Assembly: GCA_938022205.1 (NCBI GenBank)
Contig: CALIEB010000026.1
Location: forward strand, 1 to 64,000
DNA: 64,000 nt
Direction: 5' to 3'
DNA from: an uncultured Anaerolineae bacterium
GTDB taxonomy: Bacteria; Chloroflexota; Anaerolineae; Aggregatilineales; Phototrophicaceae
The position numbers and the translations under genes were made by a program. The notes under the pieces were generated by a model. It searched no databases and was not told where the DNA came from. It was given only the letters and a program-made list of their open reading frames with translations. Positions 1-64,000 of the stretch are shown here, one piece after another (positions within the stretch are counted from its first letter, which is position 1; the number at the start of each line of letters is the position of its first letter).

Positions 1-2
1 AT

Positions 3-1586
3 GTGAGTGGATTGAGCATTGCCACGACGGCGTTGAGTGATGGTTTGTATCACTGGCGTGTGCGGTCGGTTAATGCATACGGTGCTGTTAGCCCATGGTC
101 AACTGTTAGAACGTTTATCGTGGACACTGTGCCACCTACTGCCCCCACTGTTCTATCTCCACTTAATAATGCTGTGCTTAGCACAACACGTCCTGTTTTT
201 ACTGTTACAAGCGTAGCAACTGCGAATGCCTATCGCTATGATGTGGCAACCGATCCTGATTTCAACAGCCTGCTTTTACAAGATCAAGTGAGTTTGACCA
301 CTACACTCACTTTAACCCCTAGCATTCTTCCTATGCCACTTGATCAAGGGACCTATTATGTTCGTGTGCAGGCTCGAGATGCTGCAGGTAATTGGAGTGA
401 AGAAAGTGCGCCGCGTCGCTTTGTCGTTAGTCTTCTCACATCACCCACTGACAACATCTTTTATCAAGTGGTGAACACGCAAGTTGTAACGTTTTCTTGG
501 GCAGCTTATGGTGTAACAGGTGTTAACTACACGCTCGAGATAGCCAGAGACCAGATGTTCACAGATATAGTGTTGTCTCGTCTGCAAACGACAACGAGCT
601 ATACTTTACCAGTCGCTAACGCATTACCACACGGTAACTACTTCTGGCGCGTTTTGGTAAATGGTCTAGTTCCTCCTGTAGAGGCAACTCGTCGTCTTAC
701 AGTCTCACCATTCCCACCGCCTGTTCCGGTTGTTCTGACACCAGCTGCGAACTGGATTACCAATCAAAATCAACCCAATTTTGTCTGGGCACCTGTGAAC
801 TATGCTGCAACGTCTGTGACCTATGAGATTCAGCTCGACAATCAATCTAATTTTAGTAGTCCTGAGTTTAGCCAAAGCAACATCACGAACACGTCTGTGG
901 CAGTTGATTTTAACCTGCCGGATGGGATGTACTACTGGCGTGTTCGCAGTACCAATGCCTTTGGATTGTCTAGTGCTTGGAGTGCATCGCGTGTCTTGAC
1001 AATTGACACGGCACCTCCACCAGTACCTGTCTTGAACAGTCCTCTCAACAATGCTTCACTAACAACACTTCGCCCTAGCTTAAGCTGGTTAGCGTCGGTT
1101 GGCTCTGTACGCTATCAAGTGCAGCTAAGCCATAGTAACAGCTTCGATCGCCCGTTTGTTGCGAACGTGACGAGTATCTCTTACACACTGCCTGCGGATT
1201 TGAATAATCAAAGCTACTGGTGGCGCGTGCGTGCGATTGATGCAGCCGGCAATGTTTCTGAGTGGTCAACTCCACGCCGATTTATTGCACAGTCACCTGC
1301 AGGTTCTGCAACGCTCACTTGCCGCAGTGTTGTGCCTAGTTTAACGCTTAGCTGGGAGCGCATTTCGTGGGCAACCAATTATCAATATGAATTGGCAGTT
1401 GCTCCAACCTTTGATGCAATGGCACTCGTTCTATCGGAAAACTTGACGGGCAATCCAGACATGCCTTTTGTGACAATAGAAGGCTTAGCGAATGCACGTT
1501 ACTTCTGGCGTGTTCGCGCACAAGCTAGTAACGGAGTTTGGGGTGCGTGGAGTGTGGTAGCTTCTTGCAGCGTTGATGCTCCGTAA
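3..1586 (+). CDS. FN3-like repeat-containing protein (5' end truncated by window edge)
   Basis: Open frame from left edge; about six repeats of a 'YYWRVRSxNAxGxxSxWS' beta-sandwich motif. Confidence 0.8.
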   Translation: MSGLSIATTALSDGLYHWRVRSVNAYGAVSPWSTVRTFIVDTVPPTAPTVLSPLNNAVLSTTRPVFTVTSVATANAYRYDVATDPDFNSLLLQDQVSLTTTLTLTPSILPMPLDQGTYYVRVQARDAAGNWSEESAPRRFVVSLLTSPTDNIFYQVVNTQVVTFSWAAYGVTGVNYTLEIARDQMFTDIVLSRLQTTTSYTLPVANALPHGNYFWRVLVNGLVPPVEATRRLTVSPFPPPVPVVLTPAANWITNQNQPNFVWAPVNYAATSVTYEIQLDNQSNFSSPEFSQSNITNTSVAVDFNLPDGMYYWRVRSTNAFGLSSAWSASRVLTIDTAPPPVPVLNSPLNNASLTTLRPSLSWLASVGSVRYQVQLSHSNSFDRPFVANVTSISYTLPADLNNQSYWWRVRAIDAAGNVSEWSTPRRFIAQSPAGSATLTCRSVVPSLTLSWERISWATNYQYELAVAPTFDAMALVLSENLTGNPDMPFVTIEGLANARYFWRVRAQASNGVWGAWSVVASCSVDAP

Positions 1587-1608
1587 AACTTAATTGATTT
1601 AACAGCTG

Positions 1609-1641
1609 GTGAGAGAATTGCTTAAACGGGCATTCTCTCAC
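1609..1641 (+). terminator. Hairpin terminator candidate downstream of FN3-like gene
   Basis: GTGAGAGAAT / ATTCTCTCAC 10-bp perfect stem, 13-nt loop. Confidence 0.5.
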
Positions 1642-1663
1642 GTAACTTTTAGCCGTGTTGGTG

Positions 1664-1690
1664 AGACCCTTGCATTTATTGCAAGGGTCT
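1664..1690 (+). terminator. Second hairpin terminator candidate
   Basis: AGACCCTTGCA-TTTAT-TGCAAGGGTCT 11-bp perfect stem followed by ATTTT. Confidence 0.65.
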
Positions 1691-1783
1691 ATTTTGCAAG
1701 ACAAGCATTAAAAAGATTGCTTTAATGAGTTATCTATACGCAAAATAGTTTGGTATTCCCTTAGGAATTTACCAAGACAATGC

Positions 1784-1789
1784 TATAAT
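1784..1789 (+). promoter_or_regulatory. -10 element (TATAAT) upstream of STAS gene
   Basis: Consensus TATAAT about 30 nt before the ATG at 1818; no strong -35. Confidence 0.45.
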
Positions 1790-1817
1790 AAACGCAGTAT
1801 CTCGAGAGGAGTGGCAT

Positions 1818-2153
1818 ATGGTTGATATTACGATTACAGGGCATGATGGTGTGACCCTAGTCGAGGTGAGCGGGCGTATTGACAGCATGAACGCAAACGA
1901 GCTAGGAACAGCTCTTTCGAACGTGATTGATGAGGGGGCTGTGCGTCTTGTGCTAGACTTGAGCAGTGTTGAGTATATGAGCAGCGCGGGCTTGCGTGAG
2001 ATGGTGAACTCTCTGAAGAAGGCGAAGAAAGCCACTGGAGATTTGCGCCTTGCGCAGCCTTCTGACCGCGTGCGCGAAGTGTTGGAAATGGCGGGACTAG
2101 ACACGATTTTCCGCATTTATCCGACTTCTCTGGAAGCTGTGGGTAGTTATTAG
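1818..2153 (+). CDS. STAS-domain anti-sigma factor antagonist (SpoIIAA/RsbV-like)
   Basis: STAS fold with 'VEYMSSAGLREM' phosphorylatable serine motif; upstream GAGAGGAG RBS. Confidence 0.9.
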   Translation: MVDITITGHDGVTLVEVSGRIDSMNANELGTALSNVIDEGAVRLVLDLSSVEYMSSAGLREMVNSLKKAKKATGDLRLAQPSDRVREVLEMAGLDTIFRIYPTSLEAVGSY

Positions 2154-2167
2154 GCTGGGTTTGCCTA

Positions 2168-2575
2168 ATGAACTATCGCTTAGAAATTGAAGCCGTGATT
2201 GAGAACGTGCGCCGAGCGTGTGAGTTTGTCGTAGCTCTTGGTAAGGCGCACGGCTTGGATGACACTGCGTGTTATCATTGTGACCTTGCGGTTGAGGAAA
2301 TTTGCACCAACATCATCGAACACGGCTATAAGTACAACGGCAGCCAAGCGGTGATTGAGCTGCAAGTTGCTGTGCTGCCGAACTGTTTTAAGATCACGGT
2401 TGTCGACGACGCGCCGCCGTTTAACCCGCTAGCTGCTTCGTCGCCTGATCCATCTATGTCACTTGAGGAGCGCGTTGGCGGTGGTTGGGGCGTGGTGTTT
2501 GCTAAGAAGTTCTTAGATCTGTCTTATGAGTATCGCGACGGCAAAAACCACATGGTCATGTGCAAGCGGTATTAG
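2168..2575 (+). CDS. ATP-binding anti-sigma factor kinase (SpoIIAB/RsbW-like)
   Basis: N-box 'VEEICTNIIEHGY', 'DDAPPFNP', 'GGGWGVVFAKKFLD'; directly follows STAS gene. Confidence 0.88.
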   Translation: MNYRLEIEAVIENVRRACEFVVALGKAHGLDDTACYHCDLAVEEICTNIIEHGYKYNGSQAVIELQVAVLPNCFKITVVDDAPPFNPLAASSPDPSMSLEERVGGGWGVVFAKKFLDLSYEYRDGKNHMVMCKRY

Positions 2576-4218
2576 TTACGTCGCCAGCTCTTAATGTTGT
2601 TTAAGTTGACCTGCCCATAAGGTGGCAGGTAGTTATACACGCGCCCTCCTGCTGCGTCTGTGGTGAAGCACTCTTGTGCTGTAGGCGGAATGTCGCTGCG
2701 TCGCTGAAGCAGTGGCATCTCTGGGCTAAAGTGATTCCACGCGGCGCGCGCGATTTCTTCGATGAGCGGCCAGAGGCGTACATAGTCTTGAAACCCTGTC
2801 GCGCCCGTATCCTCCCAAATAAACACAGAAATAACATAGTCGCGTCCGTTGGGCGGAAAGACGATGCCGCTCACGCCCGTGACTTCGCCTACCCAGCCAT
2901 TTTTGTAGGCGATGCGCGTGTTGGGCGGTGCGCCTGCTTCCAGCAGCCGCTTCAGCTCTAACCCGCTCATAAGCTCGAGCATTTGGCGGCACTCGCGCTG
3001 GGTGAACTGGTCGGGGTAGACGCTAATCAACCCTGAGTTGTAGTTGGCGCAGTCGTAAATCATGGCGAACAGGGTGCCTAGGTCTTCGGCAGTTGTTTGG
3101 TTGTACGGGTCAGGATTAGTGTTATAGTTAGGGTTAGGCCTTGTGCGCGGCGGCGCAATGGAGCCGAAACGTTGGTTAGGCGAACCGTCGATAAAGGGTG
3201 CGGTGATAAATGTGTTGCGTGCGCCTAGACGTTGTACCACGTTGGTCACATCGGCGATACCGCGAAAGATGTCACCACCGCCGATAATGTCGCTCATGAT
3301 GAGGTTGGACGTAGAATTTGCGCTGCACAGCAGTGAGTTCGCCATAAGCCATGCGTCATCTTGAGTGGGTTCGCGGTTCAGCAAGCGAAAATAGTCAATC
3401 AAGATAGGCACTTTGATGGTGCTAGCGGCGGTAAACGCGACATCCCCTAGTAGGTTAATCTCTTCGCCGCTCTTAAGGTCAAGAATAAATACTGAAGCCA
3501 CGCTGGTTTGTCCATCGTAGATAAAACCTTGACTGTCAAGATAGGCAACGATGAGTTCTTTAAGTGCGCTTAGGCTGGTGTTGGCGGTCTCGCTGGTGAT
3601 AATGGGAACGTCTACGGTGCGGTTAGTGCTGCTGCGTAGGGCAGCATCAACAAGGCGGGCGGTAGCTTCGATGTCCATCGTATAGCCTTTCTCGCCTGCG
3701 TATACCGTAAAGGTCTGCGTGTCATAAGTTACGCTGCTGGCGGGGCGGTCAAACACCCGAGCAATCTCCTCGAGCTGACTTATCAGTGCGCTCTGCTGAT
3801 AATCTGCCACAAGCTGAATGTTGCGGATGTCGGTCTCGGTGCGGCCAAGCAAATAGCTGAAAAAGCGTTGCCAGAAGCCGCCGTCTGACTCACTGGCGGC
3901 GGTGGCATCCGCCAGCATGACGGGCAGATTAAGACGAAAACCAATGGAATCGGGTGTAATGTTAATTGGGTAACCCTGATAGTAGAGCGTGACAGGCTTA
4001 GAAAATGCTTCTTCAACTAGTGCAGCAGCTTGCACTTGGCTTTGGTTGCCCACGCGCACACCGCCGATGCTCAAACCCGCCGGCAGCGTGCTTTCTTGTC
4101 TTGTAAAGTTAATTAGCTCATTGACGAACAAAGCCGCTGCGCCTACCAAACACAGCATAGAGAAAATCATCAGGAAGGGAAATCTGCGCTTGGCGCGCGG
4201 CGTTGTGACAAGGCTCAT
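2572..4218 (-). CDS. Membrane-anchored YoaR-like domain plus class A beta-lactamase-like serine hydrolase
   Basis: N-terminal TM; YoaR-like region; SxxK 'STIK', 'KNG' box near the C-terminus. Confidence 0.75.
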   Translation of the reverse strand: MSLVTTPRAKRRFPFLMIFSMLCLVGAAALFVNELINFTRQESTLPAGLSIGGVRVGNQSQVQAAALVEEAFSKPVTLYYQGYPINITPDSIGFRLNLPVMLADATAASESDGGFWQRFFSYLLGRTETDIRNIQLVADYQQSALISQLEEIARVFDRPASSVTYDTQTFTVYAGEKGYTMDIEATARLVDAALRSSTNRTVDVPIITSETANTSLSALKELIVAYLDSQGFIYDGQTSVASVFILDLKSGEEINLLGDVAFTAASTIKVPILIDYFRLLNREPTQDDAWLMANSLLCSANSTSNLIMSDIIGGGDIFRGIADVTNVVQRLGARNTFITAPFIDGSPNQRFGSIAPPRTRPNPNYNTNPDPYNQTTAEDLGTLFAMIYDCANYNSGLISVYPDQFTQRECRQMLELMSGLELKRLLEAGAPPNTRIAYKNGWVGEVTGVSGIVFPPNGRDYVISVFIWEDTGATGFQDYVRLWPLIEEIARAAWNHFSPEMPLLQRRSDIPPTAQECFTTDAAGGRVYNYLPPYGQVNLNNIKSWRRN

Positions 4219-4224
4219 ATGCCG

Positions 4225-4764
4225 TTATCCTTCCCTCAGCTTTTGCGCGTTGATGATTGCCTGATACTGAAACGGGTGCAGTTTAGGCAGGGCGTTGGGC
4301 GCGAACCAACCATAGGCAAGCAGTTCACCGCTTAGCTTTTGCACGGTGTTTTGGATGCTGCACGTGTAGGCAAAATCGAGATGATTGCGCTGTGTTTTAT
4401 CGAACAACACGAGTGTCTCGGCGGTGGCGAGCAGCCCTAGCTCTTCTTCAAGCTCGCGGATGAGCGCGTCGGCGGGCTTTTCGTCGTTGCCAATCCAGCC
4501 ACCAGGCAACCCCCAGCGGTGGCGCGGATGAAACACATGCTCCACAAGCAGCACTTCGCCTTGCTCATTCCAAATGATACCAACAACGCCCATAGAGTAT
4601 TTCGTTTGGAAGAACCGATAGAGGTAATATGGGATACGCAATGTCCAAGGGTAGGCGGAAAAAATGCGAGCGATAAGGCGCATAAGCGCGGATGGTCGGT
4701 TTGTGGTTGCTTGCGAAGAGGTATCCATAGGCGAAAGTCTAAACCCTTTGCAAGGGTGCGTCAA
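4225..4764 (-). CDS. NUDIX hydrolase
   Basis: Nudix box GWIGNDEKPADALIRELEEELGL. Confidence 0.88.
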   Translation of the reverse strand: MTHPCKGFRLSPMDTSSQATTNRPSALMRLIARIFSAYPWTLRIPYYLYRFFQTKYSMGVVGIIWNEQGEVLLVEHVFHPRHRWGLPGGWIGNDEKPADALIRELEEELGLLATAETLVLFDKTQRNHLDFAYTCSIQNTVQKLSGELLAYGWFAPNALPKLHPFQYQAIINAQKLREG

Positions 4765-4857
4765 TGTGCAAGCCAGAACTTATGAGACGTGCCCAAAATG
4801 GCTAGAATTGTTGTGCTATACTATAAGCATACATGACATGAGTAAGGTGACGGCACG

Positions 4858-7800
4858 GTGCAACCAAGTTCTTTAGAGATTTTTGACCTGTTTATTAAAC
4901 CGCCGGCGGATGTTCTCTACTTTATGGTGGCGATTGCCTTGAGCGGCATGAGCTGGCTTTTGGCGTTAAGTCTGCGGGGCGCGCAAAGCGATAACGCGCT
5001 CGCACGCCGCTATGGGCTGGCGTTGAGCGCGGTGCTGCTGCTGTGGGTGGCGATGGTGATAGGTGCGCTGTACGTACAACTTACTAGACAAGATACACGT
5101 GTTATTTTACCGCCTTTAGAACGTCTTGTGAGCGCACTAGGCATGCTTGCGGTAGGCTGGGCGTTTTTGGGAACAAGCGCGCGCGTGTGGGAACGTCCTA
5201 TCCACGCGATTACGCTGCTGCTGATGGCGTTGGTCATTGTGGGCTATATCCTGACAAGCATCTTTTGGGCAAACGACCTTGCGACGCGTGCCAGCGACTT
5301 TAACCTTAACTATGGTGTTGTGTGGGCATTTGTGCATGTGGTGCTGAGCTTGTTGGGTGTGATAAGCTGCTTGCTTATGGCGCGTTATATTGTCGACGCG
5401 CCGCTAAAAAGCCTGTTTTTCGTGTTTATTGCGGCAGGCAGCGGCTACCACTTGGTGCAAGGCACGCTGATTGGCAGCTACAGCGGCACGATGCGCTTGG
5501 CGTACGTGTTAGCGTGGTTTATCGTGCCAGTGGTGCTGTATCGTCTACTAGCACAGGAACTGCACGCCAAAACGCTAGAAAACGCGCAGCTGCAAGAGCG
5601 TGTTGCTGCTAAATCTGAACCTGCGAGCGCGCCCGCACCACGCCCTGCACTCGCTAAACCCATGCCTGTGGAAACGCAGTCGGCGTTGTTGTTCAAAACA
5701 TTGGGACTGATTTTAGAAAATGCCAGTGCCGCAAGTTTGCCTGAGCGCATCGTCAAGGCGACATTGGATGTGCTACGGGCGGACATAGGGCTGCTCTTGC
5801 GCGTGCAAGATGCTAATTATGCTGACGTAATTTACGCTTATGACAAACTGCATCAGCAGACGATTTCTTCTGTGTCGCTCAACTTGAACCAACAGCCCAC
5901 GCTTGCCAACGCGATTGAGCGCGGCGCGGGGCGGGTGCTTTATCCCGACCGCAATCGCGAAGAGCTGGAAGACTTTTACACGCGCCTTGACATCGAAAAA
6001 ATTGGTGTGGTCTACTTTCAGCCGCTCATGCGTGGACAAGACCTTAAGGGTGTGCTTGTGGTGAGTTTGCCCTATGCTGAACGTGAGCTTGACCGTCATG
6101 AGCAAGAGCTGCTTAAAGCGATTGGCATTGTTGCAACCGACCTGATTGCGCTTAGCGATGAAGCTCGCGAGGCGCGCATTTTGGCGGAAGAGCGCGCTAT
6201 TCAAGCGATGGTTGAAGGGGTAGGGTTGTCGCAGCTTGGCAGCATGGCGACGATGTCCGTTGATAGTGCGAACTTGCAAATTGCCCGCGAGCAAATTGCT
6301 GAGCTGAGCAAGCAGGTGATGCAGCTAAAGATTCAGCTAGACGACGAGCGCAGCCGCCTAGCGAGCTTATTTAGTGATGCACAAGGTGATATGACTATCT
6401 CGCAAACTGTGCGCGCGATTAGCGAGGAGCAAACGCGCTTGCGCGAAGAGCGTGACCAACTGCTTAAGCGGTTGCAAGAGGCAGAGGCTGCCTTGCAAAG
6501 TACAAGCACCACGCCAGACCTACAGTTGTTGACGGACGCACTTGAGCGTGAACGACAGAACTTGCAAGAAGAGAAGGCGCGCTTACAGGCACAGTTAGAG
6601 GAGCTGCGCGCTCAAGCCAATGCTGAACTGCCGCAAGACACCAAGCAATTTGTGCAGCAAATGGTGGCGGAGCAAGCCCGCCTAGAGCGCGAACGCGACC
6701 AGCTGCAAGATAAGCTCGCCAGCATGCAGAGCCAGCTGCAGGCTTTGGGCATTAGCGACGGCGAAGCGGGGTTGGCGCAGGTGTTGGAGCAGGTTGTTGC
6801 CGAGCGGCAGGCGTTGCGTGTGCAAAACGAAACGCTGACGAGAGAGCGTGATTTGCTGTTGGCAGAGCGTGCGCGCCTTGAGGACGCGATTTTGCACGAG
6901 AAAGAGCGCGACCAGCGGCTTAGGGCGTTGCAGCAAGAGCTAGAGAACGTGGCGGGTGACCGTGAAACCGCTATAAAGCAGCGTGACAAAATGCGCGCAG
7001 AGCTAGACGACCTTAAGCGCAAGCTGGATGCAGTGAAAGAACATCGCGCGCGCTTGTTAGCGCAGATGAGTGGCTATGAAATGGAGCGCAACGAACTGCG
7101 CGATGAGCAGCTCAGGCTTTGGGCGGAGCTACAAGCGGCGAACAACGCGCGCAGCGAACTGACCCACGTTCGCGACACACTTTTGGCAGAAAATCAGGCA
7201 CTTAAGGCAGAGGTAGACCAGCTGTTGCTGCGTTTGGATGTTGACAAAGAACGCCTCAACATGCTTAATGAAGACGGCGTGCGCTCCTTGCAGCGCATGA
7301 TTCAAGAGCTTTCGCAATCTCGCAATGCGCTAGAGCAGGAGCTGAACCAAGCGCGGGCAGAGATAAACGCCCTGAAGCAAAAACCACCTGCGCACTTTGC
7401 TAGTGATTCTGGCGACAAGCCATCGAACGAACGCGGCGAGCTTTTTGTCAGTTTGGTGCAGGAGCTGCGCACGCCGCTCACGTCTCTTATTGGCTATGTG
7501 GACTTGCTGTTGAACGAATCGGCGGGCATTCTCGGTGAGATGCAGCGCAAGTTTTTGCAGCGCGTTAGCGCGAATATCAGCCGTCTGGAGACGATGATTA
7601 ACGACCTTATCAGCATCACGCAGCTTGAAGTGGGGCAGATGAAGCTAGAGACGATGCCCGTCAACATCGTGATGTTGATTGAGGAGAGCATTACCAACGC
7701 CTCGATACAGTTCCGCGAGAAGGGGCTGACGATTGCGCTGAATCTCACCGACGATTTGCCGCTGCTGCGTGCGGATAAGGACGCACTGGAGCAGGTCTTG

Positions 7801-8151
7801 GGGCAGTTGATGACGAACGCTTACTTGGTTTCGCCGCCAAGCAGCGAGATTAAGGTGAGCGCGGAATGCACACGCGCCGTCATTCGTCCACACGAGGACG
7901 AGCGCGACGTGGTGTTGGTGTCGATTGAGGATAGGGGAGGCGGGATTGCTGCTGAAGACGTGCCGCGCGTGTTCTCGCGCAAGTACCGCGCCGAAAACCC
8001 GCTTATACAAGGGTTGGGTGATTCTGGCGTGGGGCTATCGCTGGCAAAAACGTTGGTAGAAGCGCATCATGGGCGGTTGTGGGTGGAAACCCGCGAGGGG
8101 GTCGGCAGCAAATTTAGCTTTGTGCTTCCAATTGAGGACGAGCAAGGATAG
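4858..8151 (+). CDS. Histidine-kinase-like protein: polytopic N-terminus, GAF-like domain, long coiled coil, HisKA-like and HATPase_c domains
   Basis: GTG start; 'QELRTPLTSLIGY' H-box, N-box 'LMTNA', G1 'DRGGGI', G2 'GDSGVGLSL'. Confidence 0.88.
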   Translation: MQPSSLEIFDLFIKPPADVLYFMVAIALSGMSWLLALSLRGAQSDNALARRYGLALSAVLLLWVAMVIGALYVQLTRQDTRVILPPLERLVSALGMLAVGWAFLGTSARVWERPIHAITLLLMALVIVGYILTSIFWANDLATRASDFNLNYGVVWAFVHVVLSLLGVISCLLMARYIVDAPLKSLFFVFIAAGSGYHLVQGTLIGSYSGTMRLAYVLAWFIVPVVLYRLLAQELHAKTLENAQLQERVAAKSEPASAPAPRPALAKPMPVETQSALLFKTLGLILENASAASLPERIVKATLDVLRADIGLLLRVQDANYADVIYAYDKLHQQTISSVSLNLNQQPTLANAIERGAGRVLYPDRNREELEDFYTRLDIEKIGVVYFQPLMRGQDLKGVLVVSLPYAERELDRHEQELLKAIGIVATDLIALSDEAREARILAEERAIQAMVEGVGLSQLGSMATMSVDSANLQIAREQIAELSKQVMQLKIQLDDERSRLASLFSDAQGDMTISQTVRAISEEQTRLREERDQLLKRLQEAEAALQSTSTTPDLQLLTDALERERQNLQEEKARLQAQLEELRAQANAELPQDTKQFVQQMVAEQARLERERDQLQDKLASMQSQLQALGISDGEAGLAQVLEQVVAERQALRVQNETLTRERDLLLAERARLEDAILHEKERDQRLRALQQELENVAGDRETAIKQRDKMRAELDDLKRKLDAVKEHRARLLAQMSGYEMERNELRDEQLRLWAELQAANNARSELTHVRDTLLAENQALKAEVDQLLLRLDVDKERLNMLNEDGVRSLQRMIQELSQSRNALEQELNQARAEINALKQKPPAHFASDSGDKPSNERGELFVSLVQELRTPLTSLIGYVDLLLNESAGILGEMQRKFLQRVSANISRLETMINDLISITQLEVGQMKLETMPVNIVMLIEESITNASIQFREKGLTIALNLTDDLPLLRADKDALEQVLGQLMTNAYLVSPPSSEIKVSAECTRAVIRPHEDERDVVLVSIEDRGGGIAAEDVPRVFSRKYRAENPLIQGLGDSGVGLSLAKTLVEAHHGRLWVETREGVGSKFSFVLPIEDEQG

Positions 8152-8162
8152 GACAAAACGCT

Positions 8163-9266
8163 ATGCAGGGACGCGGTGAGTGGTGGATTGCGGGAGTGGT
8201 CGTCGTTGTCGTTGTGTTTGCGCTGGCGGCGGCGTGGTTGCTTTCTTCGCCTGAAGGCAGCACGGCGGATGCTCCAACCACAGTGGCGCAAGCGCAGGAA
8301 GCAGAGGTTTCTATGACCGCGACCTCTACAGCGATTGCGACATCTATGCCTACGTTGATGGCAACGCCAACGCAGGCTAGCGTGTCGTTGTCCGTTACCC
8401 CTAGCGTGACAGTTGCTCAACCCTCCGCCTCAGCATCTGCTACGTTGGCAGTAACGTCTACGCAACGTGTCGTAACGACAGCAGCACAATCCGCGAACAC
8501 AGAAACCCCCAGCGCGACGCACACGCCGACCGCGACGCGCACGCCGACTGCCACGTCTACGCTGACGCGCACCCCGACCGTGACGCACACGGCGACCTTG
8601 ACACAGACCCCGACTGCCACGTCCACGCTGACGCGCACCCCGACCGCGACGCGCACGCCGACGCACACGGCGACAATCACACCCAGTGCGACGCAGACAC
8701 CGTTGCCGACAGAGACCCCCCAAGCGCAAGCGTGTGTGAAGCCTGCGGGGTGGGTGAGCTATCGCGTGCAGCTGGGCAACACGCTCTTCTCGATTGCGCG
8801 GGCTGTGGGCAGCACAACAGCGGCTTTGCGCGATGCCAACTGTCTTGCCGACGAAAATCTCTTGTATGAGGGGCAAGAGTTGTTTGTGCCGCGCTTGCCG
8901 TCACAACCTGTTCCTGTGTTCGGACAGCAGAGCAGCACAAGCGCGTTGCGTGCTAGCGGCTGCCTTGTGCCTGAGACGCAGCTTAGCGCACCTGCGGTTG
9001 GAGCGCGTGTGAGCGGCACGTTTGATTTGATAGGGACGGCAACACGCGATAGCTTTTGGTACTACAAAATTGAGATACGGCGCGACGGTGTCAGCGGCTA
9101 TGATTTTTACGCAGATGGCTACACGCCTGTGCAGGATGGGGTATTGGCACGCATTGACACGCGCATCTTTGGCACAGGGCTTTACTTTGTGCGCTTGTCG
9201 GTTGTCGACGAGAGAGGCAGCATCAAGGCGGATGCTTTCTGCGAGATACCGCTGTATTTTGAATAA
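8163..9266 (+). CDS. LysM-domain protein with single N-terminal TM and Thr/Pro-rich linker
   Basis: 'VSYRVQLGNTLFSIARAVGSTTAALRDANCLADENLLYEGQELFVP' LysM; TPTATRTPT linker. Confidence 0.85.
   Translation: MQGRGEWWIAGVVVVVVVFALAAAWLLSSPEGSTADAPTTVAQAQEAEVSMTATSTAIATSMPTLMATPTQASVSLSVTPSVTVAQPSASASATLAVTSTQRVVTTAAQSANTETPSATHTPTATRTPTATSTLTRTPTVTHTATLTQTPTATSTLTRTPTATRTPTHTATITPSATQTPLPTETPQAQACVKPAGWVSYRVQLGNTLFSIARAVGSTTAALRDANCLADENLLYEGQELFVPRLPSQPVPVFGQQSSTSALRASGCLVPETQLSAPAVGARVSGTFDLIGTATRDSFWYYKIEIRRDGVSGYDFYADGYTPVQDGVLARIDTRIFGTGLYFVRLSVVDERGSIKADAFCEIPLYFE
8546..8646 (+). repeat. Low-complexity Thr/Pro-coding region with a direct repeat of about 35 bp at 66-bp spacing
   Basis: GACTGCCACGTCTACGCTGACGCGCACCCCGACCG at 8546 recurs with one mismatch at 8612. 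Confidence 0.7.
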
Positions 9267-9341
9267 CGGCACTTGTGCAAACCATTTGCCGTTGGCTAAA
9301 CTTACTTCCTTAGTTTTTGATGATTTGGGAAAGAAGTGTGC

Positions 9342-10940
9342 ATGACCCCCTCGCGTCCTTCGTTTTTAGCGCGCTTAGTGCGTTTTTTCTCGTTTTTCTT
9401 GTTTGTTTTTGTGCCGTTTTTGCTGCTGATTGGCTCGCTGTGGATGGCATGGCGTGTCGTCGACCTCGCCAGCGCGCAAGCGGCAACAAGCGACGTGCTG
9501 CGCAGCCGTGCGCAGGATTATGCGCTGACGGCAACCGCTATCAACCAACTGACAGATGACGAGGCGCACGCTGCATCTAGGCGGTTAGCTGCCCAATTTG
9601 TGACCAACACACCTGATTTTGTGCCGCCTACGGCTACGCCCATTCCGCTGCCGACACAGCCGCCTGCACAAAGCACGCCTATCCCTATTCCAACGTTCTT
9701 TCCACCGCGCGCGGCATCTATCACCGAAATTGCGGGAACGGCTGTGCCTACGCCTGTTCCGTTAATCCCGCGCAACTATGAACTGGTCAACGTTGTGCTG
9801 CTTGGCTCGGATGACGAGGTCGTTGGTGACGGCATTACGCGCACGGACACGATGATTATTGTGTCGATTAACACGGAACGCCGCAGCGTGTCGATGCTTA
9901 GTTTGCCGCGTGACTTATTCGTCTACGTGCCAACGCCGACAATGACGCGCCTTAACACTGTGTACGGCATCGGCGAGAGCTTCGGCTGGAGTGGCGGCGG
10001 ATTTGGCTTGCTGCGCGAGACGATTTTCTACAACTTTGGCATCAACGTACACTATTACGCTAAGGTGAACTTTAGTGGCTTTGAGCGCATTATTGACACG
10101 TTGGGTGGGGTAGAAATCGCTGTCGACTGCACCTATCAGGACTACTATCCTGTGGAAGATTTTGACATTTCGCGCCCGATAGAAGAGAACTACAAGCTGC
10201 GCACGCTGCCGATTGGCTACTACAAGATGAACGGCTTTGACGCGCTTTGGTACGCGCGCACGCGCCGCTTAACGACCGATTTCGACCGTGGACGGCGGCA
10301 GCAGCAGCTTTTGCGGGCGATGCTGCGGGCGGGCTTGCAAAGCGGGCAGCTGGCTAACTTGCCAACGCTGTGGGGCGAATTGACGCAAGTGGTGCAGACG
10401 AACATGCCGTTCGACGTGATGTTGGGGTTGCTGCCGATTGCGCTGAATCTCGATGTTAGCCGTATTCAAGATTACACGTTGGTGCGTACCTATCACACCA
10501 CGCCGTGGCAGCCTACGAGCGGTAGCCTAGCCGGACAGTCTGTTCAGCTGCCTAATTATGAGCCAATTCGCCAGCTTCTGACCGAATTCTATCAACCGCC
10601 TACTGACAGCCAAATTGCTTTGGCGCGGGTGCGCATTGAAGTTTACAACGGCACGGCAAACGCAGATTGGGACAAAGTGGCGGCGGAGCGGCTGCGTTAC
10701 TTGGGATTGCCGGCGGTGGCGATGGGGCAAGCCGACACGGATACCTATGCGGATACCGTAATTATTGACCGTGTGGCGGAAGAAAAGGGCAGCCCTTTGC
10801 CGCGCATCCTGCGTGAACTTAACGCAACTGCCGCTAACGTGCGCGTGCAACCCGACCCTAATCGCACGCATGAGTATACGATTATTGTGGGGGCAAGCTA
10901 TAACTCTTGCCCCGTTAACGTGCTGCCGATTGACCAGTAG
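9342..10940 (+). CDS. LytR-CpsA-Psr (LCP) family protein with C-terminal LytR_C-like domain
   Basis: 'VLLGSDDEVVGDGITRTDTMIIVSINTERRSVSMLSLPRDLFV', 'RTRRLTTDFDRGRRQQQLL'; C-terminal 'RIEVYNGTANADWDKVAAERL'. Confidence 0.9.
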   Translation: MTPSRPSFLARLVRFFSFFLFVFVPFLLLIGSLWMAWRVVDLASAQAATSDVLRSRAQDYALTATAINQLTDDEAHAASRRLAAQFVTNTPDFVPPTATPIPLPTQPPAQSTPIPIPTFFPPRAASITEIAGTAVPTPVPLIPRNYELVNVVLLGSDDEVVGDGITRTDTMIIVSINTERRSVSMLSLPRDLFVYVPTPTMTRLNTVYGIGESFGWSGGGFGLLRETIFYNFGINVHYYAKVNFSGFERIIDTLGGVEIAVDCTYQDYYPVEDFDISRPIEENYKLRTLPIGYYKMNGFDALWYARTRRLTTDFDRGRRQQQLLRAMLRAGLQSGQLANLPTLWGELTQVVQTNMPFDVMLGLLPIALNLDVSRIQDYTLVRTYHTTPWQPTSGSLAGQSVQLPNYEPIRQLLTEFYQPPTDSQIALARVRIEVYNGTANADWDKVAAERLRYLGLPAVAMGQADTDTYADTVIIDRVAEEKGSPLPRILRELNATAANVRVQPDPNRTHEYTIIVGASYNSCPVNVLPIDQ

Positions 10941-10943
10941 CAA

Positions 10944-12545
10944 CTAGGAAGACTGCTTAAGAAAGCGCGGCGTGGGGTCGTCCGTATCTTCGAGGATGCC
11001 TTCACGCTGCAAATAGGCGATGAGCGCGTTGGCTTCTGGCTCCTCGAGATAGAAGATGTCGTGTAGCGCGCCCACGCTCAACCAACCTAAGTATGCGGCG
11101 AGTGCTTTAGCTTGGGCAAACAAAGACGGCATGTCGCCTGTTGTTGCCTTAAACTGTTCCGTTGTGCGTTGTTTGTCGCTTGTGCTTGGCTCGCGGTCAA
11201 GCAAGATAGCGGTGTGACGTAGCAACGGCTGCTCTTTGTTAGCGGCGGGCTTTTCGCTGGATGCGGGCGGCGTGGCAACTTCAACGGCGGGCAGCAAGTC
11301 TGTCACACCCGTGCGCCCGCTGATTGTCGTCTCGTTGGGGTTTTCGCTGCTACGTTGCTGGCGCATTTGTTGCCAATAGGCGACGGCGTTAATCAGCTCG
11401 CCGTTGCTGGTCGAGCAAAGTTCAACGGGGTTAATGACTGTCTTACCTTGCTCATGCTCGACCACGAAGGCATCGACAAACCGCAACAGCGACGGGTGAA
11501 AATCTGGCACTTGGTCAACCAGCGACTTGGCGGCGGTGCGCATGACAATTTGCGTTTTGAACTGCTCGTTGAGCTTGGGCAGTGCGTTGAGGTCGTTGGT
11601 AGTGACGATAAAGTGCAAGCCGAAGCTGGCGCACGTAGGCAATAACCCCATAATGGTCTTTAGCACAGAGGATTCTGCGGTGTTAAACGCCGGGTCGGTG
11701 ATGGGGTCAACGACGACGAGCAAACGCGGGAGCGTGGGCATCTTATGCTCGCGTGCGTGGGCATTATAAGCGTCGAGGTCATCTGTTTGCAATTCTTTGA
11801 ACACGTCTTTGCGGCGCGCTACTTCTTTTTGCAACCCGTCTAGGATGCGCTGGAATGCCTCTTTTTGCGTGACTAGGCGACCGAGCGCGTGCGGAATGGC
11901 GACAAGCGGCTTGAAGGCTTCGGTGTCTTTGCCGGCTAGAATGAGGCGCAGCTCGCTCGGCGTGTTGAGCAGCACGAACGTGAGCAGCGCGCTGCGCAGG
12001 AAATGCGTTTTGGCGTTGTCCGCACCGACAACTAGCAGGTGTTTAATGGTGTTTAAGTCGCGCACGATGAGGTCTTGTTCAAGCGTAATGCCCAGCGTGA
12101 AGGCGTTGTAGCTTTTGGCGGCGCGGAAGGTGTTGCGCACCAGCAGGCGGCGTAGGCTGAGCGGGCGATGGGCATTGGTGCGCAGCAGAATGCCGACGGT
12201 GCTTTCGTCTTCGCGTAGCTTGGGGATAAAGCCTATCAACCAATCGTTGTGCGACTCGGCAACGCGGGCGAGGCTGCGGCGGATTTCGGTGGTGGTAATC
12301 GTGCGGCGGTTGCCAAGCCTGCCAACAGTTTCTGGGCGCGCGACGTAGAGCGTGTAAGACGGCATGGAGCGCACGTTGATAATCTTGGCGGGCGTTTCCA
12401 TGTCAGCAAGCTCACGTTGGATAGTGAGCATGTGTTCGCGTATTGAGCCGTCGCCGCCGGGTGGGGCTGCGCCTTGTTCTAAAATGTCGGCTATCGAAGG
12501 TGTAAGCCAATTGGTTTCGTCCACACGACTGTAAAGCTCTGGCAT
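10944..12545 (-). CDS. FtsK/SpoIIIE-like domain protein with degenerate nucleotide-binding motifs and C-terminal winged-helix-like region
   Basis: Collinear with FtsK core ('KHLLVVGADNAKTHFLRSALLTFVLLNTPSELRLILAG...IPHALGRLVTQKEAFQRILDGLQKEVARRKDVF'). Confidence 0.75.
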   Translation of the reverse strand: MPELYSRVDETNWLTPSIADILEQGAAPPGGDGSIREHMLTIQRELADMETPAKIINVRSMPSYTLYVARPETVGRLGNRRTITTTEIRRSLARVAESHNDWLIGFIPKLREDESTVGILLRTNAHRPLSLRRLLVRNTFRAAKSYNAFTLGITLEQDLIVRDLNTIKHLLVVGADNAKTHFLRSALLTFVLLNTPSELRLILAGKDTEAFKPLVAIPHALGRLVTQKEAFQRILDGLQKEVARRKDVFKELQTDDLDAYNAHAREHKMPTLPRLLVVVDPITDPAFNTAESSVLKTIMGLLPTCASFGLHFIVTTNDLNALPKLNEQFKTQIVMRTAAKSLVDQVPDFHPSLLRFVDAFVVEHEQGKTVINPVELCSTSNGELINAVAYWQQMRQQRSSENPNETTISGRTGVTDLLPAVEVATPPASSEKPAANKEQPLLRHTAILLDREPSTSDKQRTTEQFKATTGDMPSLFAQAKALAAYLGWLSVGALHDIFYLEEPEANALIAYLQREGILEDTDDPTPRFLKQSS

Positions 12546-12658
12546 GGTAAACCTTTTGCGTGCTGTTCAATATCTATTAAAATTGTAGCGTATAACGCGA
12601 ACGGTGTCGCCTAAAAGTCTAGGAAAAAAGCTCAACTTGTGTGAGGAAATGGTTTAGC

Positions 12659-13168
12659 ATGATAAAAAGACTGGTATGGTGGGTGGAGCTGCTGCTGTTG
12701 GTGGCAGCATGTTCATCACCGGATGCGGCGGCGACGGCAACGCGCGAGGCACAGCGCGTGCAGCTTGCGCCTTTGCAAATCACCCCTGTTTTTAGCGGTG
12801 TGTGCCAACAAGATAGCTACTTGCTGGAAAGTTGGCTTGGCATGGCACAGGCGCAAATGGTCAATCTTGTCCGCTACGTGGAGGATGGGCTGAAGCGTGA
12901 CCGCCAGCAGCAGGGTGAACTCGTGGAAATTTTGGTTGGCATGCGCAATCACCTCGTTGGTGTTGCCGCGCCTGACTGTGTGCAGACCACGCACGTGCTG
13001 CTCTTGGGCAGCTTAGATGTTGGCTTAGATGTGTTAAAAGCGTATAGTCGTGGTGATTTTGGGCAGATGAACGCGCTGAAAAGCACATTTGACAGCCAGC
13101 GCGCTGTGCTTGAGCAGCAGCTCACCCTGTTGGGCGAGATGCTGCAAGCGATGATCGACGCGGAATAG
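12659..13168 (+). CDS. Hypothetical lipoprotein
   Basis: Signal peptide with lipobox 'LLLVAACSS'. Confidence 0.6.
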   Translation: MIKRLVWWVELLLLVAACSSPDAAATATREAQRVQLAPLQITPVFSGVCQQDSYLLESWLGMAQAQMVNLVRYVEDGLKRDRQQQGELVEILVGMRNHLVGVAAPDCVQTTHVLLLGSLDVGLDVLKAYSRGDFGQMNALKSTFDSQRAVLEQQLTLLGEMLQAMIDAE

Positions 13169-13173
13169 GCGCG

Positions 13174-14154
13174 TTAATCGGTTGATGTGGGGTCGAAAGC
13201 ATCGCGCAAGCCATCTCCGATGATAAACAAGCACAGCACGGTGATGAAGATGAGCAAACCCGGCAGGATGACCAAGTGCAAGCCCATCGTGAAATAAGTT
13301 TGCGCATCGGTCAGCATGTTGCCCCAGCTTGGCGTGGGGACTTTGACCCCGATGCCTAAGAAGCTCAGGGCGGCTTCGGCGAGGATAAGCCCACCGATGT
13401 CGCTGGCAAGCACGATAATCACAATCGAAAAGACGTTTGGCACGATGTGAACGAACATGATGCGCGTGGGGGACGCGCCTAAAGCGCGTGCGCTGAGGAT
13501 GTACTCACGCTCACGGATGGAGAGTGTTTCGCCGCGCACGAGGCGCGTTGTTCCGGTCCACCCTAGCAAGCCCAAGATAATGATGAGCGCGAAAGGTCCG
13601 CCGAAGATGCCGCGTGCGAGGTCGGGGTTGCGCAAAATCACTGCGGAAATAATCAGCAGCAAAAACAGCGTCGGCACAGAGTTCAGCGTGGTAATGACCC
13701 AGTTGATGAAGTCATCGATAACTCCGCCGTAAAACCCGGTGACGACCCCTAAGGTGATACCAATGGCTAACGATAAAATGGCGGCAAAGAAGCCGATGCT
13801 CAAGGAGACTTGCCCTGCGTAGAGCAGGCGCACGAACACATCGCGCCCCAAGTCGTCCGTTCCCAAGATGTGCTTGGGGTTGCAATCGCCGCCAACGTTC
13901 AGTGCGGGGATGCAAATGGGCGCAAATTTCTCGCGGATATTGGTCTTAGTGTAGCTTACTTCAAGCGCACTTTCGAAAACAGGCGCAAGGAACGCCATAA
14001 CGGTTAGAAAAATAAGCACCGCCAGAGCGGTAAGCGTGAGCTTGTCACGCGACAGGCGACTGAGCGCGCGCTGCGTGAGCGACTTGCTCACAATCGTTTC
14101 TTCTGTATTAAGTTGGGCGATGCTTTGAGCAGTTGCGGATGGAGATGTTGTCAT
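13174..14154 (-). CDS. Peptide/nickel-type ABC transporter permease (OppC/DppC-like)
   Basis: 'LGTDDLGRDVFVRLLYAGQVSLSIG', EAA loop 'ALGASPTRIMFVHIVPN'. Confidence 0.92.
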   Translation of the reverse strand: MTTSPSATAQSIAQLNTEETIVSKSLTQRALSRLSRDKLTLTALAVLIFLTVMAFLAPVFESALEVSYTKTNIREKFAPICIPALNVGGDCNPKHILGTDDLGRDVFVRLLYAGQVSLSIGFFAAILSLAIGITLGVVTGFYGGVIDDFINWVITTLNSVPTLFLLLIISAVILRNPDLARGIFGGPFALIIILGLLGWTGTTRLVRGETLSIREREYILSARALGASPTRIMFVHIVPNVFSIVIIVLASDIGGLILAEAALSFLGIGVKVPTPSWGNMLTDAQTYFTMGLHLVILPGLLIFITVLCLFIIGDGLRDAFDPTSTD

Positions 14155-14169
14155 ACGGGAATTCCACGG

Positions 14170-15261
14170 TTAATCAAAGCGTATGCGCGGGTCGATAAGC
14201 GCGTAAAGAATGTCGGAGAGCAAATAGCCCAAAATGGTGGCGATAGCAGAGATGACCACCACAGCCATGATGATGGGGTAGTCGAGCTGTAGCACCGCGT
14301 CGATGCCGACTTGCCCTAGCCCGGGCCAAGAGAAAACTTTTTCCGTGATGGCAGCCCCGCCGAGCAACCCTGTGATGGACGGACCTAAGAACGTGGCGAT
14401 GGGGATGAGGGCGTTGCGTGCGCCGTGCCGAAACCACACGGTGCGATTGTCCAAACCTTTGGCGCGGGCGGTGCGCATGTAGTCCTGATTGATGACATCG
14501 AGCATGGAAGCGCGCATAAAGCGCGAAAAGCCGGCAATGCCACCTGTTGCTAGCACAAAGGTAGGCAAAATCAGGTAGTTAAGCCGCTCCCAGATGGGTG
14601 GTAATCCCACAGAGGTTGGCGGACGTCTGCCACCCATTGGCAGGAATGGTCCCCCGTTAGCGTCTTTAAGCAGTACGCCGAAGATGATGATAAGCACTAA
14701 GCCCAGCCAAAAGACCGGCACAGCGTTAAAGATAACGGCAAGCACGCGCGTGGTATTATCAAAGATACGTCCCCGTTTGACAGCGGCATAAATGCCAATT
14801 GGCAGCCCGACGACGATGCTCACCAGCAGCGAGGCGACCCCAAGCTCTAAGGTGGCAGGGATGCGCTCCGCGATGATGAGGTCGACCGGGCGACGTTGAA
14901 TAAATGACTTGCCCCAGTCCCCGCGCAGGAAGCCCTTGCTCATGCCCGGTGGCTCTGGGATGCCGTCCCCGTCTGCATCGAGGGGCAAGATGAAGCTACC
15001 GTCAGCGATGCCGTCGCCGTCGCTGTCCCAACGCATCCAGTCGTCACCTAACAGCCAGCGTAGATACTGAATTGGGATAGGGTCGTTTAAGCCTAAAACA
15101 GCGGCAACTCGGGCGAGTTGTTCGGGGCGCGTGTTGGGACCGAACAGCAGGGCGCGCACGGGACCACCCGGCGCAAAGGACATGAGCAGATAAGAGAGAA
15201 TTGTAATGCCAAGAAGGGTCGGAATAGATTGTAAAAGCCGACGCGCAATATACCTAATCAT
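14170..15261 (-). CDS. Peptide/nickel-type ABC transporter permease (OppB/DppB-like) with acidic DxDxDG insert
   Basis: 'MIRYIARRLLQSIPTLLGITILSYLLMSFAPGGP', EAA loop 'TARAKGLDNRTVWFRHGARNALIP'. Confidence 0.92.
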   Translation of the reverse strand: MIRYIARRLLQSIPTLLGITILSYLLMSFAPGGPVRALLFGPNTRPEQLARVAAVLGLNDPIPIQYLRWLLGDDWMRWDSDGDGIADGSFILPLDADGDGIPEPPGMSKGFLRGDWGKSFIQRRPVDLIIAERIPATLELGVASLLVSIVVGLPIGIYAAVKRGRIFDNTTRVLAVIFNAVPVFWLGLVLIIIFGVLLKDANGGPFLPMGGRRPPTSVGLPPIWERLNYLILPTFVLATGGIAGFSRFMRASMLDVINQDYMRTARAKGLDNRTVWFRHGARNALIPIATFLGPSITGLLGGAAITEKVFSWPGLGQVGIDAVLQLDYPIIMAVVVISAIATILGYLLSDILYALIDPRIRFD

Positions 15262-15297
15262 GAAGTTTCCTAAAACACATAGTAAGCGATGACGGAT

Positions 15298-15330
15298 GAA
15301 AAGGGGACAGCACTGGGCTGTCCCCCTTTT
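15298..15330 (-). terminator. Intercistronic hairpin between SBP and permease genes (partial terminator / RNA stabiliser)
   Basis: AAAAGGGGACAGC / GCTGTCCCCcTTTT stem with one bulge. Confidence 0.6.
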
Positions 15331-15345
15331 GGTAACGTGGCAGCG

Positions 15346-17070
15346 TTAGTTCTGGCGCACGTACCACGTTTCAATCTTGTCGTATGGGAAGCCACCGAAT
15401 TCGGTCCAAGGCACGACCTTCTCGCTGGCTGCATAGAAGCCCGTGATGGCATACAGCGGCACGTAAGGCAGGTCGGCTTGCATCAACGCGGAAATCTCAT
15501 CGTAGATGGCTTTGCGTTCGACGGGGTCGCAGCCCGGCAGGTTGAGAGCCTTCGCCATCAGCTCATCCACAACGGGATTGTAGTAGGACACGCTGTTGCT
15601 GCCTGCGCCTAGAATGTCGCTTTGGCTGCTGAACAACTGCGTCGGGTCGGGGTCGGACAACACGCCTGCGCCCCAGCCAAGAATGAAGGCATCGAAGGTT
15701 TGCCCGTCGATGATGTCCAGAATGGTCGTAAAGTCGACCGTCTGGAAGTTCACCTCAAAGCCGATTTCTTGCAGTTGGTCTTGCACGATGGCACCGATAG
15801 CCTCACGGCGGCTGTTGCCTTGATTGGTGTAGAGCGTGAAGCTCAAGGGCGTGCCGTCAGGCGCATACTTCGCGCCTTGCGCGATGCGCGGCGTGGCGGG
15901 ATTGTTGTCGTGGTCAACCCAGCCTGCTTCTTCCAAAAGCGCGATGGCGGCAGCGGGGTCATAAGGAATCAACGGCAGGTCTTCAGGATAGCCCCACGTG
16001 CCGGGCACTTGGTAGGCATTCATGCGCTGACCGTAACCGAACACAGCCCCATCCACGATGTCATCGATGTTGAGCGCAAGCGCAACAGCGCGGCGCACGC
16101 GGTTGTCGCCGAAGAGCGGGTGATGACCTTGGTCAATGCGGTTGCCGTTCTCGTCGTAGCCGCTTTGCGGGTTGGTCGGGTCCGCATAGTTCAACGCGAG
16201 ATAGTCCCACACGTTGCCGGGGCTGAATTCCAATGTCTTGATACCTGCGGCAGCCTTTACGTCATCGCGGCGGTTCGGAGGAACGAAGCTGATGATGTTG
16301 GAATCGCCAGCGAGGAAGCGTTCAATCAAGATGTTTTGGTCAGGCACGTTCAGGTAGATATAACCCGTCGGGATGACTTGCCCGTTGATTGCGCCGCCGT
16401 AGTTCTGGTTCGCCAACAGCGTGAACTGCTCGCCGGGGCGGAATTCGCTGAAGTTGAACACGCCGCCGGTTACGTCGGGTGCTTGGTTGTAGTCCATGTC
16501 GTTGATTTCGGCGAAGTCTTTGGGGAAGACGTGCGACGGCACAACGCCAAGCGTGCCAATCGGCAGAGCCGTGCAGGAGGCTTCCTTGAACTTCACGACA
16601 AACTTATCGGGGCTGGGGGTGGTCACGCTTTCGATGAAGATGGGGTAATAGGTGCCAGCGAAGCCTTGCACCAGACCGCTAGAGAGCGCGTCCCAGTAGT
16701 ACTGCACGTCAGCGGACGTAATCGGCGTGCCGTCTGTCCACGTCCAATCGGTGCGCATGGTGTAGGTATAGGTCAAGCCGTCCTCGCTGATTTCCCAGTC
16801 GATGATGAGCGCATCATCCTGACCTTTTTGCGGCAGCTTGGTGGCGGGGTCGATGCTTAGCATCCCGGGGAAGATAAAACCGATAATGGTGTTAGACGCG
16901 CTGTCATTGGCGATAAGCGGGTTGAGCGAGGACACGCTGCTGCCCCCGAAATAGCCTTCGATAATGAAGCCGCCTTCACCCGGAGCGGGTACGTTCTCTT
17001 GTGCTGCCATCGGCACGATGAGCAACGCCAACAGCGCGCTGAGCAGCACAACCTTCAATAAGTTTTTCAC
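15346..17070 (-). CDS. Oligopeptide ABC transporter substrate-binding protein (SBP family 5)
   Basis: Signal peptide; SBP_bac_5 features; GTG start at 17070 preceded by AAGGAG. Confidence 0.9.
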   Translation of the reverse strand: MKNLLKVVLLSALLALLIVPMAAQENVPAPGEGGFIIEGYFGGSSVSSLNPLIANDSASNTIIGFIFPGMLSIDPATKLPQKGQDDALIIDWEISEDGLTYTYTMRTDWTWTDGTPITSADVQYYWDALSSGLVQGFAGTYYPIFIESVTTPSPDKFVVKFKEASCTALPIGTLGVVPSHVFPKDFAEINDMDYNQAPDVTGGVFNFSEFRPGEQFTLLANQNYGGAINGQVIPTGYIYLNVPDQNILIERFLAGDSNIISFVPPNRRDDVKAAAGIKTLEFSPGNVWDYLALNYADPTNPQSGYDENGNRIDQGHHPLFGDNRVRRAVALALNIDDIVDGAVFGYGQRMNAYQVPGTWGYPEDLPLIPYDPAAAIALLEEAGWVDHDNNPATPRIAQGAKYAPDGTPLSFTLYTNQGNSRREAIGAIVQDQLQEIGFEVNFQTVDFTTILDIIDGQTFDAFILGWGAGVLSDPDPTQLFSSQSDILGAGSNSVSYYNPVVDELMAKALNLPGCDPVERKAIYDEISALMQADLPYVPLYAITGFYAASEKVVPWTEFGGFPYDKIETWYVRQN

Positions 17071-17173
17071 AGAAAAGCTCCTTTGTAAAACAACATCGAT
17101 AAACAAAACTGCTTAGTATTGATTTATACCACATTTGGCACGATAACACATGTGCAAATTAAACGAAAATGAA

Positions 17174-17216
17174 CGCCTGCTGCTGGCAAATGATAAACAA
17201 CAGCCAACAGCAGGCG
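17174..17216 (-). terminator. Rho-independent terminator of decarboxylase gene
   Basis: 14-bp stem CGCCTGCTGTTGGC / GCCAGCAGCAGGCG (one G-U) followed by TTCATTTTCGTTT on the minus strand. Confidence 0.75.
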
Positions 17217-17222
17217 CATGCC

Positions 17223-18725
17223 TTAGGAGGTCGTGACGACGCGCAGGGTGCTGAGGCTGCGGTCTTCTGGACCGACAACCCCGCTGCCTTTGCTGCGAAT
17301 GTACAGCAGGTAATCCAAATGCTCGCGTTGAACGCGCTCACCCGGCACGATAATTGGGATGCCGGGTGGGTAAGGGATGATGTTTTCGGCGCAAATTTCA
17401 CCGAGCGACTGCTCTAAGGACACGGTCTTAGCGGGCGCAAAATACGCATCGCTGGGCGACATCACCATCTCTGGTAGGGTTGTTGGCAGGGCAAAGGCAT
17501 AGTTTAAAACAGGCTTGCCCGAGTCTTCTTGGCTGATAGCACGCAGCGCGTTAATGAGTTTAAGGATGCTCAGCTCTGTGTCGCCCATAGTTACCGAGCA
17601 AATGACATGCTTAAGGTCAGCGAACTCTGCGTCGATGCCATGTTCATAGCGTAGCTTGTTGTACACTTCGAAGCCGCTCCAGCCTGTTTCGTTGACACGA
17701 ATGACCAGCTTGGTAGGGTCATAAGCATAGATGCCTTTTTGTCCAACTAAATCCTCGCCGTAGCACCACAAGTTTTGCATGTCGCGGATGGCTTCACGCG
17801 CGTATTGTGCCAGTTGTAGTGCTTGCTGAAGCAGTTCGTTGCCGCGTGTGGCGGTGAACTGGCGAGCAGCATCAATCGAAGCGAGGATGATGGAGCTTGG
17901 CGAAGAGGTTTGCAGCAGCGCAAGAATTTGCGCGACGCGCGCAACGTTGACCAGACCGTCGTTGCAGTGCAGCATCGACCCTTGCGTGAGCGCGCTTTGG
18001 GTCTTATGCGTGCTTTGAATGACCATGTCCGCGCCAAGCTGCACAGCAGACGCGGGCAGTGCTTCATGGAAAGCGAGGTGCGAGCCATGCGCTTCGTCGA
18101 CGAGCATGGCAGCTTGGTGCGCGTGTGCTAGCTCAGCAATCTGGGCAACATCGGATAAGTAGCCGTAGTAGTTAGGTGACGTGACGTGAATAGCTTTGAC
18201 GTGTTGGTGCTGAGCCAGCAGTTGCGTCACCGCTGCGGGGTCTGTGGCGAGCGGAAAGCCAACTTCGGCAATATAATCAGGTGCGACGTACACAGGTGTT
18301 GCGCCTGAAAGCACGACACCACCATACACGGAACGGTGCGAGGCGCGGGGCATGATGACCTCGTCGCCGCGACCGCATGTTGCCATGATGGACGTAATGT
18401 TGCCGACAGTCGAGCCGTTAACGAGAAAAAACGTGTAGTCTGCGCCATAAGCGCGCGCGGCAAGTTCTTGCGCGGCTTTGAGTGCGCCCTTAGGTGCGTG
18501 TAGGTAGTCGATGATGCCGTTAATCTCGACTAAGTCGGCAGGATGTATGTTGCCGCCCCAATAGTCGACAAGTTTGGGGTCGGGTTCGAGCGTGCCTTTG
18601 TGACCGGGCATGTGGAACGAGGTTTGCCAACGGTGCTTTTCCACGAGCAAGCTGTCGAGGAAAGGCGTTTGTGCTTGGTCAAGCGCGGGCTGCATATACG
18701 TGAACTCGCGGCGGGTAGCGACCAT
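17223..18725 (-). CDS. Orn/Lys/Arg decarboxylase family PLP enzyme
   Basis: 'FHMPGHKG', 'VDEAHGSHLAFH', PLP lysine 'STHKTQSALTQGSML'. Confidence 0.9.
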   Translation of the reverse strand: MVATRREFTYMQPALDQAQTPFLDSLLVEKHRWQTSFHMPGHKGTLEPDPKLVDYWGGNIHPADLVEINGIIDYLHAPKGALKAAQELAARAYGADYTFFLVNGSTVGNITSIMATCGRGDEVIMPRASHRSVYGGVVLSGATPVYVAPDYIAEVGFPLATDPAAVTQLLAQHQHVKAIHVTSPNYYGYLSDVAQIAELAHAHQAAMLVDEAHGSHLAFHEALPASAVQLGADMVIQSTHKTQSALTQGSMLHCNDGLVNVARVAQILALLQTSSPSSIILASIDAARQFTATRGNELLQQALQLAQYAREAIRDMQNLWCYGEDLVGQKGIYAYDPTKLVIRVNETGWSGFEVYNKLRYEHGIDAEFADLKHVICSVTMGDTELSILKLINALRAISQEDSGKPVLNYAFALPTTLPEMVMSPSDAYFAPAKTVSLEQSLGEICAENIIPYPPGIPIIVPGERVQREHLDYLLYIRSKGSGVVGPEDRSLSTLRVVTTS

Positions 18726-18794
18726 GTGATGCTCCTTTTGCAAAAGCAGGGCTGCTGTCATTATCGGCAAGCAGCCATGACGTTTTAGATAGGG

Positions 18795-19247
18795 TTAAGC
18801 GATGGATTCGATCGTGCTGGGGTCTGCTTCTGCGTAACCGCGCACCCACCCGCGACAGTTGGCTGAACCGCATGAGCAGCGGAAGGGCTTGTACAACACG
18901 GCTTCGGTCTGAGCGTAGTCCATCGTCACGAAGTCGCCTGCCTTAATGGGTTTGATGGCTGTAAACGTGCGCGCGTTCATGTCGACATAACAGTTGGGGT
19001 CACAGCTGTGCAGCACCTTGCCCATAAAGAATGGGTCATGTAAGTGTAGTGTATCAGTGACACGCAGCGTAAACTGCGTGATTTTGCTTGAAAAAATGCC
19101 TGTAAAGGCAAACACGATGTCACCCACATTAAAATCAGTGAGTGCGACAACCCCTTGCCCTACGCTATCGCCTATATAGCGAATCTCAAAACGATCGCGG
19201 GTCGGTTCGTACTCAAACGGCGGGATAAAATCAGGATAGAAACGCAT
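18795..19247 (-). CDS. SET-domain protein (putative protein lysine methyltransferase) with post-SET-like Cys motif
   Basis: 'HSCDPNCYVDMNARTFTAIKPIKAGDFVTMDY' and 'CSCGSANCRG'. Confidence 0.85.
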   Translation of the reverse strand: MRFYPDFIPPFEYEPTRDRFEIRYIGDSVGQGVVALTDFNVGDIVFAFTGIFSSKITQFTLRVTDTLHLHDPFFMGKVLHSCDPNCYVDMNARTFTAIKPIKAGDFVTMDYAQTEAVLYKPFRCSCGSANCRGWVRGYAEADPSTIESIA

Positions 19248-19472
19248 ATAAACATCCCCTCACAAAAATTGTGGTGAACCGAAAAGTGAATTAGGTTGTA
19301 TCTGGCAGATTCTGGCAGCCGCTTTAGCAAGGGGTAAGCTGGTTTGGCGGGCTGTTATAGCGTGTGATGTTTGGCAACATCTCTGACGACAACAAGAGGG
19401 GTCATCATCGGGCGGCTCAAAGTCCATTTGCTTTTACAAACACCTCCTTTGCTGGTCTGTTTAAGAAAAACA

Positions 19473-19511
19473 AAAACAACCACCCTTAGCCCATGCAATC
19501 GTGGTTGTTTT
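19473..19511 (-). terminator. Terminator of sugar ABC operon 1
   Basis: AAAACAACCAC / GTGGTTGTTTT 11-bp perfect stem, 17-nt loop; minus-strand T-rich tail TTTTTGTTTTTC. Confidence 0.7.
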
Positions 19512-19556
19512 CGCTTCTTATTATACGGCAAATTTGCTAAATGCAAGAGGACTTTT

Positions 19557-20780
19557 TTAGCCTTTTAAGCCTGACGATGCTACACCCTCGATGAAGTATT
19601 TTTGTGCCAACACGAAAACGATGACGGGGGGCAAAATGGCTATGGCTGCGCCGGTGAGTACCATGTTGGGCTGGTCGGCGAAGGAATTGCTCAAGCGGAT
19701 GAGCGACAGAGTCAACACATGGTTGGTCACGTTGCCTTCACCAATGATGAGCAGCGGCCACAGGAAGCTATTCCACGCATAAAGAAACGAGAAAATGGCA
19801 AGCGTTGCAATGGCAGGCGTGCTAAGCGGCACGAAGATGCCCCACAGCACGCGAAAGCGGCTGCAGCCGTCTAACAGGGCGGCTTCTTCAATTTCTTTGG
19901 GGATAGCGATAAAGAATTGGCGCATCAAGAATGTGCCGTAGGCGGTGAAAATCCAAGGCACGATGAGCGACACGATGCGGTTTTGCCACTCCAGCAGCAC
20001 CATCAAGCGGTACATGGGGATGATTAACACAACAAACGGAATCATGATAGACCCTAAGTACACCAAAAAGAGCGTGTCGCGTCCACGAAATTCCACGCGA
20101 GAGAAGGCGTAGCCACCAAGAATAGACGTAACAAGCTGTCCAACGACCACTAGCAACGTCACGAGCGTGGTGTTGACGAGGGCGCGGTCAAGCTGCAAGT
20201 TTAGCACAGCATTGTAATTGCCCCATTGGAAGTCAATAAATTCTTGTTTCGGGGCAGTGCGCGCGACAGCGTAGAGCTTGACCGTTTCATCGTCAATGGC
20301 GACAAATTCCGCCAAGCCGCTGCGGTACGCTAGCAACAGTTGTTCCGTCTTGCCGTCTAACGTCACCTCGTAGACATCGAAGCGCGCTTCTTTGCCATCA
20401 GCGCGGGTTAGCGTAATGGTCTTATCTGTCTTCAGGGCCTCGTCAATGGGTACTTGCGCGATGATGTTGCTGTTGCGCGTGTTGTTCAAATTAATGCGGT
20501 CGGGCGTGGTGAAGAAGCCAAAGTTGCGGCTTTCGCCGGTTTGCACCATCTCGCGCACCCTGCCGTCAATCTCAAAGCTATAGACATCTTTGAGCGTGCC
20601 ATTGACCTCGCGCTGAACGGGGCTTAGCGGGAAGAGCTGGGGCGGCACGCGGAACACGTCGTTGGAGTTTTTCAGCGACGTGGACATCATGTAAATGAAC
20701 GGGAAGAGCATAAAGACGGCGAAACCTATCAGCAGCGCATAAGCGAGCAGTCGGCCTAAGTAAAAGCGCAGCTTGGTCAT
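19557..20780 (-). CDS. Sugar ABC transporter permease (MalG-like) with large extracytoplasmic insert
   Basis: EAA loop 'EEAALLDGCSRFRVLWGIFVPLS'. Confidence 0.9.
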   Translation of the reverse strand: MTKLRFYLGRLLAYALLIGFAVFMLFPFIYMMSTSLKNSNDVFRVPPQLFPLSPVQREVNGTLKDVYSFEIDGRVREMVQTGESRNFGFFTTPDRINLNNTRNSNIIAQVPIDEALKTDKTITLTRADGKEARFDVYEVTLDGKTEQLLLAYRSGLAEFVAIDDETVKLYAVARTAPKQEFIDFQWGNYNAVLNLQLDRALVNTTLVTLLVVVGQLVTSILGGYAFSRVEFRGRDTLFLVYLGSIMIPFVVLIIPMYRLMVLLEWQNRIVSLIVPWIFTAYGTFLMRQFFIAIPKEIEEAALLDGCSRFRVLWGIFVPLSTPAIATLAIFSFLYAWNSFLWPLLIIGEGNVTNHVLTLSLIRLSNSFADQPNMVLTGAAIAILPPVIVFVLAQKYFIEGVASSGLKG

Positions 20781-20792
20781 GGTCTCATCTCC

Positions 20793-22487
20793 TTATTCAT
20801 AGGCGTTGGAACGGTTGAAGCGGAACTGCAAGAAGGTGATGCCGAAGATGATGACAAACAACACCCAAGCAATTGCCGACGCATAGCCAAAGCGGAATTG
20901 GAAGAAGCCGGCGTTGTAAAGATAGAACACGGACGTGGTCGCGTTGACAGGGATGGGGCGAGCGGGGAACAACCCGTAAGGCTCGTTAAACACTTGCAAC
21001 CCTGTGACGATGGTTGTAATCAATACAAAGAAAGTGGTGGGCGAAAGCATCGGCAGCGTGACATTGAGGAATTGTTGCCAGCGGTTTGCACCGTCGATTT
21101 GCGCAGCTTCATACAACTGCTTGGGGATGCCTTGCAACCCCGCCAAGAACAGCACGGTGTTATAGCCGAGAATTTGCCACGCTGCTAAGAAGACGATTGA
21201 AAACAGCACAACATTGGGGTCGGTTAGCCACTGTATCTGTGGGTCAACAACGTTTAATCCGAGCGTATTGAGAAAGTTGACCACGCTGGTGATAATGTAG
21301 TTGTAGAAACCGATGACGGGGTCATAGAGCCACCGCCAAATGAGTGCCGTGCCGACGACCGCTGCCACAGAAGGCAGGAAGTAAATGGCGCGGAAAATCT
21401 TAACGCCCGGCAAAGAGGAGTTAAGAACAACCGAAAGCCCGAGCGCAGGCAGCACGCCTAGCGGCACGAGCAGCAAGCAGAACAAGAGCGTGTTGCGCAA
21501 GCTGAGCCAGAAAAGCGGGTCTTTTGCCCCTAACACATAGCGCGTGTTGCCGAGTTCTAGCGTGCCTAACACGTTGAAACCAAACGACAAGGCGCGCTGT
21601 GGCGGATCTGCTAGGTTGGTTTGTGTTTGAAATTCCAACGTCATGAGGTCAATATAGTTTTGTAAGCCAATGAATTCTGGGGTGCGTCCCACTGTGCTGT
21701 TGGTAAAACTTAAGTAGAAAGAGAGTAAAAGCGGTCCCGCGAAAAAAATCATGAAGCCAATAATATTGGGCGAAAGCAGCAGCCAGCCTTGCCACGACGT
21801 GCGCTCGTGCGGGCGTTCGCCGAAGTGTTCGCCATGAAGCAAGAACTGTGTGGCTAGGAACGCGAAAACGAGAATGGCGATAGTAAGCGCAATCACGTTG
21901 AACTGGCGGTAAGTGCTGAGAATGCTTGTCATGCCACCGACAAAATCGGAGGCTGCGAGCAAGATAATCAAAGTGCCGAAGCCCGTTACAAGGCTGGCAT
22001 AGCGCAAGGTGCGTTTCAAAGTTTCGGGCAGAAAGGTGCGACCGCTAAGCCACGACAAGACATAAGCGAGCGCAAAGCCATAGCCAAGCCATGCATTTGC
22101 CATAAAGCCGTTGACTAAAAACTCAAACCCGTCGAAGATTGCCCACGTTTCGACGAGAGCCGCAGCGCACAGCACCATCCCAACATAGTAGAACACCATC
22201 GCAGCGTAGCGCGTTTGATGTCCTTTCGGCAGCCAACCCGAAGGGTTTTTTCTCAGGCTATGTAGCAGCAGACCCACCGAGATGTAGAGCGCAATCACAA
22301 CGGGTACTAAGACCACTACGGCAGCAAAGACCTGTACAGGTCGCCCAAGATTGCCAAAGTCAGACAGCCCCCAAATGTTAACAGAGGCGGAAATACAGAC
22401 CAGCGCAAGGATGACATTCCAAAGGTGTGCTATCGGAATGAAGATTTGGGGTGAGAGGCGCGGCGAACGACGAACGAGGCTAGCCAT
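20793..22487 (-). CDS. Sugar ABC transporter permease (MalF-like) with polytopic N-terminal extension
   Basis: EAA loop 'YEAAQIDGANRWQQFLNVTLP'. Confidence 0.9.
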   Translation of the reverse strand: MASLVRRSPRLSPQIFIPIAHLWNVILALVCISASVNIWGLSDFGNLGRPVQVFAAVVVLVPVVIALYISVGLLLHSLRKNPSGWLPKGHQTRYAAMVFYYVGMVLCAAALVETWAIFDGFEFLVNGFMANAWLGYGFALAYVLSWLSGRTFLPETLKRTLRYASLVTGFGTLIILLAASDFVGGMTSILSTYRQFNVIALTIAILVFAFLATQFLLHGEHFGERPHERTSWQGWLLLSPNIIGFMIFFAGPLLLSFYLSFTNSTVGRTPEFIGLQNYIDLMTLEFQTQTNLADPPQRALSFGFNVLGTLELGNTRYVLGAKDPLFWLSLRNTLLFCLLLVPLGVLPALGLSVVLNSSLPGVKIFRAIYFLPSVAAVVGTALIWRWLYDPVIGFYNYIITSVVNFLNTLGLNVVDPQIQWLTDPNVVLFSIVFLAAWQILGYNTVLFLAGLQGIPKQLYEAAQIDGANRWQQFLNVTLPMLSPTTFFVLITTIVTGLQVFNEPYGLFPARPIPVNATTSVFYLYNAGFFQFRFGYASAIAWVLFVIIFGITFLQFRFNRSNAYE

Positions 22488-22525
22488 CGCGAGGGTTTCC
22501 TTTCAATAACGTGTTAAGGCAGGAA

Positions 22526-22550
22526 GGGCATGGCAAAGGCTGCCATGCCC
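22526..22550 (-). other. Intercistronic hairpin between SBP and permease genes
   Basis: GGGCATGGCA-AAGGC-TGCCATGCCC 10-bp perfect stem, no T-run. Confidence 0.6.
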
Positions 22551-22603
22551 CTGAATCGCACGTTTGGGCAGCACGTCAGCACGCTGGCGTACTGCTTTCT
22601 GGC

Positions 22604-23887
22604 TTAGTTCCCTGCAGTGAATTCAGCGGCCACTTTGTCGCAGATGGTGTCTGCAAACTCTTGTGGGGTTTGTGTGCCGTTGAACACTTCGGTGATGTTT
22701 TGACCGTAGATTTGGTCGATCTTAGGCCAGTTACCGAAGAACAGCGGGGCTTCCGACACGCCCACAGCCGCGCCGTCGGTGAAGACGCTGTTGTTGATGC
22801 CTGTGCCGGGTAGGCTTGCCAAGAACAGGTCAATGGCATCTTGCGTTTGGCGGCTGGGGATGTTTGCACCGAGACTTGCAACCGCGCCCTGAATTTCGGC
22901 ACTGGTCAAGCGCGTGATAAGTTCCCACGCTTCTTCGGGGTGTGCAGTCTTGGCATTCACCACGTATGCGCCCCAGAACAGCCAGTTGGTGGGTTTACCG
23001 CTAGGACCGATGGGCAGCGGCGCGACGTTCCACTCAAAGCCTGCGTTGGCAAGGGTGCCGGGTGTTGCCCAACGACCGTTCATGAACATGCCGACCTTGC
23101 CCGCCAAGAAGGGCGGTTCGCTGTCCGTACCCCAAGGCACAGCTGCGCCTGACCGGAAGAGGTCAACGGCGGCTTGCAAGCCCACGACAGTGGCTTCGTT
23201 GTTAAGCCCGCAAGCAGTGTAGTCTTCGTTGAAGAAGCTAGAGCCAGCGGCGTTGACGAAATAGCCCCAGTTTGCCCACCAAGCGTTCATGCCGAAGCCA
23301 TAGACATCATCGCCCAGCTCGCTAATAGCCATTGCAGCCTCCATGAAGCGGTCCCAGTTCCAATCGTCGCCGCCGGGCAAGTCAACGCCTGCTTCAGCGA
23401 ACAGCTCAGCGTTGTAGTAGATGGCAAAGGCGGAAATGTCGCGAGGCAGACCCCACAGCACTTCTTCATCGCTGTTCATGTCAGGGTTGGTGGTGAGGAA
23501 GCTCATCGGACCGGCGTAGAAGTCATCGATGTTGAATTCAGGGTCAGCAGCCGCATAAGGAGCGAGGTTCAAAATCAACCCAGCCGAAGCGAAGCGCGCC
23601 ACGTCGGTGCCGGGAATCCAGAACACATCAGGCGCGGTGCCTGCTTCGAGTTCGGTCACCAACACGTCTTGATAGCCTGCGGTTTCAGAACCACCCGGTT
23701 CATAAACAAGTTTTACACCATCCCATGCGGCATCAATGGTGTTGCTAGCGGTGGTGTACACGTCAATTTCTGCTTGGTTGTCAGGGCGTGTGCGCCAGCG
23801 CAAGGTGATTTCTTGACCTTGCACAACGACAGGCAGCGACATGACCAGCAGCGCGCCAAGTATAACGAAAATTGTAAAGCGTTTCAT
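22604..23887 (-). CDS. Sugar ABC transporter substrate-binding protein (SBP family 1)
   Basis: Signal peptide; 'GMFMNGRWATPGTLANAGFEWNVAPLPIG'. Confidence 0.9.
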   Translation of the reverse strand: MKRFTIFVILGALLVMSLPVVVQGQEITLRWRTRPDNQAEIDVYTTASNTIDAAWDGVKLVYEPGGSETAGYQDVLVTELEAGTAPDVFWIPGTDVARFASAGLILNLAPYAAADPEFNIDDFYAGPMSFLTTNPDMNSDEEVLWGLPRDISAFAIYYNAELFAEAGVDLPGGDDWNWDRFMEAAMAISELGDDVYGFGMNAWWANWGYFVNAAGSSFFNEDYTACGLNNEATVVGLQAAVDLFRSGAAVPWGTDSEPPFLAGKVGMFMNGRWATPGTLANAGFEWNVAPLPIGPSGKPTNWLFWGAYVVNAKTAHPEEAWELITRLTSAEIQGAVASLGANIPSRQTQDAIDLFLASLPGTGINNSVFTDGAAVGVSEAPLFFGNWPKIDQIYGQNITEVFNGTQTPQEFADTICDKVAAEFTAGN

Positions 23888-23919
23888 AGCATACTCCTCA
23901 TGTTGAACAAAAAAATTTG

Positions 23920-24960
23920 TTAACTTACTCTACCGCCTTGCAGCGGCAAAGCCCATTCACGCGGTGCAGTCGCCGACGCACGCACAACGAGCGTTGGCTC
24001 TAGCACTACGGTATCTGGTGATTCTTGGTTTAACACCGCTAGCAGCACTTGTGCGGCGTTTTGCCCGAGCGCGCTGGCGTGTTGGCTGACGGTGGTCAGC
24101 GCAGGTTGGAAAAAGTCAACGCTATTCAGGTCGTCATAACCGACGATGCTCACATCTTCAGGGACACGCAAGCCTTGTCCCTGTAAGGCGCGAATAGCCC
24201 CTAGTGCCATGCGGTCATTGAGGCAAATAACGGCTGTTAAGTTAGGGTGCTGATGGATAAGCTCTAAAATGGCGCGTTCACCGCTGGCGATAGAAAAATC
24301 ACCGATTGCGATGGGAAGGCTTTGCGGGTCGATGCGGTGCGCGTGCGCGCTGTCAAGGATACCTTGAAGGCGTTGGTTAACGGCGTGGTTGCTAGTGCTT
24401 AACACGCTGATGATGCCGATTTGGCGATGCTTAAGTTTGATAAGATACTCTATGAGCAGCTTGCCGCCTTGATAATCATCGCAACGCACACTGTAGGCAA
24501 CATTCTGATAGCCGATAACGACGAGCGGCAGTTCTTGTGCAGTAACAAGCTCAGCGATGGGCGAGTTTGGCACGCTGTCGATTGCAATTACGCCGTCTAA
24601 ATAGCCGCTTTGGATAAGCTGCAAGTAGTCCTCGACGCTTTCGTCATTGAGGCGTGGCGCGGAGAGCAGCAGACTGTAGCCGTTGGGTGTCATGACCTCG
24701 TCAATGCCTTCTAACAGCGTTAGCACGAGCGGGTCCTTGAAAATCGCGTCGTACAAGTAAGGGAAGACAACGCCGATGATGCGTGTTTTGCCGCTGGCAA
24801 GCGCGCGTGCGGCTAGATTGGGGCGATAGTTTAAGGCAGCCACAGCCTCCATGACACGGCGGCGCGTTTCTTCCGTGAAGTAGGGGGTGTTGGATAGGAC
24901 TTTCGACACGGTAGCTGTCGATACCCCTGCAAGGCGTGCGACATCTTGTAAATTCGCCAT
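23920..24960 (-). CDS. LacI family transcriptional regulator
   Basis: HTH 'NLQDVARLAGVSTATVSKVLSN', periplasmic-binding-like effector domain. Confidence 0.95.
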   Translation of the reverse strand: MANLQDVARLAGVSTATVSKVLSNTPYFTEETRRRVMEAVAALNYRPNLAARALASGKTRIIGVVFPYLYDAIFKDPLVLTLLEGIDEVMTPNGYSLLLSAPRLNDESVEDYLQLIQSGYLDGVIAIDSVPNSPIAELVTAQELPLVVIGYQNVAYSVRCDDYQGGKLLIEYLIKLKHRQIGIISVLSTSNHAVNQRLQGILDSAHAHRIDPQSLPIAIGDFSIASGERAILELIHQHPNLTAVICLNDRMALGAIRALQGQGLRVPEDVSIVGYDDLNSVDFFQPALTTVSQHASALGQNAAQVLLAVLNQESPDTVVLEPTLVVRASATAPREWALPLQGGRVS

Positions 24961-24993
24961 AAAAATCTGTTGCTGTCTTTGTAAAAAGTGCCT

Positions 24994-25009
24994 AGTTAAG
25001 CGTTTAACT
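24994..25009. promoter_or_regulatory. Candidate LacI-family operator in front of minus-strand lacI gene
   Basis: AGTTAAGC-GTTTAACT, 7 of 8 base pairs symmetric, central CG; TTGCAT-16-TATAGT promoter just upstream on minus strand (25050..25023). Confidence 0.45.
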
Positions 25010-25189
25010 ATAACTACTCACAACTATAGCCCTGAATGATGAAAATGCAAAACACTCTCATCTTACTCTCATCTTTATTCAGATTCGGTGAAAATTGCTT
25101 GCAGCTGTGCAGGGTCTAAAAGCGTGATGTTCCTGCACCCACAGGTTAGTTCTCACCGAGCGGGGCTTTTTTGTGAAAATGAGAAAATG

Positions 25190-25218
25190 TTGACATCCAA
25201 AACGTTTTGGGTTATCTT
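25190..25218 (+). promoter_or_regulatory. Sigma70-type promoter of plus-strand lacI operon (TTGACA-17-TATCTT)
   Basis: TTGACA 25190-25195, TATCTT 25213-25218, exact 17-bp spacer. Confidence 0.8.
25197..25210. promoter_or_regulatory. LacI-family operator O1 inside promoter spacer
   Basis: Perfect palindrome CCAAAACGTTTTGG. Confidence 0.85.
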
Positions 25219-25226
25219 GTGAATAT

Positions 25227-25244
25227 ATCCAAAACGTTTTGGAT
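25227..25244. promoter_or_regulatory. LacI-family operator O2
   Basis: Perfect 18-bp palindrome ATCCAAAACGTTTTGGAT. Confidence 0.85.
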
Positions 25245-25256
25245 GGAAATAATGTT

Positions 25257-26276
25257 ATGGTTAAACTCAAAGATATTGCTGAAACAACAGGGTATTCTAT
25301 TACAACAGTGTCGCGGGCTTTGGCGGGGTATAAAGACGTAAGTGAAGCAACCCGCCGCCATATTGTGGACATCGCCTTAAGCATGGGCTATCAGCCTAAT
25401 GCGGTGGCGCGCCAGCTGCGCAGCCAGAAAACAGACACCATTGGCATTATTATTCCCGCCCATGATAGTCGCTTCTCTGATGATTTTTTTAGCGAGCTTC
25501 TAATGGGCATAGGGTATGCAGCAGCACACAACGGCTATGACCTTTTGGTAAGCGCGCAAACCAGCAGCGACGAAATGAGCGCGTATCAGCGTATCGTGGG
25601 TGGCAATCGCGTAGACGGTGTGATTTTGGCGCGCACGCGGCGTAGTGACCCACGCATTGCGTATCTCAAAGAAGTGGGCATCCCCTTTGTGGTCTCAGGA
25701 CGTGCCGCGCCTGACGAGCCATCTGATTTCCCTTACATAGATGCAGATAGCCAGCAGGGCATCTATGCAGCGACACGTCACCTTATTCAGCTAGGACACC
25801 GCAACATCGGCATTGTGCTACCCCCTCTAGATATAGCGTTCACCCCGTATCGTCTGATGGGTTACCAGCGCGCTTTGCTCGAAGCGAATTTGCCATATGA
25901 GCAAGCTAACGTAACGTATGGTGACTTGCGCCGATTTGGTGGTCAGCAGGCGGCACATGCGCTGCTGACCCAGCGACCGCAGCTTACGGCAATTGTGGCT
26001 TGCAACGACGCGATGGCGTTGGGGGTTATGCAAGCTGTCGAGAGCTTGGGGCTAAGGGTTGGTGCCGACATCGCGGTTACGGGCTTTGACGATATTTCAG
26101 TGGCTGAATATGCTACGCCGCCGCTGACGACCGTGCGCCAGCCTATTCAAGAGATAGGACAGCGTCTTGTCGAGATGCTGGTTCATATCATTCATCGACA
26201 ACCGCTTGAGCATCCGCAAACACTGCTGTCGCCAACGTTGATTGTGCGTCAGTCGTGTGGGGCTAAGCAATCTTAG
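25257..26276 (+). CDS. LacI family transcriptional regulator
   Basis: ATG 25257; HTH 'KLKDIAETTGYSITTVSRALAGYKDVSEATR'. Confidence 0.95.
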   Translation: MVKLKDIAETTGYSITTVSRALAGYKDVSEATRRHIVDIALSMGYQPNAVARQLRSQKTDTIGIIIPAHDSRFSDDFFSELLMGIGYAAAHNGYDLLVSAQTSSDEMSAYQRIVGGNRVDGVILARTRRSDPRIAYLKEVGIPFVVSGRAAPDEPSDFPYIDADSQQGIYAATRHLIQLGHRNIGIVLPPLDIAFTPYRLMGYQRALLEANLPYEQANVTYGDLRRFGGQQAAHALLTQRPQLTAIVACNDAMALGVMQAVESLGLRVGADIAVTGFDDISVAEYATPPLTTVRQPIQEIGQRLVEMLVHIIHRQPLEHPQTLLSPTLIVRQSCGAKQS

Positions 26277-26367
26277 GCGAAAGGAGGTGCGTTGCTCAGC
26301 AGACTCATCAATAAACTTCAAGAGGTCTCATCGTCCGATTTAAGGTAAGTGAGTAAAGGATTGAACA

Positions 26368-27672
26368 ATGCTTATTAAGAAACTGCGGTTTGTCATGGTT
26401 GCGCTGGCAACCACCGTGCTGGGCTTGGGGCTTAGCGCGCAGAGTTCAGGCGTGACGTTCCAATCGACCCAATTCAACGTGGTCGAAGAGAGCGAGCGCG
26501 CACGCGCCATTTTGGCGAATTTTAAGGGTGATGTTACGTTTGTGACCACAGAAGAGGGTCCGCTTATCGACATTTTGATTGCCGAAGGCGAGAGCGGCAC
26601 GGGCAGCACGGACGTGGTCGGCGCGCTGCACGGCACGTTCCCGTCGCTGGTTCGTCGTGACTTGATGTTCGACCTGAGTGAGCTGACGGCGAAGTTGGAC
26701 GAAGCCTATGATATTGCCGACGCTTTTATCGAGCTGGGCAAGATGGGTACGGCAGACTATCAGTACTACGTGCCGTGGATGCAAGCCACGTTTGTGATGG
26801 CGGCAAACGTTGAGGCACTGCAATATTTACCAGAAGGCGCAGACCTTAACAACTTAACGTGGCAGCAGCTTGCCGAATGGGGCAAGAACATGGCTGCGGC
26901 AACGGGTGAAAACAAGATTGGGCTGCCTGTGTCGGGCTTGTTCCATCGCTTCATGCAAGGGTACATGTTCCCCTCGTTCACAGGCGGCATGGTGACAGAG
27001 TTCCGCAGCGAAGGCGCGGCGCAAATGTTGGCGTATCTGCGCGATGAGCTATGGCCTGTGGTCAACCCTGAATCGATTAACTACAGCTTTATGAACGAGC
27101 CACTGCTCTCGGGCGAAGTTTGGGTGGCGTTTGACCATGTGGCGCGCCTTGGTCCCGCTTTTGCTGCGGTAGTAAACGGCGAAACCGACAAAGAGTTTGT
27201 TGCCTTTCCCGCACCGTCGGGTCCCGCTGGGCGCGGCTTTATGTCTGTCGTGGTTGGCTTGGGCATTCCCTTCACTGCGCCCAACCCTGATGGCGCGGAA
27301 GCGTTGATTGAGTTCATGCTCAGTCCAGAAACACAAGCGGCGATTTTAGCACAACTAAACTTCTTCCCTGTTGTGAGCAGCGTCAACTTGGATGACCTGC
27401 CTCCGAACGTGGCGGCGATTGCTAGCGCGGTCTCGGCGCAATCTGCCTCTGAAAATGCGATTGTTGCGTTGCTGCCCGTGGGCTTGGGCGATCGCGGCGG
27501 CGAAATTAACCAAATCTTCCGCAACACCTTCTCGCGCGTGGTGCAGGGCGGCGAAGCGATTGAGGACGTGTTGGCGAGCGAGGGCGAAAACCTGAACAAG
27601 CTGCTGTCTGAGACGGGCGCACGCTGCTGGGCTCCTGACCCCGCTAGCGAAGGCGCGTGTGTTGTGAAATAA
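26368..27672 (+). CDS. Sugar ABC transporter substrate-binding protein
   Basis: Signal peptide, SBP family 1-like sequence, followed by two permeases and an ATPase. Confidence 0.88.
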   Translation: MLIKKLRFVMVALATTVLGLGLSAQSSGVTFQSTQFNVVEESERARAILANFKGDVTFVTTEEGPLIDILIAEGESGTGSTDVVGALHGTFPSLVRRDLMFDLSELTAKLDEAYDIADAFIELGKMGTADYQYYVPWMQATFVMAANVEALQYLPEGADLNNLTWQQLAEWGKNMAAATGENKIGLPVSGLFHRFMQGYMFPSFTGGMVTEFRSEGAAQMLAYLRDELWPVVNPESINYSFMNEPLLSGEVWVAFDHVARLGPAFAAVVNGETDKEFVAFPAPSGPAGRGFMSVVVGLGIPFTAPNPDGAEALIEFMLSPETQAAILAQLNFFPVVSSVNLDDLPPNVAAIASAVSAQSASENAIVALLPVGLGDRGGEINQIFRNTFSRVVQGGEAIEDVLASEGENLNKLLSETGARCWAPDPASEGACVVK

Positions 27673-27693
27673 CGCTATTTCCTCCTGTATTGT

Positions 27694-27717
27694 GGGGGTG
27701 GGGGCAACCTCACCCCC
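27694..27717 (+). other. Intercistronic hairpin between SBP and permease genes, GCAA tetraloop
   Basis: GGGGGTGGGG-GCAA-CCTCACCCCC-type stem, no T-run. Confidence 0.6.
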
Positions 27718-27745
27718 TTATGAATAGCTACTGAAAGTTTTTGCG

Positions 27746-28879
27746 ATGAAATCTCAAAAGTGGTTGCCTTATTTATTGGTCTTGCCCACACTGTTGTACT
27801 TGGGGGTTTTCTTCGCCTACCCGATGGTGAGCGCGCTTCAGCTGGCAGTGCGTGCCGATGTAAGCTATCTGCCGCTACGTGTTGAGCCGAATGTGGCGGC
27901 AGCGCGTGGCGATGTGCTGGCGATGCAAACGGTGGTAGAAATTCTTGACCGCGTGCGCGGCGAAGAACTCTTGCCTAACGGACGCACACGCCCGATTTTT
28001 TGGTTTCTAGTGCGCGGCGAAAGCGTTAGCGGCGAGGTCGTCACAGGGTGGGCGAACCAGCAAAACCTCTTTGTAGAATCGCGCACGGAATCGACGCAAG
28101 CCCGTGTGATTAGCGGTGAATCGGCGAGCGAGTGGACGCTGCAGCACATCAACACGATGTTCAACGACTTTCGCTTTCGCAGCGCGATTTGGAACACGTT
28201 CCTGATGATTGTTGTTATTCTGCCTATCCAGTTCGTGCTAGCGATTATTATGGCGTTGCTCTTGCAAGCACAGCCGCGCGGCACGACGCTCTTTCTATAC
28301 GTCTACGCTATTCCGCTGGGGATTTCTGACCTTGCGGCAGGCTTGGTGTGGTATGCGCTCTTTACCCAACGCGGGTTTATCAACTCGGCACTGGTTGGGC
28401 TAGGCATTATTGACACGCCCTTTATCTTCATTGCGGCGGGGCGCGAGGGCTGGATTTTCTTGGCGATTGTGCTGGCGGAAATTTGGCGCGCTACGTCGAT
28501 TGTGATGGTGATTGTCGTGAGCGGCTTGCAAGCTATTCCGCGCGAATACATCGAAGCCGGCGAAGTGTTCGGCGCGTCCGTGTGGCAGCGCATTTGGACA
28601 ATTGTCCTGCCGCTGTTGCGCCCTAGCCTGCAAGTTGCCCTCATCTTGCGCACGATTTTGGCGTTTCAAGTGTTCGCAGTGGTGATTGCTATTTCTGGCG
28701 GCGAGGTCTTCACAGTGCTAGCCAATGAAACCTACCGTTGGTACGATCGCGGCGACTGGGGCTACAACAACCCAAACGTGGCGGCGGCATATTCCGGCTT
28801 AATCATGCTCATCTCTTTGGGCATTTCGTTCTTCTATTTGCGTGCTGTACGCACACAAGAGGAGGTGGCTAAGGCATGA
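27746..28879 (+). CDS. Sugar ABC transporter permease (MalF-like)
   Basis: EAA loop 'YIEAGEVFGASVWQRIWTIVLPLL'. Confidence 0.9.
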   Translation: MKSQKWLPYLLVLPTLLYLGVFFAYPMVSALQLAVRADVSYLPLRVEPNVAAARGDVLAMQTVVEILDRVRGEELLPNGRTRPIFWFLVRGESVSGEVVTGWANQQNLFVESRTESTQARVISGESASEWTLQHINTMFNDFRFRSAIWNTFLMIVVILPIQFVLAIIMALLLQAQPRGTTLFLYVYAIPLGISDLAAGLVWYALFTQRGFINSALVGLGIIDTPFIFIAAGREGWIFLAIVLAEIWRATSIVMVIVVSGLQAIPREYIEAGEVFGASVWQRIWTIVLPLLRPSLQVALILRTILAFQVFAVVIAISGGEVFTVLANETYRWYDRGDWGYNNPNVAAAYSGLIMLISLGISFFYLRAVRTQEEVAKA

Positions 28880-29736
28880 ACGCGCTCAAACGCCGTGACC
28901 TTCCTGAAGAGCAGCGACGCGCGTTACGGCGGCAGCTCTTGCGTCGCAGCGGTGTCTATGTCGCTGCTATTGTGCTTTGCCTGTGGATTTTAATCCCTAT
29001 TTGGCTGATTGCGACGATGGCCTTTAGCACGCCTGCTGATGTGCGTGCTTTTCCGAAGCCATTTTTCCCCAACCCTATTTCAACAGATACTATCACGTTC
29101 TTCTTGAATGCTGAAGGCATCCTCAGCTCCACAGCGAACAGCATCATTGTGGCGATGCTGACGTTTATCTTGTCGACGATTGTGGCGACCCCTGCAGGCT
29201 ATGCAATTTCGCGCTTTGTCTTTCGTGGGCGTGATGCTATTCGTTTGGGCATTCTTTCGGTGCGTGCCTTTCCGATTGTTATTTTGGCGGTGCCGCTGGC
29301 GATAACGTTCATTAATTTGGGCATCTATGATAACGTGTTCAGCCTTGCGCTGCTGCACACGGCTTTGGTGCTGCCTACGTCGGTGCTGGTGATTGCCAGC
29401 GTGTTCGCTAGCGTCCCGTACGAGCTGGAAGAGGCGGCGCAGGTCTTCGGTTGCACGCCGTTCGAAGCGTTCTTTCGTGTCGTCATTCCACTAACGTTGC
29501 CCGGCATTGCGGCGGCAGGCGTGTTTGCCTTCGTCACGTCGTGGAACGAAGTGTTCGCGGCGGTGCTGCTCACGCTAACCAATCGTACGCTGCCGGCGCA
29601 AATTCTTTTCTCGCTCAACAAAGCCAGTGACCCATTCAAGTTTGCGGGTGGGTTCTTCATGCTGGTGCCGTCGCTTATTTTCATTTTCTTCATTCGTCGG
29701 TATCTGTTTAACATGTGGGGACAGATAAGCAAATAG
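28876..29736 (+). CDS. Sugar ABC transporter permease (MalG-like)
   Basis: EAA loop 'LEEAAQVFGCTPFEAFFRVVIPLTLPG'; start overlaps previous stop. Confidence 0.92.
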   Translation: MNALKRRDLPEEQRRALRRQLLRRSGVYVAAIVLCLWILIPIWLIATMAFSTPADVRAFPKPFFPNPISTDTITFFLNAEGILSSTANSIIVAMLTFILSTIVATPAGYAISRFVFRGRDAIRLGILSVRAFPIVILAVPLAITFINLGIYDNVFSLALLHTALVLPTSVLVIASVFASVPYELEEAAQVFGCTPFEAFFRVVIPLTLPGIAAAGVFAFVTSWNEVFAAVLLTLTNRTLPAQILFSLNKASDPFKFAGGFFMLVPSLIFIFFIRRYLFNMWGQISK

Positions 29737-29746
29737 GGGTTTGCAC

Positions 29747-30859
29747 ATGGCACGCATTTTGATTGAGAACGCGGTAAAGAAGTTTGGGGACTTTGTGGCG
29801 GTTGACAACGTCAACCTTGAGATAGAAGACCAAGAGTTTGTCGTGTTGCTGGGGCCAAGTGGCTGCGGTAAAACGACATTGCTGCGAGCGGTGGCTGGCT
29901 TGGGCATGTTAGACGATGGGCGCATTCTGATTGGTGAGCGTGACGTAACTTACCTGCCGCCGCGCGACCGCGACATTTCGATGGTGTTCCAGAGCTATGC
30001 TATCTTCCCGCACATGAAAGTTTACGACAACATCGCTTTCGGGCTACGTATGCAAAAAGCCCCCAAGAAAATTATCGAAGAGCGCGTTGCGGAAGTGGCG
30101 GAGCTTCTGCACATTGAGACGATGCTTGACCGCTACCCGTCGCAAATGAGCGGCGGGCAGCGACAGCGCATTGCGGTGGCGCGTGCGTTGGCGGTGGAGT
30201 CAAAGGTGTTGCTCATGGATGAACCATTGAGCAACCTTGACGCGCTGCTGCGTTTAGAGATGCGTGCTGAGCTAAAGACGTTGCTAGCGCGCTTGGCGAC
30301 CACCACGATTTATGTGACGCACGACCAAATCGAAGCCTTGAGCATGGGCGACCGCATTGCCGTGATGAAGAATGGCAGGATTTTGCAATATGATCATCCT
30401 ACCCGCGTTTATGATCGCCCAGCGCATCATTTTGTAGGTGGTTTTATTGGCAATCCACCGATGAACTTTTTGCCTGCGTTGGTTGAAAAGCACGAGGGCA
30501 AGCTCACGGCACGTATTGGCACGTTTAGGATTACGCCTGAAGCGATGCTTAATTCCGCGCTGCAAGCCTATGAAGGCAAGCAAGTTATCATGGGCATTCG
30601 TGCCGAAAACATGGAAGCTCTATCGATACCCGCAGATGACGCGCTAGAAGTGGAGGTGATGGTGCTTGAACCTTTGGGAGCGCAAAACCTGTTAACTATT
30701 CACGTGGGACAAGAGACGCTTAAGGTTTCAACACATCCAGACTTTACGGCGAAAATGGGGCAAAAAATTTGGCTGCGCTTCCCAAGCAGTAAAATCCGCT
30801 GGATGGACAAAGACAGCGGGCGCGCTATTGTGCCTGACCTCGAGAAGGTTATGGCGTGA
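29747..30859 (+). CDS. Sugar ABC transporter ATP-binding protein (MsmX/UgpC-like)
   Basis: Walker A 'GPSGCGKTT', signature 'MSGGQRQRIAVARAL', Walker B 'VLLMDEPLSNLD', C-terminal TOBE-like region. Confidence 0.95.
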   Translation: MARILIENAVKKFGDFVAVDNVNLEIEDQEFVVLLGPSGCGKTTLLRAVAGLGMLDDGRILIGERDVTYLPPRDRDISMVFQSYAIFPHMKVYDNIAFGLRMQKAPKKIIEERVAEVAELLHIETMLDRYPSQMSGGQRQRIAVARALAVESKVLLMDEPLSNLDALLRLEMRAELKTLLARLATTTIYVTHDQIEALSMGDRIAVMKNGRILQYDHPTRVYDRPAHHFVGGFIGNPPMNFLPALVEKHEGKLTARIGTFRITPEAMLNSALQAYEGKQVIMGIRAENMEALSIPADDALEVEVMVLEPLGAQNLLTIHVGQETLKVSTHPDFTAKMGQKIWLRFPSSKIRWMDKDSGRAIVPDLEKVMA

Positions 30860-30860
30860 G

Positions 30861-32624
30861 ATGTATAGGCTGACAGCGGGAGACAAGCCTATCGATTTTG
30901 GTCGGCATGGTATGTGTGGCTGTTTGACGCATGAAGGACGCTTTGTCGCTCTCAATGCTTACCACGATATCCATGGCTTTGTGACGGTTACGAGCGCGCC
31001 ACCTTTCCCCGACACTGACCGCTATGACAGCGAACGCGTGCGTGCTTATCGGCGCGCTTTGCTGACGCAAGAGGGTTTTGGGCTGGTGTTTGACGTGCCG
31101 ATTGTGTCGCGGCAAGTGATTTATACGGCGGCAGGTGTGCCGCTGCTGCGCCTAGCGTTGGCGGATGGCACGATTGCGCTTTGCCAAACGCGCGTTGAAG
31201 ATAATTTAGGCGTGGTACAAACGTGGCAGTTCTCCCAGCCAACGGCGTGTCGTTATGACGGCAGCGCGTGGCTCCAGCGATTTCCGTACGTGCAGCTCAC
31301 GGAAGGCGGGGTGTTGCCTCCTGTGAGCGTGCAGAGTCATGTGTGGGCTGCGCAAGAAGGAGTGGGCATCGTAAACGACGCGTTGCCTTACGCGCTTTGT
31401 GTTGGAGCGCATGGCTTAGAGCTTTGCGCTAATGTCGATGGCAGCGTGACGTGGTGTGGACAGCACGCGCCGACAAGCGCGTTTGTTCTGTGGATTGGCA
31501 TGGGGCAAACGCCTGAAGAAGCACGTGCTGCTTTAAGTAGTTTGCAAGCCGTGCCGCTACAGCAGCTTAGCGAAACAACGCAGCTGCCTGCTGACGATGT
31601 GCTGCTGGCGCGTGCCTATGCGTATGGCGCGCTTTGCACCGTGCCAGTAGGAGACCAGCGCGTTTGCCTAATAACCGACCACATGATTTTGCCGCTTTCG
31701 TGGAACAGAGATGCCTATTACATGGCGCGGCTGCTCTTGTGCGACCGAACGGGTTACGAGACGGTGTGGCGGCATTTGCTTTGGATGTTCGAAACGGTCG
31801 AGCGCGTGAACGGCTTGTGGGGACGTTCCTATCTTGCAAACGGTCGCGTAAAAGACAAAGGCTTCCAGCTTGACCAGCAGCTTTTCCCGCTGTTGGAGCT
31901 GGCAGAGTACGTAGCGATAACCGATGATGTTGCGCTGCTTGCGAGGTTGACAAGTTATATTAGGTTAATTTTTGCGCACCTAGAGGCGTATCGTGCGCCG
32001 CACGCGCTGCTTTACGCGACTGAAGAAACGCCTGCTGATGACCCTATCGCGCTGCCGTACCCACTCTCAAGCCACGTGCTGTTGTGGCGGGTGCTAGATG
32101 CCTTCACGCGCTTGGGGTTTGCCAAATTTTTGCCGCACACGCCTGAAGCTGTCGCGGAGAGCATCGCCGAGTATTTTGTGATGGAGCGTGATGGCGTACG
32201 CTTGTACGCTTATGCAACCGACGGCAAAGGGCAGCATCACGCTTATCACGATGCCAATGACATGCCTTTGGCACTAATGCCTGTTTGGGGCTTTTGTGCG
32301 CCTGATGACCCGTTGTGGCGTGCTACGATAGATTTTGCCTTTTCTGAAGCAAACGTGGGTGGCTTTTACGATGGTGTACTGGGGTCGGTGCATACGCCGG
32401 CACCTTGGACGTTGGGGGATTTGCAAGCGTTGATTGTGGCGCGGGTGCTGCGCGACGAGGCGCGCGAGGTGAGCGCGTTGGCACGCTTGCAACGCGCGGC
32501 ACAGTGGGACGGTGCGCTCCCCGAAGCGTATGACCCTCGCACTGGCGAGGTTGTGTCGCGTCATTGGTTTTTGTGGGCAAATGCCGCCTATGCGTGCATA
32601 CAACGAGGAGTTTTTGACCTGTGA
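30861..32624 (+). CDS. Glycosidase-like protein, likely (alpha/alpha)6-barrel, substrate unassigned
   Basis: ATG 30861; 'DHMILPLSWNRDAYYMARLLL', 'GFQLDQQLFPLLELAEYV'; operon context. Confidence 0.6.
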   Translation: MYRLTAGDKPIDFGRHGMCGCLTHEGRFVALNAYHDIHGFVTVTSAPPFPDTDRYDSERVRAYRRALLTQEGFGLVFDVPIVSRQVIYTAAGVPLLRLALADGTIALCQTRVEDNLGVVQTWQFSQPTACRYDGSAWLQRFPYVQLTEGGVLPPVSVQSHVWAAQEGVGIVNDALPYALCVGAHGLELCANVDGSVTWCGQHAPTSAFVLWIGMGQTPEEARAALSSLQAVPLQQLSETTQLPADDVLLARAYAYGALCTVPVGDQRVCLITDHMILPLSWNRDAYYMARLLLCDRTGYETVWRHLLWMFETVERVNGLWGRSYLANGRVKDKGFQLDQQLFPLLELAEYVAITDDVALLARLTSYIRLIFAHLEAYRAPHALLYATEETPADDPIALPYPLSSHVLLWRVLDAFTRLGFAKFLPHTPEAVAESIAEYFVMERDGVRLYAYATDGKGQHHAYHDANDMPLALMPVWGFCAPDDPLWRATIDFAFSEANVGGFYDGVLGSVHTPAPWTLGDLQALIVARVLRDEAREVSALARLQRAAQWDGALPEAYDPRTGEVVSRHWFLWANAAYACIQRGVFDL

Positions 32625-33805
32625 ACTGGCAAGAGGCATGTGCCGACGTGCTGCGCGGCAATCAAATCACGAGCAAAGGGTTTCGCTACACACGCCCGGC
32701 ACCCCACGTTTATGAGCAACAATGGTTGTGGGATTCTTGCTTTCATGCGGTTGTTTATCGCTGGTTTGACCCTGAGATGGCGTGGGACGAGCTAGCGAGC
32801 GTGGTCCATGCACAAGTACAAACAGGCGCGGATACAGGCATGATACCGCATATGACCTATTGGCAGGGCGGTGGGACAGTGCTTTGGCGCGAGGACACGC
32901 ATAGTGACATCACGCAGCCGCCCCTCATTGCGACAGCGGCGCACCTTGTTCACGCCAAAGCTCCTGATACGGAAAGACTGCGCGGGCTGTATGCGCCGCT
33001 GTGTGCTTATCATGATTGGTTTGCGCGTCGCCGCGACCCCGACCAAGACGGATTGGTTATGCTACTACACCCTTGGGAGTCGGGATGGGATGCCTCGCCG
33101 CGTTGGGACGTGCCGATGGGGCTGAACAAGCCGACGAACGAAGCATCAAAAGCGGCACGCCACGCGCTTGTCAAGACGCTGCACGCGCACGATATGGACG
33201 CGGTGCGCTTGCAAGCGTTGGATGTTTTTGCCGTCGAGCCGTCGGATTTTAACGCTATTCGCGCCGCCGACCTTGAGGCGTTGGCTGACATTGCCGCCTT
33301 GCTTGGCGAAGACAGCACACGCTGGCGTGAGGAGGCACAGCGCGTACAGCAGGCGGTGCGCGAGAAACTGGTGCGTGCGGATGGTGTGTGTGACCTTATG
33401 GGGGCGGACGAAACGCCGCTGGTTTCGCCTAGTGCTGCCCAGTTTGTGTTGTTGTTTGGTGGTTGCGTGACACAAGCACAGGCAGAACAGCTGGTGTTGC
33501 GCTTGCAATCCGCTGATTTTTGGACGCGCTATCCTGTTAGCACGGTTGCCAGCACACATCCTGACTTTGACCCCAGCAGCTATTGGCGCGGTAACGTTTG
33601 GCTGAGCGTTAATTGGCTGATTTGGCGTGGTCTAAAACGCTATGGCTATGATAGTATGGCACAGGAGCTGGCAGCGCGCACCGCCGAGTTGGTCGAAAGG
33701 CACGGTTTTCACGAGTATTTTAACGCGGTTACGGGTGAGGGGTACGGTCCTGCGCTGCAAAGCTGGACGACACTTATATTGGACATGCTGAACGAGGGGC
33801 AATAA
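32621..33805 (+). CDS. MGH1/GH63-like glycoside hydrolase (glucosyl/mannosylglycerate hydrolase-like)
   Basis: 'QQWLWDSCFHAVVYRWFD', 'MIPHMTYW', 'LHPWESGWDASPRWD'. Confidence 0.78.
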   Translation: MNWQEACADVLRGNQITSKGFRYTRPAPHVYEQQWLWDSCFHAVVYRWFDPEMAWDELASVVHAQVQTGADTGMIPHMTYWQGGGTVLWREDTHSDITQPPLIATAAHLVHAKAPDTERLRGLYAPLCAYHDWFARRRDPDQDGLVMLLHPWESGWDASPRWDVPMGLNKPTNEASKAARHALVKTLHAHDMDAVRLQALDVFAVEPSDFNAIRAADLEALADIAALLGEDSTRWREEAQRVQQAVREKLVRADGVCDLMGADETPLVSPSAAQFVLLFGGCVTQAQAEQLVLRLQSADFWTRYPVSTVASTHPDFDPSSYWRGNVWLSVNWLIWRGLKRYGYDSMAQELAARTAELVERHGFHEYFNAVTGEGYGPALQSWTTLILDMLNEGQ

Positions 33806-33808
33806 GGC

Positions 33809-35491
33809 ATGAGCGACAGAATTCTCAGTTTGTTGGGGCAGCTTTACGCGCCTCAAGACGCGGCAGCGGCATACGCTGCGTTGCAGGAGCGTATGGCAAA
33901 AACGCCAAAGCAGCTCTCGCGCCGTACCGTGCTTTACGACGAGCGCGATGTGCTGCTGATTACCTACGGCGACAGCTTGCAAGATAGAGAGACGCGCCCG
34001 CTGCAGACGCTGCATGCCTTTGCCGCCGCACGCCTGCGTGAGCTGTTTAGTGGCATTCATATCTTGCCATTTTACCCTTACTCTTCGGACGATGGGTTTG
34101 CCGTCATTGACTTTTATCAGGTAAACCCCAGCTTAGGAACGTGGGAAGACATCGCAGCGTTAGGTGAGCATTTCGACCTTATGTTTGACGCGGTGTTTAA
34201 CCACATGTCTGCCAAGAGCCAATGGTTTCAACAGTTTTTGGCGGACGCACCAGAGTATCAAGGGTTGTTTCGCACAGAGCTGCCTGAGACCGATTTAAGC
34301 ATGGTCGTGCGCCCACGTGTCTCGCCGTTGCTTACGCCGTTTACCAAAACGGATGGCTCGACAGTTTACGTGTGGACGACGTTCAGTGCTGACCAAGTGG
34401 ACTTTGACGCGGCAACGCCTGCGACGCTGCTGCGCTTGCTCGATGTGCTGCTGTTTTACGTTGAAAAGGGCGCGTCGTTTATACGGTTAGACGCTATCGC
34501 GTTTTTCTGGAAAACCGTCGGCACGAACTGCTTACATTTGCCGCAAACCCATGCGGTTATTCAGTTGATGCGCGCTGTGTTGGATGAGGTTGCGCCGCAT
34601 GTGGTGCTGATTACTGAGACGAACGTGCCTCACCTTGAGAACATCTCCTACTGGGGAGACGGTTACCACGAAGCGCAGCTAGTCTACAATTTCACGCTGC
34701 CGCCGCTGCTGTTTTACAGCATGGTCATAGGCAGCACGCGAAAGCTGCGCGATTGGGTGAACACGCTGAAAACGCCCTCAGAGCGCACGACGTTTTTTAA
34801 CTTTACAGCTTCGCACGATGGCATTGGCGTGCGCGGCATTGAGGGCATTTTGACGCACGAAGAGCGTCAAGTGTTGCTTGAAGAAACCGAGCGCAAGGGG
34901 GGGCGCGTGTCTTATCGCCGCCAAAGCGACGGCAGCCAAGTGCCTTATGAGCTAAACATCACCTATGTAGATGCTGTGACGCGCCCAGAAGACACGCTAG
35001 ACCAGCAAGCGGCAGCGTTTTTGGTCTCGCAGGGCATTATGCTGGCATTGGCGGGCGTACCAGCTGTTTACATTCACAGTCTGCTTGGCAGCAGAAACGA
35101 TTATGTAGGCATGACGCAAACGGGACACAATCGCACGATTAATCGCGCTAAACTAGACGTAAATGCCCTAGAGGCGGCACTACAAGACGAGAACACATTA
35201 CGCCAAAAGATTTTTGTGGGCTATGCGCGCCTGCTCAAAGTGCGCCGCAGCTTAGCCGCATTTCACCCTAACGCCCTTCAGCAAGCTGTTGACGCTGGCA
35301 ACGACGCGGTATTAGTGCTGGTACGTGGCGAAGGCAGAGAGCGCGTTCAGGCGGTGTTTAACCTCACGCCACGCTCGCAAACGCTGAGCATGCCTTTACA
35401 CGGTCGTGACGCGCTTACGGGTAATTGTTTTCACGGTGAAAAACTGCTGACACCTTACCAGATGCTCTGGCTTGTCCAAGATAAGCATTAG
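33809..35491 (+). CDS. GH13_18-like enzyme (sucrose / glucosylglycerate phosphorylase-like)
   Basis: 'ILPFYPYSSDDGFAVIDFYQVNPSLGTW', 'FIRLDAIAFFWKTVGTNCLHLPQTH', 'LITETN', 'FTASHDGIGVRGIEGIL', 'GSRNDYVGMTQTGHNRTINR'. Confidence 0.85.
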   Translation: MSDRILSLLGQLYAPQDAAAAYAALQERMAKTPKQLSRRTVLYDERDVLLITYGDSLQDRETRPLQTLHAFAAARLRELFSGIHILPFYPYSSDDGFAVIDFYQVNPSLGTWEDIAALGEHFDLMFDAVFNHMSAKSQWFQQFLADAPEYQGLFRTELPETDLSMVVRPRVSPLLTPFTKTDGSTVYVWTTFSADQVDFDAATPATLLRLLDVLLFYVEKGASFIRLDAIAFFWKTVGTNCLHLPQTHAVIQLMRAVLDEVAPHVVLITETNVPHLENISYWGDGYHEAQLVYNFTLPPLLFYSMVIGSTRKLRDWVNTLKTPSERTTFFNFTASHDGIGVRGIEGILTHEERQVLLEETERKGGRVSYRRQSDGSQVPYELNITYVDAVTRPEDTLDQQAAAFLVSQGIMLALAGVPAVYIHSLLGSRNDYVGMTQTGHNRTINRAKLDVNALEAALQDENTLRQKIFVGYARLLKVRRSLAAFHPNALQQAVDAGNDAVLVLVRGEGRERVQAVFNLTPRSQTLSMPLHGRDALTGNCFHGEKLLTPYQMLWLVQDKH

Positions 35492-36687
35492 AAAGGTAAA
35501 CGCAGGCGATATAACTTGCGGCGCAAGTAACGGCGCAAGCCCGCGCGTGGCATCTCGTAAGGGTTTACGTCGGCGATGACCGCTGCTGTTTCTTGTGTAT
35601 CTTTTGCGTTTGTTGTGAGGCTGATAGCACGCATTTCTTGCGACGCACTGGGTGGTGGCACGTTGAAAACGTCGAACACGCTTATGGTTGCGGTGTCTCG
35701 TTTGTTGTGCGCGGGCAGCTCAGGCGTAGCGGGTACTTCCCGCACGGCGGGTGCTGGGCGTCGCGTGTCGTCTGTGGCGATAGGCGGTTCGGCGATGGGC
35801 GACGGCGCGAGGGGCGTTTCCCGCACGGCGGGTGCTGGACGTGGCGTATCGTCTGTGGCGATAGGCGGTTCGGCGATGGGCGACGGCGCGAGGGGCGTTT
35901 CCCGCACGGCGGGTGCTGGGCGTGGCGTGTCGTCTGTGGCGATAGGCGGTTCGGCAGACAAGCCAGCCAAGAACGAAGGCTCTTGCGGATTAGCAACGTT
36001 TAGAGGTGGTATCTCTACAGCGACTTTCAGACTTGGGTTAGGCGGCGTATCGTCTTGGGCGATGGGCGGTTCTTGGTGTAATGAGGCGGTATCGCTAGCT
36101 GGTGTGACCTCTAGCACAGGTGCTGTTTGGGCTTTACCTTCCTGAGCTAGCTTTTCATCAAGCGATAGCGAATAGCGCGAACGATAGATTGCGCGCTCGT
36201 TTGCGTCGGGACCGCTGCGCATAAGCGATTTGGACTCTTTAATGGGGGTTAGCGTGTCGCGCAGACGATAAAGATTTTTGAGGCTGGCAACAATTTCTTC
36301 GTCGAGGCGACGCTTTAGTCCTAACGTGCTGCGAATACCACCGCCCAATCCTTTGATGCTGTAGCTAAATGTCCACTGCAAAGTGGTAGCATCAGGCGTT
36401 TCTTGCAAGCGAATGCGCCCGCGATTTTCGCTGAACGGCGTGCCATCTATGAGGACATACTCATAGCCATAACCTTCGTACCATGCGGTGACTTCAACGA
36501 CATAGCTGCGTCCTTGTACATCAGTGTAACGCCAGCGTGCGCCTGCTTTGCGGCGAATGCTGTTGAGATAGGTGACGCTTTTGCAACCCGTGTGCCAACG
36601 CGGATTTTGCTCCGGGTCGCTGACGAGTGACCAGAGCGAGGCTTGGGTAACGGGAATGTTGATGGCGTGGTCGATGACGTTGCTCAT
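35488..36687 (-). CDS. SRPBCC-family (START-like) protein with repetitive Pro-rich tail
   Basis: 'IDHAINIPVTQASLWSLVSDPEQNPRWHTGCKSV'. Confidence 0.8.
   Translation of the reverse strand: MSNVIDHAINIPVTQASLWSLVSDPEQNPRWHTGCKSVTYLNSIRRKAGARWRYTDVQGRSYVVEVTAWYEGYGYEYVLIDGTPFSENRGRIRLQETPDATTLQWTFSYSIKGLGGGIRSTLGLKRRLDEEIVASLKNLYRLRDTLTPIKESKSLMRSGPDANERAIYRSRYSLSLDEKLAQEGKAQTAPVLEVTPASDTASLHQEPPIAQDDTPPNPSLKVAVEIPPLNVANPQEPSFLAGLSAEPPIATDDTPRPAPAVRETPLAPSPIAEPPIATDDTPRPAPAVRETPLAPSPIAEPPIATDDTRRPAPAVREVPATPELPAHNKRDTATISVFDVFNVPPPSASQEMRAISLTTNAKDTQETAAVIADVNPYEMPRAGLRRYLRRKLYRLRLPF
35741..35960. repeat. 81-bp in-frame tandem repeat, about 3 copies
   Basis: Unit starts CGCACGGCGG at 35741, 35822, 35903; encodes 27-aa unit PSPIAEPPIATDDTPRPAPAVRETPLA. 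Confidence 0.9.
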
Positions 36688-36843
36688 GGCTCGGGAAACC
36701 TTCACAGAGTAGTCGAATCGAAACGAGTCATGCTATAATACCACAGGTGAAGGCACTGCCATAGGTGTGCCATCTTCGCGTTACGAAAAGCGCGTGTTTT
36801 TAATTGTCCGCTTTCGCGGCGTTGCTGCTCTAGAGAACTGTTC

Positions 36844-37119
36844 ATGCCAGACCCCATTATTACCTTCGGCTTTATTGTGTCTACGCTGTTTGGCGCAGCT
36901 TTTCACTTGTTGGTAGGCGGCGACGCGCGGCGGCTAGCGTTGTTTTTGTTGGCTGGTTGGTTGGGCTTTGCGCTTGGTCACGTGTTGGGCGTTTCGCTTG
37001 ACGTTGAAGTGTTGATGGTAGGCGAGCTGCGTATGCTCACCGCCAGCATAGGGGCTGTTTTCGCGCTGTTTGCTGCCTATATTTTGCTGAGCGACCGCAG
37101 CCGCTCGCGTATTCAATAA
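36844..37119 (+). CDS. Small membrane protein, hypothetical
   Basis: About three hydrophobic helices; TATAAT upstream near 36733. Confidence 0.65.
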   Translation: MPDPIITFGFIVSTLFGAAFHLLVGGDARRLALFLLAGWLGFALGHVLGVSLDVEVLMVGELRMLTASIGAVFALFAAYILLSDRSRSRIQ

Positions 37120-37130
37120 GGACGAAACCG

Positions 37131-37598
37131 ATGACAACCACATCCTCTACGACTGAGCCAGCTGCCGCTTCTAGCACGACGACGACTAAATGGTCGTTTC
37201 AGCGCGTTGTCGTCATAAGCACACTGGGCATGGTAGGCTTGGTGGTGCTACTTTTTGTCGTTGCGCTGGTGTTTGCGCTAGCGGATGCGGAAGGTGCGGC
37301 GAACTTCTTTCGCTACGTGCGCGATGTGTTTCTTGTGGTGCTGTCAGTACAGTGTGTGCTGATTGTGTTGAGTTTTGCGCTGCTGCTGCTGCAGGTAGCG
37401 CGCTTCTTCGTACTGGTGAAGAGCGAAGTGAAGCCGATTGCGCAAGAGGCGCGAGAGACGGTCAAGACGGTGCGTCAGTCGGCGGCATTCTTGGGCAAGC
37501 AAGGCGCGGAGCCAATTATCAAGGGCAAGAGCTTTTTGGCGGGGCTTTTGGCGTTTATCAGGGAGCTTTTTGCTTGGCGCAAGTTGTTCCGTAAATAG
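37131..37598 (+). CDS. Hypothetical membrane protein with two TM helices
   Basis: Hydrophobic segments, close spacing to neighbours. Confidence 0.65.
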   Translation: MTTTSSTTEPAAASSTTTTKWSFQRVVVISTLGMVGLVVLLFVVALVFALADAEGAANFFRYVRDVFLVVLSVQCVLIVLSFALLLLQVARFFVLVKSEVKPIAQEARETVKTVRQSAAFLGKQGAEPIIKGKSFLAGLLAFIRELFAWRKLFRK

Positions 37599-37606
37599 AG
37601 GTCAGT

Positions 37607-37819
37607 ATGTCAGAAGAGCAGCGCGGATTGGACGAAACCACGACGTTTTGGGGCTTTTTGTTGGGCGTTCTGCTGGGTGGATTGTTGGCGTTGGTATATT
37701 TGCCAGCACGATGGACAGAGCGCAGGCGTGTGTTGCAAGCGCAGTTGCTTCATCCGACTAACCCGCTTGACGCAAGCATCGCGCAAGGTAAGCAGCTTGC
37801 CCGCGAGCAGCAAGCCTAG
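37607..37819 (+). CDS. YtxH-like small membrane protein
   Basis: 'TTFWGFLLGVLLGGLLALVYLPARWTERR'. Confidence 0.6.
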   Translation: MSEEQRGLDETTTFWGFLLGVLLGGLLALVYLPARWTERRRVLQAQLLHPTNPLDASIAQGKQLAREQQA

Positions 37820-39453
37820 CTTGCTTCTAAGGCAAGCAACGTAGCCCCTAAAGCGTCTATCACTTCTGAAGCTAGCACGGCACGGCTAGACTGTGCTTTT
37901 GCGGCAATGACAGCGGCAAAGCCGTGCAAGTAAACGCCTGCTTGTGCGGCTTGTGCGGCGGACAATGCTTGGGCGCGCAGCCCGGCGATGATGCCGGCGA
38001 GCGCGTCGCCAGTGCCGGCTTTGGCGAGCGCATCGGTTTTGAACGGCGACACAGAAACGCTGCCGTCAGGCTGTGCGATGAGCGTGTGCGCGCCTTTGAA
38101 CAGCGTGACGGCTTGCCACGCTTTTGCTTTTTCGCGGACAAATGCCCAGCGGTCGGCGAGCGCGTCGGCGGTGCTGACCTGCGCAAGGCGTGCTATCTCG
38201 GCGGCGTGTGGTGTGAGAATCGTTTGGGGGGGCAGCAGTTCCCACCAGTTGTCAAGCGCGCTTAAGGCATTGAGCGCGTCGGCATCTAGCACTAATGGCG
38301 GTAGTGGCGCGTCATGTTGGGTGAGTAGGGCGTGCAAAAAGGCTTGGGTCGCGGGTGTGTGGCTCATGCCGCAGCCAACGAGCAGCGCATCATAACGCGC
38401 TAGCACGGGCAACAGGTCTGGTAGCACATCGGGCTTGAGCGTGGTATCTTGTACAGCTCCCAGCGCGTGCCATGTAACTTCTGGCAGGTGAGGAGCAAGC
38501 GCGTGAATGACTTGCGGCAAGCTAGCTAGTGTGACGAAGCCCGTGCCAACGCGATAGGCGGCACGGCACGCCAGCGCAACCGCGCCATAATACGCAGCAG
38601 AGCCGCCAATCACCAGCAGCTTGCCGAACGTGCCTTTGTGGCTGTTAAGCGGTCGCGGCGGCAGCATGGCACGCACATGATGCCCATCCAAGAGCGTGTC
38701 GGTTTCTGCTGCCAGCGGCGCGAGGGTTTCTGGCGCAAAGCCACAGTTTGCTAAGGTGAGCTTGCCGACGTGCTGCGCGCCTTCAAATAGAAACAAGCCA
38801 CGTTTGGGGCAAATGAACGTAACCGTCTCATCAGCTGACAGGGTGTGTGGGTCTGCTGCACCCGTGTCGGCATCTAAGCCACTGGGCAAATCGACCGCCA
38901 ACACGGGAATAGGCGGCGCGTGTGGGATGGGAGCGGGCTGCGTTGGGTCAAGCAGATAGTCTTTGGCGTGCATGCGACGGCGTTCGTTGAGCATTTGCCG
39001 CACTGTGCGCAGCACACGCACAGCTTCTTGGCGCAGGGGAAGCGTTACGCCTATCCCAAACAGCGCGTCGACAATGAGGGTAGAGCTGGCAACCGCGTTG
39101 CGTAGCACGCGCTTGTCTGCGTCATCTTCGGCATTTGCGACGAAGATGTTGGCTTGACGAAGCGATTGCATGAGCGGGTCGTCGTCAGGACGCGGCTTGA
39201 GCAGGTAACAGCGCACGAGGGCATGCGGCAGCGCGGCTTGGATGAGCGGCGCGGCGGTCAGCGCGTCACCACCATTGTTGCCACCGCCGACCAGCATAGT
39301 GATGACAGGATGTGGGATGTTGGCTGACCACGCTAGCACGCGCTGCGTAAGAGCCTGCGCGGCGCGTGCCATGAGGGTCTCGTATGACGTTCCGCTTGCG
39401 TCAAGAGCTGCCTCAATAGCGCGCATGGAGGCAGCTGTTACCACAGGAAACAT
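37816..39453 (-). CDS. nnr: Bifunctional NAD(P)H-hydrate epimerase / ADP-dependent NAD(P)H-hydrate dehydratase
   Basis: 'VGGGNNGGDALTAAPLI', 'DLPSGLDADTGA', 'GTFGKLLVIGGSAAYYGAVALACRAAYRVGTGFV', 'KAGTGDALAGIIAG'. Confidence 0.92.
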   Translation of the reverse strand: MFPVVTAASMRAIEAALDASGTSYETLMARAAQALTQRVLAWSANIPHPVITMLVGGGNNGGDALTAAPLIQAALPHALVRCYLLKPRPDDDPLMQSLRQANIFVANAEDDADKRVLRNAVASSTLIVDALFGIGVTLPLRQEAVRVLRTVRQMLNERRRMHAKDYLLDPTQPAPIPHAPPIPVLAVDLPSGLDADTGAADPHTLSADETVTFICPKRGLFLFEGAQHVGKLTLANCGFAPETLAPLAAETDTLLDGHHVRAMLPPRPLNSHKGTFGKLLVIGGSAAYYGAVALACRAAYRVGTGFVTLASLPQVIHALAPHLPEVTWHALGAVQDTTLKPDVLPDLLPVLARYDALLVGCGMSHTPATQAFLHALLTQHDAPLPPLVLDADALNALSALDNWWELLPPQTILTPHAAEIARLAQVSTADALADRWAFVREKAKAWQAVTLFKGAHTLIAQPDGSVSVSPFKTDALAKAGTGDALAGIIAGLRAQALSAAQAAQAGVYLHGFAAVIAAKAQSSRAVLASEVIDALGATLLALEAS

Positions 39454-39458
39454 AGTAG

Positions 39459-40436
39459 CTAGTGGTCGCGCTTGACGACGAGTTCCGCTAACGCGATGAG
39501 TTCGTCGCGGTAAGGCGAAGGGGGAAGCGCGTCAAGGCAAGCTATTGCCATGTTGACGAACGCTTCTGCCTGCTGGCGCGCCTCTTGCAAATAGTCGCCA
39601 GACATGAGCTTTTGCTTGATGTTGTCCACGATGTCGGCGGGATTACTGCTTGCGTCGCTGTTGGCGACGACAAAGCCGCGCCCTTGCTCAATGTCGATGC
39701 CGGCGGTCTTACCTAGTTTGGCTTCATCGCCTACGATGTCGAGAATGTCATCGACAATTTGGAACGCCATGCCGATGTTAAAGGCATAGGTGGCTGCCGC
39801 CTCGATTTGTTCGGGGGTAGCGTTGGCAAGCCGCGCGCCAATTTCACCAGCGGATTGGAAGAGTGCGGCGGTCTTGAGGCTAATGATGCGCGCATAGGCT
39901 TCGCGTGTGAAAGTGTTGGTCTTAACGGCGTGCGCTTGCAACGTTTCGCCCTCCACAAGTGCCGTAGCGGCACGCGCGAGCATAATGTTGAGGTCTTTGT
40001 AGGGTGCCATTAATTGATAAACCGACGTAAAGAGAAAATCACCTGTGAGCAAGGCAAAGGTGCGCCCCCAGATGGCATTGACAGAAGGACGACCGCGCCG
40101 CATGATGCCATGGTCGTTAATGTCGTCATGAACAACGCTGGCAGTGTGCATAAGTTCGATAGCTGCGGCAGGGGCAGCGGCATAAGCGATGTCCTCGCCA
40201 CCTAATGCGAGATACATTAACATCATCAGACGTGGGCGTACGCGCTTGCCACCGGCTGCTAAAATGTGAGTACTGGCATCGCGCAGCACCTCAACATCGC
40301 TTTTTACTACGTTGAGCATAGTCTGCTCTACGGCTGCTAGGGCAGAATCTATGCGCTGGGCTGCGCTCTCCTGCGCCACTTCTCTTATCATTTGTGTGGT
40401 CATGGCACCCGCCTTCGTTTGGTTTGTTTGTGACAT
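39459..40436 (-). CDS. Polyprenyl synthetase (trans-isoprenyl diphosphate synthase)
   Basis: 'VVHDDINDHGIMRRGRPSVNAIWG' FARM, 'FQIVDDILDIVGDEAKLGKTAGIDI' SARM; start may be 40403. Confidence 0.92.
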   Translation of the reverse strand: MSQTNQTKAGAMTTQMIREVAQESAAQRIDSALAAVEQTMLNVVKSDVEVLRDASTHILAAGGKRVRPRLMMLMYLALGGEDIAYAAAPAAAIELMHTASVVHDDINDHGIMRRGRPSVNAIWGRTFALLTGDFLFTSVYQLMAPYKDLNIMLARAATALVEGETLQAHAVKTNTFTREAYARIISLKTAALFQSAGEIGARLANATPEQIEAAATYAFNIGMAFQIVDDILDIVGDEAKLGKTAGIDIEQGRGFVVANSDASSNPADIVDNIKQKLMSGDYLQEARQQAEAFVNMAIACLDALPPSPYRDELIALAELVVKRDH

Positions 40437-40516
40437 TCAGAACTATATAAATTTATTTTACCTAGAATTGGACAAACGTCAATGAAGTTTGCCATAAGCG
40501 AATGCTCAATGGCTGC

Positions 40517-41653
40517 TTATCTTTCTGCAGGTTCTGTGCTATGGTCAGGCTTCGTGCTGCCGTTGGTTTTGATGTCAAACAGCGGCATGGTAAAGCTGAA
40601 CACGCTGCCTTTGCCTTCTTCGCTGTTTACTGTAATCTCGCTTTGGTGGCGGTCAAGGATGAGTTTGACGATAGAAAGCCCGATGCCCATGCCACCATAG
40701 CGGCGGGTCGATGAGCTGTCAACTTGATAAAACATGTCGAAGATGTGGTGAATTTTTTCGGAAGAAATGCCTATGCCCGTGTCGCGCACCTCTATCACAA
40801 TATGGCTGCCTTGTTGATGCGCTGTAACGAGCACTTTGCCGTCGCTAAACTTGAGCGCGTTGTCAATTAAGAGCTGTAGCACCGTGCTTAACCCTTGTTT
40901 GTCTGCGTAAACCGGTGGTAGGGCAGGCTGCGTTTGCAGTTCGATGCGGTCGATGTCATTTTTGCGCTCCCAGATGCGGCGCATCGTGCGCTTGACGTGT
41001 TCAACTACGTCGCGCAAGATAATCGGGCTGGGAGCGACATCAAGACTGTTGCCCAAGAGCGTGATGTTCTGGATGATAAGCTCGAGGCGCGCGGTGGCAT
41101 TCTCGGCGTATGTGACCAGTTTTTTGTCGCTTTCGGGAATGGTGTTGACTGTGTCACTGATGAGCGCGATAGCAGCTTTAAGCTGTAGTAGGGGTGTTTT
41201 TAACTCATGAGAGACATTGCGCACAATCGCGTTTTTAAGCAGCTCTACTTCGTTGTTGAGCTGTTTTTGCTGGTCGCGCTGGGCATCGTATAAATGTGCC
41301 TTTGTTTCTGCCGCAAGGTGTTGACGGTGCTTGCTTAGCAAGCGCGAGAGCTGCTTGGTGAGATAGGGCTGCTGCAGATTGTAGACAAAATCGGCGGCGG
41401 TTTCCAACGGCTCGCTTGCATCATCAGCAGCTAGCAACACCACAAGCGGGCGCACGACACGCGCCTGCCATTCAACAAATGCACTCGTAGGCGTGCTGTT
41501 TTCAAGAATCAAAATCGCGTCTACGTCCGCTTTGTCCCAAGCGGCAGTAGGGTCAAAGTCCCGCGCCACAACCAGACGATAGCCTTGCGTCTGCAGTGCA
41601 TCCAACAGCGCGTTAAGCGTAGTATCTGTTGATTCTTGGTGTGAAACAGCCAT
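40517..41653 (-). CDS. Sensor histidine kinase with N-terminal receiver-like region
   Basis: H-box 'NVSHELKTPLLQLKAAI', N-box, 'VRDTGIGI', 'GGMGIGLSIVKLILDRH'. Confidence 0.92.
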   Translation of the reverse strand: MAVSHQESTDTTLNALLDALQTQGYRLVVARDFDPTAAWDKADVDAILILENSTPTSAFVEWQARVVRPLVVLLAADDASEPLETAADFVYNLQQPYLTKQLSRLLSKHRQHLAAETKAHLYDAQRDQQKQLNNEVELLKNAIVRNVSHELKTPLLQLKAAIALISDTVNTIPESDKKLVTYAENATARLELIIQNITLLGNSLDVAPSPIILRDVVEHVKRTMRRIWERKNDIDRIELQTQPALPPVYADKQGLSTVLQLLIDNALKFSDGKVLVTAHQQGSHIVIEVRDTGIGISSEKIHHIFDMFYQVDSSSTRRYGGMGIGLSIVKLILDRHQSEITVNSEEGKGSVFSFTMPLFDIKTNGSTKPDHSTEPAER

Positions 41654-41750
41654 CTTGTTTTTGCCTTAGTATCGTGCTTTTACAAGCAAAAGCATAGCAT
41701 AAGCCGCTGTAGTGTGACAATAAAAACGTGCAAAGTTGTTAAACTCGAAC

Positions 41751-42563
41751 CTAGCTGTCGCTGCATTTTCCGATAGTTTGGCAAAGTTGATTGAGGTGTA
41801 AACGGTCATGCTGTGCGGTGAAGTGCGCCATCTCAACAAAGCGCGTTAACCCGAAAATGCTGTGGCGTGCACGTCGATGCCACGTGGTATCGGGTAAACT
41901 CTCCAACCACGCGAGCGTTGTTTGGCGCGCCTCTGTCCATAGCGCGGCGACATGATGGGCATCTTCATGGCAGATAGGCAAGTTCGGACTGGGTGGTGGC
42001 GTTTCTACGATAAAGGGGTTCTCTTCATTAGCGATGCGCAAGAGCCGCTCGCGGTGTGGTTGTGTTTCGGCGGTGAGCAAATGACAAAGGATCTGCACAA
42101 TCGACCACTCACCTTCGATGGGGTGTTGATGCCACATGATGGGTGTTGTGTCGGTTAACATGCCGTGCAACGCGCCAATGTTGCCTCTAAGCTCTGCCAG
42201 CACCAACGTGCGAGTTAGCGGTGCGCTGGGGAAAGCTACACGCCAGTCGGCTTGTTGAAGGCACGCTTGCAAGGCATCTAACGCGGCGGCTGGCGTTGGC
42301 GCGCTTAAGGTCGCTAGACCGACGATTTGGGCGGCAGCAAGATGAGATGGCTCAAGGCTTATCAACAAAATTTCATCAGGCTCAACGCCGACGCGGGCGG
42401 CAACCTCTGCGTAGTATTCGGGCTGTGTTGGTGCAAAATGGAGGGGCGTGGGCAATGTGGTCAGCAGAGACGCGTCGCCCTGCGATACCAGCTGGTCAGC
42501 AAGTAACTGCGTTTGCTCATGCCTTGCGGCATCTTCAAACGCCAGCCAGATTACTTTAATCAT
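41751..42563 (-). CDS. DinB-like family protein
   Basis: 'PIEGEWSIVQILCHLLTAETQPHRERL' and C-terminal helical bundle. Confidence 0.6.
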   Translation of the reverse strand: MIKVIWLAFEDAARHEQTQLLADQLVSQGDASLLTTLPTPLHFAPTQPEYYAEVAARVGVEPDEILLISLEPSHLAAAQIVGLATLSAPTPAAALDALQACLQQADWRVAFPSAPLTRTLVLAELRGNIGALHGMLTDTTPIMWHQHPIEGEWSIVQILCHLLTAETQPHRERLLRIANEENPFIVETPPPSPNLPICHEDAHHVAALWTEARQTTLAWLESLPDTTWHRRARHSIFGLTRFVEMAHFTAQHDRLHLNQLCQTIGKCSDS

Positions 42564-42912
42564 CGTCTTTGAGGTCTTCTAGGGCTTGACGAAACAGTTC
42601 TAGCCCTTTGTGGTCTTTTGGAATACGACCAACGTAAGGGTCAGGGATGACGCTGCCGTCGCTGCGGTCGATGGCGGTAATCACAACTTTGCGTCCAAAC
42701 CCTAGAAAGCCTGTGCGTACGCTCCACGTGAGCTGCATATTGGGGTCAGCGTTGGCGCGTAAAATGTCAGGGACAGGGCATTTAGCACAGTCGTGCGGAT
42801 GCCAAGCAGGGGCTTGCGGGTTTTCTTTGGCGAGGCGACATTCCTGCACGTTGCGCCCGCGATGGAAGTCTTGGTAGTAATAGCGGCACTCTTTGCCGTC
42901 GGGTGTGCGCAT
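42556..42912 (-). CDS. Hypothetical Cys-containing protein
   Basis: 'CRYYYQDFHRGRNVQECRL...HPHDCAKCPVPDI'; ATG overlaps dinG stop (TAATG). Confidence 0.65.
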   Translation of the reverse strand: MRTPDGKECRYYYQDFHRGRNVQECRLAKENPQAPAWHPHDCAKCPVPDILRANADPNMQLTWSVRTGFLGFGRKVVITAIDRSDGSVIPDPYVGRIPKDHKGLELFRQALEDLKDDD

Positions 42913-45677
42913 TATGTCTGCTCCTCTTCTGCAGCGAGAATATCGCCAAGCCACGCTTGTGCTTCTTGGGCAAGCTGGTTGACACTGCTGTATTTTACCG
43001 TGCAATCGGGCAGAGCATCAATGAAATTTTTGCCATAGCCCTTGTTGGTGATGCGGCTGTCAAGCACCACGACAATGCCCTTGTCGCGTTGGGTGCGAAT
43101 GAGTCGCCCGAAACCTTGACGGAAGCGCAAAACGGCTTCTGGCACGGCGTAAGTCTCGAAAGCGTCGTTGTAGGTTTCAGCCCGAGCAGCAAAAATGGGG
43201 TCGTTGGGAACGGTGAACGGCAGACGCACGATCACAAGCCCTAGCAAGTCGTTGCCGGCGATATCTACACCCTGCCAAAAGCTCTTCGTGCCGAGCAATA
43301 CGGCTTGCTTGCTGGTTTTGAAGCTCTCGAGCAGCGCGTCACGATTTGCGCCAAAACTCTGGTCATGCACGGTGATATTGCCCAGCGCGAGGCGTGGCGT
43401 AATCGCTTGGGCGGTTTCGCGCAGCTGTGCGTAGCTGGTGAACAGCACCAACACGCGCCCCTTTAGCACAGTGGCAAGTTCTACGATGGCACGTTCGACA
43501 GCGCGCTGATAATTTGCTTTGTGCGCGTTTGGGTCAGGAACGTCTTTAGGGATGTAGAGCATGGCAGCGTTTTTGTAATCAAACGGTGAGTCCAGCGTGT
43601 AGGTCTCAACGCCTTCTAGCGCGAGCCGTTCGCTAACGAAGCGATAGTTGTTGTCTGTTCGCAGCGTCGCGCTGGTGAGGATGACGCTCTTCTTGCTGTC
43701 CCAAAGGGTGGTTTTGACGAGCTGTCCTACGTTAAGCGGCGCAACTTGCAGCGCAAGGTAGTCGAGGTTGTCGTGGTAGTCTAGCCACGTGATTTGATTA
43801 GGTTCAGGGGTGTGTACACATGCGCGTAGGTGTGTTAGAGCTTGCGCGAGAAACGTGTGGGTGCTGTTGAGTAGGCTGAGCGCACTGTTGAGCGCGTCGT
43901 TCTTGTCTAATTTTATGCGTCCTACAAACGCTACGAGCTGTTCCGTAGCGTCAACGAGCGTTTGCAAATAGTCGGCTAACGTGTTGTAAAGCGTGATAAC
44001 GCTCATGAAGCCTTTGCTGCGGCGCACTTTTTCAGTGAGGCGCAGCGCGCTGTTGCTGCTGTTGAGGTTGTGTTCGCTCACGCCGTAGGCTTGTAGTTCG
44101 CTAAAAAACTGACGCAGCACGCGCTGGGCTGCGCTCGTAACGCTGTAAACGTCTTGGACAAAGGGCAGCAGCCGTTCTTGCTGCTTTTCGCTAAGGTGGC
44201 TTTGCAAGTGTCGCACAAGGTCTGTCAGTACGCCGTGTTGGGGTGTGCCATAATCGCGCAGGGCGCGCTGTAGCGCGATATGTTCGAGGCGCACGCTCAT
44301 ACCATTGGTGACAGCCTCTTCAAAGTTGTGCGCTTCGTCGACGATAAGATAATCATAGTGCGGCAGCACGTAGTTGTTGGCTTGAATGTCAGAGATTAAC
44401 AGCGCGTGGTTGACGATGATAACGTGCGCGTTTGCTGCTTGCTGGCGTGCCTTTTGCAGCGGGCAGTTACCTTGTGCTAGGCAGTTGTGCGTTTGACAAC
44501 CCTCATCGTCCGCGCTAAATCGTGACCAGAGGGCGTTTTCTAGCCCACGCAGCGTGATGTCACTGCGGCAACCGCTGTTGTTTTCTTGCAACCAAATGAG
44601 TAGCTTGGCGAGCAAACGCAGCTCATCGAGGCTCATGATGATGCGCTGACGCATGGCGTTAAGGCGGCGTGGACACAAGTAATTGCTCTTACCCTTGAGC
44701 AATGCGGCGCGGAAAGGCGTGCCAAGTGCAGCGGCGGCAAGCGGCACGTCTTTGTTTATCAGCTGGTCTTGTAGGTTCAGGGTGTTGGTGGCAATGACCA
44801 CGCGCTCACCTTGTGTAATTGCCCAATGCGCGGCGGGAATGAGATAAGCGAGCGACTTGCCTACACCTGTGCCTGCCTCAATCATGGCGTGTGTGCCGCG
44901 CTCGAAGCAGCTGGTGATATGCTGCGCCATCTGCACTTGTTGTGGGCGCGTCTCGTAATGGCTAAACGCTGCGGCTAAGCTGCCATTGGGCGCAAATATC
45001 TCATCAAGTGTGGGCAAGGAAGTCGCTACATCTTGGACTGTGTCGGCAGGGTCGTCATAAGGCAACATTCGTGCTGTATCGGTATTGCTGCTAACTTGTG
45101 CGGCGGCGGCGAAAAAGTGCCAAAGTTCCCAACCATTGTTTTCGCCTAGCGTGGCGAGTTCTTTAAGTAGCTGTTTGGGCAGCGCGCAGGCTTTTTGCCA
45201 GAGCTTGTCATAGAGCATGGCGGTGGCTTGCGCGTCGTCAAGGGCGCGATGGGCGTTTTCTAGTGAAATGTTGAACATCGCGGCAAGGTTACCTAAACCA
45301 TAGCGCATGATGCTGGGCAGCAGCAGCGAGGCAAGCTCGAGGGTGTCAAACACGCGGTTGCTCTTGAAAAGCTGGGCTTTGTGCAAAAACGCCATGTCAA
45401 ACGGTGCATTATGCGCCAAAAGTACTGCATCGCCGACAAAAGTGTTAAGCTCTGGCAGCACTTGGGAAAGTGTTGGCGCATGGCGTAAGTCCTCTTGGCG
45501 GATGCCTGTGATTTGGGTGACGCTTTCGTCAATGGCTATCTCGGGGTTAACAAGCGTGCTGAATGTCTCTGTGAGGCTGCCTTCACGCAGGCGTACCGCG
45601 CCTATTTCAATGATGGCATCTTGCTGTGGGTTTAAGCCGCTGGTCTCTAAATCGATTGCCACGAGGTCAAAAGGCAT
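42912..45677 (-). CDS. dinG: DinG-family helicase with N-terminal DnaQ-like 3'-5' exonuclease domain
   Basis: 'AIDLETSGLNPQQDAIIEIGAV'; 'IEAGTGVGKSLAYLIPA'; 'LIVDEAHNFEEA'; Cys residues for Fe-S cluster. Confidence 0.92.
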   Translation of the reverse strand: MPFDLVAIDLETSGLNPQQDAIIEIGAVRLREGSLTETFSTLVNPEIAIDESVTQITGIRQEDLRHAPTLSQVLPELNTFVGDAVLLAHNAPFDMAFLHKAQLFKSNRVFDTLELASLLLPSIMRYGLGNLAAMFNISLENAHRALDDAQATAMLYDKLWQKACALPKQLLKELATLGENNGWELWHFFAAAAQVSSNTDTARMLPYDDPADTVQDVATSLPTLDEIFAPNGSLAAAFSHYETRPQQVQMAQHITSCFERGTHAMIEAGTGVGKSLAYLIPAAHWAITQGERVVIATNTLNLQDQLINKDVPLAAAALGTPFRAALLKGKSNYLCPRRLNAMRQRIIMSLDELRLLAKLLIWLQENNSGCRSDITLRGLENALWSRFSADDEGCQTHNCLAQGNCPLQKARQQAANAHVIIVNHALLISDIQANNYVLPHYDYLIVDEAHNFEEAVTNGMSVRLEHIALQRALRDYGTPQHGVLTDLVRHLQSHLSEKQQERLLPFVQDVYSVTSAAQRVLRQFFSELQAYGVSEHNLNSSNSALRLTEKVRRSKGFMSVITLYNTLADYLQTLVDATEQLVAFVGRIKLDKNDALNSALSLLNSTHTFLAQALTHLRACVHTPEPNQITWLDYHDNLDYLALQVAPLNVGQLVKTTLWDSKKSVILTSATLRTDNNYRFVSERLALEGVETYTLDSPFDYKNAAMLYIPKDVPDPNAHKANYQRAVERAIVELATVLKGRVLVLFTSYAQLRETAQAITPRLALGNITVHDQSFGANRDALLESFKTSKQAVLLGTKSFWQGVDIAGNDLLGLVIVRLPFTVPNDPIFAARAETYNDAFETYAVPEAVLRFRQGFGRLIRTQRDKGIVVVLDSRITNKGYGKNFIDALPDCTVKYSSVNQLAQEAQAWLGDILAAEEEQT

Positions 45678-45708
45678 TGGTTGTTTCCTAAAAATAGCTT
45701 GTTGAATG

Positions 45709-45739
45709 AAAAAAGGCGCGACATTTGCGATGCCGCGCC
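45709..45739 (-). terminator. Rho-independent terminator of PstS-like gene
   Basis: GGCGCGGCAT-CGCAA-ATGTCGCGCC followed by TTTTTT on minus strand. Confidence 0.8.
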
Positions 45740-45750
45740 GTAGAAAAGGC

Positions 45751-47661
45751 TTAAGGGGCTTGCGTTGCTTCGGGTGTGGCTTCTGCGTCGCTAGCTTCGG
45801 GTGTGGCTTGCGCGGCAGCGGCTAAGGCTTCTGCTTCGGCAAATGCGGTGATGAGGCGAGTGCGCGTCGCCAGCAGCTGTTCATTTGTGATGCCGACGAA
45901 ACCGGCGTTTTGCAGGTTATTGCGATTGCTGTCTTCAAAGAACAGCCAGAGCAAGGCGCGCACCGCATCATTCACCAGCGAGGCTTGGTCAGCGACGAGC
46001 ATCACGGTTTGTGTGAGTGGATAAGTGCTATCTTGGATAGTGGCTTCGCTAGGTTGTACGCAGCCGCTGCCGTTGTTTAACGCCACGAGCTGTACGTTCT
46101 GCTGGTTGTTGGCAAGCACGCGCTGATACTCTTCCCACGTCATATAGGTGATTGCGCCTTGCACGTTGGCGGTCGCGGCAGCCCGATAGAGTGGATCTGC
46201 GTTGAGTTCAGTGTCTTGGCGCACGGGGGCAACAGGTTCGTTGGCGCGTGCTAAGAGAAGGTCGCTGACTTCGCTGCCTGCGCTAATGCCAAACAGGGTA
46301 ATCGGCAGCTCGGGGAAGGAGTTAGAAAGCGCGTTCCACGTGTTAATAGGGGTTTCTGAGGCGCGCCACAGCGTTTGCGCTTGTTCGGTTGTCAAACAGA
46401 TGTTAAAGCTGTCTTGAGCGTTTGCCAACAACACAACCGCTTTTTTGCCCACTGTCTCGCTGTAAGGAACGACCTCGTTGGCGGCGCATGCGGCTTGTGT
46501 TGCCTCGTCCAGCTCTTGGGTCGTCACGAGAATGTCCAGCTCGCCGTTGCAGAAGCGGCGTGCGCCGTTGACTTCACCAAGTAAACGCGTGGTATAGCGT
46601 AGGTCGGTTCGTGTCGCCGTTAGCAGTTGCGTTACGGTGTCAAGCGAAGTTTTCAGCGCAGGCGAGCCCCCAATGGTTACCTCACCGCTTAACACGTTGG
46701 GGATGACGTAGGTGGTTTGCTGAGCAAGTGCGCCTTCTTCAGCCGTTTCGTTGGTTAAGATGTTTACATTGCGCTGATACTGCCCAAAACTAAGCGGAGT
46801 ATACCCCAGTGCTTGTAGCTGTGCTGCGTTTTCGGGATTGACGACAGCCGCGAGTAGGTCGCCTAGCACCTCTTTTTGTGCGTTGTTCACGTAAAGGTAG
46901 TAGGTGGTTGCAAGAGGATATGCGCCTGCTTCAACGGCTTCTGCGGTGGCGACCACGCAACCGTTGCCATTCTCAAAATCGACTGGAAGCGGGGCGACGC
47001 TGCCGATGTTAGCAAGTGCTTTGCTGGCACTTGTCACGCCGATTGTGCCGCTGTTTTCCGCCACTTGCGTGACTAAGGAGTCCTTGTCAAGGATGCTTGC
47101 TCTTGTGCGCAGCCCTACGCCTTGAATGGTGTTGTCAAACAGCACATTGACCCAGTCGTCGCTGGGTGGAACGATGACCGCCAAAGGCTCGTCGGGGAAG
47201 CCTTCTTGAACGGTTTGCCAGTTGTCAGCGGTAGCACTAGGCGCGAACAGCGTGTTTAGCGTGCTGATGGTCAAGCAGCTCAAGAATGTATCTTGGGGGT
47301 TAATGATGACAACCGCGATGTGGTGTGCAAGCGGAAGCTCAGTATAAGCGACACCCGCAGCATCGCAGGCGGCTTTCTCGGTGTCGTTGATGCGGCGGCT
47401 TGTGGCAATGAGTGGCGTGTTGTTCTGGCAAAATTGGGCGAAACTGCTGCTGCTGCCAACGCCTTCTACGGTGAGCGTTGTTGGAGACCCTGCAAGCGTG
47501 TGCAGTTCAGTGAGCAAGGGCAGCGCGAGATTTGACCCTAAAGCAGTTACTTCGGGAGCTTGGGCGGCTTCTTCGTTACTTGCGTTGTCCTGTGCCAAAA
47601 TAGGCATGAGCGCAAGCCACAGCAGAAGAAAGGCAAACATCCCGCGTTGGTACATTTTCAT
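45751..47661 (-). CDS. PstS-like substrate-binding protein, two tandem domains
   Basis: Signal peptide; 'GVGSSSSFAQFCQNNTPLIATSRRI', 'NSGTIGVTSASKA'; second related half. Confidence 0.8.
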   Translation of the reverse strand: MKMYQRGMFAFLLLWLALMPILAQDNASNEEAAQAPEVTALGSNLALPLLTELHTLAGSPTTLTVEGVGSSSSFAQFCQNNTPLIATSRRINDTEKAACDAAGVAYTELPLAHHIAVVIINPQDTFLSCLTISTLNTLFAPSATADNWQTVQEGFPDEPLAVIVPPSDDWVNVLFDNTIQGVGLRTRASILDKDSLVTQVAENSGTIGVTSASKALANIGSVAPLPVDFENGNGCVVATAEAVEAGAYPLATTYYLYVNNAQKEVLGDLLAAVVNPENAAQLQALGYTPLSFGQYQRNVNILTNETAEEGALAQQTTYVIPNVLSGEVTIGGSPALKTSLDTVTQLLTATRTDLRYTTRLLGEVNGARRFCNGELDILVTTQELDEATQAACAANEVVPYSETVGKKAVVLLANAQDSFNICLTTEQAQTLWRASETPINTWNALSNSFPELPITLFGISAGSEVSDLLLARANEPVAPVRQDTELNADPLYRAAATANVQGAITYMTWEEYQRVLANNQQNVQLVALNNGSGCVQPSEATIQDSTYPLTQTVMLVADQASLVNDAVRALLWLFFEDSNRNNLQNAGFVGITNEQLLATRTRLITAFAEAEALAAAAQATPEASDAEATPEATQAP

Positions 47662-47753
47662 GGGTTATAAAACTCCTTGCAAGGCGTATAATGGTAACGT
47701 GTGATTCTACTTTGCACACGGCTATTGTACAGTCATGATTTTGTATTAGGCAG

Positions 47754-48149
47754 ATGAAACACGACGAGAAAACCCTTTATGAGCGAATTGGTGGCGAACT
47801 GACAATCTTTCGCCTTGTGGACGTGTTCTATCACAAAGTGGCGCAAGATGATGCGCTGCGCGCCATCTTTCCGCAAGATTTGTCCACCGGAAAATATTGG
47901 CAGTTCTTGTTCTTGGTGCAGTATTGGGGTGGTGACACGCGCTACAGCGAACAGCGTGGTCATCCACGTTTGCGCATGCGTCATATGCCGTATGCGATTA
48001 CGCCCGCGTTGCGCGACAAGTGGGTACAATACATGTTCGAAGCCATTGATGAAGTAGGCATTGCCGAGCCTGACCGCAGCACGATGCGAGACTATTTCAG
48101 CAGCGGCGCGTCGTTCATGGTCAATCGACACAGCGAGGGAGCAGAATGA
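47754..48149 (+). CDS. Truncated hemoglobin, group II-like
   Basis: 'LYERIGGELTIFRLVDVFYHKV', 'YWGGDTRYSEQRGHPRLRMRHMPYAITPALRDKWVQYM'. Confidence 0.9.
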   Translation: MKHDEKTLYERIGGELTIFRLVDVFYHKVAQDDALRAIFPQDLSTGKYWQFLFLVQYWGGDTRYSEQRGHPRLRMRHMPYAITPALRDKWVQYMFEAIDEVGIAEPDRSTMRDYFSSGASFMVNRHSEGAE

Positions 48150-48496
48150 GCGCGCTTTGGCGTTGGCTGGCGCGTTTGCCGCGTTTGGCACGCGTGCTGT
48201 GGGTGTTTGTGACGGCGGTAGTGGTGGTGCTGGTGCTGTCACCGCTTGTCGACCGCATCTACATTGAACATTTTTTTGATGAAGCCACTGTGATTGTGCC
48301 ATCGTATGTCAGCGTGTTTTTCGGTGCGCTTGCTTACCTGTGGGGTTGGGTGTCGTGGGTAGGCGCGGCGGGCGAGCGGGAGATCATGCCGACGCGCTCG
48401 GGGCAAGTGTTTGCCGTTTTTGCGTTTTGTGTTATGGTGATAGGCATCGGTTTGCTTTTGCACGGCTTTTCGATGACGGATTTCATCGCGGGATGA
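48146..48496 (+). CDS. Hypothetical membrane protein
   Basis: Three hydrophobic segments; start overlaps globin stop. Confidence 0.65.
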   Translation: MSALWRWLARLPRLARVLWVFVTAVVVVLVLSPLVDRIYIEHFFDEATVIVPSYVSVFFGALAYLWGWVSWVGAAGEREIMPTRSGQVFAVFAFCVMVIGIGLLLHGFSMTDFIAG

Positions 48497-48505
48497 TGAG
48501 GAGGA

Positions 48506-49138
48506 ATGACCATGAAAAAAACCTATCGGGTGTGGGTAGGGCTGCTGCTGTTTAGCTTGCTAGCAAGCGCATGCACGCAAGAAGAGACTTTGCCGACGCT
48601 GATTCCTACGGCTGTCCCACCAACGGAAGAGATGCCGCCCACAGCAGAAAGCGCAGTAGAGAGCGTGCCAACAGCCACAGCAACGCAGCGCGTCCGCCCG
48701 ACGTTCCCGCCTACGTTTACGCCAACTCCTGCGCCGACGGACACCCCAACGGCAACGCAGGTGTTCCCTTCGCCAACGCTCTTTATTCAGTACGCCACCC
48801 CTAACCCAGCGTGTAACACGTTTGACACGATTTTCGAGCAGAGCGATTATGAGTTTGCGGTGGGGGTGTCGCCGCGCGCAACGTGGCGGGCTGTGGAAGG
48901 CGCGCAGCTTTATCGCCTGATTTTGAAAGAATCAAACGGGCGCATTATTAATGACCAAATTTACTTAGCTGAGACGACGTACACGTTCCCTGCTGACTTG
49001 TTTGAGGTTGGGCGCAGCTACGGCTGGGAAGTTTACCCAATTAACGCGCAAGGCGACCAGATGTGCTTTGCAGTAGGTTTGGAGATGTTCCCGCAGCGGC
49101 AGCTGTTTCCTAATCAGCCGTTGGGTAGCGGTGGCTAG
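48506..49138 (+). CDS. Hypothetical lipoprotein with Thr/Pro-rich linker
   Basis: Lipobox 'LLASACTQ'. Confidence 0.7.
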   Translation: MTMKKTYRVWVGLLLFSLLASACTQEETLPTLIPTAVPPTEEMPPTAESAVESVPTATATQRVRPTFPPTFTPTPAPTDTPTATQVFPSPTLFIQYATPNPACNTFDTIFEQSDYEFAVGVSPRATWRAVEGAQLYRLILKESNGRIINDQIYLAETTYTFPADLFEVGRSYGWEVYPINAQGDQMCFAVGLEMFPQRQLFPNQPLGSGG

Positions 49139-49860
49139 TCCTCTTTTGCCGCTAGCGCGTAGGTTTCGAACGCTTCGGCTGTCCAAGGCAGCGCGGGCTT
49201 GAAGAAGTGGTCAAAAATGGCTTGGGCATAGACGCGGATTTCGTACTGTGCTTCGCGTGCCATGCGCAGCCGCAAGAAGTGCATGAGGTTGTGCGCGTCG
49301 ACTTTGACCACCCATGTGTAGTAAACGCTGAAACCGGGCAAGAAGAGGCGGGCGATTTCGCGGGCAACGCCCATTTGCAACGCCTCTTCGTACAGCTTGT
49401 AGGCGGTCTCATAGTGCTGGAGGAGCTTCTCGGTGAGCTGGGCGTTGTCTTCGGGCGAAAGTTCACCTTCGCTAGCTTGCTTGTTGTCTTTGGCTTGCTT
49501 GCGCCACACTGATGGCACGTAAAAATCGTCCTCTTCAAAAGGGGTGTAGCGTCCGCTTTGGGCGTTCATGTTCCACGTGCGATGGCGTACCCACTGCCAC
49601 CATGTCACAAGCGGGGCGTGGACGCGAAACTTGAACTCTACCATCTCGAAAGGGCTGGTGTGATGGTTGCGCATGAGATAGAACAGCAGCTTTTTGTCAC
49701 GCTCGTCGCCCTTGCTTTCGCCTAAGAAGCTCACGCGCGCCGCGTTGACGATGGCTAAATCACCCGAAACGCCCGCTTCAGGATGCGGCATCATGTCAAG
49801 CAGCTCAATCCAACCTTTGTCTAAGACGGTAACGCGCTTTTGAAATAACGCATGCGACAT
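49135..49860 (-). CDS. thyX: FAD-dependent thymidylate synthase
   Basis: ThyX motif 'RHRTWNMNAQSGRY'. Confidence 0.93.
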   Translation of the reverse strand: MSHALFQKRVTVLDKGWIELLDMMPHPEAGVSGDLAIVNAARVSFLGESKGDERDKKLLFYLMRNHHTSPFEMVEFKFRVHAPLVTWWQWVRHRTWNMNAQSGRYTPFEEDDFYVPSVWRKQAKDNKQASEGELSPEDNAQLTEKLLQHYETAYKLYEEALQMGVAREIARLFLPGFSVYYTWVVKVDAHNLMHFLRLRMAREAQYEIRVYAQAIFDHFFKPALPWTAEAFETYALAAKED

Positions 49861-49879
49861 GGGCGGGTACTCTCTTTGT

Positions 49880-50458
49880 TTAGCTGCTTAGGTATTGCAA
49901 GCACAGGCGCAGGCGTTCCTGCATGTCCTTAGGCGTGCTTGCTGGTAGTGATTGAATTGCCGTTTGTGCTTCGATGATGCTGAATCCTAGCGAGGTGAGC
50001 GCGTCGAGCAGGTCGCTGTTCAGGTCGTCAACGTCGCTCACAGGCAAGATGTCTAAGCCTGTAGGCAGCTTGTCTTTGAGTTCAAGCAAAATTTTTTCGG
50101 CGGTTTTTTTGCCTACGCCGGGCACGCGGCTTAAAAGCTCTGGGCGTGCATTGGCGACAGCTTGCCGCAGGTTGTCGATGGTGATGTGGCTCAAGATGGC
50201 AACGGCGAGCTTTGTGCCTATGCCGCTGACTTTGAGCAGCGCGTCGAACACGTCGCGCTCATGCGAGCTGGCGAAGGCTACAAGCGTAAGTGCATCCTCG
50301 CGGACAAGTAGGCGCGTGTGCAAAAACACCTCTTCGCCAACTTGACAAGCCTCGAGGGCGGTGCGTGTGGCGAGTAGCTCTAAGCCTACGCCGCCCACGC
50401 TGATGACAAGGCTGTCGCTGTTGCGCTGTAACACGCGCCCTTGCACGCTGGCAATCAT
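49880..50458 (-). CDS. ruvA: Holliday junction branch migration protein RuvA
   Basis: 'MIASVQGRVLQRNSDSLVISVGGVGLEL', HhH 'VSGIGTKLAVAILS', 'VPGVGKKTAEKILLELKDKL'. Confidence 0.95.
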   Translation of the reverse strand: MIASVQGRVLQRNSDSLVISVGGVGLELLATRTALEACQVGEEVFLHTRLLVREDALTLVAFASSHERDVFDALLKVSGIGTKLAVAILSHITIDNLRQAVANARPELLSRVPGVGKKTAEKILLELKDKLPTGLDILPVSDVDDLNSDLLDALTSLGFSIIEAQTAIQSLPASTPKDMQERLRLCLQYLSS

Positions 50459-50460
50459 TG

Positions 50461-50952
50461 CTAGTCCTCAAGGGCGCGAAAACGCGCTGATTGCAAATCG
50501 GTGATGGCAATTGCCAAGCCGTCGGCGGCATCGTCGGGGCGGGGGATGCTGTCAAGGTTCAGCAGCACGCGCACCATCTCTTGCACTTGGCTTTTGTCTG
50601 CGCCGCCGTAGCCCGAAATCGTCTGCTTGACATAGTTAGGCTTGTACTCGTAGACGGGCAACTTAGCTTGCGATAATGCCAGCAAAATAACACCGCGTCC
50701 CTGCGCGACAGTGAGTGCGGTCGTGACATTTTTGGCGAAGAACAGCTCTTCGACCGCTGCGCGCTGCGGGCGATAGCGCGCCACAAGCTCCTGCAGCGCG
50801 TCGTAAATGTGTTGCAGGCGCGCAGGCATTGCTAGTGCCGTGTCGGTGCGGATGACCCCGTAGGCTACAGCCTCTAGCGTGCCGTCGTCATGCTCGCGGA
50901 CAAGACCGTAGCCGATGATGGCTGTGCCGGGGTCAATGCCAAGCGTCAACAT
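50461..50952 (-). CDS. ruvC: Crossover junction endodeoxyribonuclease RuvC
   Basis: 'LGIDPGTAIIGYG', 'AAVEELFFAKNVTTALTVAQGRGV', 'PDDAADGLAIAI'. Confidence 0.95.
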   Translation of the reverse strand: MLTLGIDPGTAIIGYGLVREHDDGTLEAVAYGVIRTDTALAMPARLQHIYDALQELVARYRPQRAAVEELFFAKNVTTALTVAQGRGVILLALSQAKLPVYEYKPNYVKQTISGYGGADKSQVQEMVRVLLNLDSIPRPDDAADGLAIAITDLQSARFRALED

Positions 50953-51705
50953 TTAGGAAGACTCAAACGCCTGAATAATGTCGCTGGTGATTGCCATGTT
51001 GCTGGCAACGCTTTGCACGTCGTCTAGTTCCTCAAGGCGTTCCATGAGGCGCATGTTTTTAACAGCCGCGTCTACGCTAACTTCGGTCTCATTTTGCGCA
51101 ATCCAGCGCAGCTCAGCCTCTTCGACCGTGTAGCCGCTGTTGGTCAGAGCTTGCTCGACTGCGGCAAATGCCTCGCGAGGCGTGTAGACGACGACAACGC
51201 CGTCTTCATTGACCACATCGTCCGCGCCTGCTTCGGCGGCAACCATGAAGACCTCTTCAAAATCAAGGTTTGTTCCCTTGAGGGTGATGCAACCCTTTTG
51301 GTTGAACTGCCATGCCACGCTGCCCGCCGTCGCCATGGTGCCGCCGCTCTTGTTGAAGGCGTTTTTCACCTCTGCTAGCGTACGGTTTTTGTTGTCGGTT
51401 AACACCTCAACCATAAAGGCGATACCTTCGATGCCGTAGCCTTCGTAGGTGTACTCCTCCATCGCGTTGCCTTCCAGCTCGCCGGTGCCTTTTTTAATGG
51501 CGCGTTCGATATTCTCTTTGGGCATGTTGGCGGCACGCGCTTTGCCAATAGCAATTTTAAGTTTGGGGTTGGCGTTTTCGTCGCCGCCGCCGTCGCGAGC
51601 AGCAATCATGATATCACGGGCAATCCGCGTGAACATCTTAGCACGCTTGGCATCTTCCGCGCCTTTTTTACGTTTAATGGTTGACCATTTGCTGTGACCA
51701 GACAA
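50953..51705 (-). CDS. yebC: YebC/PmpR family regulator
   Basis: 'MSGHSKWSTIKRKKGAEDAKRAKMFTRIARDIMIAARDGG'. Confidence 0.96.
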   Translation of the reverse strand: MSGHSKWSTIKRKKGAEDAKRAKMFTRIARDIMIAARDGGGDENANPKLKIAIGKARAANMPKENIERAIKKGTGELEGNAMEEYTYEGYGIEGIAFMVEVLTDNKNRTLAEVKNAFNKSGGTMATAGSVAWQFNQKGCITLKGTNLDFEEVFMVAAEAGADDVVNEDGVVVVYTPREAFAAVEQALTNSGYTVEEAELRWIAQNETEVSVDAAVKNMRLMERLEELDDVQSVASNMAITSDIIQAFESS

Positions 51706-51824
51706 GGTTGTTTGCCTCTCACCATCTTGTATATCGAATATCTTGCGCTATTATACGTAAATTTAGGGCATGCGCTATACTTGCCTTGAAATTATTGATC
51801 TATAACGCTTAGAGACGGCATGGC

Positions 51825-53168
51825 ATGCAGCAAGTTGTTGACATAGAACGCATGAGAAAACTGGCATGGGGGCTGTTGCTAGGCGGATTTGTAACGTTTA
51901 TTGCGCTCGTTGTTGGCGGTGCATGGGGCACGTACAGCTTTCTTTTTGACTCTATTAAGCCTATCTATGTGCGGCTTGACGTGGCACGTGGTACAGCAAT
52001 TGTCACAAGCGTTGACCTTGCTGAGCGCGGCGTGCGGCGGTCAGAAGAGTTAACGGGGCGTGTGGCAACGGTGAGCTTAGACGCGCAGTCACAGGCGGTG
52101 TTTACTTTTCAAGAAGTTAATGCTAACGGGCAGCCTGACCGCGTTATCATGACCGCGACGTTGAAGAGCAACAGCGATATTCGCCTACGACAAGCGACGA
52201 TGCCGCGTTTCACTTGGGGGCGTGGTGGCTACACGATTGTGCTGCGTGAGTTTGCGGGCAGCATGGACGTGTTTGTTGCGGAGAATCTAGCTCATCGCAT
52301 CGCTTTTGAAGTAGAGACGCGGCGCGGCGAGACGATACATATCGAGCGCAGCGGACGTTATGTCTTGGAGTCACTAGAAAATCGCACGCGCGTGATTACG
52401 CGCACAGGCGAAGCGGTGCTTTTTGCCAAAGACAAGCAGAAAAACCGCATTGTGCCAAATCAATGGGAAGCTGTGCTTTTTCCCGAGCGTGATGAGCCAA
52501 TTGCTTTAGAGACACGTCCCAATCTGCTAGAAAACGGTTTGTTTGCCTTCGGCAAGGCTGCGCAGAGCAACGGGCAGATGCTGCCCGAGCGTTGGGGCTG
52601 CACGGTGGCACAAGACGCGCCACCGCGTGGGGTGTATCGCATGGACTATTGGCAAGGGCGCGCGGCATTGCGTTTGCTGCGCGGTGATGGGGCGGAAACA
52701 CACGGTGAGACGCGCTGCGTGCAGTTTTTTGGCGAGGCGGGCTTTGATGTGGGCGATTTTTCATTTCTAGAATTGCGCACCACATTTTTGATTAACTATC
52801 AGTCTTTGAGCGACTGTGGAATACGCGGCAGTGAGTGTCCGATGATGCTGCGTATGGCGTATCGCGACATCAATGGCACGATGCAAGAATACATACAAGG
52901 CTTTTACTACGAGAGTAACCCTGCCTTAGGGTATCCACCGCGCTGTGACACGTGTATTCAAGACCACCGCGAAATCAACGAACAGGTGTGGTACACGTTT
53001 GAGACGGGTAATTTGATGACGTTGATTTCGTCGTCTGTTCGCCCTGCGCAAATTCTTTCCGTCGAATTTTATGCGTCGGGGCACCAGTACGATTTGTTTG
53101 TGAGCGAAATAGGGTTGTACGCAGGGCATACGGATGCTGTGCCAGAAGTCCAGCCACCGTCCTCCTAA
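51825..53168 (+). CDS. Hypothetical single-TM protein with possible FecR-like region
   Basis: N-terminal TM; 'RGTAIVTSVD...' beta-rich region. Confidence 0.55.
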   Translation: MQQVVDIERMRKLAWGLLLGGFVTFIALVVGGAWGTYSFLFDSIKPIYVRLDVARGTAIVTSVDLAERGVRRSEELTGRVATVSLDAQSQAVFTFQEVNANGQPDRVIMTATLKSNSDIRLRQATMPRFTWGRGGYTIVLREFAGSMDVFVAENLAHRIAFEVETRRGETIHIERSGRYVLESLENRTRVITRTGEAVLFAKDKQKNRIVPNQWEAVLFPERDEPIALETRPNLLENGLFAFGKAAQSNGQMLPERWGCTVAQDAPPRGVYRMDYWQGRAALRLLRGDGAETHGETRCVQFFGEAGFDVGDFSFLELRTTFLINYQSLSDCGIRGSECPMMLRMAYRDINGTMQEYIQGFYYESNPALGYPPRCDTCIQDHREINEQVWYTFETGNLMTLISSSVRPAQILSVEFYASGHQYDLFVSEIGLYAGHTDAVPEVQPPSS

Positions 53169-53213
53169 AGCCGTGCTATACTTGACAAGAGTTGTTGACA
53201 GAGGGGCTAGCGT

Positions 53214-53819
53214 ATGAGCGGGGACATGAGCCAAAACTTCTTGTTAGTAGGAGCTGTTTATTTAGGTGTGGTGGTGGCGGCATTTTGGCTGGCGATGATT
53301 GTTTGGGCATATCGAGATATGCGCACGCGCTCGCGCGATGCCATCGCAGGCTTATTGGTGGCGGCGTTGGTGCTGCTGCTTAACGTGCCGGGCTTGTTTA
53401 TTTACATTTTGATGCGCCCGCGCGAAACGTTGGCGGAGGCTTACGAGCGGTCGCTGGAAGAAGAGGCGTTGCTGCAGGAGATTGAAGAGAAGCCGACCTG
53501 TCCGGGCTGTTCGCAGAAGGTACAGTCCAACTGGCAGGCTTGCCCTTATTGTCACACGCGGCTAAAGAAGCCTTGCCACGTTTGCCGCAGCTTGTTGGAC
53601 TTATCGTGGACGCTTTGTCCTTATTGCGCCGCGCCGCAGCCGCAGTATATGCCTGACGACCAAGTCGTCAATGCGTCGCGGCACGTGCAGCGCATTCCGC
53701 CGGAAATGCCACGCATACCAGAAAAATGGCTTTCGAGCGGCGCATTAGGAAACAGCGCGCCTGCCACTCGTGATAAAACGAACCCTGACGCACCGCAGTA
53801 TTTGGATGCTGATTATTAA
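53214..53819 (+). CDS. Membrane protein with double zinc-ribbon
   Basis: 'CPGCSQKVQSNWQACPYC' and 'CHVCRSLLDLSWTLCPYC' after two TM helices. Confidence 0.8.
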   Translation: MSGDMSQNFLLVGAVYLGVVVAAFWLAMIVWAYRDMRTRSRDAIAGLLVAALVLLLNVPGLFIYILMRPRETLAEAYERSLEEEALLQEIEEKPTCPGCSQKVQSNWQACPYCHTRLKKPCHVCRSLLDLSWTLCPYCAAPQPQYMPDDQVVNASRHVQRIPPEMPRIPEKWLSSGALGNSAPATRDKTNPDAPQYLDADY

Positions 53820-55294
53820 AGTTCTGCTTCGTCACCAACGCGGTGAACTTTTAGCAGGTTGGTTTGTCCACGTACGGAAAACGGCACGCCTGCGATGATG
53901 ATAAGCATGTCGCCGCGATGCACTAGCCCCGCGTCGCGGGCAGCGCGCGTGATGATGCTAATCATCTCGTCGATGGTGGTGTATTCCTGCACGAGCAGCG
54001 GCGTAACGCCCCACACTAGCGACATGCGTCGAAACGTGACCTCGTTGGGCGTAGCGCAAATGATAGGCGTGCGCGGACGCTCTTTGGCGACGCGCTGGGT
54101 TGTGTAGCCGCTTAGCGTGGTGGTGACGATAGCGGCAGGGTGCAGTGCCTCTGAAATTCCTACCGTCGCTGCGCCAATGGCGTTGGAGATGCTCTCAGGT
54201 CCACTAAAGGCGTTGGTCGAGAAAGGGTTCTGGGTGGCAGGCGAGCGGTTCGCAAAGACGTAGTTCTCTGCTTCAGTAGCGATGTGTGCCATGACTTCTA
54301 CTGCTTTGACAGGGTATTTGCCGCTGGCACTTTCTGCGCTGAGCATGACGGCATCCGTGCCGTCGAGGATGGCGTTATACACGTCGCTAGCTTCGGCGCG
54401 AGTGGGGCGGTGGTTGTCGCGCATAGACTCGAGCATTTGCGTGGCGGTGATGACGGGTTTGCCGGCGCGATTGCAGAGTTGGATGATGCGCTTTTGCTCA
54501 TACGGCACGCGCTCGGCGGGTGTTTCTACGCCTAAATCGCCGCGTGCGACCATAATGCCATCGGACACGGCGATAATTTCTTCGATATGGTTGAGCGCGT
54601 CGCGCAGCTCGATTTTGGCGATGATGCCCGCTTCGCCGCCAAAGAAATTAATCATCCAACGCAGCTGCAGGATGTCGTCCGCTTTGCGCACGAACGACAT
54701 GGCGATATAGTCTACTTTTTGCTTGAGCGCGAACTCAATATCATCGCGGTCTTTGGGCGTAATTGCCGAAAGCGTCAGCGAAGCGTTGGGCGCACTTACG
54801 CCCTTGCGTGAGCGCAGCTCGCCTGGCACGACGACTTTGCCGATAATCGTGCGCGGGGCAACGTCGACGACATCTACTTGAATGTTACCGTCGTCGATGA
54901 GCAGATTTGTGCCAACAGCCAGGTCTTTGATAAAGTCTGGGTGAGGTAGCGAAAAGACATTGCCCGAGCCGTCGACGTTGTCAAGGGTGAAGACCAGCTC
55001 CTCACCCTCGACGAGCATGCGCGGTTCATTAGCAACCGACCCGATGCGAATTTTGGGACCTTGAATGTCAGCTAGGATGGCGATGACCTCTCCCTCTTCC
55101 TCTGCGATACGCCGCACAGTTTCGATGCGTGCAAGATGGGTGGCATGGTCACCATGTGAGAAGTTAATGCGTGCGACGTTCATGCCTGCCCGTATCATCT
55201 GGCGGATGATTTCGGGGTCTTCTGACGCGGGCCCGATAGTTGCAACAATCTTGGTGTGTTTGCGGTGCAATCTGCTAGAGGACATCGTGACCAT
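53816..55294 (-). CDS. pyk: Pyruvate kinase
   Basis: 'HTKIVATIGPAS', 'DIQGPKIRIG', 'VMVARGDLGVE', 'TATQMLESM'. Confidence 0.96.
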   Translation of the reverse strand: MVTMSSSRLHRKHTKIVATIGPASEDPEIIRQMIRAGMNVARINFSHGDHATHLARIETVRRIAEEEGEVIAILADIQGPKIRIGSVANEPRMLVEGEELVFTLDNVDGSGNVFSLPHPDFIKDLAVGTNLLIDDGNIQVDVVDVAPRTIIGKVVVPGELRSRKGVSAPNASLTLSAITPKDRDDIEFALKQKVDYIAMSFVRKADDILQLRWMINFFGGEAGIIAKIELRDALNHIEEIIAVSDGIMVARGDLGVETPAERVPYEQKRIIQLCNRAGKPVITATQMLESMRDNHRPTRAEASDVYNAILDGTDAVMLSAESASGKYPVKAVEVMAHIATEAENYVFANRSPATQNPFSTNAFSGPESISNAIGAATVGISEALHPAAIVTTTLSGYTTQRVAKERPRTPIICATPNEVTFRRMSLVWGVTPLLVQEYTTIDEMISIITRAARDAGLVHRGDMLIIIAGVPFSVRGQTNLLKVHRVGDEAEL

Positions 55295-55313
55295 CCTTTA
55301 TCTTTAACCCGTG

Positions 55314-56675
<1,362 letters not shown>

Positions 56676-56767
56676 CTAAACGACCACTACGACCATCGGC
56701 AATTTTTTTCGCTCCGCAAATCGGTTACAATCGCAGCAGTGCTGGTTGTTCATAAGGAGTGATTGGT

Positions 56768-57940
56768 ATGGGTCGCAGCGTTTACTTGGACTATTCGGCA
56801 ACTACGCCAACGGATGCGCGTGTCGTTGAAGCGATGATGCCCTATTTTACCACGTTTTTTGGCAATGCGTCGTCGGCGCACAGATACGGACGCAAGGCTG
56901 AGCAAGCGGTTGAAGATGCGCGTGCTACGATAGCGCGCTTGTTGCATTGCAAGCACGAGGAAGTTGTCTTCACGAGCTGCGGCTCTGAGAGCAACAATCT
57001 TGCGCTGCGGGGTGCGGGGGTGGCGCGCAAGCAGCGCGAAGGGCGTGGGCATTTGGTGACAACGCCAATTGAACACAGCGCGGTTGGCAAGACGGTGGAC
57101 GTGTTGTGTGACACGATGGGGTTTACGAAGTCGTTAGTGTCTGTTAGCAGGGATGGGCGCGTTGACTCTGAAGCCTTTGTCGAGACGTTGCGGGAGGACA
57201 CAGCGGTTGCCAGCGTGATTTACGCCAACAACGAGGTCGGCACGGTGCAACCTATCGCGCAGCTGGCGGCGGTGGCGCGTCAAAAGGGTGTGTTGTTTCA
57301 TACGGATGCTGTACAAGCAGCGGGTCAGTTGTCGCTAGACGTGCGCGAGCTTGGCGTGGACATGATGAGCCTTTCGGCGCATAAGTTCTACGGTCCGAAG
57401 GGAGTAGGTGCGCTTTATGTGCGCGAAGGCGTGCCGCTCGTGCCTTCGCAAAGCGGCGGCAGCCACGAAGGTGGGCGGCGCGCTGGCACGCTCAACACAC
57501 CGCTGATTGTGGGCATGGCGAAAGCACTGCAGCTAGCCTATGAAGAGCGTGAGCAGCGGCTGGCGCACTATTTACATCTGCGCAACATGCTCAAAGAAGG
57601 CATCTTGTCACGGGTATCGGACGTGGAGGTTACCGGACATCCTGAACAGCGTTTGCCTTCGCATATTAGCTTCATCTTTGGTGGCATCGACGGCAATCAA
57701 CTTTTGATGCATTTGGACATTCGTGGCGTGGCGGCGAGCAGCGCGTCGGCGTGTAAGACGGGCAACCCTGAACCGTCGGGCGTGCTGCTGGCGTTAGGGT
57801 ACAGCCGTGAGCAAGCGTTGGGCAGCCTGCGCTTGTCGGTAGGGCAGGATACAACCGAAGACGACGTTATCTTTGCCATCGACGCAATTGTGGATGCTGT
57901 CACTGCACTGCGCAAATTGAAGGCGAGCTTGGGGCGTTAG
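56768..57940 (+). CDS. Cysteine desulfurase (NifS/IscS family)
   Basis: 'YLDYSATTPTD', 'SLSAHKFYGPKGVGALYVR', 'SSASACKTGNPEPS'. Confidence 0.95.
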   Translation: MGRSVYLDYSATTPTDARVVEAMMPYFTTFFGNASSAHRYGRKAEQAVEDARATIARLLHCKHEEVVFTSCGSESNNLALRGAGVARKQREGRGHLVTTPIEHSAVGKTVDVLCDTMGFTKSLVSVSRDGRVDSEAFVETLREDTAVASVIYANNEVGTVQPIAQLAAVARQKGVLFHTDAVQAAGQLSLDVRELGVDMMSLSAHKFYGPKGVGALYVREGVPLVPSQSGGSHEGGRRAGTLNTPLIVGMAKALQLAYEEREQRLAHYLHLRNMLKEGILSRVSDVEVTGHPEQRLPSHISFIFGGIDGNQLLMHLDIRGVAASSASACKTGNPEPSGVLLALGYSREQALGSLRLSVGQDTTEDDVIFAIDAIVDAVTALRKLKASLGR

Positions 57941-57942
57941 CT

Positions 57943-59028
57943 GTGAAGCGTGAGCGCGTGGTCGTAGCGATGAGCGGTGGCGTAGACAGCTCCGTAGCGG
58001 CGGCATTGCTCGTTGAGCAGGGCTATGAAGTTGTCGGCATGATGATGCGCCTTTGGTCTGACGAGGCGATGGGTGGTGCGGAACACAATCGCTGCTGCAC
58101 GCCGGAGCAGATGGCGGATGCGCGGCGTATCGCGGATAGTCTGGGTATTCCGTTTTATGTTTTGGACACGAAGGACGTGTTTCGCGCCACTGTGGTGGAA
58201 TACTTCATCTCGCAGCACCGCGAGGGTGTAACGCCCAACCCGTGCATGGAGTGCAACCGCCACATACGCTTTGACTATTTGCTTAAGAACGCGCTGGCAC
58301 TGGGCGCGGACTATCTGGCGACGGGGCATTATGCGCGCATCCGCTGCAACGAAACGGGCGCGTTTCAGCTGCTTAAGGGGATAGATGACCAGAAAGACCA
58401 AAGCTACGTGTTGAGTGTCATGGGGCAGGCGCAGCTTGCCCAGACACTTTTTCCAGTAGGCGAGTTCCCTAAGACCGAAGTGCGCGCTCTAGCGGCACGC
58501 TTTGGGTTGCGTGTGGAGAGCAAGAAAGACAGCCAAGACTTGTGTTTTTTAGGCAAGAATGATTACCGCGACTTTCTTAAGCTACACGCGCCCGATGTCA
58601 TGACCCCCGGTCCTATCGTGCTAAAAGATGGACAGGTTGTTGGTCAGCACAGCGGCTTAGCGAATTACACAATTGGTCAGCGCAAGGGCTTGGGCGTGTT
58701 TCACGCTGAGCCGCTTTATGTCATCGCGATGAACCCGTATCGCAACGCGCTGGTGGTTGGGACACGCGACGAGCTAGGGCGCAGCACGTTGACTGCTAAG
58801 CGTGTGAATTGGGTGGCGGGTGTCGCGCCCGCGCAGCCTTTCCGCGCGCAAGTCAAAATTCGCTATAAGGCGGCAGCAGCTCCTGCGCTAGTCACGCCGC
58901 TTGAAGACGGGCGCATGCATGTGGCGTTTGATGAGCCGCTGCGCGATATTGCCGCAGGACAGGGAGCGGTCGTTTACGACGGCGACGTGTGCTTGGGCGG
59001 CGGCATCATCGAACCGCTTGCTGGTTAG
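57943..59028 (+). CDS. mnmA: tRNA-specific 2-thiouridylase MnmA
   Basis: 'VVVAMSGGVDSSVAAALL', 'NPCMECNRHIRF', 'SKKDSQDLCFLG'. Confidence 0.96.
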   Translation: MKRERVVVAMSGGVDSSVAAALLVEQGYEVVGMMMRLWSDEAMGGAEHNRCCTPEQMADARRIADSLGIPFYVLDTKDVFRATVVEYFISQHREGVTPNPCMECNRHIRFDYLLKNALALGADYLATGHYARIRCNETGAFQLLKGIDDQKDQSYVLSVMGQAQLAQTLFPVGEFPKTEVRALAARFGLRVESKKDSQDLCFLGKNDYRDFLKLHAPDVMTPGPIVLKDGQVVGQHSGLANYTIGQRKGLGVFHAEPLYVIAMNPYRNALVVGTRDELGRSTLTAKRVNWVAGVAPAQPFRAQVKIRYKAAAAPALVTPLEDGRMHVAFDEPLRDIAAGQGAVVYDGDVCLGGGIIEPLAG

Positions 59029-59876
59029 TAACCTAACAGGCTAATCCGTACAGGGTCGCCGTAAAGTAGCATGATGAGCGTGGCGATGATGATGTAAGGA
59101 CCATAGGGGATAGCAGTGAAGGCGTGATAGCGACCGCGCAGCAAGAGCTTTAAGACCATGTAACCCAACGCACCTAACGCGCCTAGAAACACGGTGATGA
59201 ACAGCGCGATAATGGTATGTGCCATGCCCAGCAGCAAGCCGCTGAGCGTGATAAGCATCACGTCGCCGTAGCCAAATGCGACCGTGTTGATGCGTTCGCC
59301 GCGCAGCATACCCATGATGTAAGTGAAAATAAACCCGCCTTGATACATCACAAAAAACACGACAAAGCCAATCGCCGCGCCTACGAGCGCGTCGCGTATG
59401 TTGGGCGAGGGTTGTGGCAAGAGCAGTGCGTCTAAGATAGCCAGCCCCATTGCCGGCAGCACGACAACGAACAAAATCAGCTTGTGTTCCATGTCGATGA
59501 CGATGATTAAGGCAAAAATCGCCATGTAGATGTAGTAGAGCAGGGTTTGTTCTAGGGTGATGTTGGGGATGTTAGGCGCGAGAAAATAGACAAGGCTCAT
59601 CAACCCTATGCACAACAGCTCAGTGAGCGGATAACGCCATGACAGCTTAGGCGTGTCAAAGCCCTGCTTGTAATAGGCTGTATCGGGCTGCGGTTGGGCA
59701 GGTGCGCGCTGACCTAGCATGAACGCGCTGATGCCCGACCAAGCGGCGAACGGGCGCGGCGTGCCGTCTGGATAGCGCGGCAGCGCGAGCTTGCGACGAT
59801 AAGGCAGCTCGTCAGCCAGCGCGTTGACGAGTACACCCGCCAAAAAACCCCATGCGAGAACGAGTAGGAAGTCCAA
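59025..59876 (-). CDS. Type IV prepilin peptidase family (A24)
   Basis: 'ALIIVIDMEHKLI', 'FGYGDVMLITLSGLLLG', polytopic. Confidence 0.85.
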   Translation of the reverse strand: MDFLLVLAWGFLAGVLVNALADELPYRRKLALPRYPDGTPRPFAAWSGISAFMLGQRAPAQPQPDTAYYKQGFDTPKLSWRYPLTELLCIGLMSLVYFLAPNIPNITLEQTLLYYIYMAIFALIIVIDMEHKLILFVVVLPAMGLAILDALLLPQPSPNIRDALVGAAIGFVVFFVMYQGGFIFTYIMGMLRGERINTVAFGYGDVMLITLSGLLLGMAHTIIALFITVFLGALGALGYMVLKLLLRGRYHAFTAIPYGPYIIIATLIMLLYGDPVRISLLGY

Positions 59877-59888
59877 AAGGATGCTCCG

Positions 59889-60455
59889 TTAGCTAATCGG
59901 TGCCGGTAAGACAGGTGGTGGTGGCAGCAAGGTAATCGACACCACAAGCAGCAGCACGGCAGACAAGAGCGCGGCTAGCACTGTTAAAACGATGTGCAGG
60001 CGTGATGGCGTGAGTAAAGGCGCAGCTGCCTCTTGTGACTGCGTTTCCCAAAAGAGTGGCACTTCAAGCACGCGATAAGGCGTGATGTGCCATGCTTTGA
60101 GGCGTGGTTTGGGGCGATTAAAGCTCACGATGACCATCACTTGATTGGGAGCTTGGCGGCGTGCTTGGGCGATGTCTTCGGCGCAGGGAATAGGGTTACT
60201 GTGCGGATGCGAGTGATAGGTTGCTAACCACGTTAACTGTTGTGCGTCAAGCTGACGCAGCGCGTCAAGCATCTCTTGTGGAGACATGACAAAGCTACGG
60301 CGTGGGTCTTGTGCCACGTTGTTTACAGGCAGATATTGCGTGACAAGCGTGCCGTGTCCACCCAAAAGCCCGCACACTTGGCGGTCAGGCGTGCGTTGGG
60401 CGTGCGCGACAGCTGCTTTTATCACATCGCGGCGCAGTTTAAGCGAGGTCGTCAT
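59889..60455 (-). CDS. JAMM/MPN-domain (M67-like) protein with C-terminal TM; catalytic Glu position is Gln
   Basis: 'RTPDRQVCGLLGG', 'TYHSHPHSNPIPCAEDI'. Confidence 0.85.
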   Translation of the reverse strand: MTTSLKLRRDVIKAAVAHAQRTPDRQVCGLLGGHGTLVTQYLPVNNVAQDPRRSFVMSPQEMLDALRQLDAQQLTWLATYHSHPHSNPIPCAEDIAQARRQAPNQVMVIVSFNRPKPRLKAWHITPYRVLEVPLFWETQSQEAAAPLLTPSRLHIVLTVLAALLSAVLLLVVSITLLPPPPVLPAPIS

Positions 60456-60825
60456 CAGCTTGCGGAACAATCGTAAAGGTGGTTTCTTTGCGGTCTTGGG
60501 GTGGGTTGCGGGATTCGTAGAACAGCTCTGCCACAAGCACATAGCTGCCAGCAGGGTCGGGCTTGTGGCGCATGTGCATGGTGAACTCCATGTTAGCGTG
60601 CATGGTGGCGATGACGTTAAGCTCGTTGACAGTGCGCCCGTTCTCGTCAAGGGCTAGCAAGAGCAAGTTAGGGCGTTCTTGAAAGGCGGTTACGCGCACA
60701 TCAACGCGCACGCGCCGCCCGTCGGGGTAGGGCTGGACATTTAACGCTTCAATCTTAATTTTGTCACGCGGCTGTGGAACACGGCTGGGGTCGTCAAAGA
60801 TGTTGATTTCCATAAAACTTGGCAC
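60439..60825 (-). CDS. Hypothetical protein, beta-rich
   Basis: Tight operon spacing; overlaps JAMM gene start. Confidence 0.65.
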   Translation of the reverse strand: MPSFMEINIFDDPSRVPQPRDKIKIEALNVQPYPDGRRVRVDVRVTAFQERPNLLLLALDENGRTVNELNVIATMHANMEFTMHMRHKPDPAGSYVLVAELFYESRNPPQDRKETTFTIVPQADDDLA

Positions 60826-60855
60826 AGAGGCTGTTTAGGCGTAACAACCGCTGTG

Positions 60856-61314
60856 CTATCCACCTTTCGCTTGTGTGTTGATAGCTGCTTCTGCTTTTAC
60901 GTTATTGAGGGCTTGCATGGCGCGTTCAAAATGCGCTGCTTCCACAAGCAGATGGTCGCGCGAGAACGCACTAAACGCAAAGATAGGCACGTTTGCAGCG
61001 GCAAGCGCGCTGCTGATGTGCGCAAAGAACCCTACCACGTTCGATTCTAGCACAACATCGAGGGTGATGAGGCGGTAGTGTGCAGCTTCAACGCGATGGT
61101 CGCGCAGCCGCTGTTGATATTCTTCGAGAGCTTCGGCTTCAAGGATGAGCGTGACCTCATTCTTGTCGACCACCAGCGCGGCAAAGGGTTCGCCAACTTC
61201 GGCAAGGATGCCCGCCGCAACCGTGATACCGTTAGCAGGCAGGCGAATGATGCGATAGGTGTCGTCGTCACTGACAAGGGACATTTGCTTAAGATAAGGC
61301 GAAGGGTCGGTCAT
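60856..61314 (-). CDS. ACT-domain protein
   Basis: 'VVGFFAHISSALAAANVPIFAFSAFSRDHLLVEAAHFERAMQAL'. Confidence 0.75.
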   Translation of the reverse strand: MTDPSPYLKQMSLVSDDDTYRIIRLPANGITVAAGILAEVGEPFAALVVDKNEVTLILEAEALEEYQQRLRDHRVEAAHYRLITLDVVLESNVVGFFAHISSALAAANVPIFAFSAFSRDHLLVEAAHFERAMQALNNVKAEAAINTQAKGG

Positions 61315-61319
61315 GCGCG

Positions 61320-62135
61320 TTACTCGTCAAATTGATACGTGCTTTCGGTGTAGAGGCGCACGTTGCGCAAGGAAAACTTCTCTTGCAACCAGCTGCGCAG
61401 GAAAGCGTTTTTGTCCTCTAATGATAAAGCGTTATCGCGCAATTTTTCCATTGGGAAGTTGAGTTTAAGCGCACGTCCTTGAATGATGTGGCGGCTAACC
61501 CCCGGCGGCAAGTAATCGTTGCTTTGTGCGGCGTGGATGATTTCTGCTGGTGTATAGGGTTTGAACTTCACGAGCGCGATGGCTTTAGGGTAAAGCTGCC
61601 ACAGCTCTTCGACGTTTTCGATGGAGGTGCGCTCTAGATGTGCTTGGCGTTGATACACGTTGACAAAGGCACGCAATAGGGCATTAGTGCTTCGGGTATC
61701 CTCGTTGGGCATAAGCGCGAAAGGCGGCGTGTGTTTGCATGTGACGATGGCGATGGCGTTACTATCATTGGCATCGCCACGCTGCAGCGCGGGCAATTGC
61801 GCGAGAGCGGCTAAGAATGCCTCTTCCGACCATTCGCTGATAATATGCTGCCAGACGAGCAGCTCGACTAAGCCGCTGTCATAAGGGACGACCTGCACTA
61901 GCACATGGGCAAACCCCAGCTGTTTGACGGAGTGATAGCGATTGGCACCGTCTAAGATGACGAAGCGACCGTCTCCCATAGGCGCGACAATGGGCGGGTT
62001 GGTAAAGCGTGAGGTGTGACGCAATCGCCGAATGAGCGGCTTAGAACGCTGTGAGTCATGTTCCTCATGGGGGCAAATGTGAGAAACGGGTATAATCTGC
62101 AAATTAGGAACAGGAACATGGTGTGGGGTGGTCAT
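61320..62135 (-). CDS. ParB/Srx-fold (SbnI/SerK-like) protein
   Basis: 'TNPPIVAPMGDGRFVILDGANRYHSVKQLGFAHVLVQVV'. Confidence 0.65.
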   Translation of the reverse strand: MTTPHHVPVPNLQIIPVSHICPHEEHDSQRSKPLIRRLRHTSRFTNPPIVAPMGDGRFVILDGANRYHSVKQLGFAHVLVQVVPYDSGLVELLVWQHIISEWSEEAFLAALAQLPALQRGDANDSNAIAIVTCKHTPPFALMPNEDTRSTNALLRAFVNVYQRQAHLERTSIENVEELWQLYPKAIALVKFKPYTPAEIIHAAQSNDYLPPGVSRHIIQGRALKLNFPMEKLRDNALSLEDKNAFLRSWLQEKFSLRNVRLYTESTYQFDE

Positions 62136-62212
62136 AAGTTTATTCGCCTTCTGTGCAATATGCCCGTCATAAACGCTACCTTTATTATACAGGATGCTCA
62201 AAAGGATTCACA

Positions 62213-62731
62213 ATGGGTGCAGAACAACAGGGTGCGAGCGCGACGGCTGGTCGTTGGCTGGTCATTCCGCGCACGCTAAGTTTTGTGTTTTACGAGGACG
62301 AGGTGTTGTTGATGAAGCGTGCTGGGCATAAAAGGGTTTTTCCTAATCAATATAACGGCTTAGGCGGTCATATTGAGGCGGATGAAGACCCTTACAGCGG
62401 CGCGCTGCGCGAAATACGCGAGGAGAGCGGCTTGACCGTTGCGCATGCGCAGTTATGCGGGGTTCATCACATTAACACAGGCGGGCAAGTGGGTATTATG
62501 TTGTTTGTGTTCGCAGCGGACGCGCCCAGTCGTGACGTGATAGCAGACGAGCGCGAAGGCACGCTGCATTGGGTACGTCTCGACCAGTTGGCGAATTATG
62601 ACCTTGTGGAAGATTTGCCGACAGTGCTGCCACGTGTGGCGGCGATGCGCCATCGCGCTCTCGCGCCTTATCATGCGTTTGTTTCCTACGATGCGCATGA
62701 CCAAATTCAGATACGCTACGCAACAGAATAG
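62213..62731 (+). CDS. NUDIX hydrolase
   Basis: Nudix box GHIEADEDPYSGALREIREESGL. Confidence 0.9.
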   Translation: MGAEQQGASATAGRWLVIPRTLSFVFYEDEVLLMKRAGHKRVFPNQYNGLGGHIEADEDPYSGALREIREESGLTVAHAQLCGVHHINTGGQVGIMLFVFAADAPSRDVIADEREGTLHWVRLDQLANYDLVEDLPTVLPRVAAMRHRALAPYHAFVSYDAHDQIQIRYATE

Positions 62732-62764
62732 CCGTGCGTGTGTTGTATTGTTCATGAAGGGGAC

Positions 62765-63076
62765 ATGACCATGACTTTGGAAAACCTGTTGAGTGGCGAA
62801 AACCTGACACTACTGCTATTGGCGGCAGGGTGTTGTGTTTTAGGCGTGGTTGTTTTTTTCGTCATGCAGTTTGTTGGCGGCATTTTGGACGTGGTGAGCG
62901 GGGTACTTGGGCTTATCACCGGCGTGATAGGCGGCGGACCGGTGGCATGGTGCGGGTGTTTGCTCGCTATGGGGGGGCTTTGTGCCTGTGCGCTTATGGT
63001 GTATGTTCAGCTCAGCGTTTTACCTAACTGTGGTGGGGCTAATGCGATCAACTTATGCCGCTTGTTCGGCTACTAG
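62765..63076 (+). CDS. Small hypothetical membrane protein
   Basis: Hydrophobic helices, Gly-rich. Confidence 0.5.
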   Translation: MTMTLENLLSGENLTLLLLAAGCCVLGVVVFFVMQFVGGILDVVSGVLGLITGVIGGGPVAWCGCLLAMGGLCACALMVYVQLSVLPNCGGANAINLCRLFGY

Positions 63077-63182
63077 CCGCTAAATTGGTGTATTGCGCCG
63101 TTTTGAAAAAGTCGTTAAAATTACTTTGCTGCGCTAAATAATTTGGCGCGCGTTTGTCAACTGAATGTGAGAGGGAAAGACT

Positions 63183-64000
63183 GTGGCAGCGATAACTTCT
63201 CAACCATCTATATCCTTAAATGCCGTAGACACGACAACCAACACACTGTGGCTGCGCAACCGCAAGTGGGATTTGTTGTTCATTACGTTTAGCGTGGTGG
63301 TCGTGCCGCTTCCGTATTTGCTCTATCTAATAGGGCGTGATTGGCTGGGCATCGACGATGACGTAAGCCGCAACATCGTCAACGGCTTTGTGGCGATTGC
63401 TATTGGCGGACCGCACATGATGTCAACGTTCCTGCGCACGGGGCTGGACAACTCGTTCAAAAGCCGTTACCCCATGCTCATTCGCTCGTCGATCATCATT
63501 CCGATTATTGTCATTTCGCTGGCGTTTCTTAACTTGACGCTGCTGCTGACGGTGTTTTTCTTCTGGGCTGCGCTGCACGTGCTGCATCAGGTGACCTACA
63601 TTGTCGAGCTTTACAACCACAAAGAGCATCGTTGGGTGCGGCGCGGCAGTGCGGTGTCGCTGCAGGCGCGCTTGATTGACTACGCGGTCATTTTGACGTG
63701 CTTGTTCCCGATTGCGGCGTACAAAATTAGTCAGGGCAGCTTTGACATTGGCACGAACGACCTGACCCGCGTGATTCCCACATTCTTCCAACAAGATTGG
63801 TTTTTTATCACGCTAGCGGGTGTGTTTGGCGTGTCTTTGGTCGCTTATATCGTGAAGACCGTAAACGAATATCGCACAGGGCTGCTAAACTTGCCGAAGA
63901 CGGCGTTTATCACGCTGACCGTGTTTGTGGCGTTTCTTACGCCGCTTTTGCCCAACCTTGACGTGGCGTTTCAAGGGCTGAACACGTGGCATTCTTTCCA
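63183..64000 (+). CDS. Polytopic membrane protein, truncated at right edge (not in supplied ORF track)
   Basis: GTG 63183, open to window end; upstream AGAGGGAAAG; 'WLRNRKWDLLFITFSVVVVPLPYLLYLIG'. Confidence 0.75.
   Translation, partial: MAAITSQPSISLNAVDTTTNTLWLRNRKWDLLFITFSVVVVPLPYLLYLIGRDWLGIDDDVSRNIVNGFVAIAIGGPHMMSTFLRTGLDNSFKSRYPMLIRSSIIIPIIVISLAFLNLTLLLTVFFFWAALHVLHQVTYIVELYNHKEHRWVRRGSAVSLQARLIDYAVILTCLFPIAAYKISQGSFDIGTNDLTRVIPTFFQQDWFFITLAGVFGVSLVAYIVKTVNEYRTGLLNLPKTAFITLTVFVAFLTPLLPNLDVAFQGLNTWHSF

Follow-up and report, generated by a model that had tools for sequence, protein, structure and literature searches.

To our knowledge, few bacterial pseudo-histidine kinases have been well characterized, and DivL of Caulobacter is the main worked example. 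Monitoring of the cell wall by a histidine kinase is known from Gram-positive bacteria, where it involves WalK. The kinase activity of DivL itself is dispensable for its function and the protein shows no phosphatase activity; by docking, it detects DivK~P, and it exerts control over another kinase (PMC4211667), and a link between DivL and CckA has been described (PMC9491836). RetS of Pseudomonas blocks the autophosphorylation of the kinase GacS (PMC4866733). Here, we analyzed a stretch of 64,000 nucleotides (the window) from an uncultured Anaerolineae bacterium (contig CALIEB010000026.1), which encodes a large histidine kinase-like protein with a Gln at the position of the phospho-accepting His. 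Judging from sequence comparison and structural modeling, this protein is a pseudo-histidine kinase, in which the fold is conserved and the loss of the acceptor is conserved by descent.

From the N- to the C-terminus, the predicted protein consists of 7TM, GAF, coiled-coil, HisKA and HATPase parts (Table 1). Both C-terminal domains readily match the Pfam core models, with 47.7 bits for HisKA (cut-off 26.9) and 74 bits for HATPase_c (cut-off 26.4). The NCBIfam names WalK and PnpS were rejected, as the scores are far below the cut-offs (142.8 vs. 725 bits for WalK). AlphaFold2 modeling (53 orthologues) of residues 1–440, at a pLDDT of 92.1, gave a GAF domain preceded by seven long helices of membrane type, and residues 850–1097 were modeled at a pLDDT of 82.9. 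The C-terminal model has fold matches in Foldseek to HK853, ZraS, WalK, RetS and DivL; a fold relative of the 7TM part was sought in the PDB as well, and none was present among the matches listed. Pfam GAF models gave matches in up to 20 of the 53 orthologues, the window member not being among these. The original prediction had placed a coiled coil of approximately 400 residues before the ATP-binding half, and the composition of residues 441–850, dominated by A, E, L, Q and R and nearly without G and P, is consistent with such a putative coiled coil.

Table 1. Features of the predicted pseudo-histidine kinase and its gene neighborhood in the window.
Feature	Position	Strand	Basis
STAS protein and HATPase_c_2 (RsbW-like) pair	1818..2575	+	Pfam; conserved neighbors within family
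Beta-lactamase-fold protein with PG_binding_4	2572..4218	-	Pfam; conserved neighbor in order
NUDIX gene, divergent, upstream	4225..4764	-	Pfam; kept within family
Predicted pseudo-histidine kinase gene, 1097 aa, GTG start	4858..8151	+	ORF; Pfam; AlphaFold2 models
Seven predicted TM helices, aa ~17-235	4906..5562	+	AlphaFold2 helices, hydropathy
GAF domain, aa ~271-440	5668..6177	+	Foldseek PDB matches are GAF domains
Long helical segment, putative coiled coil, aa ~441-850	6178..7407	+	A/E/L/Q/R-rich, 1% Pro, almost no Gly
HisKA / DHp domain, aa 859-924	7432..7629	+	Pfam PF00512, E 1.6e-12
Q868 replacing phospho-accepting His (CAG)	7459-7461	+	Gln also in 112/130 orthologous domains
T872 (+4 from H-box), retained, phosphatase-type Thr/Asn position	7471..7473	+	T 103, Q 26, A 1 of 130
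HATPase_c / CA domain, aa 973-1093	7774..8136	+	Pfam PF02518, E 1.7e-20
Degenerate N-box QLMTNAYLVSP vs. canonical NLxxNAxKYxP	7804..7836	+	Residue counts in 130 domains
G1 box DRGGG (D1025-G1029), retained	7930..7944	+	D 130/130, G1029 130/130
G2 box GLGDSGVG (1052-1059), retained	8011..8034	+	Residue counts in 130 domains
LysM partner gene, 367 aa: one TM helix, Thr/Pro-rich stalk, LysM, C-terminal beta-type domain	8163..9266	+	Pfam
LysM domain of partner, aa 200-243	8760..8891	+	Pfam E 6.7e-10
LytR-CpsA-Psr family gene, third in same direction	9336..10940	+	Pfam E 3.5e-32; conserved mainly in order

The H-box surroundings of the window protein read FVSLVQELRTPLTSLIGYVDLL, and both the position and the codon of the Gln are exactly as originally predicted. 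An active histidine kinase carries a phospho-acceptor His at this position; the window protein carries Q868, and 125 of the 130 orthologous domains are non-His as well. The suggestion of a pseudokinase or signal scaffold rather than an autokinase is therefore well supported at the level of sequence. All 42 HisKA domains of the same genome were read, and His is present in the 41 others, the window protein being alone in carrying Gln. As orthologues carry Gln too, its occurrence is not a matter of chance. In the alignment columns of the DHp helices, no other His stood out as conserved. The stated absence of a nearby response regulator was borne out too, as the contig of the window encodes no receiver domains and 63 are found elsewhere in the genome. 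A second, canonical histidine kinase within the window (40517–41653, minus strand) carries SHELKTP.

Full-length orthologues with approximately 30–50% identity are present in nearly all of 60 related genomes from the same family and order, and matches to the C-terminal half, with approximately 43–54% identity, extend to a large number of further families in this class. By their record titles, members occur in Anaerolineae, Aggregatilineales, Phototrophicales, Thermoflexus, Ardenticatenia and Anaerolineales, and by their group codes they come from no fewer than 18 groups of family level within the class (Anaerolineae sensu lato). Strong matches were confined to this class in a 399-genome sample of the phylum; the collection scan used short peptide patterns that pick up close relatives only, and a wider spread beyond the class is possible. 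Two records with other titles, L248 (Bacteroidetes) and L213 (Pleurocapsa minor), have sequences like those of the Chloroflexota family, with L248 falling within it on the tree, and probably represent mis-binned or mislabeled assemblies. Among five related genomes with few kinase-like loci (G012, G019, G035, G017, and G033) the pseudokinase was lost or its H-box has decayed (RNLYAP, DELKTP); G012 is without a strong orthologue and shows a weak match to the C-terminal domain only, and G019 and G035 have neither an orthologue of full-length strength nor a LysM partner.

For the comparison of the H-box we used 130 distinct kinase-core domains scoring at least 150 bits, most of which derive from metagenome-assembled genomes. 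As some His-bearing outgroups score 150–186 bits, family membership was decided by the tree and not by the score. The alignment of orthologues that the original prediction had called for revealed Gln in 112 of the domains, another non-His residue in 13 (N8, S2, E1, R1, D1) and His in 5; in a subset with mutual identity below 70%, Gln is found in 53 of 62. The lower-scoring comparison histidine kinases, a non-random set taken from the same genome, fetched flanks and scan hits, have His in 39 of 39 cases, and His is likewise present in all of 18 further, closer relatives fetched as outgroups. A single change of CAG to CAC or CAT would suffice to yield His. Nothing was found in favor of an assembly error or a recent mutation of the strain, and with Gln specified by both codons in 112 distinct domains from independently assembled genomes this reading is ruled out, with next to no probability left to it.

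In a maximum-likelihood tree, the family forms one clade, set apart from 27 His-bearing kinases by a 100/99 branch. The two earliest-branching groups combine Gln with a retained N-box Asn...Lys pair (NLLxNAxK); all other members lack this pair and cluster together as a 100/99 group. As reconstructed from these sequences, Gln is the ancestral state in the family, and the combination in the earliest branches indicates that the H-box was lost first and the N-box second. His reappears at four places (L015; L020; L164; L167 with L234). His-bearing orthologues had been named beforehand as evidence that would count against a pseudokinase, but the five members concerned nest inside the Gln clade and are all without the N-box Asn...Lys, and for this reason an active family is not the simplest reading of the regained His. 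Asn marks a Thermoflexus-like group, and the single Asp and Arg belong to two fast-evolving lineages. At the H-box position, parsimony counts 23 synonymous CAG/CAA changes against 10 residue replacements, both approximate because of multiple hits. A Gln codon has nine single-base neighbors, of which one is synonymous, one a stop and seven code for another residue; against this background, such an excess of silent changes points to purifying selection on Gln. In group f34 (L168–L191) QELRTP has changed to QELRQP, and 26 sequences in all have Gln at +4.

The ATP-binding half had been described as intact, which is only partly right. Of the complete N-box (Asn, Asn, Lys/Arg/His, aromatic), the window protein has kept N987, with Q983, L990 and V991 at the other positions. 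The first N-box Asn is retained in 16 of the 130 domains and the N-box Lys in the same 16 only, all of them early-branching; the aromatic residue is found in none of the 130, vs. 38 Tyr/Phe and one Trp in the 39 controls. The Tyr of WalK that corresponds to this aromatic residue stacks on the adenine, and in EnvZ autokinase activity, but not the binding of ATP, depends on the first N-box Asn, and the second Asn binds Mg (PMC5633905). The Mg-binding N987 is invariant in the family (130/130), and R871, P873, G1027, F1039 and the glycines of the G2 box are retained as well. The kinase-associated Glu869, beside the lost His, is Glu in 120 and Asp in 8 of the 130 domains. For an ATP-driven conformational switch, one of the roles initially envisaged, the evidence points both ways: the glycine boxes, the Asp of G1 and the Asn that binds Mg are retained, but the N-box has lost its first Asn, its Lys and the aromatic residue that stacks on adenine. 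With Glu869 retained and hardly any variation at N987, D1025, G1 and G2, selection may still act on some ATP-dependent chemistry.

Among the longer segments of DHp-CA, residues 874–903 below the H-box are the best conserved, with a mean entropy of 0.91 bits vs. 1.64 for the CA domain. In characterized kinases it is this part of the DHp that carries the docking of the receiver, and the match suggests that the family has a conserved docking partner.

The best clue to the input is provided by the LysM gene downstream, which had been overlooked in the original prediction and begins 11 bp after the pseudokinase gene. A LysM-coding stretch is present within 2.6 kb downstream at 91 of 110 family loci vs. 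0 of 39 other histidine kinases, numbers that depend on the available flanks and on a home-made LysM profile. Pfam confirms the domain in 10 of 10 downstream proteins sampled from diverse groups, and the spacing between the two genes is mostly −11 to +15 bp. The tie is one of gene linkage, not of interaction, and no paper on a LysM/histidine kinase pair in Chloroflexota was found in the literature searched. The length of the stalk of the partner differs widely among species; at L139:10019-14776 the partner is 1585 residues long, with a greatly lengthened Thr/Pro-rich stalk.

The further surroundings, with LytR-CpsA-Psr, PG_binding_4, NUDIX and STAS/anti-sigma genes in addition to LysM, point to the cell envelope. 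The STAS and RsbW-like HATPase_c_2 pair just upstream is a possible partner-switching module. In six loci of early-branching groups (L153, L155, L156, L236, L246, and L247) a His-bearing histidine kinase is located near the pseudokinase-LysM pair; in L155 and L156 it is convergent and adjoins an MnmE-like gene. An adjoining active kinase was rejected as a constant partner, since such a kinase is found at a distance of a few kb in several early-branching loci and is absent from the order of the window.

On balance, we consider it likely that these proteins constitute a vertically inherited, class-wide family of pseudo-histidine kinases that conveys the status of the cell wall, received via the LysM partner, to a two-component pathway by docking and not by phosphotransfer. 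The window protein would then probably be a cell-wall signaling protein that is not itself a kinase. The phospho-accepting His was replaced by Gln in an ancestor; the decay of the N-box residues on which autokinase activity depends came later and affected most lineages, with the fold, the ATP/Mg-binding core and the docking surface of the DHp retained. The membrane-anchored LysM protein would bind peptidoglycan outside the cell and probably report the state of the wall to the 7TM/GAF half, from where the signal would travel along the long coiled coil to cause a conformational change of the DHp/CA domains. The output is most likely by docking, as is the case for DivL and RetS, in which the DHp surface would bind a response regulator, possibly in one phospho-state, or pair with an active histidine kinase. 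Counting against this reading are the retained Glu869 and nucleotide-site residues, the five members that have regained His and the lack of a receiver gene nearby in this genome. We put forward only tentatively, and hold to be rather doubtful, a bolder version with a class-wide, two-gene wall surveillance unit of a LysM receptor and a 7TM pseudokinase, in which Gln would have made the protein a signal-gated, amide-type regulator phosphatase or a sensor of the phospho-receiver, and in which decay would be ordered, from the H-box to the N-box and, third, in one clade, the phosphatase residue.

The strongest rival is a dedicated response-regulator phosphatase, in which Gln868 (or Asn) and Thr872 would position the hydrolytic water on the phospho-aspartate and input from the LysM/7TM side would act as the switch. 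Amides are known to position the water that hydrolyzes the receiver phospho-aspartate in CheZ, CheX and HisKA_3 proteins, and the replacements at the H-box are overwhelmingly amides (Q112 and N8 of 130). The phosphatase activity of EnvZ and CrdS is enhanced by the conserved His, but not strictly dependent on it (PMC3510030). However, one clade of the QELRQP type has replaced Thr872 with Gln, and the matching Asn-to-Gln change abolished the phosphatase activity of CrdS (PMC3510030), so that the 26 sequences with Gln at this essential Thr/Asn position weaken a phosphatase-only role for the family as a whole. Moreover, the H260A substitution lowered the phosphatase activity of HK853 (PMC5727384), and DivL has retained neither kinase nor phosphatase activity (PMC4211667). 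Overall, we regard a dedicated phosphatase as unlikely.

Quite improbable, in our opinion, is an unusual but active kinase that phosphorylates another residue, either its own or, by trans-phosphorylation in a heterodimer, that of a partner kinase. The invariance of N987, D1025 and G1029 in all 130 domains would fit such an activity, as would the N-box Asn and Lys of the early-branching Gln members, but the pair is missing from the window member and 113 others, another conserved His was not seen in the DHp helices, and the adenine-stacking aromatic residue is gone throughout. An envelope protein that serves only as a structural element or scaffold, outside two-component signaling, and in which the transmitter fold is kept for dimerization alone, would suit the long coiled coil, the LysM neighbor at most loci and the nearby LytR-CpsA-Psr gene. 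The conserved surface below the H-box and the retained nucleotide-site residues exceed what dimerization requires, though, and where a genome has few kinase-like loci, members have disappeared or degenerated, which makes a scaffold very improbable.

A pseudokinase family of this type offers a natural series for asking what the role of a kinase core is once phosphorylation is gone, and hints at how the Anaerolineae, which are widespread and little-studied, may monitor their cell wall. Like DivL, the family combines the HisKA/HATPase fold with replacement of the His in nearly all orthologues of a large clade, and DivL (PDB 4q20) matches the window protein in sequence and fold with 27–32% identity over the fold alignment. 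DivL differs in having a Tyr at the acceptor position and N-terminal PAS sensors, vs. Gln and 7TM-GAF-coiled coil in the window protein, and in working with DivK and CckA; no LysM partner has been described for it. Since other proteins match better than DivL, we make no claim of orthology. RetS, a fold match as well (6dk7/6dk8), shares the principle of a kinase core that regulates another kinase, but is a hybrid kinase with different input domains and belongs to another lineage. RcsD, of the enterobacterial Rcs envelope-stress phosphorelay, has a phosphate-carrying Hpt domain, and none is present in the window protein. By sequence, WalK/VicK rank with the closest of the well-known kinase models and structures, but WalK retains both the His and the N-box. 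The kind of protein is already known, but the family, real and deeply conserved, is new; its evolutionary steps can be read unusually clearly, and an input from the cell wall is plausible. Next to DivL, it would be a second family of such depth, in which the acceptor was replaced by a different residue, the loss proceeded in an order whose intermediates still exist, and a wall-binding protein recurs as the partner.
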